A DNA stretch of 36,374 nucleotides from Oculatellaceae cyanobacterium Prado106 (lineage in GTDB: Bacteria; Cyanobacteriota; Cyanobacteriia; Elainellales; Elainellaceae). Below are positions 1-36,374 of the stretch, one piece after another (the first letter of the stretch is position 1; each line of letters starts with the position of its first letter). Made by a program: the position numbers and the translations under genes. The notes below the pieces were generated by a model that ran no database searches, had not been told where the DNA came from, and worked only from the letters and a program-made list of their open reading frames with translations. Where the stretch lies: the NCBI GenBank assembly GCA_025454315.1, contig JALOOP010000007.1, forward strand, positions 1 through 36,374, read 5' to 3'.

Positions 1-230
1 CGAGGTGTTTTTCATGGGTACATGCTAACTGGCTTCGCTTCGAGGGTTTTTGCCCCCCCGCCCCAACTTTGGGGAGCCGAGCCTTCGAGGTGTTTTTCAT
101 GAGTCTTTGTAGGAGTTTTCAGGGAGTCATCCTAGAAGATTCATCGAATCTGAAGGCTCCCAGAGTTGAGGCCAGGATTGGAAGAGTTGGGGGCGCAACT
201 TATCTAAGCGAAGCCAATCGAGATTTGTTT
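1..230. repeat. Dispersed palindromic intergenic repeat, copy 1 (cut by window edge)
   Basis: The stretch contains a GGCTTCGCTTCGAGGG segment, a C-run, a CCCCAACTTTGGGG palindrome and the string CCTAGAAGATTCATCGAAT. All of these have close counterparts at 29660-29908, so this is one copy of a dispersed family. The 16-mer CGAGGTGTTTTTCATG occurs at 1-16 and again at 86-101, so the edge carries a tandem unit of about 85 bp. I see no gene here; the open frame at 69-362 is built from this repeat and the array that follows. Confidence 0.7.
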
Positions 231-263
231 GTACAGAGCCACTCTGCTAGGAAAAAGGGAGAG

Positions 264-815
264 CGATCGCCCCCTAACTTCAAGAACCGGAGTTCTGAGT
301 TAGAACGATTCCGCTTCAACCAGGGAAATTCACAGGCACCTGTAAGAACGATCGCCCCCTAAGTGGGAAAATCCACGGTCACGAGTGAGAACGATCGCAC
401 TTTAACCTCGACGATTGAGGTTGAAGTTGAAAACCGTCTCACGCCGAGTGGGGAAATCCACGGTCATGAGTGAAAACGATCGCACTTTCAGCGACAAAGT
501 TTAGGGTTGGAAGTAGGAACGATCGCACTTTCAGCAAGACGGTTTAGGGGCAGAAGTGAAAACGATCGCACTTTCAGCGACAAAGTTTAGGGTTAGAAGT
601 GAAAAGGGTCGCACTTTCAGCGAGACAGTTCGGACTTGGAGTGAGAGCGATCGCACTTTCAGCGAGACAGTTCGGGCTTGAAGTAGGAATGATCGCACTT
701 TATGCCTGACGATTCGGACTTGAAGGGAGAGCGATCGCACCTTCAGTTTGACGATTGGGTGCTATAGGGAGAGCGATCGCACTTTGACCCTGGCGATTGA
801 GGGACAGCCGCTAAA
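264..815. repeat. Tandem array of ~42.5-bp units, each with a GATCGC core
   Basis: The core CGATCGC (or a degenerate form) begins at about 264, 306, 349, 392, 435, 477, 520, 563, 606, 648, 690, 732 and 774, which is thirteen positions 42-43 bp apart. Most cores from 392 onward are followed by a CACTTT-like tail. Units in the middle share the pattern core, ACTTTCAGCGA, then a G-rich segment. The unit at 435 and the one at 606 have lost the perfect core. Reading the array on the minus strand gives a repetitive pseudo-protein, which I do not regard as a gene. There are no unique spacers, so it is not a CRISPR array. Confidence 0.8.
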
Positions 816-876
816 ATGAGGATACTTTAGCCTCAACGGCTTTCGCTTTGACGTGAGAACAACCCCCAAAAGAGCC

Positions 877-1140
877 ATGAATTCTCCTTCCCCGGTCGAT
901 CCGCTCAACGTGTGGCACTACAAGCCTTGGTGGTGTCAGCCCTGGTCAATTCTGCTGACCGGGATTTCCTTGATTGGCGGCAGTTGGAGCCTGTTTCATC
1001 GGCTGTGGCTGACGCTGCTGGTGGGGGTACCGATCGCCCTTTGGATGGGCTTTTTTCTGCTGGTTTACCCAAAGTTGTTCCGTCAGATGCAAGCCAATGC
1101 CCAAGATGACGAGGCCGTGGAGCATCAGTCACCCAACTGA
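877..1140 (+). CDS. Small two-helix membrane protein, DUF6737-like
   Basis: The product is 87 aa if it starts at the ATG at 877; an in-frame GTG at 853 would add eight residues. The N-terminal part has the Trp-rich stretch WHYKPWWCQPWSILLTG (about residues 14-30), followed by two hydrophobic segments (about 23-37 and 44-65) and a short acidic, polar tail. This arrangement resembles small cyanobacterial membrane proteins of the DUF6737 type, recognised from memory of the family. Function is unknown. No neighbouring gene on the same strand is close enough to suggest an operon. Confidence 0.6.
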   Translation: MNSPSPVDPLNVWHYKPWWCQPWSILLTGISLIGGSWSLFHRLWLTLLVGVPIALWMGFFLLVYPKLFRQMQANAQDDEAVEHQSPN

Positions 1141-1212
1141 ATAGCACAGCCTCTTTCAATAAAGAGAGCATTGGTGCATTGTGTTAGACCCTGACTGACT
1201 GCCTATCTCCTG

Positions 1213-1581
1213 CTACTTCAAAGCATCGATCGTTACTAAACCCTCTTCGATCGCCTGAATCCGCAGATCATAGCCTCGTAATAGCTGCATTCCAATCAAC
1301 GGAACCGTCTCTGATTCGTTGATGTAAATCTCACGATATTGCCCGTCCCAGATCACAAGCCCGATATAGACTTCAAACGTACAAAAAGTTCCATCGCCCA
1401 ATGTTGCTACATCTCGCCCCTCCCAACTCAGCCCTAATGTGGCAATCATGTCAGACGGTAAGGTAAGAAACCCCGAAAATCCTGTATCAATTACAGCATC
1501 TACCATCCGAGTTGTTTCATTATTTCTGACTGCGATCGATAGCATCGCCTCACACCTTTGATTCACACGCCCCTGCATCAT
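1213..1581 (-). CDS. Clan AA (retropepsin-like) aspartic protease-like protein
   Basis: The 122-aa product carries the aspartic protease signature VIDTGFSGFLTLP (about residues 29-41), with the single catalytic Asp in the DTG context, and a second hydrophobic-Gly block, VPLIGMQLLRGYDL (about 93-106), matching the second half of a retropepsin fold. One-domain proteins of this kind would act as homodimers. Its ATG overlaps the TGA of the upstream gene at 1578-1853 by 4 bp, which implies translational coupling. Proteins of this type next to such a partner recur in cyanobacteria; no substrate is known to me. The protease fold is a family-based call and activity is an inference. Confidence 0.7.
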   Translation of the reverse strand: MMQGRVNQRCEAMLSIAVRNNETTRMVDAVIDTGFSGFLTLPSDMIATLGLSWEGRDVATLGDGTFCTFEVYIGLVIWDGQYREIYINESETVPLIGMQLLRGYDLRIQAIEEGLVTIDALK

Positions 1582-1853
1582 GGCTTGGCTCTCAAACTCC
1601 GTGCGCCAAAATGATCAACAGCTAAATGCCCAATACGAACAAACCAGGTCTGAGTATCAGGGACTCGTGCGGAAAGGTGCTTCGCTGCGGTCACCAAATC
1701 ATCCGCAACTTCAAACGCCCCAGTTTCAATGTCGATCGCAACGATTCTGCCATGGTTGCCTTCCTCGACTTGCGATCGCACCTGAGTCTGATAAATCTCA
1801 TCGCCACGTCGTGCAAACTCTTCTTTGCTGTAGCGGGGTTGTCGAACTGCCAT
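1578..1853 (-). CDS. Small conserved cyanobacterial protein coupled to a retropepsin-like gene
   Basis: The 91-aa product is soluble and begins with a basic, Arg/Tyr-rich segment (residues 3-16). The core GRIVAIDIETGAFEVADD (about 35-52) and the later TWFVRIGHLAVDHFG block are typical of a small cyanobacterial family of unknown function that often sits directly before a clan AA protease-like gene. Stop and start overlap as TGA/ATG with the downstream gene, so the two are very likely co-translated. The pairing resembles a toxin-antitoxin layout, but nothing in the sequence proves that role. Confidence 0.65.
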   Translation of the reverse strand: MAVRQPRYSKEEFARRGDEIYQTQVRSQVEEGNHGRIVAIDIETGAFEVADDLVTAAKHLSARVPDTQTWFVRIGHLAVDHFGARSLRAKP

Positions 1854-2104
1854 TGGTTTGACCTTGTTTCACCTGTGCCCTCTCATTTTACTTGGATTGA
1901 CTTGCTCTGCCACCTCATCGAAAATCTAAACCCCGATTCCCTCGCATGTCTTAAGCCAAAGATAGGCTAACTTAGCTAACTTACATAGACAAATAGATAA
2001 ACTAAGAGAAATTAACTGAGTTCGGATTTCAGCTTGAGCCGTGTAGGCTAGCAAATGCTTCTGGGAAGAAAAGCGCGTTTCTAAAGTACAGGATGGTGTT
2101 TGGT

Positions 2105-2356
2105 ATGGAGACAGTTAGATTAAAATCGCATGTTGGAAACGATGGGGTACTGCATCTGGATGTGCCCATCGGTCTGCACGATACTTATTTAGAAGTTGTT
2201 GTGGTTGTTCAGCCGATTTCTTCCACCCAAACTGTGCCATCTGGAACTCCAGAATGGCAGTCTTCATGGGCTGCGATAGAGCAAGTTCGACAACATTACC
2301 AAGGTAAGAAATTTAGCGATAGTACGGAACTTATACGAGAGGATAGACAACGTTGA
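2105..2356 (+). CDS. Probable antitoxin of a VapBC-like pair
   Basis: The 83-aa product starting METVRLKSHVGNDGVLHLDVP fits small beta-rich antitoxin-like proteins found before PIN-domain genes in cyanobacteria. An alternative ATG lies four codons upstream at 2093; I prefer 2105 because family members start close to the T-V-R-L-K-S motif. The C-terminal part (WQSSWAAIEQVRQHYQGKKF) looks like the helical, toxin-wrapping segment of an antitoxin. The stop codon overlaps the TTG start of the next gene. The assignment rests on this pairing and on general family appearance. Confidence 0.65.
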   Translation: METVRLKSHVGNDGVLHLDVPIGLHDTYLEVVVVVQPISSTQTVPSGTPEWQSSWAAIEQVRQHYQGKKFSDSTELIREDRQR

Positions 2357-2781
2357 CTCGATATGTTGTTGATGCCAATGTCGCGATTAAATGGGTTCTT
2401 CCAGAGATCCATGCTGAGGCTGCGTTGCGGCTTCAAAGACCCAATTACGAATTGTTGGTACCAGACTTTTTCTTTCCAGAGATTGGGAATGTGTTGTGGA
2501 AGCGGGTTCAAAGAGGTGAGGACAACCTAGAATCGGCTCAGAACACTTTACAAGCCTTAATGGGAGTACCTTTAAGTGTTCATCCCTCTTTGGGGCTAAT
2601 GCCTCAAGCCCTAGAAATTGCAGTTAGGGTTCAGCAAGCCGTTTATGACTGTGTATACCTGAGCTTAGCTATTGAACACAATTGTCAAATGGTTACTGCT
2701 GATGAGCGCTTGTTCAACGCTCTCCGAAACGATCGCCTAGCTACTTCACTATGTTGGGTAGAAGATTTACCCGAAACTTGA
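2353..2781 (+). CDS. VapC-like PIN-domain ribonuclease toxin
   Basis: This 142-aa protein has the full set of PIN-domain acidic residues: D7 in VVDANVAIKW, E43 in FFPEIGNVLW, D99 in VYDCVYLSLA and D117 in VTADERL. These bind the divalent metal for RNA cleavage in the VapC family. It starts at a TTG that overlaps the TGA of the antitoxin-like gene, the usual coupling in such modules. The natural target (tRNA, rRNA or mRNA) cannot be read from the sequence. The frame is intact and of normal length, so the toxin is probably functional. Confidence 0.8.
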   Translation: MTRYVVDANVAIKWVLPEIHAEAALRLQRPNYELLVPDFFFPEIGNVLWKRVQRGEDNLESAQNTLQALMGVPLSVHPSLGLMPQALEIAVRVQQAVYDCVYLSLAIEHNCQMVTADERLFNALRNDRLATSLCWVEDLPET

Positions 2782-2963
2782 AACCCGATGCTTAGAGTGA
2801 GTGGGGCAAGTGAGTTGGGGAAATATCCTTTAACAAATCCTTCAGGGGAATGCAAGCTAAACTCACCAATCAAGCTAAACTGATAGGCAGAGTGATGGAG
2901 TAAACCCAAGCCCATTCTCGGGTACGATCGCTCAGCACCTTTAGCATTGGACGCTTTTTAGCG

Positions 2964-4133
2964 TTGGATAATACAGTGATTGCGAGTTTTTCTTCTGGAA
3001 CGGATCGGGATGTCAGCAGTAACGTTGGCCAGCACGGCGGTCAGCAGAGTGGTCAGCAGAGTGGTCGTCAGGCACGAGCGGCTTGGCGGGGGCTGATTGA
3101 AGAGTATCGCTCCTACTTGCCTGTAACGGATAAGACACCTGTTGTTACGCTCCTAGAAGGCAACACGCCGCTGATTCCGGCTCCTGCGATCGCCGCCCAA
3201 ATCGGTCGCAATGTCCAGGTCTGGGTCAAATACGACGGCCTCAATCCCACGGGCAGCTTCAAAGATCGGGGCATGACCATGGCGGTGTCCAAGGCCAAGG
3301 AAGCCGGAGCCGAGGTGGTTATTTGTGCTAGCACGGGCAACACGTCCGCCGCTGCGGCTGCCTATGCTAGACGCGCCGGGATGCGCGCCTATGTGTTGAT
3401 TCCGGATGGCTATGTTGCCCTTGGAAAATTGGCTCAGGCATTGCTCTATGGGGCTGAAGTGCTGGCGATTCAGGGCAACTTTGACCGGGCACTAGACATT
3501 GTTCAGCAAGTCTCCGAACGCTACCCGGTGACGCTGGTGAATTCGGTCAATCCTTATCGTTTGGAAGGACAAAAGACCGCTGCGTTTGAAATTGTGGATG
3601 CCTTGGGTAATGCACCAGATTGGCTGTGCATTCCGGTGGGTAACGCGGGCAATATTTCGGCCTATTGGATGGGGTTCTGTGAGTATCATCAGGGTGGATT
3701 GTGCGATCGCCTCCCCCGCATGATGGGCTTCCAGGCTGCCGGAGCCGCCCCCCTAATCAGCGGTCATCCCATTGAACACCCTGAAACCTTGGCCACGGCT
3801 ATTCGCATCGGCAATCCTGCGAGCTGGCAAAAAGCGGTCGCGGCCAAAGATGCCAGCCAAGGCCAGTTCAACGCTGTCACCGATGAAGAAATTTTGACGG
3901 CCTATCGCCTGTTGGCCTCTCAGGAAGGCATCTTCTGTGAACCTGCCAGTGCGGCTTCTGTAGCTGGGCTACTCAAGGTCAAAGACCAAGTCCCTGCCAA
4001 TGCAAAAATTGTCTGTGTGCTGACCGGGAATGGCCTCAAAGACCCTGATACGGCTATCAAGCATTGCCAAAATCAATTCAAAACGGGCATTGATCCCACC
4101 CTCTCCGCAGTCGCTTCCACGATGGGATTTTAA
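2964..4133 (+). CDS. thrC: Threonine synthase
   Basis: Converts O-phosphohomoserine to threonine with pyridoxal phosphate, the last step of threonine synthesis. The motif [10 protein letters not shown] (about 94-103) holds the PLP lysine K100; the phosphate-binding [13 protein letters not shown] block follows, and [13 protein letters not shown] near the C-terminus is also typical. There is no ATG before M104, so the start must be non-ATG: TTG at 2964 or GTG at 2976, neither with a clear ribosome binding site. The extra N-terminal segment contains a GQQSGQQSG stretch made by a 12-bp DNA duplication; the conserved protein begins near [15 protein letters not shown] strong hairpin follows the stop. 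Confidence 0.93.
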
Positions 4134-4152
4134 GGCGGGATTTTAAGTTTAT

Positions 4153-4208
4153 GGGTTCAACATTAAGGGGGGAAGATGCTAGGTCGCAGCACCTTCCCCC
4201 CTTAACCC
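4153..4208. terminator. Bidirectional hairpin between thrC and the convergent coiled-coil gene
   Basis: An almost perfect inverted repeat pairs TTAAGGGGGGAAG with CTTCCCCCCTTAA, continues through TGCT/AGCA, and has a 7-nt loop. Short outer complements (GGGTT/AACCC) extend it. It lies between two genes that converge, thrC on plus and the gene at 4222-4734 on minus, so it can end both transcripts. There is no long T-tract on either side. Confidence 0.7.
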
Positions 4209-4221
4209 TTAACATTAGTGT

Positions 4222-4734
4222 CTAGCTTTCGGGTTGATACAGCGCTAGCTCGTGAGAGACAGAGATGGTCTTAAGCTGGGATTGTTCTTGCTGGGCTTTG
4301 CGGGCTTGCGCTAGCCGATCGACTGTGTCGCCCAGGGTGGCGGTTAGGGATTGGCGGGTTTCGGCATGGTTGGTTTGCTCTTGCTTGAGCGCTTGAGAGA
4401 GGCGATCGCACTCTACCAAAGCCTGGACAAGCTGTTCCTTCAGGGCTTCTGGGTTTTGGACTTGCTGCACCTGCTGCTGAATCTGCCGCTCATAGGCTGG
4501 AGTCATGCGGGTGTGAATGGCGATCGCATCGGCTTGTTGCAATTCTGCATTCAAGGCTTGTATTTGCTGCTGGGCTAGGCAAGCCTCGGCACGGCGCTGC
4601 TGGGCTTCGGCCTCGTAGCGCTGTCGCCATTGGTTGGCGCTGGCGAGGGCTTCGTCGCGCTCTTGTTGCATCTGAGCCAGTTTTTGTTGCAAAGTCTGGA
4701 TCTCATCGATCCACTGCCGGACTTCCTGAATCAT
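4222..4734 (-). CDS. Coiled-coil protein of unknown function
   Basis: The 170-aa product is almost entirely heptad-patterned and rich in Gln, Glu and Ala, with two long predicted coiled-coil stretches (about residues 5-70 and 80-150) broken near HTRMTPAYERQ. There is no signal peptide or membrane segment. It ends in a short non-coiled tail (SVSHELALYQPES). I do not recognise a specific family. It lies downstream of tgt on the same strand, 108 bp after it, so it may belong to the same transcript. Confidence 0.6.
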   Translation of the reverse strand: MIQEVRQWIDEIQTLQQKLAQMQQERDEALASANQWRQRYEAEAQQRRAEACLAQQQIQALNAELQQADAIAIHTRMTPAYERQIQQQVQQVQNPEALKEQLVQALVECDRLSQALKQEQTNHAETRQSLTATLGDTVDRLAQARKAQQEQSQLKTISVSHELALYQPES

Positions 4735-4842
4735 AGGATTTGCTGAGTCTAACTTGAGGCTGATGCTAGACGAGTGTATCCCATAATTGAAAGGGCGAAT
4801 CAGATAGAACCTGTAAACTTTCCAGAATTTTGAGCCCAGACC

Positions 4843-6033
4843 TTAAGATTTACTCTCGTTTGTGCCCAAATGCCCTGATTCAGACGGCTCCAACCAGGTC
4901 GCAAACTCCTCTACAAAGCGATCGCCCAAAATTGCCTCCCGAATGCGCTGGGTAAATCGGATCAGTTCGGTGATGTTGTGAATCGACAGCAAACTGTAGA
5001 CCAGGAGTTCTTGCGATCGCAGCAAATGACAAAGATAAGCCCGAGTGAAATTCTGGCAGGTATAGCAAGGACAGGTTTCATCCATGGGCGTGAAGTCGGT
5101 CTTGAATCGGGCATTTTTGAGGTTCCAGCGATCGCCCTTGACCAGCGCATTGCCATGACGCGCCAACCGGGTGGGGATGACACAGTCGAATAAATCAATG
5201 CCTGCTGCGATCGCCTGTGCCATCTCGCGGTAGGTGCCAACGCCCATCAGGTAGCGGGGTTTGTCCGGGGGCAGGAGCGGCGTGGTGGCCTTGACGATTT
5301 TCTCAATCAGTTCAGGCGGTTCCCCCACGCTGACACCGCCAATGGCATAGCCATGCATGTCCAGAGCCGCAATCTTCTCCGCCGCTTCCTGCCGCAAATC
5401 TAGATAAACGCCGCCTTGCACAATCGGAAACAGGGCTTGATCGGGGCGTTGGTGCGCCGCAATACAGCGTTCCAGCCAGCGAAAGGTACGCTGAGTGGCC
5501 AACTCGACTTGCTCACGACTAGCCGGATAGGGCGGACATTCATCAAACGCCATGATCACATCTGCACCCAAAGCATTTTGGATTTGAATCGAACGCTCTG
5601 GGGTGAGGTGAATCATCTGGCCGTCTCGGGGCGATCGAAAGGTCACGCCTTCTTCGCGAATCGTCCGCATTTCGCTCAGGCTAAACACCTGAAATCCGCC
5701 CGAGTCCGTCAGCATGGGGCCACTCCACCCCATAAACCGATGCAGCCCCCCGGCCTCTGCGACAATCTCTTCACCGGGCTGCAAGTGCAGGTGATAGGTA
5801 TTGGACAGCACCATTTGCGCCCCGGTTTCGGCTAACTGAGCAGGTGTCAGGGTTTTGACATTGGCCAGAGTGCCCACGGGCATGAATCTTGGGGTTTCAA
5901 CCGAGCCGTGAGGCGTGGAGAAGACTCCGGCGCGGGCATGGCTGTGGCTACAGTGAGCCTTGCACTCAAAAGAAAAGTGAGGTGAGGACGCGACAGGATG
6001 AGCGGTGGACGGAGAGGATGAGGTCATAACCAA
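4843..6033 (-). CDS. tgt: tRNA-guanine transglycosylase
   Basis: Exchanges guanine 34 of Asp, Asn, His and Tyr tRNAs for the queuosine precursor preQ1. All key residues are present: D110 in [13 protein letters not shown], the nucleophile D283 in [10 protein letters not shown], and the zinc ligands C321, C323, C326 (CPCYTC) and H352. The 396-aa length is slightly above the usual roughly 375 because of a Ser/Pro-rich N-terminal stretch of about 20 residues; the second Met (codon 3) is an equally possible start. It is followed on the same strand by the coiled-coil gene and preceded, 166 bp away, by the GH3 gene. Confidence 0.95.
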
Positions 6034-6199
6034 GCCCGAGACAAAACAAAGACTTTGATAATACTATGAGGGTTTAGGAGTAAGCCTGAAGTAGGCTGAA
6101 ATGCTTCTACCAGGCCATCCAGACTATTGAGCGGCTGAAGCCACTACTACAAACTCTATGGCAGTGACCTGACGGGGGATTGATCGCAATCACAGGTCG

Positions 6200-7891
6200 T
6201 TAATCTGTGAATGTAGAATCGCTGGTGGGTTGCAAGTCCTTGCCCCAGAGGGTGTTGAGAGCGATCGCCTGTGCTGCTTCCATTTGTCCGTAGGTGAACA
6301 CATAGGGAATGTGGGCAGGCAAAAGGGGCAAAAAGCGATCGAGGACATAGGGCGTTCCGTAGAATACCACGGCCTGCAACTGTTCGGTTTGCAGGAGAAA
6401 CTTCAGCCAATCCAAGGCTAAATCCGTTAAGCCCGAACTGACTCGAAAGGGATTGCTGCGAATAAACAGTTGCAGTAGCGTCGGCTGCCAGTCTGGCGTT
6501 TCGGGATGAAGTTCCCGATCGAACAAAATGCGATCGGGATCTAGGCGCATCTTGGGACTATAGCTGTCAAGGACTCGCAGATGATAGCCCAGGTATTGGG
6601 GGAGAGCGATCGCCGGAGCTTGCCGAGCCAAAAAGGGACAGTTCAGCGCATCATCTAGGATCACCAGATTGCGGAGTGGGTGAGCGTTCGAGGGTTGCTC
6701 TAAGCGGGAGATGGGCGGACGATGAACCTGCATGGAGGCTTGCAGGATGGTGGTGACACTGGCGATCGCTTCAGGCCGCGCCAAGGCTTCCAACTGCACC
6801 GGGTCAGGCTGGGCATGTTCCCAGGCATGGGAGGTGTCGCCAGAAATGGGCAGCGAACAAACACGATGCTTGGCCTGCCAAATCCGCTCCAGCGAAGCAT
6901 GAATCTGCTCCAAAGGAATGCGTCCGGTTTCGATCGCTTCCACCAGGGCTGCAATACTCGCCTCCGGGTCAGCAGGCATCAACACAATATCCGCTCCCGC
7001 CGCAACCGCCAGCACCGCCGCTTCCTCGGCTCCATAATGCTGGGTAATTGCCCCCATAATCAGCGCATCGGTAACAATCAGGCCATTGAAGCCCATCTGC
7101 TGCCGCAGTTGCCCCGTGAGAATGGAGCGGGACAGCGTGGCCGGATAATCCGCGTCCCAGGCCGGAATTTGCAGATGTGCCGTCATCACCGCATCGACTC
7201 CAGTGGCGATCGCCCCCAAAAACGGCGGCAGTTCCACCGCTTCCAAGCGTGTCGCGTCATGGGGAATCACAGGCAGCGTCAGGTGAGAGTCGATCGCCGT
7301 ATCGCCATGTCCTGGAAAATGCTTGGCAGTCGTTAACACGGGATGCTGCTGTGCGCCCTGGATAAAGGCATGGGTCAGTTGACTGACCTGCTCGCTGGTT
7401 TCGCCCCAAGCCCGGATATTGATCACGGGATTATCAGGATTGTTGTTGACATCGACGATCGGCGCGAGAATCCAGTTGAGTCCAATGGCGATCGCTTCTT
7501 CTGCCGTGGTGCTGCCCATTTGGTGGGATTGAGCGATCGCCCCCGGTAAATCCTGCTGTGCCATTGCGCCCAGTGCCATGGGAGGCGGAAAGCGAGTCGC
7601 TCCCGCAAAGCGTTGGCCGACACCTTCTTCAATATCCGCCGCCATGAGCAGGGGGATGGTAGACCAGTGTTGCAGTTGTTGCGATCGCAGCCCCACTTCC
7701 ACCGCCGTACCGCCCAGCAAAATCACCCCGCCCACGCCCAAATCCTCAATGTAGTGGCGCAGGACGGCTTGGGTCGGCTCCCAGGCCGGATATTCAATCT
7801 GATGATCAAACAAATGCCCAGAGGCGCGTACCACGACCATCTGGGCAACTTTTTGAACCAGAGTCAACTCTTCCCAATCTATCCACGACAT
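6200..7891 (-). CDS. Glycoside hydrolase family 3 protein (beta-N-acetylhexosaminidase-like)
   Basis: The 563-aa protein, counted from ATG 7891, has the GH3 barrel with the KHFPGHGDT signature (residues 190-198) typical of NagZ-like members, in which a His/Asp dyad serves as acid-base, and the nucleophile D275 in IVTDALIMGAI. The second half (after about 340) is a longer C-terminal region as in two-domain family members rather than the short bacterial NagZ. The likely role is removing N-acetylglucosamine from peptidoglycan fragments. There is no signal peptide. An alternative TTG start lies 11 codons upstream; I chose the ATG because MSWIDWEELTLVQKVAQM aligns with the family start. Confidence 0.85.
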   Translation of the reverse strand: MSWIDWEELTLVQKVAQMVVVRASGHLFDHQIEYPAWEPTQAVLRHYIEDLGVGGVILLGGTAVEVGLRSQQLQHWSTIPLLMAADIEEGVGQRFAGATRFPPPMALGAMAQQDLPGAIAQSHQMGSTTAEEAIAIGLNWILAPIVDVNNNPDNPVINIRAWGETSEQVSQLTHAFIQGAQQHPVLTTAKHFPGHGDTAIDSHLTLPVIPHDATRLEAVELPPFLGAIATGVDAVMTAHLQIPAWDADYPATLSRSILTGQLRQQMGFNGLIVTDALIMGAITQHYGAEEAAVLAVAAGADIVLMPADPEASIAALVEAIETGRIPLEQIHASLERIWQAKHRVCSLPISGDTSHAWEHAQPDPVQLEALARPEAIASVTTILQASMQVHRPPISRLEQPSNAHPLRNLVILDDALNCPFLARQAPAIALPQYLGYHLRVLDSYSPKMRLDPDRILFDRELHPETPDWQPTLLQLFIRSNPFRVSSGLTDLALDWLKFLLQTEQLQAVVFYGTPYVLDRFLPLLPAHIPYVFTYGQMEAAQAIALNTLWGKDLQPTSDSTFTD

Positions 7892-7929
7892 GATCGGCTC
7901 ATCCTTGATGCGAATCCGGTGCAAATCCT

Positions 7930-7975
7930 CTGGCTAATCCCCTGGCTAATCCCCTGGCTAATTCCCTGGCTCATC
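7930..7975. repeat. 12-bp tandem repeat across the rbfA stop codon
   Basis: Four copies of CTGGCTAATCCC-like units begin at 7930, 7942, 7954 and 7966. The rbfA stop codon (7958-7960) lies within the array. Since 12 bp is a multiple of three, copy-number change would not shift the frame. Confidence 0.75.
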
Positions 7976-8485
7976 CGTTTCGTCGATCTCATCCATTTCA
8001 TCCACCTCATCCACCTCATCCATCTCAGCAGCAGCATCTGCAGCATCTGCATCGTCAACATCGGCAGCAGCACCACGGGCTGTACTGTCACCCGGTTCGC
8101 GGTCTAGCTCATCGTCCCAGCCGCTAGCTTGGCGCTCCTGGCTGAGGCGGTTAATCAGCGACAGCACCTGAGTGCCCTGCTCAATGGACAGATCTTCCAG
8201 GAAAATAATTTCAGGTGTCCGACGCAAGCGCATCCGCCGTCCCAATTCGCCCCGAACAAATCCTGTAGCCGACTTCAGACCCGCCATTGTCTCCGATCGC
8301 GCCTCTGCTGAGCCATAGACGCTGACAAAAATCTTGGCATGTTGCAAATCCCCTGCCACATCCACATGGGTGACACTGACCATGCCCATGCCCACCCGGT
8401 CATCCTTAATCCCCGAGAGGAGAAGCTGACTGACCTCACGCTTCATCAATTCTGCTACTCGGGCAATGCGTCGATCGGTTGCCAA
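7958..8485 (-). CDS. rbfA: Ribosome-binding factor A with an acidic C-terminal extension
   Basis: RbfA binds the 30S subunit and helps mature the 16S rRNA 5' end. The core [45 protein letters not shown] and [14 protein letters not shown] blocks are characteristic. I place the start at the TTG at 8485 because a GGAGG lies five bases before it and family members begin with the sequence M-A-T-x-R-R. The protein is then 175 aa, longer than the usual 120-135: after about residue 124 comes a low-complexity Asp/Glu/Ala tail of about 50 residues, partly encoded by 9-bp DNA repeats. It follows ycf33 closely, an order I know from other cyanobacteria. Confidence 0.9.
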
Positions 8486-8588
8486 GGGTTCCTCCAAGCC
8501 ATTACAAATGGTTTGCCTCACGGTAAGACCCAGCCTCACCGCAAGGACAAACGCACCAAACGTCAATTACATCAAACTCGAACGTGCC

Positions 8589-8792
8589 TTAAACGCCGTC
8601 CAGCCCCAGCATAGCGCGCAGGGTAAAACTCAGCGCAATAATAGAGGCAATCAGGAATCCGATGCTGGCGATCGCCGTACTAGGCCGCTTAAACAAAGGC
8701 AAAAGCGGACTAAACAAGCTAAACAAAACCCCCAGCGAAAAGCTGATTAAATACCGAGGATACCGAGAAACATTATTAAAAAATTCTTCCAT
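8589..8792 (-). CDS. ycf33: Ycf33 / DUF751 small membrane protein
   Basis: This 67-aa protein matches the Ycf33 (DUF751) pattern: N-terminal FFNNVSRYPRYLISFSLGV, a first membrane segment (about 14-34), a short basic loop with KRPSTA, and a second membrane segment ending FTLRAMLGL. The family is conserved in cyanobacteria and plastids; its function is not established. It is the first gene of the rbfA-GH3 series, about 100 bp before the rbfA start. Confidence 0.85.
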   Translation of the reverse strand: MEEFFNNVSRYPRYLISFSLGVLFSLFSPLLPLFKRPSTAIASIGFLIASIIALSFTLRAMLGLDGV

Positions 8793-8895
8793 AGGACAGA
8801 CCTACAACCAATGATCTACAACGGAGAAGCTGACTGATTCAACCTTCGCTGCTTCAACTTTATCAGAATTGCTTGATTGAAGATGGGCAGTTGTC

Positions 8896-9247
8896 CTAAA
8901 GAGGGAGCTTTGCAATCCAATTCATCCACTCCTCAGCATCTGATGCAGCCCAAATCAAACACAGTTCATCAATGACGACTTCGAGCGCCAGCTTCCTCGA
9001 AACAATGATGATGCCTGCACTTTGGGCACTGCTGATGAAAGCAGCGAACTCCAATGGCATGGTTTTGCGGTCATGGCTGACCAAAATTCGACCTTGTCGT
9101 GCAGCAATCGCCAAAACCTCTCTATCCTTAACCCTAGCCAACTTCGCTCCAGAGGCTGTTTGAAAATCAATTGCGGGTTCTCGCCGTAAAACTCCCGTAA
9201 GAATTGCCTGAATTTAAATCTGCGTCTGCCTGATACCGGATAGTCAT
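8896..9247 (-). pseudogene. DUF5615-type PIN-like toxin gene with a +1 frameshift
   Basis: Two frames together give a full-length protein. From the ATG at 9247 one reads MTIRYQADADLN, the acidic N-terminus expected of this family; a shift near 9207-9214 is then needed to continue as AILTGVLRREPAIDFQTA, ARQGRILVSHDRKTMP and the C-terminus to 8896. In the downstream frame, a TAA stop lies just upstream of the shift point, so that frame cannot be entered from above without the shift. The simplest reading is one inserted base in the run AAATTCAGGC. Only a truncated 81-aa product from an internal TTG is otherwise open. The gene lies 4 bp after its DUF433 partner. Sequencing error or true inactivation are both possible. 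Confidence 0.8.
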
Positions 9248-9251
9248 CGTT

Positions 9252-9584
9252 TTAGCTGTATTCAAGCTGCTGTCTTGCTGATTTAGCGGCTACTAAACGA
9301 TCGTAGAGATCTGGGTCGGTCGATTGCAAAGGTTGGGGCATAGCCTCAAACGCCTCCTCCTCGGCTGCTAAATAGATGTCAATCTCCTGACGATTGGCCA
9401 AATAAAAGGCGATCGCGCCATAAACCTGTTCCAGCGTCAGCAAAGGAAAGGACTGAACAATGCTCTCCGGGGACAAGCCATTGCGAAAGGCATAAACCAC
9501 TGAATCCAAGGAAATCCGAGTTCCTTCAACCCAATAAGCCTCGTTTCGATACTCAATATAAGCTTTAGGCGAAACCCCAAGCAT
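9252..9584 (-). CDS. DUF433 domain protein, probable antitoxin partner
   Basis: The 110-aa product has the DUF433 core: YWVEGTRISLDSVVYAFRNGLSPESIVQSFPLLTLEQVYGAIAFYLANRQEIDIYL, a winged helix-turn-helix-like unit common in cyanobacteria. Members are usually encoded directly before a DUF5615 PIN-like protein, as here, and are thought to be antitoxins that also bind DNA. The frame is intact, while the partner gene is shifted. The tail after about residue 75 is charged and less conserved. Confidence 0.8.
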   Translation of the reverse strand: MLGVSPKAYIEYRNEAYWVEGTRISLDSVVYAFRNGLSPESIVQSFPLLTLEQVYGAIAFYLANRQEIDIYLAAEEEAFEAMPQPLQSTDPDLYDRLVAAKSARQQLEYS

Positions 9585-9885
9585 GGCTTACTCCTGTCGA
9601 AAATTAATCAACTGGCTGTGTTCTCTTGCTCTATTTTGTTGTCATAATATCTCGATCGCCCTCTAAAATCAGCGATTTCCTTTCCCATAACCACAAAAAA
9701 TAGTACGTTAGTATAAGCCTCCGCTATACTAATGCCAATCCCTACCCACCCTTCCCATCTGAGCATCACCAGTAATGTCCTAAACCTGCGGTTTAAACTG
9801 CGATCGCAGGCATAAAACAATACCGAACTTCTTACCAGGAGTTCCTTGCTGAACGGGAAACTCATCGCACCGGACATCGGGCTAC
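9585..9885. other. Intergenic region before the Dam methylase gene
   Basis: No gene is recognised. The region contains an imperfect palindrome around 9783-9812 that includes GCGATCGC, and an open minus frame at 9608-9892 without family features. A promoter for the methylase is expected here but I cannot place its elements. Confidence 0.5.
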
Positions 9886-10755
9886 ATGACAATTCTCCTC
9901 GATCGCCCCACTTCCCATCGCGCTCCCGCCATCCCGCCTCGACCTTTTCTCAAATGGGCCGGCGGCAAAGGGCAACTGATTCAGCAATATCTCCCCTATT
10001 TCCCAGCCCAAACCCGCACCGGACAGCCTTCCTTCACCACCTACTACGAACCGTTCCTCGGCGGCGGCGCAATCTTTTTCCATCTCCTCCCTCCCCAAGC
10101 AGTTCTCACCGACATCAATCCATCCCTGGTCAATGTCTACCGCTGTGTCCGCGACCAGGTAGAAGCGCTGATCAAACGATTGCAAAAACATGAGCGATCG
10201 CACAGCCTCGAATACTACTACCAAATCCGCTCCACCCACACCGGAACCAACCTGGAGCAAGCCGCCCGTCTCATCTACCTCAACAAAACCTGCTTCAACG
10301 GCCTCTACCGAGAAAACTCCAAAGGCCAATTCAACGTGCCTATGGGACGCTACAAAAATCCCAGCGTTTGTCAGGCCGACCTACTGCGATCGGTATCCCA
10401 AACGCTCCAGAATGTAGAAATTGCGATCGCCCCCTTCGACACCATTCTCGATCGCGCCCACACCGCCCAAGATTTCGTCTACTTCGACCCACCCTACTAC
10501 CCCATCAGCGCCACCAGCAGCTTCACCGCCTACAACCGCTACGCCTTCAACGCCGAAGACCAAACCCGCCTCCGGGACACCTTCGCCCAACTCGCCCAGC
10601 GCGGTGTCAAAGTCATGCTCTCCAACTCCGACTGCGACTTCATCCGCGAACTCTACCAAGACTTCCCCACCCACACCATCTCCGCCTCCCGCTCCATCAA
10701 TTCCAACGCCCAGAAGCGCGGCAAGATTACAGAAGTTTTAGTAACTTCGTTTTAG
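9886..10755 (+). CDS. dam: Dam-type DNA adenine N6-methyltransferase
   Basis: The 289-aa protein is a class D12 (alpha group) adenine methylase. It shows FLKWAGGKGQL (residues 21-31), the EPFLGGGAIFF AdoMet-binding block (55-65), TDINPSLV (75-82) and the catalytic DPPY (201-204). Members of this subgroup methylate GATC; that specificity is inferred from similarity to Dam and cyanobacterial DmtA. No restriction endonuclease gene is adjacent, so it is a solitary methylase. GATC is the centre of the HIP1 octamer so frequent in this DNA. Confidence 0.9.
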   Translation: MTILLDRPTSHRAPAIPPRPFLKWAGGKGQLIQQYLPYFPAQTRTGQPSFTTYYEPFLGGGAIFFHLLPPQAVLTDINPSLVNVYRCVRDQVEALIKRLQKHERSHSLEYYYQIRSTHTGTNLEQAARLIYLNKTCFNGLYRENSKGQFNVPMGRYKNPSVCQADLLRSVSQTLQNVEIAIAPFDTILDRAHTAQDFVYFDPPYYPISATSSFTAYNRYAFNAEDQTRLRDTFAQLAQRGVKVMLSNSDCDFIRELYQDFPTHTISASRSINSNAQKRGKITEVLVTSF

Positions 10756-10972
10756 GGTGATGGCGGGGCGAAAGGGGAAAGGGAAAAGGGGAAAGGGTGA
10801 ACCTTGAAACATCCCGTGAAATTTTGCCATTGACCAACCGAGATTCATCAATGTTTCGCCCTTTCGCCTTTCCCCCTTTCGCCTTTCCCCCTTCCCCTTC
10901 TTCCCTCCGCGCCTCTGCGGTTGAAATGCAAAATCCCCTTTCGCCTTTCGCCTTTCGCCTTTCGCCCTTCCC
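10756..10972. repeat. Purine/pyrimidine-pure low-complexity tract
   Basis: The region has GGGGAAAGGG runs at about 10763-10800 and the complementary CCTTTCGCCTTTCCCC runs at 10858-10975, so the two could pair in a long imperfect hairpin. Related tracts occur at 13414, 25557, 25804 and 26078. It lies between the convergent dam and argJ genes and may act in termination. No gene is seen. Confidence 0.65.
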
Positions 10973-12214
10973 CTACGTCGTATACTCCGCATTAATCTTC
11001 ACATAGTCATAGCTGAGGTCGCAGCCCCAGGCCACGCCCACGCCAGAGCCATTGCCGACGCTGACCGAGACGAGTACGGTGTCGCTTTTTAGGTATTCTC
11101 CGGCGGCGGCTTGTTTCATGTAGGCGCTGGCCGCAGGGCGATCGAAAGCCAAGGGCTGTCCATGTTCCATCAGCAGAAAATCACCCAGTTGAACCCTGAG
11201 ATTTTCTGGGTCGAAGCCCACGCCTGCCCGTCCAGCCGCAGCAGCGATCCGTCCCCAGTTAGGATCACGGCCAAAGACAGCGGACTTGAACAGTGCAGAT
11301 CCAGCGATCGTCCGGGCGATCTGTCTGGCCGAAGCATCATCAGCGGTACCCGAGACGCGGATTTCCAGTAAACAGGTGGCTCCTTCACCGTCACGGGCGA
11401 TCGACTTAGCCATATAAATACAAACTTCCGTCAGCATTGCTTCCAGCTTGTCAGCATCCGCTCCGGCTTCCGTAATCGCAGGGGTACGAGACTGTCCATT
11501 CGCCAGAGCAATCAGCGAGTCATTGGTGCTAGTGTCGCCGTCCACCGTAATTTGGTTGAAGCTTTTGTCCGCCGCTCGACTCAGCATTTGCTGCCAAAGG
11601 TGGGGCGACACCGCCGCATCGCAGGTGACAAACGCCAGCAGCGTCGCCATATTCGGGTGAATCATCCCCGAGCCTTTGCAGATGCCGCCAATGCGAACCG
11701 GACGATTGTCAATGGTGGTTTCAAGGGCGATCGTCTTGGGGACTAGATCGGTGGTGATAATGGCTTTGGACGCACTGTCGGAACCTTCAGGGGAAAGCGC
11801 CCCGACGAGATTAGGCACGCCCGATCGCAGTTCGGCCATCTTGATCCGCTGACCAATCACGCCCGTAGAAGCGACCAACACCTGCTCAGGCGGAATCGCC
11901 AGTTCTTGTGCCACTAGCTGAGCCATCTCCAGGGTGTCTGCCCAGCCCTGTGCGCCCGTAGCCGCATTCGCCTGTCCCGCATTGCAGAGGATCGCTCGGG
12001 CAGAGGACTTGGTCTGGAGATTTTGCCGACAGTAATCGACACAGGCGGCTCTCACCTGACTCGTGGTGAAGACTCCAGCGGCGATCGCATCTACCTCCGA
12101 CACAATCAGCGCCAAATCAGGCGCACCCGAAGGCTTTAGCCCCGCCGCAATGCCTGCCGCCCGATAGCCCTTGGGAGCCGTGACTCCGCCTGGAATGATT
12201 TGCCAATCTGCCAT
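10973..12214 (-). CDS. argJ: Bifunctional glutamate N-acetyltransferase / amino-acid acetyltransferase
   Basis: ArgJ transfers acetyl from N-acetylornithine to glutamate and so recycles the acetyl group in arginine synthesis; some members also use acetyl-CoA. The self-cleavage site is in HPNMATLLAFV with the nucleophile at Thr191 (numbering from ATG 12214). GGVTAPKGYRAAGIAAGLK at the N-terminus and FGRDPNWGRIAAAAGRAGVGF near the C-terminus are classic. The open frame extends 28 codons further upstream but through a 14-bp tandem repeat; I choose ATG 12214, preceded by a purine-rich GGGGAACAGGA. The product is 413 aa, normal for the family. Confidence 0.95.
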   Translation of the reverse strand: MADWQIIPGGVTAPKGYRAAGIAAGLKPSGAPDLALIVSEVDAIAAGVFTTSQVRAACVDYCRQNLQTKSSARAILCNAGQANAATGAQGWADTLEMAQLVAQELAIPPEQVLVASTGVIGQRIKMAELRSGVPNLVGALSPEGSDSASKAIITTDLVPKTIALETTIDNRPVRIGGICKGSGMIHPNMATLLAFVTCDAAVSPHLWQQMLSRAADKSFNQITVDGDTSTNDSLIALANGQSRTPAITEAGADADKLEAMLTEVCIYMAKSIARDGEGATCLLEIRVSGTADDASARQIARTIAGSALFKSAVFGRDPNWGRIAAAAGRAGVGFDPENLRVQLGDFLLMEHGQPLAFDRPAASAYMKQAAAGEYLKSDTVLVSVSVGNGSGVGVAWGCDLSYDYVKINAEYTT

Positions 12215-12253
12215 TCCTGTTCCCCTTTTCGCCCCGCTAAAATTCAGCCCTGA

Positions 12254-12352
12254 ATCAGCTTCAATGATATTCAGCTTTAACGATTCAACTTCAATCATTC
12301 AACTTCAATGATTCAGCTTCAACCACTCAGCTTCAATCATTTAGCTTTAATT
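12254..12352. repeat. 14-bp tandem repeat between the cyclophilin gene and argJ
   Basis: Units of the form ATTCAACTTCAATC follow each other at 12269, 12283, 12297, 12311, 12325 and 12339, with a degenerate one just before. The last unit overlaps the end of the cyclophilin gene. The array lies in the argJ 5' leader, so it may affect translation or linkage of the two genes. Confidence 0.85.
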
Positions 12353-12770
12353 ACTCTTCGATTTTGACCGACAGCATCTTATCGCCTTGCCGAATCGCAT
12401 TCACCACATCCATGTCCTGAGTTTGGCCAAACACAGTATGCACACCATCCAAGTGGGGTTGGGGAGAGTGGCAAACGAAGAACTGGCTGCCGCCCGTATC
12501 GCGCCCCGCATGAGCCATCGACAGCGTCCCTGCAACATGCTTATTGGGGTTGATCTCACACTTAATGTTGTAACCCGGGCCGCCCGTTCCGTTGCCCTTG
12601 GGACAACCGCCCTGAATCACAAAGTTGGGGATGACTCGGTGAAAGGTCAGCCCATCATAGAAGCCTTCGTTGATCAGTTTGACAAAGTTAGCCACAGTAT
12701 TGGGGGCATCCGCATCAAAGAATTCGATGTGGATGGTGCCCTTTTCGGTTTCCATAATGGCACGGGTCAT
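12351..12770 (-). CDS. Peptidyl-prolyl cis-trans isomerase, cyclophilin type
   Basis: This 139-aa cytosolic cyclophilin has the full core: [15 protein letters not shown] with the catalytic Arg, the GSQFFV strand, and [13 protein letters not shown]. It catalyses proline isomerisation during folding. There is no signal peptide. The start at ATG 12770 gives the usual [18 protein letters not shown]; a second Met at codon 6 is possible. It lies 136 bp before argJ on the same strand, separated by the 14-bp repeat. Confidence 0.93.
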
Positions 12771-12865
12771 GGGGTTCTCCTCTTTTTGACGTGAAGCCTA
12801 GTGTACGTCAATCTGGGTGGAACACCAAATTTTTACCCCCAATTCCTCCCCTCCAAAAGCCCCAA

Positions 12866-12909
12866 CAAAAAACAAAAAGAAGGGTGCCGCACCCAATGCC
12901 GCACCCCTC
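12866..12909 (-). terminator. Rho-independent terminator after the small gene at 12994-13188
   Basis: On the minus strand a GGGTGC/GCACCC stem with a tandem GGGTGCGGCA is followed by TTCTTTTTGTTTTTT. It lies about 85 bp after the stop of the small gene and before the cyclophilin gene. Confidence 0.75.
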
Positions 12910-12993
12910 AAATTGCTAATTCACCTTTCTAATTCTTGTAACCGATTCAAAGTCGCTCAGTGACCCACTGTTGTTCAGTGACCCACTATGGGA

Positions 12994-13188
12994 CTAGCTC
13001 AGCGTCGCACCACCCCGAGAGTAGTCCGCATCAAAGTTACCAGGCAGCTTGCCTTGGACATGGCCGGAGTAGTCCACTTCAGTCATCCCAACTTCATGAG
13101 CCGCCCGAGCCAGCAAACACTGCTGTCGGTTCTTAGCCATGTGATGGTGACGGTTCATCAGGGCACGAGCTTGATCTTTCGTAGACAT
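12994..13188 (-). CDS. Small conserved cyanobacterial protein (64 aa)
   Basis: The product is short and strongly basic in its first half, with the block ARALMNRHHHMAKNRQQCLLARAA (about residues 7-30, His and Arg rich) followed by a less charged half ending YSRGGATLS. I have a sense of similar small proteins in many cyanobacteria but cannot give a function. It has its own terminator (12866-12909) and is therefore probably a separate transcript. The basic helix could bind nucleic acid; this is only inference. Confidence 0.6.
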   Translation of the reverse strand: MSTKDQARALMNRHHHMAKNRQQCLLARAAHEVGMTEVDYSGHVQGKLPGNFDADYSRGGATLS

Positions 13189-13522
13189 AGCGATTACTCC
13201 GTTTCAAATATGTTTTATTTCGATTTCTTTAATTACTATACAACGGAATTCTGTATCTAAAAATACAAAATGCTGATTTGGCCGATAATTTACAAAAAAC
13301 TTAATAATTGGGGAGTGGGGAGTGGGGAGTGGGGAGATGGGGGGAATTCAATGATTTATTCATCGTTGTCCACTCAGTAAATGCCTGAACAACTCCATGC
13401 CCCAATCAGTGTTTCCCCTTTCGCCTTTCCCCTTTCCCCCTTCCCCTTCCCTTCCCCTTCCACCCCGTGTCCACATCGCGGTAAGCTCGACTACATAACA
13501 AATATTGAAGGGAAAAAATCTG
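13189..13522. other. Intergenic region with AT-rich promoter-like DNA and heptamer repeats
   Basis: 13200-13300 is AT-rich and presumably holds the promoter of the minus-strand small gene. 13309-13342 has GGGGAGT heptamer repeats, and 13410-13465 is a C/T-pure tract. No gene is seen. Confidence 0.5.
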
Positions 13523-14371
13523 GTGACAACAAATCAAGAGTTAGTCGAGGTGGGAGCGCTCAAGTGGTTTTACCGCGAAGCAAAGCCGATGAATCCGACC
13601 GATAAGCCGCCCGTGATCCTGCTGCATGGCTTACCCGCTCAGAGCTATAGCTGGCGGCATGTGATTGAAGCTTTGGCTGAGCAGGGTTTTTGGGCGATCG
13701 CACCCGACTGGATTGGCTTTGGGCTGTCGTCTAAACCCGATCGCCGCGACTTTGCCTACACTCCTGATGCCTATATCACCGCCCTTCAAGCCTTCCTGCA
13801 ACACCTGGAGATCCAGCGCTGTTCCCTCGTCGTCCAAGGCTTCGTCGGTTCCGTCGGCTTACAGTACGCCATCCGTCACCCTGAGCAAATCGAACGACTC
13901 GCCATTCTCAACACGCCCCTCACCGCCGAAGCCAAAGTGCCCTGGAAAATCAAACAATTGGGCTTTCCCTTCGTCGGCGACATGATGACCCAAGATCCCC
14001 TCTTAGTCGATCGCACCTTAGAGGGTGGCGGTGGCTACCGTGTCGAAGACACCGATCTCGATGTCTATCGCCGTCCCTTCCTCAAAAGCTCCGATGCAGG
14101 CCGCGCCCTCCTCGCCGCTGTCCAAAACCTCCAGATCCCCAAAGCCATGGCCGAAATTCAAGCAGGCTTTCAACAATGGCAGCAACCCACCCTCGTCGCC
14201 TGGGGCATCCGCGATCCCTGGCTCCCCCTCGACCTAGCCAAAAAATTCATCGAACCCCTCTCCAACGCCGAACTCATACAGCTCGAAGAAGTCGGCCATT
14301 ATCCCCAAGAAGACTGGCATGAAAAAGTAAGTGAAGCGATCGCCCCCTTCCTCCGCCGCAAACTGCTTTAA
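13523..14371 (+). CDS. Alpha/beta-hydrolase fold protein lacking the usual nucleophile
   Basis: The 282-aa protein resembles haloalkane dehalogenases and epoxide hydrolases: VILLHGLPAQSYSWRHVI (oxyanion HG, about 31-48), WIGFGLSSKP, then the nucleophile elbow as LVVQGFVGSVGL (102-113). Where the family has Asp or Ser (as in VVQDWGG), this protein has Gly106. The acid D231 (GIRDPWLP) and His259 (VGHYP) are in place. Activity by the normal mechanism is therefore doubtful. I start it at GTG 13523, with GAAGGGA about 9 bases upstream; the open frame reaches a TTG six codons earlier. The product could be a non-hydrolytic or ligand-binding member. Confidence 0.8.
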   Translation: MTTNQELVEVGALKWFYREAKPMNPTDKPPVILLHGLPAQSYSWRHVIEALAEQGFWAIAPDWIGFGLSSKPDRRDFAYTPDAYITALQAFLQHLEIQRCSLVVQGFVGSVGLQYAIRHPEQIERLAILNTPLTAEAKVPWKIKQLGFPFVGDMMTQDPLLVDRTLEGGGGYRVEDTDLDVYRRPFLKSSDAGRALLAAVQNLQIPKAMAEIQAGFQQWQQPTLVAWGIRDPWLPLDLAKKFIEPLSNAELIQLEEVGHYPQEDWHEKVSEAIAPFLRRKLL

Positions 14372-14822
14372 CACCCGTTTCTTCCAAAGGATCGTATTTA
14401 AAGCAATTGATCAGAATTCCCTGTAAGGACACAACCCACAGGTGCTAAGGTTACTGACGCACTCCCTCTATTCCAGTCATTCACCTCCCACCCCACCCCA
14501 AAACCCCTCCCCACCTCCTCCCTCCGCGTCTCCGCGTCTCCGCGTTCAATTCCCCCAACCAACCCCCAAAAATCAGGATTTTCTCTTAAAAAAACGAAGC
14601 CCCCCTTGCATTGCGCGATAAATGCAGAGAATATACAGAAAAGCAATCCACCTTAGAGTAGAAAATTCGGACATTTCCAGGTTGGATAAGGAGGTTCTCT
14701 CCCAAACAACTCGGACAAATTTATTCAGATTTCAGTATCGTCCGATATAATCGCCTCAATTACTCAGAACCCCCTCAAGGGTCACACCCCCTGCCCCCCT
14801 AAACCCGCCCCCGGAGTCCCCC
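14372..14822. other. Intergenic region upstream of coaD
   Basis: C/T-rich DNA at 14470-14560 includes three TCTCCGCG-type units. 14640-14760 is AT-rich and is the likely promoter area for coaD. No gene is recognised; the minus open frame at 14398-14646 has no family features. Confidence 0.5.
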
Positions 14823-15452
14823 GTGATTGCGATTTACCCCGGCAGTTTCGACCCCATTACCCTGGGCCACCTCGACATCATCGAGCGAGGCTGTCGTCTC
14901 TTTGACCAGGTCATCGTCGTCGTCTTCCGCAATCCCAACAAAAACCCCCTCTTCTCCATCGACCAAAGAATCTCCCAGATCCGCCAATCCGCCCAGCACC
15001 TCCCCAATCTACAAGTCGATAGCTTTGATGGCCTCACCGTCACCTATGCCCAAATGCACCAGGCCAAAGTTCTCCTGAGAGGATTACGAGCCGTGTCAGA
15101 CTTCGAGATGGAGTTGCAAATGGCACATACCAACAAAACCCTCTTCGCCGATATCGAAACTGTTTTTCTAGCCACCTCCACAGAACATAGCTTCCTCAGT
15201 AGTAGTGTGGTAAAAGAGATCGCAAAATTTGGTGGTCGGATCGAGCACCTCGTCCCTTACCCTGTCGCCCAAGAAATCTACAAATGCTACGCCAAGACCC
15301 CGACCTCAAACGCCGCACCAACAACGGCAGCACCTACGGCAATGCCCCCAGCAGTGCCCCCAACGGTGCCCCCCTCAGTGCCCCCAGCCATGGCCACACC
15401 AATGGCGGATCGGCTCATCGACCTGCCGCTTACGGAGACGCTATGCGACTAG
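14823..15452 (+). CDS. coaD: Phosphopantetheine adenylyltransferase with a Pro/Ala-rich tail
   Basis: CoaD makes dephospho-CoA from 4'-phosphopantetheine and ATP. The nucleotidyltransferase signature is [17 protein letters not shown] (TLGH at 13-16), with [18 protein letters not shown] and the C-terminal [13 protein letters not shown] block. The GTG start has GGAG six bases upstream. Family members are about 160 aa; this one is 209 because after about residue 158 comes a low-complexity tail of repeated Pro-Pro-x-Val/Ala units. That tail is encoded on DNA that the next gene may also read in another frame. Confidence 0.93.
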
Positions 15453-16105
15453 GAGGCGTAGATATCCAGCGAGAACTCAACCGACTCGAAGAAATCGTGT
15501 TGGATAGCCCCCGTGTGCCCCTCAGCCGCCGCACCCTGATCGACGAAGAACAACTCCTGGAGCAACTCGACCTGGTGCGCCTCAACCTGCCCACCGCCTT
15601 CCAGGAAGCCGCCGAACTGGCCACCCACAAAGAAGAAATTCTCCAGGAAGCCGAACTCTACGCCCAAGAAATTATAGCCGCTGCCGAGCAACGAGCCGCC
15701 CAAATCCTCAACGAAATGGGACTCGTCCGCCAAGCCGAAATGGAAGCCCTCCAAATTCGCCAACAAGTCCAGCTAGAGTGCGAAGCCCTCCAGCAAGAAA
15801 CCCTCGAAGAAATTGACCAACTGCGCCGCCGCGCCCAGCAAGAACTGGAAGAAATGCAGCGCCGCGCCCTTGCCGAATGCGAAGAAATCCAAGCCGGAGC
15901 CGACGAATACGCCGATCGCACCCTCCGCGACATGGAGCAACAGCTCGCCGAAATGATGCGAATCGTCCGCAACGGTCGCCAACAGCTCCAAGCCGAAGCC
16001 ACCGTCCCCAAAGCCACCGATACGACCATTGGGCGATCGCGCCCCACCCTCGACCCAGAGTCCTCCTCGGGATCAGGACGGTATGGCGATCGCCCTGGTT
16101 GGTAG
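15443..16105 (+). CDS. Cyanobacterial coiled-coil protein downstream of coaD (DivIVA/ATP synthase b-like)
   Basis: The conserved part begins [50 protein letters not shown], after which residues of about 55-175 are one long Glu/Gln/Ala/Arg coiled coil. No membrane segment is seen. I place the start at ATG 15443, which has GGAG five bases before it and overlaps the coaD stop by 10 bp. The frame is open upstream to an ATG at 15284, which would add 53 low-complexity residues and overlap coaD by 169 bp. Function is unknown; the linked arrangement suggests coupled translation with coaD. The tail is Ser/Gly-rich. Confidence 0.75.
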
Positions 16106-16202
16106 TGGATGAGTGGATGAGTGGATGGGTGGATGGGTGGATGGGTGGATGGGTGGATGGGTGGATGGGTGGATGGGTGGATGGGTGGATGGGTGGATGG
16201 GT
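16105..16202. repeat. 8-bp minisatellite GTGGATGG, forward arm
   Basis: About twelve GTGGATGG/GTGGATGA units start directly at the stop codon of the preceding coiled-coil gene. An inverted partner array lies at 16460-16504. Confidence 0.9.
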
Positions 16203-16321
16203 AAATTCTGTGCCCCACTTTCCTCATTTCACAGCCAGATCTATTTCTAACTTTTTCAACTTCTAGGGATTCTCTCAATACAGAAAAGCCCTACTCCAAG
16301 TCCTGCTTAGAGCTATCAAAA

Positions 16322-16349
16322 CAAATATGAAAGGGCAAATATGAAAGGG
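16322..16349. repeat. 14-bp direct repeat CAAATATGAAAGGG, two copies
   Basis: The two copies lie side by side at 16322-16335 and 16336-16349, in the spacer between the inverted minisatellite arms. The rest of the spacer 16203-16459 is AT-rich and shows no gene. Confidence 0.8.
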
Positions 16350-16459
16350 TGCCAAGATGCACTCTTTCAAAAATTTTGTTTGTTATAAAAAAAGATTTAC
16401 AAATTCTAGAATGGGCTTGTCGCAAAAAAGACTTGTGAACCCGAGCAGGATGCACATCC

Positions 16460-16504
16460 TCACCCATCCACCCATCCACCCATCCACCCATCTACCCATC
16501 CACC
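16460..16504. repeat. 8-bp minisatellite, inverted arm
   Basis: About five units of CCCATCCA are the reverse complement of the array at 16105-16202. One unit is altered to CCCATCTA. The arm ends 5 bp before the 3' end of the tRNA-Ser gene. Confidence 0.9.
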
Positions 16505-16509
16505 AAAAA

Positions 16510-16594
16510 CGGAGAGGGAGGGATTCGAACCCTCGGTACCTTTCGGTACACTCGATTTCAAGTCGAGCGCATTCGACCACTCTGCCACCTCTCC
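16510..16594 (-). tRNA. tRNA-Ser (anticodon UGA)
   Basis: The minus strand folds as a class II tRNA: acceptor GGAGAGG/CCTCTCC with discriminator G, D-arm GCAGAGTGGTCGAATGC, anticodon stem CTCGA/TCGAG with loop CTTGAAA (anticodon TGA), a long variable arm TACCGAAAGGTA, and T-arm GAGGGTTCGAATCCCTC. CCA is not encoded. It is about 85 nt long. Confidence 0.95.
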
Positions 16595-16711
16595 AATGCA
16601 GCAACGTTAATCTTACCGCGTTTATCTTACCGCAGATTTTAGAAGCGGCTAAATTAACTGATTAAATTTGCTGTTTCCCCAATTCGATCGCGCTGACCAA
16701 TCTGAGCGTTT

Positions 16712-17650
16712 CTACAGAATCAACTGCGCCTCAGACTGGTAGAGCACTTCCTCAGAGACAATCTCTAAATCCTGATCGACCCAGACTAAAGCCGCATCCT
16801 GTACTCGCCCTGATTCCAGCGTGACGATCGAAAAATTCCGCCGCCATCCCTCCTCCGTCCGGATAATCCGGGGCACACTCGCCGCATTTAGATAGACCGT
16901 GCCGTTTTCTTTGACCACAATGCGTTTGCGAATTTGAGTTTTGGTGTGGCGAAGCTGGTGATGCATGTGGCCAAAGGTGACCAGGGGAATAGTTTTGCCC
17001 TGCTGGAGAGTACGGGCGATCGCCATCTCCAAGTCCGGATCGCCATGGTCTCCCCCAATCGGCTGCCAATCCTTACCGCAAGGATCTTCCGCCGCAGATC
17101 CCAGTCCCGTGGGGCCACAGTGTCCCATAAACAGAATTGTCTCAAAGGCCGCATCTTCAGCCGCTGCAACGATTTGCTCCGTCGAATCCGCAAAGCTCTG
17201 CATCTCAAAATACTTCAGGTAGAACTTCTCGTTCTTCCAGGCTGACCCACCCCAGCTAAAGGGTCGTCCGCCCACCACCGACAGGTTAAACGCTGGAAAA
17301 TCAAGACAGCTATATCCCACATAGGCTTCTCCCAGCAAATCGATCTGTTGCTGCACCCGATCCTCTACCCGATGGTCATAGGGAGATTTGCTGCGTCCCC
17401 AGTCGGTGGCAGTGTACCAGGCATCGTGGTTGCCAAAAATGGCGGCTTTGGGGAGGTCGAGGTTGGCGATCGCCCGTACCAATTCCACCGCTTCGTTGCC
17501 AAAATCGCCCACAAAAAGAACGAGATCGACCCCTAAGTGTTTGAGGGCGATCGCATCATCCTCATCCCACTGGTCATGAATATCGCCAATTACCGCAATT
17601 TTGCACATTGGCGAGGAAGGCAATTGTCCCCGCTGCACTCGATTCACCAT
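16712..17650 (-). CDS. TIGR04168-like metallophosphoesterase
   Basis: The protein has all the calcineurin-like phosphoesterase motifs in order: GDIHDQW (22-28), GDFGN, GNHD, a GHCGPTG block and the C-terminal GHMHH that bind two metals. It resembles the TIGR04168 family of cyanobacteria and plants; the substrate is not known. The start is uncertain: ATG 17650 has AAGGA six bases upstream, ATG 17608 begins the conserved MCKIAVIGDIH, and the frame is open to 17692. The product is 312 aa from 17650. Confidence 0.85.
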   Translation of the reverse strand: MVNRVQRGQLPSSPMCKIAVIGDIHDQWDEDDAIALKHLGVDLVLFVGDFGNEAVELVRAIANLDLPKAAIFGNHDAWYTATDWGRSKSPYDHRVEDRVQQQIDLLGEAYVGYSCLDFPAFNLSVVGGRPFSWGGSAWKNEKFYLKYFEMQSFADSTEQIVAAAEDAAFETILFMGHCGPTGLGSAAEDPCGKDWQPIGGDHGDPDLEMAIARTLQQGKTIPLVTFGHMHHQLRHTKTQIRKRIVVKENGTVYLNAASVPRIIRTEEGWRRNFSIVTLESGRVQDAALVWVDQDLEIVSEEVLYQSEAQLIL

Positions 17651-17760
17651 GCCCATTCCTTCTTTGCTCATCTGCCTATCCAGCATAGGCAAACTTGCAG
17701 GACTTTTGCAGGATTCTAGAGTAATAAACTTCAGGAAACAGCCTCAGCTAAGACCCAAAT

Positions 17761-17819
17761 AAAATCCCCGTTATTGAGAGGCATAGCTTCGTCGCACTTC
17801 TCAACAACGGGGATTTTTT
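17761..17819 (-). terminator. Strong hairpin after the gene at 17893-18195
   Basis: AAAATCCCCGTT and TTGAGA pair with TCTCAA and AACGGGGATTTT, leaving a loop of about 20 nt. Both strands end in T-runs (TTTTTT on plus, TTTT on minus). The only gene pointing into it is the minus-strand gene at 17893-18195. Confidence 0.85.
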
Positions 17820-17892
17820 GAACTTGATTCTTTAGACCCTAGCGGTTAGCCCTTCATCTTCATTGACCCAACTGGGTTCAGGTTCATAGGCT

Positions 17893-18195
17893 CTATAGTC
17901 GGAACCGTTTCGGCCAAGTCAGACGATTTGACCGAGGCGATCGCCGCCGAGTCGAAGTCCGATAGCCACAAGCTCCATCACGCTGGAGGTCGTAGAGGAC
18001 TTTTTCAATGTACCAATCCTCAGATTTGCCGGGGTAGCGGGTTCTGGCATATTCCAGCAGGCGCTTGGCCAGGGCTTTGTCGCCTTTGGTCGCATTGAGC
18101 AGGTCACGGTCAATGCCATCCACCTGGGAGTTCAACAGTCCCGAGGAGAAAAACAACCAGGCCGCAAAGAGGAGAAGGGCGATCGCAATCACCAT
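17893..18195 (-). CDS. Small N-terminally anchored membrane protein
   Basis: The 100-aa product has one N-terminal hydrophobic segment (residues 2-20, VIAIALLLFAAWLFFSSGLL) and then a soluble part with DLLNATKGDKALAKRLLEYARTRYPGKSEDWYIEKVLYDLQRDG. The last about 25 residues are Arg/Ser-rich and partly encoded by GATCGC DNA; they look less like conserved protein than the rest, so the natural end could differ by a frameshift. The family seems common in cyanobacteria, with no known function. It is followed by a strong terminator. Confidence 0.65.
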   Translation of the reverse strand: MVIAIALLLFAAWLFFSSGLLNSQVDGIDRDLLNATKGDKALAKRLLEYARTRYPGKSEDWYIEKVLYDLQRDGACGYRTSTRRRSPRSNRLTWPKRFRL

Positions 18196-18616
18196 AGATA
18201 ATCAGGAAGGTAGAAAAGGAGATTTTTCGGCAGATAATCCCATTCTAGAAACCCAACCTCCGTGATGGGTAGGTATCAATACGCACCCGGCTATTTCTCG
18301 CCACCCCTCAGACAATAAAAATCCCGAGAGAGAAACCATCCAGCATCCCCCACAGGTTCACATTATCCAATTTCTGTCACTTCACCGAGAATACCTAAGT
18401 CAGAGCCTCAGAACCCCAAAGAATTCTCCCATATTCCCCTAATCCCTACGCCTCATCCCCTAGAGAGTCAAAGTTCAGAACCGCAGAAGTCCAAAAATCT
18501 CTCCCAGATTCCCCCATTCCCTCTCCCTACACCCCTCCCATAGGAAGAGTCCAAGTCAGAACCATAGAAGCTCCAAGATCTCTCCCAGATACCCCCCACT
18601 CCCCACTCCCCACTCC
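18196..18616. repeat. Intergenic degenerate ~78-bp repeat and heptamer tract
   Basis: The pattern GTCAGAACC..AGAAG.TCC.A.A..CTCCCAGAT.CCCC appears in three degenerate copies at about 18401-18440, 18472-18515 and 18552-18596. The region ends with CCCCACT heptamers at 18594-18618, adjoining the LabA-like gene. No gene is seen. Confidence 0.6.
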
Positions 18617-19138
18617 CTAACTATCAACTTTCTCAATCTGATCCCGAATATCATTCAGATCAATGTAGCGATCGGTGGCATTCCGCAACTCACGGGCAAT
18701 CATGCCTTCAGTGGAGACGACGGTGATGTGAGTATTCTTGGAACGCAGCAGTTCGATCGCCCGTTCAAAGTCGCCATCGCCGCTGAACAAAATGACTCGG
18801 TCATATTGCTCAACGGTGTTAAACATATCTACAACAATTTCAATATCAAGATTTGCTTTTTGGGAGTATTTGCCAGAATTATCGTCGTAATACTCTTTGA
18901 GAATTTTGGTTCGGACGGTGTATCCCAGGCTAATTAGCGCATCGCGAAACCCCCGTTGATCTTGAGGATCTTTGAGTCCGGTGTACCAAAAAGCGTTGAC
19001 CAACATCAGGTCTAAATCATCGGTGAAATATTCCAAAACTCGTTTGGGATCAAAAAACCAACCGTTTTTCTGTTGAGCATAGAACATATTGTTCCCGTCT
19101 ACGAAAATCGAAAGGCGGCTCATAGGGGTTGAAGACAT
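18617..19138 (-). CDS. LabA-like NYN domain protein (DUF88)
   Basis: The 173-aa protein is an NYN/PIN-like domain: RLSIFVDGNNMFYAQQ with D14, LDIEIVVDMFNTVEQYDRVILFSGDGDFERAIELLR with the second acidic cluster, and TDRYIDLNDIR at the end. It matches the cyanobacterial LabA family, in which one member in Synechococcus elongatus affects circadian output; whether this copy does is unknown. The conserved protein starts at Met6 (MSRLSIFVDG), so ATG 19123 is an alternative start. RNase activity is inferred from the fold. Confidence 0.8.
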   Translation of the reverse strand: MSSTPMSRLSIFVDGNNMFYAQQKNGWFFDPKRVLEYFTDDLDLMLVNAFWYTGLKDPQDQRGFRDALISLGYTVRTKILKEYYDDNSGKYSQKANLDIEIVVDMFNTVEQYDRVILFSGDGDFERAIELLRSKNTHITVVSTEGMIARELRNATDRYIDLNDIRDQIEKVDS

Positions 19139-20258
19139 AGAATTTTAAGACCTAAAAATTTTGAGTAGAACTTTCAATGAGATGTTTCGTGAGCCGATTT
19201 CCCTCAGAAATTTACTCCAGCTAGGATAGCAATTGAAATGTAATTTGAACAATCAAAACTTAATCTAATAATAGCGAAACCCGTGTAAAAGAATGAATAC
19301 TGGAATTGTTTGAAGAACGAGTTCTACTCTATGTTGCAAAAGTTCGGTAGCACTCGTGGAATGTGATAAAAATAATCTCCCATTTACATCTGAATAAATC
19401 CGCTCCTAACGACAGTTTCACATTTTAATTTGACATTTACTATTACCTCTTTATTGACTTTCTGCAATCACAAATGCAATTTCTATTCCTTTGCAAGAGA
19501 TGGCATCCCATGCCTCGGCCTTCTGCACCATTTGTTAAAGCTACTTGTAAAAATACTAGTAGACCCTAGTTCTGAACTTTTCAACTGCATCCGGCGATAC
19601 AAAGGCGATCCCCATCTTTGTGAGGCGTAAAACAGGAGCAACCCAGGGGCAAAAAAGCGACTCAACAACCCATCTCTCAGCCCCTTCCTTGCCCATTCTG
19701 ACATGCCTATCCTGATTGATATTGGCATAAAGGGCTACCCGACGAAGGCGAAATCAATCCGTGCGCCTGTAAATTTAGCATAAAAAGTAAAATTAGAGTG
19801 GCTTGGTGTTCGTTTATAGATCCTAATCCTGCATAGGTTTATTTTTGCTTTGTTTCTACTTGAAACCTTTTGGTTCAAAGGTTTATATCCGGTTAAGCCT
19901 TCGTTGTAAAATGTCACTGTAAAAGCAGACATTGCAGTTTTGCTGATAATTCTGAAAAGTTATCCTTGATGACCTAAAGCCTGCCACCCCTACCGCTTTC
20001 AAGCATTTCTTCCTGGCTCCAATTTGCAAACTGCACTGAGGAACAAAATCCTCCCAAAAGGCTTCGTTATGGAATGGACGAATTTTAACCTGTTGACTGA
20101 TTCAATCCCCCGATCCTTTTCACTCCCCCGATCCTTGCCGTTCCTCCGCCTTCATGGGGGGATATGACCAAAAAGTTTTGAACGATTTGTGAACCGCAAT
20201 GGTAATATACCCCAAGGTTAAATTCGTTCGCTATCGCACAATCCTTCTGAGTGATTTC
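19139..20258. other. Long intergenic region, 1.1 kb
   Basis: No gene is recognised. The DNA is AT-rich, with short open frames on both strands that have no family features. CCCCCGATCCTT occurs twice near 20107 and 20126. The AT-rich area just upstream of 19139 may hold the promoter of the LabA-like gene; the region could hide an RNA gene I cannot identify. Confidence 0.5.
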
Positions 20259-20924
20259 ATGGTATTTTCTAAGCCTTTTTATACGTCAGTTATGCCATCG
20301 GTTGTGACAACCCTGTTTGCCCTATCAGGGGCAACCGCGTTGACCTTGCTTCGGACTGCATCCGTTCAGGCTCAAACCGTCACTCCAGCCCTTGCACCTG
20401 CGGAATTGTCGTCGGTAATGTCGGTAGACGCACAAAACGCACAGCTTGCCCAAGCCCCAGCGGAAAACCAGGAACTGCGCCCCCTGTCCCAGGATGGCAA
20501 CCTGCTGAGTGTTAGCGGTGGTCAACGGCTGATGCAGGAGGCTGGCGCTGCGGTTTCCTCGCAAAACTACGACCTTGCCATCCAACGCCTTCAGCAAGCG
20601 CGTCAAGTTTTTAACCAACTTTCTGGCTTTTACCAGGAGCTAGCGGCCAGCTTTTCCGGGATTGACACTCGCATTTCCGATAGCCAACGACAGCAGGCTG
20701 CCTCCACTGCCCAACTCCGCGACGAAGCCACCTACCAACTGGCGCTGGTGCATCGGGCACAGAACAAGCCCGAGCTAGCCGTCCCCCTGCTCGTCCAGAT
20801 TATCCGCAGCCAAAACCCCACCCGCGACCTGGGACAACGCGCCTATCAACAGCTTTTTGAGCTAGGCTTTGTCGATTCGCCCTATCCTCGCGCGGGTCAG
20901 CCGACTTCTTCGACCACGCCTTGA
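20259..20924 (+). CDS. Secreted protein with a TPR-like region, function unknown
   Basis: From ATG 20259 the 221-aa product begins with a likely signal peptide: a short basic start, a hydrophobic core (about 10-28, VMPSVVTTLFALSGATALTLL) and an Ala-x-Ala-type cleavage near SVQAQT. A low-complexity linker follows, then an alpha-helical region with repeated SSQNYDLAIQRLQQARQVFNQLSGFYQEL and ATYQLALVHRAQNKPELAVPLLVQIIRS, resembling TPR helices. It would be periplasmic or lumenal. The open frame extends 20 codons upstream without a signal-like sequence. Confidence 0.65.
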   Translation: MVFSKPFYTSVMPSVVTTLFALSGATALTLLRTASVQAQTVTPALAPAELSSVMSVDAQNAQLAQAPAENQELRPLSQDGNLLSVSGGQRLMQEAGAAVSSQNYDLAIQRLQQARQVFNQLSGFYQELAASFSGIDTRISDSQRQQAASTAQLRDEATYQLALVHRAQNKPELAVPLLVQIIRSQNPTRDLGQRAYQQLFELGFVDSPYPRAGQPTSSTTP

Positions 20925-21144
20925 TTGCTCACTCTGATTGGACTCCCCGATTGGACTAGAGATTCGTGACGCTAGGGGCAGAGCGATCGTCTATCCTGAA
21001 GAATGAATCAAGACTCTTTAGCTGCAACAACTCTTTAGGTGTAACAGTTGGGGCGTAAAAGTGCCGTGTTCAGCACAGTACGCCCAGCAAAAATAAGGTA
21101 GTTTGATTCATCAACCGCGATCGATTTACAACTCAGGAGGAGAG

Positions 21145-21405
21145 ATGGTTAGTCCCGATCAAGTGGAGTCCATGATCAAGGCCGGGTTGCCGGATGCTCA
21201 AGTCCAGGTTCAGGATTTGACCGGAACCCGCGATCATTATCAGGTTCTTGTGGTTTCCTCGCAGTTTGAAGGGAAACGCCTGATTCAACAGCATCAATTG
21301 GTTTACGGCACCCTGCAACAGGCCATGTCGTCTGAGGCAATTCACGCCCTAACCATGAAAACCTTTACCCCTGCGGAATGGGCGGCGGCTAGCCAGAGCG
21401 CCTAA
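21145..21405 (+). CDS. BolA family protein
   Basis: The 86-aa protein has the BolA fold: VESMIKAGLPDAQVQVQDLTGTRDHYQVLVVSSQFEGKRLIQQHQLVYGTL, with the conserved His before LVYGTL that helps bind a [2Fe-2S] cluster with a CGFS glutaredoxin. ATG 21145 has GGAGGAG just upstream, a very strong ribosome binding site; the frame is open 14 codons further. The glutaredoxin gene follows 200 bp downstream, the classic partner, so the two likely act together in iron-sulfur cluster handling or sensing. Confidence 0.92.
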   Translation: MVSPDQVESMIKAGLPDAQVQVQDLTGTRDHYQVLVVSSQFEGKRLIQQHQLVYGTLQQAMSSEAIHALTMKTFTPAEWAAASQSA

Positions 21406-21606
21406 GCCAGGGTCAGCGCGTCCCTTAGCTATTACCCCAGCTTGGGTTCAAGCCCAAATTCCCAGCTTAGCCCCACCGCTAAAAGTCATTAATTCCAGAC
21501 ATTGAGGCGCACAAGCTGAAGACAAGCTTAGCCTCAGCCGGGATTCGCAAAGTTTTAGTTAGGATAAGACTGTAACGCCATCCCCGTAACTAACCCACAA
21601 GTAACT

Positions 21607-21930
21607 ATGACTCCAGAAGTACAACAACGGATTGATACTCTTGTCAAAGACAACAAGATCATGGTCTTCATGAAGGGCAACAAACTCATGCCCCAGTGCG
21701 GCTTTTCCAACAATGTCGTCCAAATTCTCAATGTGTTGGGCGTTCCCTATGAAACGGCTGACGTGTTGGCGGATTACGAAATCCGCGACGGTATCAAGGA
21801 ATATTCAAGCTGGCCGACGATTCCCCAGGTTTACATCAATGGGGAATTTGTGGGTGGCTCGGACATCATGGTTGAGCTATACCAAAAAGGTGAATTACAA
21901 CAAATGGTAGAAGTGGCTCTCGCCTCCTAG
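21607..21930 (+). CDS. grxD: Monothiol glutaredoxin, CGFS type
   Basis: The 107-aa protein carries the CGFS active site at residues 31-34 (MPQCGFSN), then [48 protein letters not shown] with the Thr-Pro and GG-S-D glutathione-binding residues. Grx4/GrxD proteins carry a [2Fe-2S] cluster and pass it to targets or partner BolA. Length is normal. There is no clear ribosome binding site. A bidirectional terminator follows at 21966. Confidence 0.94.
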
Positions 21931-21965
21931 GTTCTGCCTGTTTCTGCCTAGCTGATTCTCAAGCG

Positions 21966-22004
21966 AAAAGGGTGCCCTTCCTGTCAGGAAGGACACCCTT
22001 TTTT
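21966..22004. terminator. Bidirectional terminator between grxD and the convergent gene
   Basis: AAAAGGGTG...CCTTCCTG pairs with CAGGAAGG...CACCCTTTT, with a two-base loop, followed by TTTTTT on plus and by TTTT on minus. It separates convergent grxD and the gene at 22022-22696. Confidence 0.93.
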
Positions 22005-22021
22005 AATTTGGGCTTTTCAGG

Positions 22022-22696
22022 TTATTTCTTCATGCGGCTAGCCATCAGTTTGAGTAAGCCTAAACCCAGAACCGTGGCGATCGCAGTTCCCACCACCAAT
22101 CCCTGCCACCCCCCCGGCTCAGAAGATTCAGGCACCCCCGCTGCAGACGACACCGCATCCGGCAACTGCACGACAGGAGCAGGTGAAGCTGCGGTTACCG
22201 GAGATGATCCAGCCGCCACAGTCACTTCCGAGTCCATGGTAAAGGCGGTAAAGGCTCCCTCGGTCTTAGGGCTACAGCTTAGTTCCAGTTGATAAATCCC
22301 AGGTTTAGGGAAGACCAAATCAGTTCCAGGAATGCCCTGATATTGCTCAGCGGCGATCGCCCTCAACCCAGGTTCCATAATCGACACCGCATCAGCCGCC
22401 CGAGGCACCTCATAAACCTTCATCTGACAATCCGCCTGGTCAAAGGGCAAAACCTCTCCCCCTTGGCGCGTCAAAGCCACCCAGACCTTGGCTGGCTCAC
22501 CCGCTTTAGGATTATGGTCTGGCTCCACATGCCAGGTGCCTGCGATTTCTCCTGCCACCTCGACGTTATGGGCGATCGCCCCCTCAATCCATACCGCCTG
22601 CCCAACTACCGCATGGATCACGCCAACCGCAGCCAGCCTAACCGCAGACCGTAGAGGCGATCGGCTCAATTTTTTTGAAGTCGAAAAAAGCTGCAT
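22022..22696 (-). CDS. Signal-peptide protein with a C-terminal membrane anchor, function unknown
   Basis: The 224-aa product has an N-terminal hydrophobic segment (about 18-36), an exported domain with HNVEVAGEIAGTWHVEPDHNPKAGEPAKVWVALTRQGGEVLP, then a CQMKVYEVPRA strand, PKPGIYQLELSCSP and a Pro/Ala-rich linker, and a C-terminal membrane helix (about 198-217) before MASRMKK. The beta-strand pattern with Trp-His-x-x-Pro-x-His looks like an immunoglobulin-type or copper-chaperone-like exported domain, but I cannot name the family with certainty. The two Cys residues may form a disulfide. Confidence 0.6.
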   Translation of the reverse strand: MQLFSTSKKLSRSPLRSAVRLAAVGVIHAVVGQAVWIEGAIAHNVEVAGEIAGTWHVEPDHNPKAGEPAKVWVALTRQGGEVLPFDQADCQMKVYEVPRAADAVSIMEPGLRAIAAEQYQGIPGTDLVFPKPGIYQLELSCSPKTEGAFTAFTMDSEVTVAAGSSPVTAASPAPVVQLPDAVSSAAGVPESSEPGGWQGLVVGTAIATVLGLGLLKLMASRMKK

Positions 22697-22905
22697 GTCA
22701 AACTCAGGAAACGCACCAGATGCTATTCAATTTCTATTCAATTCCGATTCAGTAGCTAGACCCAAACGAACAGGTTGGATTGGATTTAACCGCAACTGAG
22801 GCTGAGGGAGCCTTGGAGAGCATTAGAGAATGAGATCAAAGAAAAAATCGAAGCTCCTTCCCCCTTTCCCCTTTCCCCCAATCCGTCCAATCCCTAGCTC
22901 TCAAC

Positions 22906-23226
22906 CTAATCATCCATCTCAAGCTGAGTCACGACGATCGCACAAAACATAAACGCACTAACCAACGGCATGGGCGACTGCATCCAATAGGTGAGGGCAG
23001 CGGCAACCGCTGTCACTGCCACCGAGACCAAGCCCAAGCGCTGCTCATCCAGGCTCATGCCCTTTTGTTGCTTGATCAGTTGCAGCACTTGCTTGGGGAT
23101 GGGCAGCGGCATCACTGCATGGGGAGGGAACGCCCAAAACTCATTGCGGCCACTCATGAAGAGGTCAGTCCAGCCATTTTCAGCGCACCATTCCTCGATC
23201 CATTGCAGACGGTAGTGATTGATCAT
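22906..23226 (-). CDS. Small conserved membrane protein of cyanobacteria
   Basis: The 106-aa product begins MINHYRLQWIEEWCAENGWTDLFMSGRNEFWAFPPHAVMPLPIP, a conserved-looking Trp-rich domain, and has a C-terminal hydrophobic hairpin (about 62-100) ending QLEMDD. The start at the second Met (23226) is preferred over 23232 because of the conserved N-terminus. Function unknown. It stands alone between low-complexity tracts. Confidence 0.6.
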   Translation of the reverse strand: MINHYRLQWIEEWCAENGWTDLFMSGRNEFWAFPPHAVMPLPIPKQVLQLIKQQKGMSLDEQRLGLVSVAVTAVAAALTYWMQSPMPLVSAFMFCAIVVTQLEMDD

Positions 23227-23232
23227 CTTCAC

Positions 23233-23612
23233 GGTTAATACGCCTTCACATTCAATGAGTCTTTACAATGAACCAGCCGTTGGCCAACCCAAAAGTCATT
23301 TCGCAGATCTGGAAGCTTGAGGTCTCGCAGCTTGATGTCTAGAAACTTGACTTAGGTTGGCTTTTGCCCTGTGTTTTCCAGGATGCTAATTCTGGGTCAA
23401 TCAGAACTCTGTCCTTTTGGGGAGCGATTGGGCGATCGCAAGACAGATTCTTCTCAGTTAGATAAACTCTCGCCAATAAAGGGGCAAATTGGGGAGGCAA
23501 AGTGGTCTACCTTCCAGCAGGCTAACAGACACCCCCTAGGCGATGGGCAAATGGAAAATAAAGTTAACTCGCAGCGTAATTTTGATTTACAAATGAGGGG
23601 CTTCAGGAAAAG
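23233..23612. other. Intergenic region upstream of the gene at 22906-23226
   Basis: Short imperfect repeats of the form AGCTTGAGGTCTCGC / AGCTTGATGTCTAGA lie at about 23312-23350. A plus-strand open frame at 23371-23616 has no family features. I see nothing else. Confidence 0.5.
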
Positions 23613-24533
23613 TTAAGGAATGGTAATCGTGGTGCCTTCACGGGCAAACTTCAGACTCGGAGATTGATTCTGCAAGTCCTGCTCCACCTGCTGCAACAGC
23701 GCATCCCCATGGTCGGGATCATGGTGAAACATGATGATTTGTTTCGCTTGACTGGCGATCGCCACTTGCATCCCAACTTGCCAAACTTCGGGCTGACACC
23801 CCGTCCCAGCGGCTCTCATAGGGTAATACAAATGATCGCCATAGGCCGTGTCGTAGATCAAAACATCAGTCTGATGTGCCAATGACAGAAGATTCGGGCA
23901 GATTTGGGCATTATTCCACTCTGCGTCAATGGCATAAACCAGCGTCCGTTCATACGGTTCCCCTTGGCTCGAATCGCGCCAACACACTCGATACCCCAGC
24001 GCTCCACTGGCGCGGTTGAGGATGGTGGCGGCGATCGTCACATCTCCCAAGGTCACGACTGAACCAGGGCAAATATCGTGGAAGGTGAGTTGCGATCGCA
24101 TTTCCTGAAGTGGCGCAGGAAAGTTAGGCCGCAGCATCTGATCGGACAATCGCTGCTTAATGGAGGCTCCATTCAAGCCAAACGAGCTATATACATCAAA
24201 CTGATTGCCCTCTAGAAAAGCCGGAATAAAGAAGGGAAAGCCCTGAATCCGATCCCAGTAGGTATGGGTGAAAAACAGATGAGCCTGAATCGGCATTTCC
24301 TGAAGTAAATTTTTTCCCAGAACCCGCAGTCCGGTGCCGCCGTCAAAAATAATCCGCTGTCCCGCCACGTTAATCTCAACACAGGGCGTATTGCCGCCAT
24401 AGTAGGCATTTTCGGCTCCAGGTGTGGGAATGCTGCCTCGCACTCCCCAAAAACGAATCGAGAAAGGCGGAGATAGGTGGGGGGAGCGATCGGTTTCAGC
24501 TTCAGAGCGGGTTGAGCAAGGGCTAGACATCAT
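23613..24533 (-). CDS. MBL-fold metallo-hydrolase-like protein with altered metal ligands
   Basis: The 306-aa protein is recognisable by RFWGVRGSIPTPG (27-39), the GGNTPCVEI strand, IIFDGGTGLR (61-70) and MFHHDPDHGDALL near the C-terminus. The metal motif HxHxDH, however, reads THTYWDRIQGFPFF: H90 and D94 are kept, but the second His is Tyr92 and the last His is Arg95. Subfamily members I recall often have the Arg; the Tyr is less expected. Activity may be changed or lost. The substrate is unknown. The conserved domain starts at about residue 25, so the first 24 residues are an unconserved extension. Confidence 0.8.
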   Translation of the reverse strand: MMSSPCSTRSEAETDRSPHLSPPFSIRFWGVRGSIPTPGAENAYYGGNTPCVEINVAGQRIIFDGGTGLRVLGKNLLQEMPIQAHLFFTHTYWDRIQGFPFFIPAFLEGNQFDVYSSFGLNGASIKQRLSDQMLRPNFPAPLQEMRSQLTFHDICPGSVVTLGDVTIAATILNRASGALGYRVCWRDSSQGEPYERTLVYAIDAEWNNAQICPNLLSLAHQTDVLIYDTAYGDHLYYPMRAAGTGCQPEVWQVGMQVAIASQAKQIIMFHHDPDHGDALLQQVEQDLQNQSPSLKFAREGTTITIP

Positions 24534-24773
24534 AGTGGCGCAAGTGAAAAGTGAGTGGAGTTAGCTTTCCTCTGGGGGTATAGGCGCTAATTGTAATAGC
24601 CATTGCTCAGGATGATTCACCTCTAACTTCTATTTTTTAGCAATTTTAAGGATTTTTCTACATCTTCCTGACTAAATAGGAACCAAGAGCAGAAATTTGA
24701 GCATTTCCTTTGTATACAGTATTTTTATTTGTCTAGATTTTACTGCTGTCTAGCATCCAGATCGCGATTCAAG
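24534..24773. other. AT-rich intergenic region between the MBL-fold gene and ppa
   Basis: AT-rich DNA immediately upstream of the MBL-fold gene on the minus strand, so its promoter should lie here. No gene is recognised. Confidence 0.45.
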
Positions 24774-24832
24774 TAAAAAAGCGAATGCAGGAGCGGTGGC
24801 ATAAAGTGCCCTTTCTCCACATTCGCTTTCTG
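24774..24832 (-). terminator. Rho-independent terminator of ppa
   Basis: The arms AGCGAATG..GGAG and CTCC.CATTCGCT, with an inner GGCA/TGCC pair, form a long hairpin. On the minus strand it is followed by TTTTTT, so it ends the ppa transcript, about 170 bp after the ppa stop. Confidence 0.85.
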
Positions 24833-25001
24833 CTTATAAGTGTTTGGACATTGCTGGATTTAGGGATGAATTTGGAGACAGCAACTGTGCCGCAACACAC
24901 TCATTCATCCCATTCCTCATCAACTCCAAAAGTTGCTCTCAGGTGCCAAGAAGCGCTAACGTCACAACTTCAAAACGGCATTCCTGGCACCCAATCGCCC
25001 C
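24833..25001 (-). other. Structured 3' untranslated region of ppa
   Basis: Between the ppa stop and its terminator lie two more inverted repeats: GGTGCCAAGAA (24942-24952) with TTCCTGGCACC (24981-24991), and CAACT/AGTTG (24921-24935). The 3' region is thus unusually long and folded, and could contain a small RNA. Confidence 0.5.
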
Positions 25002-25514
25002 TTATTTAGCCGCAGCTTTGATGCAAGCTTCGACCAAAGGATTGACCTGATCCACATCCTTCCAACCCAGGATTTCGGTGACCTTCTTCTCTAGATTCTT
25101 GTAGGTTCTAAAGAATTCGGCCACTTCCTCCAAGCGGTGGGGGGCAATGTCTTTGAGGGAGGTGACATGGGCGTAGCGGGGGTCTTTGTCAGGGACACAG
25201 AGGATCTTTTCGTCGCGATCGCCCCCATCCACCATTTCCAACATGCCAATGGGACGAGCCGCAATCACACACCCCGGAAAAGTCGGCTGATCCATAATCA
25301 CCATGCCATCGAGGGGGTCACCGTCATCCGCCAGAGTATTGGGGATGAACCCATAGTCGAAGGGGTATTGCACCGAAGCATAAAGCACCCGATCCAAGGC
25401 AAAGGCTTGCAGATCTTTGTCAAACTCGTATTTGTTCTTGCTGCCCGCCGGAATTTCGATCAGGACATTGATCAAACCGGGCTTGGGCTGGGGGGGAATC
25501 AACGATAAGTCCAC
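25002..25514 (-). CDS. ppa: Inorganic pyrophosphatase (family I)
   Basis: The 170-aa enzyme hydrolyses PPi to phosphate. The signature [10 protein letters not shown] with the metal-binding aspartates, the [19 protein letters not shown] block and [11 protein letters not shown] are diagnostic. I place the start at GTG 25514, where a GGAG lies seven bases upstream; the frame is open six codons further. Length is normal for bacterial family I enzymes. The gene stands alone on its strand, with a structured 3' region and a terminator. Confidence 0.95.
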
Positions 25515-25532
25515 TGCGTTTCTCCAAATCAA

Positions 25533-25918
25533 TAAAACAGTCTCAACAATTTTACGGGAAGAACCCTACTAAAAGGGGAAAGGGGAAAGGGAAAAGGGGA
25601 AAGGGAAAAGGGGAAAGGGGAAAGGGAGCCTTGGATGGATCTTGGAGGGATCTGTGGAAAATGGCTTTGAGTGGACAAGGAAGGGCGAAAGAAGGGGACA
25701 TTCAGTCAACTTTGGCAATCAACTTTAGAAGGTGTCCAAGAAAATCTTCCCGACTATCCCTGAATTGATTCTTTGAATGATTCTATGCAGCAGCCCAAGA
25801 TCCCCCTTTCCCCTTTCCCCCTTTCCCCCCACTCCCCACTCCCCATTCCCAATTTTTTTTCTCAAGGTTGTACACTTCTGGCAAATTAGCTGTTAATATC
25901 AAAAAGGTCACGACGCAA
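25533..25918. repeat. Low-complexity intergenic tracts upstream of ppa and tRNA-Gln
   Basis: 25555-25626 consists of GGGGAAAGG units; 25802-25850 is a pyrimidine tract with CCCCACT heptamers. The purine and pyrimidine tracts are partly complementary. The AT-rich 25858-25918 may hold the tRNA promoter. No gene is seen. Confidence 0.6.
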
Positions 25919-25990
25919 TGGGGCGTCGCCAAGTGGTAAGGCAGCGGGTTTTGGTCCCGCCATTCCTAGGTTCGAATCCTAGCGCCCCAG
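25919..25990 (+). tRNA. tRNA-Gln (anticodon UUG)
   Basis: The plus strand gives acceptor TGGGGCG/CGCCCCA with discriminator G, D-arm GCCAAGTGGTAAGGC, anticodon stem CGGG/CCCG with loop TTTTGGT, thus anticodon TTG, and T-arm CCTAGGTTCGAATCCTAG. U1-A72 is typical for tRNA-Gln. It is 72 nt; CCA is not encoded. Confidence 0.96.
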
Positions 25991-26011
25991 TTTATAAGCC
26001 AGATATTCGAG

Positions 26012-26046
26012 AACTCACCTCTAAGCGTTAGGGGTGAGTTTGTTTT
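26012..26046 (+). terminator. Terminator after tRNA-Gln
   Basis: AACTCACC pairs with GGTGAGTT over a 13-nt loop, followed by TGTTTT. It lies 22 bp after the tRNA. Confidence 0.85.
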
Positions 26047-26275
26047 AGGCTTTGTAGAATTAACCGCAGAGAGGCGAAAGGCGAAAGGGGAAGGGCGAAA
26101 GGGGAAGGGCGAAAGGCGAAAGGGGAAGGGCGAAAGGGGAAGGGGAAGATTTTCGATCTATTTTGCTGTCCCTCATCGCCCCATCCCCCCATCCCCTCTA
26201 TCGCCCCACTCCCTCTATCGCCCCACTCCCCACTCCCCACTCCCCACTCCCCACTCCCCACTCCCCACTCCCTCA
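26046..26275. repeat. Low-complexity tract with CCCCACT heptamers
   Basis: 26078-26145 is made of GGCGAAAGGGGAAGG units; 26180-26272 contains ATCGCCCCAT and then eight or so tandem CCCCACT heptamers. The heptamers abut the stop codon of the DUF6765-like gene. This is the short tandemly repeated repetitive (STRR) type of DNA common in filamentous cyanobacteria. Confidence 0.85.
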
Positions 26276-27340
26276 AACCGCACAAATCCCGTAACGAGGC
26301 AGTAACTCATGCAGGATGTGAAAATGGTGGGCTTGCAGAGCATCATGGAAGCGTTTCCAGTGGCTGTTGAGGAAGGTTTGGCTGTAGGCGAAAGTTTCGT
26401 CGGTTTGGTCGATGACTTTTTCGGTGCCGAGGGCGATGTACTTCCAAGAGTTTTTGCCTTTGGGGAGGTAGGTGACGATCGCTTTGCCAAAGCTGAATTG
26501 ACCTTGGGCGATCGCACTGACCCATTTCTGATGCCGCGCATGTTTGTCTTCGTCGGTAGTGGTGCGGAGCATTTTGTCGATTAGGAGGCGATCGGGTTTG
26601 GGAATCTCGTCGGCTTCTTTGAAGGTGGGATCACCGAGTTGGTAGCAGCGCAGGGCTTGATAGAGATGATCGGCAGCTTCTAGGAAGTCTTTGGGGTTGT
26701 CGCGCCAGATTTGTTCGCCGCGTCCGTTGGTGTAGCCCCAGCGCAGGAAAGGGCGATCGGGATTGCTCAGCACGGCTCCATGACCCAGCGGTAAGGCTTC
26801 ACTGATGAAGTAGCCAGCCATCCGGCTCATGAGTTTGCGATCGGGATTTCCCTGAGCGTCCACTAAACGAGTGGCGACGTTAATGGGATGGTTGATTCCA
26901 GCAAAGCCTTGGTGCGACCAGGTATCTGCGTAGACATGCATCGTGATCCCCAGGCGGTGCAGGGCATAGGGGCGATGTTGCTCGCGGATGCATTCCTTCA
27001 CCATGTCTTGGGCGACATAGCTATTGGGGCGGCAGATGAGGCGATCGATGAATGCGCCGCCCGCCTCTTGTCCCGCAGGTAGACCATTGTTTCCCGGCAA
27101 AAAATGGAACGGAATCCAAACATGGTGATTGGAGAGTTCCTTGAAGTTGCGGTAGTCCAACATGCGGTGAGCCGAACTCATGCGGCTAAACAAGGCTCCA
27201 TTGCTAAATCGAATCAATCCGCCGTTAATCGCATCATCCACATACTGGGCGCTGTAGGCGATAATGCTGGCTGCTTCATGCTCAAATCCGGCTAGGCGCG
27301 CTAGAACATAGGTCACGCCATGGTGAAAGTCAATTTGCAT
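26273..27340 (-). CDS. DUF6765-type protein
   Basis: The 355-aa product begins MQIDFHHGVTYVLARLAGF and has a YSAQYVDDA block, HVWIPFHFLPGN, and RLGITMHVYADTWSHQGFAGI. The many conserved His and Asp residues, in a mainly helical protein, recall metal-dependent phospholipase C/nuclease folds and match the DUF6765 pattern I know. There is no signal peptide, so it would be cytosolic. Function unknown. It lies downstream of the ccm cluster but is separated from it by a terminator and a 12-bp inverted repeat. Confidence 0.75.
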   Translation of the reverse strand: MQIDFHHGVTYVLARLAGFEHEAASIIAYSAQYVDDAINGGLIRFSNGALFSRMSSAHRMLDYRNFKELSNHHVWIPFHFLPGNNGLPAGQEAGGAFIDRLICRPNSYVAQDMVKECIREQHRPYALHRLGITMHVYADTWSHQGFAGINHPINVATRLVDAQGNPDRKLMSRMAGYFISEALPLGHGAVLSNPDRPFLRWGYTNGRGEQIWRDNPKDFLEAADHLYQALRCYQLGDPTFKEADEIPKPDRLLIDKMLRTTTDEDKHARHQKWVSAIAQGQFSFGKAIVTYLPKGKNSWKYIALGTEKVIDQTDETFAYSQTFLNSHWKRFHDALQAHHFHILHELLPRYGICAV

Positions 27341-27388
27341 AACAGTTGTTTCGGTTCACTCCAACCACTATCTGGAATCCTCCCACCC

Positions 27389-27460
27389 AACCGTACAAAA
27401 ATATAGGCTCCACGTTACTTTTCCAAATTTAGGAAGATAGAACGCATCTTTTGTACGGTT
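27389..27460. promoter_or_regulatory. Perfect 12-bp inverted repeat upstream of the DUF6765-like gene
   Basis: AACCGTACAAAA (27389-27400) is repeated in reverse as TTTTGTACGGTT (27449-27460). The copies lie about 50-120 bp upstream of the start at 27340. GTTACTTTTC also occurs twice in direct orientation (around 27414 and 27458). This could be a pair of operator sites or a small mobile remnant. Confidence 0.6.
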
Positions 27461-27549
27461 ACTTTTCATTACTGACCTGGCTCTTTTTAAACGTCAAGCT
27501 TTGTGGCAATGTCTAGCAAATAATATCCCTAACCCTAGATCCCTGACGC

Positions 27550-27584
27550 TAAAAAGGAGTGAGCGATATAGCCGCCCACTCCTT
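27550..27584 (-). terminator. Terminator of the ccm cluster
   Basis: On the minus strand AAGGAGTG (complement of 27577-27584) pairs with CACTCCTT (complement of 27554-27561), followed by TTTTT. It lies about 155 bp after the ccmO stop. Confidence 0.85.
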
Positions 27585-27622
27585 CTTGATGTTGGGGATA
27601 TTGGGATGTCCTGGTTCAAAAC

Positions 27623-27662
27623 CGTAGGGTCGATGCGTTACGCTCCGCTAACCCAGCCTACG
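27623..27662. repeat. REP-like palindromic element
   Basis: The element runs from CGTAGGGT through GCGTTACGCTCCGCTAACCC to CCTACG. This REP-like sequence, with a GTTACGC/GCTAACC core and CGTAGG/CCTACG ends, is widespread in cyanobacterial intergenic DNA. Confidence 0.65.
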
Positions 27663-27738
27663 ACCACTACGATTATGGGGCTTCATCTTGGATGGGATTC
27701 GATTGGGATTATTTAAGGCTCTCAGTTAAGGTTCTGAG

Positions 27739-28530
27739 TTAAGGTTCTGAGTTAATTGAAATTTCTTTGAGGTCGGGCAGTGCCACCTGTTCGGAAACTT
27801 CTTCGAGCACCTTTTCGGTTTCTTTGAGTTCGATGGGCATGGCGATCGGCTGGGGTTTTTCGATCCAGCAACTGGCGACGGGTAGGGTTTCTTCCAAGTC
27901 TTCCAGGGGTCTGGGGATGACCATGACGGCGTGGAGTTCGCCGATGCGTTCGGCTTCGTGCATCCCGGCTTCGATCGCCATTGCGACATCGGCGACTCGA
28001 CCGCGAATAATGGCGGTACAGAGGCCATCGCCGATCATTTCATAGGCGGCGAGTTGGACTTCGGCGGATTTCAGCATGGCATCGGCAGCGCCTACCATGG
28101 CGGGGAAACCGCGCGTTTCGAGGAGGCCGACGGCCTGGTTGCTGAGGCGGCTGTAGCCCTGTTCTTCGACCAGTTTGGAGAGACGGCTGCTGATGGGGAG
28201 GACGACTTCCAGGTTGGCAAGGGGGCGAGAAATGATGGATTTGGAGACGAATTGACCAAATTGCTCGGCGACGGCAGCGCCTTCTTCCACGGCGATTCTG
28301 ACATCGGCAATGCGGCCTCGAACGATCGCAGTACAGTAGCCACTGCCAATTTTTTCGTAGCCCACCAGCCTCACCGAGGAGGCTTTTAGCATCATGTCTG
28401 CCGTCCCGACGATCGCCGGAAAGCTCCGGGTAGAAACCATGCCCAGTGCGCTTTCGCTGATGATTTGCGGCTGTCGGGTGGAGCGGGATGCGAGGGGAGC
28501 GGAAGTCATGGCGGTGTCTCGTGCCTCCAT
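27739..28530 (-). CDS. ccmO: Carboxysome shell protein CcmO, two BMC domains
   Basis: CcmO is a tandem-BMC shell protein needed to close beta-carboxysomes. Domain 1 (about 22-108) has [50 protein letters not shown]; domain 2 (about 124-206) has AVGLLETRGFPAMVGAADAMLKSAEVQLAAYEMIGDGLCTAIIRGRVADV. The N-terminus (about 20 residues) and the Glu-rich C-terminal tail of about 55 residues lie outside the domains. The start ATG 28530 has GGAG seven bases before it. It is 45 bp after ccmN and is the last gene of the cluster, followed by a terminator. Confidence 0.95.
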   Translation of the reverse strand: MEARDTAMTSAPLASRSTRQPQIISESALGMVSTRSFPAIVGTADMMLKASSVRLVGYEKIGSGYCTAIVRGRIADVRIAVEEGAAVAEQFGQFVSKSIISRPLANLEVVLPISSRLSKLVEEQGYSRLSNQAVGLLETRGFPAMVGAADAMLKSAEVQLAAYEMIGDGLCTAIIRGRVADVAMAIEAGMHEAERIGELHAVMVIPRPLEDLEETLPVASCWIEKPQPIAMPIELKETEKVLEEVSEQVALPDLKEISINSEP

Positions 28531-28574
28531 TGAGGTTCTCCGAACAGGGGAATATGGATTTAGTTATACCACTT

Positions 28575-29507
28575 TCAGCCGGGAGGTGGAGTAGAATCCG
28601 CCTCTGGACTAGGATTTTCTAGCTGCTGCTCTAGCTGTTGTCGATGGGGAAACATGGTGATCAGCATTCGCTCCAGATACATCTGTCCATAAATCGGATT
28701 TTTGGCACCGTTCTGGGGGGCACTTCCATTCCCTGACGTAGCGGAGTCGGCAGAAGTTGCAGGCGGTTCTGTAGCGGGTGAAGTCGGCGAAACTGAGGAA
28801 AAGGGGGATGCAGGAGTCGATGCAGTGGAGTAGGGCGGTACAAAGGTTGATGAATTGGAGGGGGGCGGCACAAAGGTTGAGGCGGACGGCGGGGCGATCG
28901 CATTGACCGGGTTCGCGGCAGCGTTGTACGACCTGAAGCCGTTGGTCATAAAACGGTTAGAGTCTGAATCTTTGCGATAAAAATCAGGGTCAAAGCCGTT
29001 GGCCGTAGGGTCTTCTTTTCGATAAAAGTCGGGGTCAAAGCCGTTGGTCGGATTGTCTGGAGTGGCAGTGGCTGGCTCGGGAGCAGCAGGGGTAGAACTG
29101 TCAGCAACATGCCCTGTAGAGACGGGAGGTGTGGGCTGTTCGGCAAGGTTGACGGGACGACTGCGATCGCCAATCAAAGACCCAGGTGGCACTGTATACT
29201 CGGGCGCAACCGTACCATCAAAAATCGTCACATTCGAGCCAATACAGGCATCCATGCCCACCTGACTATGGCCAAAAATCAGCACCCCACTGCCGAGTGT
29301 TGCCCCCGGTTCAATTTCAATCACACCCTGCTGAGCATGGAGAATGCAGCCACCCCCAATGCTTACGCCTGCACCAATCATGACTCTGGCACCTGGATCG
29401 GCTTGGATCAGCACATTGGGAGCGATCGCCGCACTGGGGTGAATCGTCACATCGCCGCTGATAAAAATTTGGGAATCGCTGATCAAGGGCGATCGCGGTA
29501 AGAGCAT
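28575..29507 (-). CDS. ccmN: Carboxysome assembly protein CcmN
   Basis: CcmN links CcmM to the shell. Residues 15-110 are left-handed beta-helix hexapeptide repeats (IHPSAAIAPNVLIQADPGARVMIGAGVSIGGGCILH). The C-terminal amphipathic encapsulation peptide is at about 272-292 (IYGQMYLERMLITMFPHRQQL), which binds CcmK. The linker between them is unusually long and low-complexity (about 115-270) and contains NGFDPDFYRK twice (155-164, 170-179) and STFVPP twice (210-215, 220-225). At 310 aa it is longer than the CcmN proteins I know, because of this linker. Confidence 0.92.
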   Translation of the reverse strand: MLLPRSPLISDSQIFISGDVTIHPSAAIAPNVLIQADPGARVMIGAGVSIGGGCILHAQQGVIEIEPGATLGSGVLIFGHSQVGMDACIGSNVTIFDGTVAPEYTVPPGSLIGDRSRPVNLAEQPTPPVSTGHVADSSTPAAPEPATATPDNPTNGFDPDFYRKEDPTANGFDPDFYRKDSDSNRFMTNGFRSYNAAANPVNAIAPPSASTFVPPPSNSSTFVPPYSTASTPASPFSSVSPTSPATEPPATSADSATSGNGSAPQNGAKNPIYGQMYLERMLITMFPHRQQLEQQLENPSPEADSTPPPG

Positions 29508-30139
29508 GGGAGTTAAAACCCTTCCAGGGAGTCAGGCAATATTGGGCTGTAAAAAAGAAAGAATAACGGAGTTTTTAATCGATCTTTCGAGGATCTTCAA
29601 AGAACTTTAGGGTGCCCCCAGAATAGGTTCTTGTTTAGAAATCAAAGAAAGGGAGGCTGGGTTTCCCTGTCGATTTTGCGCCCCCCAGCCCCCAACTTTG
29701 GGGGAGCCAAGCCGTCGAGGAGTCTTATAGAAGTTTTCTAAGGAGCAGTCCCGGAAAATGCATGGAATTCAAAGCACTCCCTAGAAGATTCATCGAATTC
29801 AAAGTCCCCCAAAGTTGGGGGATTCAGGGGGCAGAAACCCTAGAGCGAAGCCATTCAAAGTCCCCCAAAGTTGGGGGATTTAGGGGGCGGAAACCCTAGA
29901 GCGAAGCCAATCGTAGACTAAGGCACACACCATCAGCTTGACAGTAGGCGATCGCCCCTTCTCAACGCCACTTCTGAGCAAATCCTTCACTTAGGATCTG
30001 ACCCAGATTGGATTTGTGGATTGAATCAATGAATTTCTAAGCCCTGACTGTCGCAGGAGTTTCATCGTCCCAAATCTCAAATCCGATCTGGAATGGCTGT
30101 TGATGGATTAAGCGATCGCCCATTCCCACCCCGCTACCG
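29508..30139. repeat. Repeat-filled gap between ccmM and ccmN, dispersed repeat copy 2
   Basis: The gap of 632 bp interrupts the ccm cluster. 29797-29852 and 29853-29908 are two tandem 56-bp units, each with a palindromic TCCCCCAAAGTTGGGGGA, a GGGGGC run and AAACCCTAGAGCGAAGCC. An inverted, partial copy lies at about 29656-29720. CCTAGAAGATTCATCGAAT at about 29780 is also found near position 131, so the family is dispersed. No gene is recognised. Confidence 0.8.
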
Positions 30140-31852
30140 CTACGGACGCTGCACGATGATCTCGGAGATCCGGCGCTTCGACTTGGTGTCTACCCCGACC
30201 ACGCGGACATATTCGCCGCTGTTTTCGGCTAGACAACGCTCTAGAGCGGCCACAATGTCATTGCCTTGCAGAGGGCCGCAGCTATTCCAGGAGCTTGTTT
30301 GGAAGCGACGTTTGTCGGCATGTTCAGCCGAGATGCTGTAGCCTTGCGCCATCATTTGCCGCACTTGGGAAACTACGTCAGGCTTGATATGGCCGTTGCC
30401 GTTGCCATTGCTGTGATGGCCGTTGCTGCTGGATTGGGGTGCAGCCGGAGCCGAGTAAGAGGCGTGGCCATTGCTGGAACCGCCGCCGGGGGCACCGTTG
30501 GGGCGCTGGATCACCATTTCGGAGATGCGGCGCTTGGATTTGGTGTCGATGCCGAAGAGACGGACATATTCGCCGCTGTGTTCGGCAAGGCAGGATTCGA
30601 GAGCGGCGATCGCATCGGATTCGCGGCTGGCTTGAATGGGGGAGCAGCTATTCCAGGCATTGATCTTGAAGCGACGGGCATCGGCATGTTCGGTGCCTAG
30701 CTTGTAGCCTTGGGAGACGAAATAGCGAATTTTTTCCAGGACATCGGGAGTCAGACCGCCGCTGCCCGAGTAGCTGCCCGAGTAGCTACTAGCCTTGGGT
30801 GCGCTGTAGCTGCTGTAGCTGCTGGAAGAACTGCTGGGGGAAGCGGAAATCCGTCCCAGGGCAGAATCACCGGGGCGCTGAATCACCAGTTCTGAGACGC
30901 GGCGCTTGGACTTGGCATCAATGCCAAAGAGGCGGACATATTCGCCTTCATGTTCAGCCACACAGGCTTCCAGTGCGGCAATGACATCGCCTTCGCGGGT
31001 GGATTTGCTGGGCGTGCAGCTATACCAGGAGTTGATTCTAAAGCGGCGGGCATCTGCATGTTCGGTGCCGATCTGAAGCCCCTGGGAGAGGAGTTGACGG
31101 ACACGATCGATAACTGCGGGGTCTAAGCGGTTACTTTGCATAGGATTGAGATGAGAGGTTGAAGGACTAGAAGCGGGACTAGAAGCGCTCGATGGGGAGG
31201 CAAAAGAGCTAGCGGGATCGCCGTTGAAGGTTTTTTCCAACTGGGCACGAATGGGGGCGACACAAACGGTGCTTTCGGAGGGTTGCGATCGCATTCCCTG
31301 CGTCCGACCCGCCACATGATCGGCAAATTGGCGATCGCTCGGCTGTACATCGGGGAGGCGATCGGCCTGCTGCTGCGTCGTAATGATCGAACCGGACGGA
31401 ATATATTTACCGGGTGGAATCTCAACATCTTGAACTAGGGCATGCATCATGACGATGCAGCCTTTGCCCAACTTGGCGTTAAAAATCGTTGAGCGAAACC
31501 CAACAAAGCACTGATCGCCCAGATAGACGGGGCCATGAATCAGCGCCATGTGGGAAATAGAGGTATTTTGACCAATCCAGACCGAATAAGACCGCTGATC
31601 ATCCCCGGTGACCTGGCCTTGGGGCAATCCGTGAATCACCACGCCATCCTGAATTTGGCTGCCTGCCCCAATCTGAAACACTTCGCCAGCGCCTGCGCGA
31701 ATCGAAGTGCCCGGAGCAATCATCACCTCAGAGCCGACGGTGATATCCCCGACCAGGTTGGAGAAGGAATGGATGTAAGCCGATGGGTCAATTTGGGGTT
31801 GCGCCGTTGGCTTTGACCAGGGGGTTAACGGAGCAGAACCAGTCGCGACCAT
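30140..31852 (-). CDS. ccmM: Carboxysome scaffold CcmM: gamma-carbonic anhydrase domain plus three SSUL domains
   Basis: CcmM crosslinks Rubisco in the carboxysome core. The 570-aa protein has a left-handed beta-helix gamma-carbonic-anhydrase domain (about 15-205) with the three zinc histidines H74, H101 and H106, then three Rubisco-small-subunit-like domains (about 243-327, 366-451, 488-570) joined by Ser/Gly-rich linkers. Each SSUL has a Cys pair (C279/C297, C403/C421, C525/C540). A Cys lies at 197, but its expected partner six residues earlier is Pro191. M238, just before SSUL1, could start a short isoform, though no ribosome binding site is seen there. Confidence 0.95.
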
Positions 31853-32141
31853 AATATTTTTTATCTCCGGTGATCAGGGCGGGTAGGACTGGCGTTAGAG
31901 ATTAGCCATAACTTAGCCATAACATCAAATGATCACCCGACCCAACAGCGCGGGACGAGTGATCAGCCACTGATCTGATGAAAGTTTTAGCCAATGACGA
32001 GTAATTTGCGCCTTGCAATCCCAATTTTCAAAGACAGCGTTTATTCATGTTCTTTGGAAAATCGGCTTCAGGATACTCAACGAGAATCCTCTACAGAGTT
32101 TCCTCCACAGAGCTTTCTCGTTGAGCATCGGGTGCACTGCA
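31853..32141 (-). other. Intergenic region between ccmL and ccmM
   Basis: No gene. The region holds a perfect 11-bp inverted repeat (32076-32125), two tandem copies of TTAGCCATAAC (31902-31912, 31913-31923) and GGTGATCA/TGATCACC (31869-31876, 31930-31937) close to the ccmM start. These suggest a regulated or processed leader for ccmM. Confidence 0.6.
32076..32125 (-). promoter_or_regulatory. Hairpin directly after ccmL
   Basis: CTCAACGAGAA (32076-32086) and TTCTCGTTGAG (32115-32125) form a perfect 11-bp stem with a 28-nt loop, 17 bp after the ccmL stop. No T-run follows on the minus strand, so an RNA stability or processing element, or an attenuator, is more likely than a simple terminator. 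Confidence 0.6.
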
Positions 32142-32444
32142 TTACCGATCGCTTTCTCGTTTGCTATAGCGGAAGGCACTATCCACACTGACGGTGTCAA
32201 TAATGCCGATAATCAGAGCATCCAATGGCCGAGCTTCGCCGCCGGGAGTCTGACGAGCAGCACTCCCATAGCTGACTAACACCCATTCATTGATGCCTGC
32301 TCCGACGCTATCCGCAGCAACTTCGTAGCCCGGCATCGGCTGCCCCTCATTGTCGATCAGTTGCACCACCAGGAACTTGACGCCAGTTAAACTTGGCTCC
32401 TTCTGGGTGCTGACAACGGTGCCGCAGACTCTAGCAATTTGCAT
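32142..32444 (-). CDS. ccmL: Carboxysome shell vertex protein CcmL
   Basis: CcmL forms pentamers (BMC-P, EutN/CcmL family) at the vertices of the shell. The 100-aa sequence shows MQIARVCGTVVSTQKEPSL, KFLVVQLID, ADSVGAGINEWVLVSYGSAAR and PLDALIIGIIDTV, typical of the family. It starts 20 bp after ccmK1, on the same strand, with no obvious ribosome binding site. A hairpin follows its stop. Confidence 0.95.
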   Translation of the reverse strand: MQIARVCGTVVSTQKEPSLTGVKFLVVQLIDNEGQPMPGYEVAADSVGAGINEWVLVSYGSAARQTPGGEARPLDALIIGIIDTVSVDSAFRYSKRESDR

Positions 32445-32463
32445 CAGGTTTCAGAGTCCGCGA

Positions 32464-32802
32464 CTAGGGGCGGGTGGGGCGAATCCCACTGACGCTTTCC
32501 CGGAATGCTTCGACTGCCTCGGTGTAACGGATGGGCAGCACATATTCCAGGTTTTCGTGAGGACGAGCAATGATGTGGGTAGACAGAACCTGTCCGCCGT
32601 TGACTCGCTTCACGTTGTCAATGCCAGCGGCGACGGAAGCTTGTACTTCAGAGACATCGCCCCGAACAATCACGGTCACGCGACCGCTACCGATTTTCTC
32701 GTAACCGACCAGGGTGACTCTAGCGGCCTTCACCATTGCGTCTGCTGCTTCAACAACAGCGGGGAAGCCAAGAGTTTCAACCATTCCAACTGCGATCGCC
32801 AT
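32464..32802 (-). CDS. ccmK1: Carboxysome shell hexamer protein CcmK1
   Basis: A single-domain BMC-H protein of 112 aa: [44 protein letters not shown], with the pore-lining KIGSGR. It forms hexamers that tile the shell facets and allow passage of bicarbonate. It differs from CcmK2 by a longer C-terminus ending [13 protein letters not shown], the same distinction as in Synechocystis, where CcmK1 is the second of the pair. A clear GGAAGGGAG precedes the start. Confidence 0.95.
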
Positions 32803-33203
32803 CGTAATTCTCCCTTCCAGTGATTAAACAAAAAATAGGTAATTGAACAACCATTAACTCTAAAGGCTTGCCTGAATTATTTACAGAAGTTAACAGTTCT
32901 TAAAGACCATTCTTAAAGAAGTTGTTGAACAGACCTGTGAAACATCCAGAGCGGTATTTAGAACATCCCGGATTGACGGTATTACCGAACCTTCAACCCA
33001 GTTGGATGAAATGCTGAATGAACTGGGCGGCATGGATCGAGCGAAGAATCTTTAAAAATATCAAAACTTCAGGTCGATTCAATTTATCCCGCTTAATATC
33101 ATCAGCACATTTGTGTCACGACGAGCAAGCGTCTTTTGCACATTTTTCGTTAGAGCGATTTTTTGAGGAAACTTCCGTAGGAACCCTCCCTCAACTTCTG
33201 CTC
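32803..33203 (-). other. 401-bp region between ccmK2 and ccmK1
   Basis: No gene is seen. The region is long for two cotranscribed paralogues. A small imperfect stem (TTGAGG/CCTCAA, 33163-33194) lies just after the ccmK2 stop and is not followed by a T-run. An extra promoter for ccmK1 could lie in the AT-rich 32830-32940. Confidence 0.5.
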
Positions 33204-33512
33204 TTACGATCGGAAATGTTCTACCGCCTCCGTGTAGCGGATGGGCAGGACATATTCCAGGTTTTCATGGGGACGGGCAATGATGTGAGTAGAAATCACT
33301 TCGCCCCCGTTCACTCGCTTGACAGACTCAATGCCTGCTGCGACTGAAGCTTGGACTTCGGAGACATCGCCCCGAACAATGACGGTAACGCGACCGCTAC
33401 CAATCTTTTCATAGCCGACCAATGTAACTCGCGCTGCTTTCACCATGGCATCCGCTGCCTCTACCACGGCAGGGAATCCCCTGGTTTCAATCATTCCTAC
33501 AGCAATCGGCAT
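33204..33512 (-). CDS. ccmK2: Carboxysome shell hexamer protein CcmK2
   Basis: A 102-aa BMC-H protein that is nearly identical to CcmK1 through residue 97 and ends in the short EHFRS. The pore motif KIGSGR is present. CcmK2 is typically the most abundant facet protein. It is the first gene of the cluster, and GGAG lies about 9 bases before its ATG. The large gap upstream and the divergent ndhF suggest that the main promoter is in 33513-35447. Confidence 0.95.
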
Positions 33513-34286
33513 CGTGCATCATCTCCTGCAAGAGATTATTCGGACATCAAGGGCTTAACTCTTGATATTTCAATCTATTTCTAAAGTTTTAAAGACTGCC
33601 TGAAAATTTCGACGGGAAGACCGATGGTTGATTTTCAGAAAAGCACTTTAGAATTCCCAAGGTTAAGAATACAAGCCTGGATACCCCCTTTGCAATATAA
33701 CTGAGAATGATTGTTTTTATACGCCCGATAACTCAGCTTTATCACTCGGGATTCCTCCGTTGGACAGGATGCCCTAAAGGGGGTGGGGAGTTAGCGATCG
33801 GGGGGAGTGGGGAATAGGGAGTGGGGAATAGGGAGTAGGGAATGGGGAGTGGGGAGTGGGGGGAATCGATGAGGGGAGGTTAGGACTGTGTCCTGGGAGG
33901 TTTAGCCTTGGTAAGCCCTGCGTCCTATCTCATTCCTGTCTCACTGGTGTGAGGTTGTGTACTCTATGTCCCTTGATTGCCTGGTCGTTGTGACCGATCG
34001 CGATCGCCATCCCTTTCCATTCCTGCTTAGAAATCCTCAAACAATTTAATAAAACGATATAAAACGATCTAAATCTTGTCAAAAAATAGAACTCTAATCC
34101 TGCCAATTAAACAACGGTGAAATTGTTAAATAGACAAGAAGGAATTGGAAGAGTAAAACAATCAAAATGTTGCCAAAAGAGTTTTAGGCGATGTCCCCTC
34201 CTAGCCTTTCATCAATGAACGAAGATGAATGAAATAGAGAGGAATGATAAGGACGAGTTTGTGGAATATCCCTAAAAAAGGATTGC

Positions 34287-34392
34287 CCAATTAAAACTCT
34301 ATAGATCATTAGCGAACGATTGAAAATACTCGATAGGGAATCGACCAATCAAAACTCTATAGATCTTCAGTGAATGATTGAAAATACTCGAT
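34287..34392. repeat. Tandem 48-bp duplication in the ccm-ndhF promoter region
   Basis: Copies at 34287-34334 and 34345-34392 match at 43 of 48 positions, with a period of 58 bp. Both contain AAACTCTATAGATC and GATTGAAAATACTCGAT. The preservation of identical tails suggests functional binding sites. Confidence 0.85.
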
Positions 34393-35346
34393 GTTGACTT
34401 TCTGGATATTCCTGTGCATTTTCATTGGTCTACATGAATGATGGTTAAATCAGAAGAAATGACTCCGTTGAAATCACTCCATTGCCGATTCAATCATCCT
34501 TTCATTCTTCTTCAAAATCCCCTGAAGCGATCCCCCTGAAGCGATCTCTTTGATGCGTTTTATGGTTAATATTCTTGAGCGATTAACTGCTTTCTTGCTC
34601 CCCATTGGAGGTTAGGAATTCAGGGTCGATCAAGAGCTAACCTGGCATCTGCTCTCAGTTTCATTCCATCGATAATATCGAATTATACCAGTGATAAGGA
34701 GAAGGACGGGTTCTTTCCTGAAGTTGAAAACATTTAGTGATTTTTCTCAAACTTTTGCTAGATAGTGCTACTAATCTGAAACAATAAAATAATGATTGTT
34801 ACATTTCGACAGAATATCTTTGCTGATTTTAACTCTTCCGATTTCAGGGTGCTGACTCAATATTTTGATTGGGATGTTTGATTTGACTGTTTGACTTGAA
34901 TGGCTTTCTTCCAAATCTCCTTCAATCAAATTCCTTTGTCAGGTATCCTTGTCCTTCGATTCTTTAAAGTTCCTCAATATTGTAAAAAACTGATTGTAAA
35001 AACTAGACCTTCTTTCATTCAAGAATTTGGCATTCAACCCATTCGGTTGCATTCTCGGTCTGATGATTGGAGATGATTAGAACTGATGAGCAGCGATAAT
35101 TTGGCTCAGTAGAATGACAATTTGTCAATGAATTTGTCAACGAAACTATTTCTAATTGTTGATCCTGCTTGCGATGAACTCCTAAATCAGTGAGATTTAG
35201 AAGAATATAGTCACCTCAATAGCCATCTCAATGGTTCTGGGATGCATTGAATGTCTACCTTGGTCAGGCGGCACTCTCTCTCCCATTCCGGTGCATGCTC
35301 CATTCACTGGATCTATCCCACCTAGCGCACGCATCGACGGTTCAAC

Positions 35347-35430
35347 CTGTTTGAAACCTGTTTGAAACCGGTTTGAACTGCGATCGCCCGTTCATCATCC
35401 AAAACTAGACTTCGTTCAAAACTAGACGTT
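35347..35430. repeat. Short direct repeats just upstream of ndhF
   Basis: CCTGTTTGAAA occurs twice, followed by CCGGTTTGAACTG, in 35347-35380; AAAACTAGAC occurs twice in 35401-35427. Both sets lie within 100 bp of the ATG and may be regulator sites. Confidence 0.65.
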
Positions 35431-35447
35431 AGAGAGGAAATTGCTGA

Positions 35448-36374
35448 ATGGAACAACTCCTCATTCAGACAAGTTGGTGGGTACCCGGATATGGGCTGCT
35501 GGGCGCAGTGCTGACCCTCCCCTGGTCAACAGGGCTAATCCGCCGGACGGGGCCTCGCCCCGCCGCTTACATTAATCTACTGATGACTTGGGTCGCGCTG
35601 ATCCACAGTGCCCTGCTGCTCTGGGTTGTTTGGGATCGTCCGCTGGAGATTCAACAGTTCGCCTGGTTCCAAGCGGCAGACTTAGACCTGTCCTTTGCCC
35701 TCGAAATTTCGCGCATTAGCGTGGGTTCGGCGTTATTCATTACGGCGCTCAGCCTCCTCGCCCAGGTCTTTGCCCTGGGATATCTAGAAAAAGACTGGGG
35801 ACTGGCTCGGTTTTATGCGCTGATGGGCTTCTTTGAGGGAGCCATGAGCGGCATTGCCCTCAGCGATTCCCTCTTCCTCAGCTATGCCCTGCTAGAAACG
35901 CTGACCCTCTCCACCTATCTGCTGGTGGGCTTCTGGTATGCCCAACCGCTCGTGGTCACCGCTGCCCGTGATGCTTTCTTGACCAAACGAGTCGGGGATC
36001 TGCTGCTGCTAATGGGCGTGGTTGCCCTGTCTACTCTGGCAGGCAGCCTGAACTTCACCGACCTGCAAGCCTGGGCACAAACCGCCGACCTCGCGCCTTT
36101 GACCGCCACGCTGCTGGGTGTCGCACTCATTTCAGGCCCCACCGGAAAGTGCGCCCAGTTTCCCCTCAACCTGTGGCTAGACGAAGCCATGGAAGGTCCC
36201 AACCCCGCTTCCATTTTGAGAAATTCCGTAGTGGTAGCCTGCGGTGCTTTTGTGCTGATTAAGTTGGAGCCTGTGCTGGCGCTTTCGACCACCGCGCTGC
36301 ATGTGCTGATTATCCTGGGCGGCATGACGGCGATCGGGGCATCCCTCGTCTCCATTGCCCAGGTCGATATCAAA
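35448..36374 (+). CDS. ndhF4: NAD(P)H dehydrogenase subunit NdhF, CO2-uptake type (partial, 3' end missing)
   Basis: The first 309 residues are in the window, with no stop. The polytopic protein shows WVPGYGLLGAVLTLPWSTGLIRRTGPRPAAYIN at the start and NLWLDEAMEGPNPASILRNS near the end of the visible part, as in subunit 5-type proton-pumping proteins. The RRTGPRPAAYIN start and TLSTYLLVGFWYAQPLVVTAARDAFLTKRVGD block are typical of NdhF3/NdhF4 of the CO2-hydrating NDH-1 complexes. I favour NdhF4 because ndhF4-ndhD4-cupB lies beside the ccm cluster in Nostoc. The ATG is 11 or so bases after an AGAGAGG. Confidence 0.85.
   Translation, partial: MEQLLIQTSWWVPGYGLLGAVLTLPWSTGLIRRTGPRPAAYINLLMTWVALIHSALLLWVVWDRPLEIQQFAWFQAADLDLSFALEISRISVGSALFITALSLLAQVFALGYLEKDWGLARFYALMGFFEGAMSGIALSDSLFLSYALLETLTLSTYLLVGFWYAQPLVVTAARDAFLTKRVGDLLLLMGVVALSTLAGSLNFTDLQAWAQTADLAPLTATLLGVALISGPTGKCAQFPLNLWLDEAMEGPNPASILRNSVVVACGAFVLIKLEPVLALSTTALHVLIILGGMTAIGASLVSIAQVDIK

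Follow-up and report, generated by a model that had tools for sequence, protein, structure and literature searches.

Background

Two well-described systems bracket the CcmM considered here. In Thermosynechococcus elongatus BP-1, the N-terminal gammaCA domain of CcmM (PDB 3kwc) is an active carbonic anhydrase that requires oxidation of the C194-C200 pair (Pena 2010, as cited in PMC13249358), and Thermosynechococcus is reported to be without CcaA (PMC9120777). In S. elongatus PCC 7942, the corresponding domain (gammaCAL; PDB 7o4z) is inactive, the genome encodes CcaA (Zang et al. 2021, PMC8580825), and CcaA docks on CcmM via the helical peptide PEQQQRIY, preceded by Trp257 (PMC8580825). CcaA-containing strains are described as tending toward inactive CcmM (PMC13249358), and alignments covering 17 thermophiles (Tang et al. 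2022, PMC9120777) and 12 alkaliphiles (PMC5472144) have led to the inference of inactive CcmM beside CcaA. For the more distant gamma-class enzyme Cam of Methanosarcina thermophila, Glu62 is assigned to proton transfer and Asn73, Gln75, and Asn202 to a hydrogen-bond network, in a review that counts TeCcmM among enzymes active without a Cam-like Glu62 (PMC4519908).

The Carboxysome Locus

The window, i.e., the whole 36,374-nucleotide stretch of DNA analyzed here, carries a beta-carboxysome cluster of the ccmK-L-M-N-O type on the minus strand, with two ccmK genes and with CcmM encoded within it:

27739..28530, minus strand: ccmO-like shell protein with a double BMC domain (PF00936, two stretches)
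28575..29507, minus strand: hexapeptide-repeat protein in the ccmN position (PF00132)
30140..31852, minus strand: ccmM, a 570-aa open reading frame with a gammaCA-like N-terminal domain (PF00132) and three SSUL (RbcS-like) modules (PF00101, three stretches)
30143..31117, minus strand: the three SSUL modules, two Cys each (SWYSC..EAC, AWNSC..ESC, SWNSC..ERC), from the translation and PF00101
31229..31852, minus strand: CcmM gammaCA-like domain, residues 1-208, aligned with 3kwc residues 25-228
32142..32444, minus strand: ccmL (PF03319)
32464..32802, minus strand: ccmK shell protein, assigned by eye from its similarity to the ccmK at 33204..33512
33204..33512, minus strand: ccmK shell protein (PF00936)

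CcmM has the architecture of the carboxysome scaffold, with SSUL repeats (three PF00101 stretches) following a gammaCA-like domain (PF00132), and because the frame stays open through all three SSUL modules, the lesion described below is not a frameshift. The genome of origin is a draft (7.5 Mb, 609 contigs, 92.1% complete), in which CcmM gave a single match and a second CcmM was not found. Directly downstream of the carboxysome cluster lies a gene for a DUF6765 protein (PF20551, 374 bits; 26273-27340, minus strand).

Lesions in the gammaCA-Like Domain

The residues that bear on activity were located as follows:

31262..31264, minus strand: Cys197, kept, equivalent to Te Cys200 (HMMER alignment to 3kwc)
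31280..31282, minus strand: Pro191, at the position of Te CcmM Cys194 (HMMER alignment to T. elongatus CcmM, 3kwc)
31283..31288, minus strand: Ser189-Gln190, between whose codons Gly-Tyr is deleted (Gly-Tyr in 106/106 pair-intact CcmMs)
31301..31303, minus strand: Thr184 for Asn, the Cam Asn202 equivalent (column by profile alignment)
31535..31537, minus strand: His106, zinc ligand, kept (translation and domain alignment)
31550..31552, minus strand: His101, zinc ligand, kept (translation and domain alignment)
31631..31633, minus strand: His74, zinc ligand, kept (translation and domain alignment)
31655..31657, minus strand: Gln66 for Asn, the Cam Asn73 equivalent (HMMER alignment)
31688..31693, minus strand: Gly54-Ala55 for Asp-Glu, the Cam Asp61-Glu62 equivalents (HMMER alignment)

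An earlier note on this DNA had described three intact zinc His, a second Cys at residue 197, Pro191 six positions before it, and no partner Cys nearby. All of this was borne out by the presence of His74, His101, and His106, by the codons at 31262-31264 and 31280-31282, and by the column alignment to 3kwc, in which GYQCAENIAC of T. elongatus stands opposite --QPSESTVC of the window, the first Cys being replaced by Pro and the preceding Gly-Tyr deleted. Compared with an active CcmM-type gamma-CA, the three zinc His are thus present and the C194-x5-C200 pair is absent. Besides Cys197, the domain contains only C115 and C132; the VAPIR stretch after Cys197 is retained, as are Gln68 (Cam Gln75 equivalent) and Asp69. 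The note was right about the missing Cys, but its list of lesions was incomplete: Asp54/Glu55, Asn66, and Asn184 are also substituted and Gly-Tyr is deleted, so that Ala55, Gln66, and Thr184 occupy the places of the second-shell residues Glu62, Asn73, and Asn202 of Cam. Since our alignments place Glu in the Cam Glu62 column of Te CcmM, contrary to the grouping in PMC4519908, the weight of E55A is uncertain and the case is not rested on that substitution alone. The note had left the domain as inactive or controlled otherwise; because of the additional active-site lesions, the former appears much the likelier.

By conservation scoring, the window CcmM differs at 17 of the 94 positions that are ≥95% conserved among 106 pair-intact main CcmMs. 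The pair-intact copies themselves (n = 106) have at most 10 altered positions and a median of 0, and broken copies (n = 67) have a median of 18. The first Cys is present in 106/106 of the pair-intact set by definition; Gly, Tyr, Asn184, and Leu187 are equally invariant (106/106) though unused in defining the set, and of these Asn184 and Leu187 are altered in the window. The activating segment scored 0.65 bits per column versus an intact mean of 3.21 (sd 0.47, minimum 1.4), and the core domain 2.88 versus 3.53 bits per column in intact copies. AlphaFold2 models failed to separate the two states, with a mean pLDDT of 69.3 for the window domain (35 rows) and 73.7 for the pair-intact relative L283, and with an activating segment below 50 in both.

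CcaA and Its Putative Docking on CcmM

The earlier note also expected another carboxysomal anhydrase such as CcaA, and suggested looking for ccaA in the genome. A profile search matched two CcaA-like beta-CAs (PF00484), of 289 aa and 223 aa, and the expectation holds for the former. The 289-aa protein scored 164.9 bits against PF00484, above the cut-off, keeps the beta-CA motifs CSDSR and GHSHCGA, and has as its closest solved structure 5swc (E 1.2e-96), which we take to be Synechocystis CcaA. Its C-terminal tail holds WIPPEQSARRVYRGN, with the motif QSARRVY, which resembles the peptide by which S. elongatus CcaA docks on CcmM and has one Arg more than the usual PEQ..RIY. The protein therefore combines the beta-CA catalytic domain with the long C-terminal extension, ending in a docking motif, that characterizes CcaA. 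The docking tail is absent from the 223-aa protein, and an alpha-CA (PF00194) was not found in the genome by a search that was positive in S. elongatus. On the CcmM side, the window protein matches S. elongatus gammaCAL at 6/8 of the residues that contact CcaA there, the exceptions being L81->T82 and R126->K127 (conservative).

Two relatives, G416 and G417 (L324, L325; L289, L290), have CcaA tails, WIPPQPANVYRG and WIPAQAANIYRG, that deviate from the usual motif, as does WIPPEQSARRVYRGN of the window. These genomes also differ at the CcmM docking site, with E82, H127, and T/S144 in G416/G417 and T82 and K127 in the window. Judging from these sequences, the CcaA tail and the CcmM pocket possibly co-vary.

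Among CcaA-like proteins generally, a strict tail motif (W..[PA]..) was dropped as too narrow and replaced by [QE]..R{1,2}[IV][YHSR], which occurred in 76/91 proteins, 48/53 of those in genomes with a broken pair and 28/38 of those in genomes with an intact one. Ten intact-pair genomes were without the motif, five of them carrying a tailless form alone. Tailless CcaA-like beta-CAs with FPVP near the C-terminus were seen in G000 (contig C176, L002:1411-2082) and at L184-L186, L195, L196, and L198-L200. In the first survey, the CcmM Cys pair was kept in 5/5 genomes with the tailless form alone, which suggests that this form is no carboxysomal substitute. In family f13 (L150, L154, L180; G054, G079, G207), the CcmM pair is lost and the CcaA tails end in WYG..DTFSVSG, not PEQ..RIY, possibly another recruitment peptide.

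Distribution of the Cys Pair and CcaA

A total of 386 genomes of the phylum were surveyed, of which 155 had a match and 126, all within the class, had CcmM, yielding 128 CcmM domains; the 29 matches outside the class were short gammaCA-like ORFs and were dropped. In this even sample the pair was missing or broken in 34 rows, and CcaA (>300 bits) was present in 32/34 of those genomes; it was absent from G233 and from G179, whose CcmM copy is interrupted. The 94 pair-intact rows comprised 62 without a CcaA-like protein, five with the tailless form only, and 27 with CcaA. CcaA match scores were sharply bimodal, either >260 bits or <81 bits.

The survey was enlarged to 173 main copies by adding the window's GTDB family (36 genomes) and genomes with a satellite CcmM. 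With CcaA defined as a match of ≥285 bits and tailless-only genomes counted as being without it, 64 copies were broken with CcaA, three broken without, 38 intact with, and 68 intact without. This table is uneven, with 14 main copies added for genomes carrying a short satellite; CcaA is assigned by score in five added genomes at 285-296 bits (G467, G512, G516, G610, G617), and G179 (L130, the interrupted copy) is left out of the counts and of the conservation scoring. All 68 intact copies without CcaA keep the pair together with HHH, Arg-Asp-Glu (RDE), and Gln-Asp (QD), so 68/71 main copies in CcaA-less genomes retain the pair and the whole site. The three broken genomes without a CcaA match are G233, G387 (69% complete), and G415 (85% complete); congeners of G233 and G415 have CcaA, and these three may reflect assembly gaps. 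From the 173-copy counts, a complete site accompanies the lack of CcaA; where CcaA is present, decay is allowed without being obligatory.

By taxonomic rank (INDEPENDENCE), broken copies occurred in 12 GTDB families, eight of which also held intact copies, and five genera were mixed. Within f4, f14 (genus g57), and f18, CcaA-less members are intact and broken members have CcaA. A core-domain tree required 24 parsimony changes of pair state on weakly supported branches, and a tree-based independent-contrast (sign) test found two pairs on supported branches, too few to give it any power, and was non-significant; counts by GTDB family and genus, with monophyly of those groups assumed, were relied on instead. 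The interrupted CcmM (L130) belongs to a 3.0-Mb genome of genus g45 (G179) without CcaA; in the same genus, G143 (2.8 Mb) is without any CcmM match and G139 (4.8 Mb) has a full CcmM, a pattern suggestive of carboxysome loss accompanying genome reduction.

In the window's own GTDB family, the Cys pair is intact in nine of 36 genomes and broken in 27, and CcaA is present in 33/36, the other three being 68%, 69%, and 85% complete. The state of the window, with the second Cys only, recurs in G401, G414, and G397, and six genomes, all pair-broken, have lost the third zinc ligand (G395, G397, G399, G403, G404, G405). G416 and G417 keep the pair, have already lost the Asp-Glu pair, and have a CcaA tail similar to that of the window; the order of loss is therefore variable, with no fixed sequence. 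Named records with identical segments suggest that Oculatella sp. LEGE 06141 and Phormidium tenue FACHB-886 belong to this family.

Short Satellite CcmMs

Satellite ccmM genes with one SSUL have already been described (PMC5853843). Short CcmMs of roughly 305-320 aa, consisting of a gammaCA domain and one SSUL, were found in 21 genomes, and the pair and HHH were kept in 22/22 copies examined, a third short copy in G598 being left unaligned. The main CcmM was broken in 13/20 of the short-copy genomes where one was found; none was found in G535.

Upstream regions were searched with what we take to be the Zur-like palindrome consensus, TGANAATNATTNTCA, in a relaxed form. A box with ≤1 mismatch preceded short ccmM in 8/8 loci of one clade (L313, L315, L353, L354, L355, L357, L358, L382; in G409, G406, G598, G422, G554, G511, G532), with 6/8 of these loci retrieved once the pattern had already been noticed. 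At the same stringency, no box was found in 139 regions upstream of main ccmM (0/139), nor in a second short-CcmM clade (0/9 loci with upstream sequence: L383, L385-L392; G508, G516, G512, G527, G535, G467, G421, G610, G463), L384 having too little upstream sequence. The second clade, mostly of family f23, keeps the pair intact, and its main CcmM is often degenerate. The L316 copy has no Zur-like box within 400 bases, and boxes occur elsewhere in that locus. In family f2, the short CcmM (L201, L202; G002, G294) keeps the pair and HHH and has a Zur-like box with one mismatch in 2/2 cases; from the main CcmM of these genomes, both the pair and one zinc ligand (QHH) have been lost.

Neighbors of the boxed short ccmM are cysteinyl-tRNA synthetase (cysS), hisI, and a COG0523 GTPase, identified by Pfam for L313 and partly for L315 and L316, and from ORF starts in L353, L354, L355, and L358; at L357 and L382, cysS alone of this set was identified. 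A similar gene set is reported for Zur-controlled gammaCA clusters of proteobacteria (Haas et al. 2009, PMC2770081). A literature search by title, covering CcmM with Zur or zinc limitation, found no paper on a Zur-boxed short ccmM among those listed, and the link is apparently unpublished. The boxes and their neighborhood suggest that the short CcmM of this clade is a candidate zinc-starvation carboxysomal anhydrase.

Interpretation

Our preferred reading, to which we give a probability of roughly 0.88, is that the gammaCA domain of the window has little or no catalytic activity left and acts as a trimerizing scaffold (gammaCAL) that would recruit CcaA, catalysis having been lost after CcaA took over. 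Under this reading, CcaA, a beta-class anhydrase brought to CcmM by its C-terminal peptide, would carry out bicarbonate dehydration; with CcaA in charge, selection on the gammaCA active site and its redox switch would be relaxed; the C-terminal activating segment and the second-shell catalytic residues would decay; and the domain would retain its fold, its zinc His, and the greater part of the surface on which CcaA docks. The scaffold reading is supported by the CcaA of the same genome, the 17/94 altered positions, the survey counts, the pattern within the family, the 6/8 docking residues, and the contrast with the short copies, and the activating Cys and active-site residues were almost certainly lost because CcaA took over the chemistry. 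Counting against it are the 38 genomes with both CcaA and an intact pair, the three broken genomes without a CcaA match, the two of eight docking residues that differ, the extra Arg in the CcaA tail, the weak tree support, and the uncertain weight of E55A.

Activity without the disulfide, with the C-terminal segment held in another way and the enzyme constitutive or gated by something else, would fit the retention of the three zinc His, Gln68/Asp69, Cys197, and the following VAPIR stretch, but it is very unlikely: the domain no longer has a counterpart of Cam Glu62, Asn73, or Asn202, Gly-Tyr is deleted, 68/71 main copies in CcaA-less genomes keep the pair and the whole site, and CcaA is present in the window genome. 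Even less credible is a redox switch in which Cys197 forms a substitute disulfide with C115, C132, an SSUL Cys, or between subunits. A free Cys197 does remain, and the second-Cys-only state recurs in G401, G414, and G397; however, C115 is nearly invariant and C132 the majority residue in CcmMs with the normal pair, so both were ruled out as new partners, and G397 has lost a zinc ligand, so that its state looks like decay. An error of sequencing, assembly, or annotation might be suspected in a draft of 609 contigs for which the family search returned no other genome of the genus, yet it is the least plausible explanation and close to negligible, as the frame is open over 570 aa with all SSULs intact, the lesions are spread across the domain (17 sites), and 26 further genomes in the family carry broken segments that differ in sequence.

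Beyond the preferred scaffold reading of the window, a broader proposal is tentative and stands at slightly under even odds: that the Cys pair marks which protein performs carboxysomal CO2 release, that the main gammaCA decays repeatedly in the presence of CcaA, and that several lineages keep the activity in a short CcmM, which in the one Zur-boxed clade would allow a switch from zinc-dependent CcaA to a (possibly iron-loaded) gamma enzyme when zinc runs out. The window genome would then represent the decayed state without a short-CcmM back-up. If the association holds, one CcmM motif, taken together with whether CcaA is present, largely reveals the carboxysomal anhydrase in use, a rule that would help the annotation of CCMs and carboxysome engineering. 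The zinc-regulated-looking satellite CcmMs, for their part, make a connection of zinc supply with the carboxysome open to testing.

Comparison with Known Systems

The window CcmM shares its gammaCA family and zinc site with Cam (1thj; E 1.3e-40) and, unlike Cam, is without the Glu62, Asn73, and Asn202 equivalents. With the active T. elongatus enzyme (3kwc; 298 bits, residues 4-205) it has in common the fold family, as judged by sequence, and the zinc His, whereas C194 is replaced by Pro191, Gly-Tyr is deleted, and the Asp-Glu/Asn/Asn second shell is substituted. It resembles S. elongatus PCC 7942 gammaCAL as a probably inactive gammaCA-like N-domain of a beta-carboxysome CcmM, in that the window genome has CcaA and the docking residues are mostly kept; in contrast to gammaCAL, it still has one of the two paired Cys and a more Te-like active-site core, and the CcaA tail and docking site are slightly atypical. 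In Leptodesmis, Leptolyngbya, Leptothermofonsia, and Thermoleptolyngbya, which have ccmM and ccaA, CcaA alone is described as likely active (PMC9120777), as we infer for the window; those thermophiles are other strains, and the pattern is counted here over more genomes. In the parts of the literature consulted, no count of the pair against CcaA of comparable size was seen. Since CcaA with a CcmM inferred to be inactive has been published for thermophiles and alkaliphiles, the decay of CcmM beside CcaA recurs in evolution and is in essence already known, and the window is another case of it.
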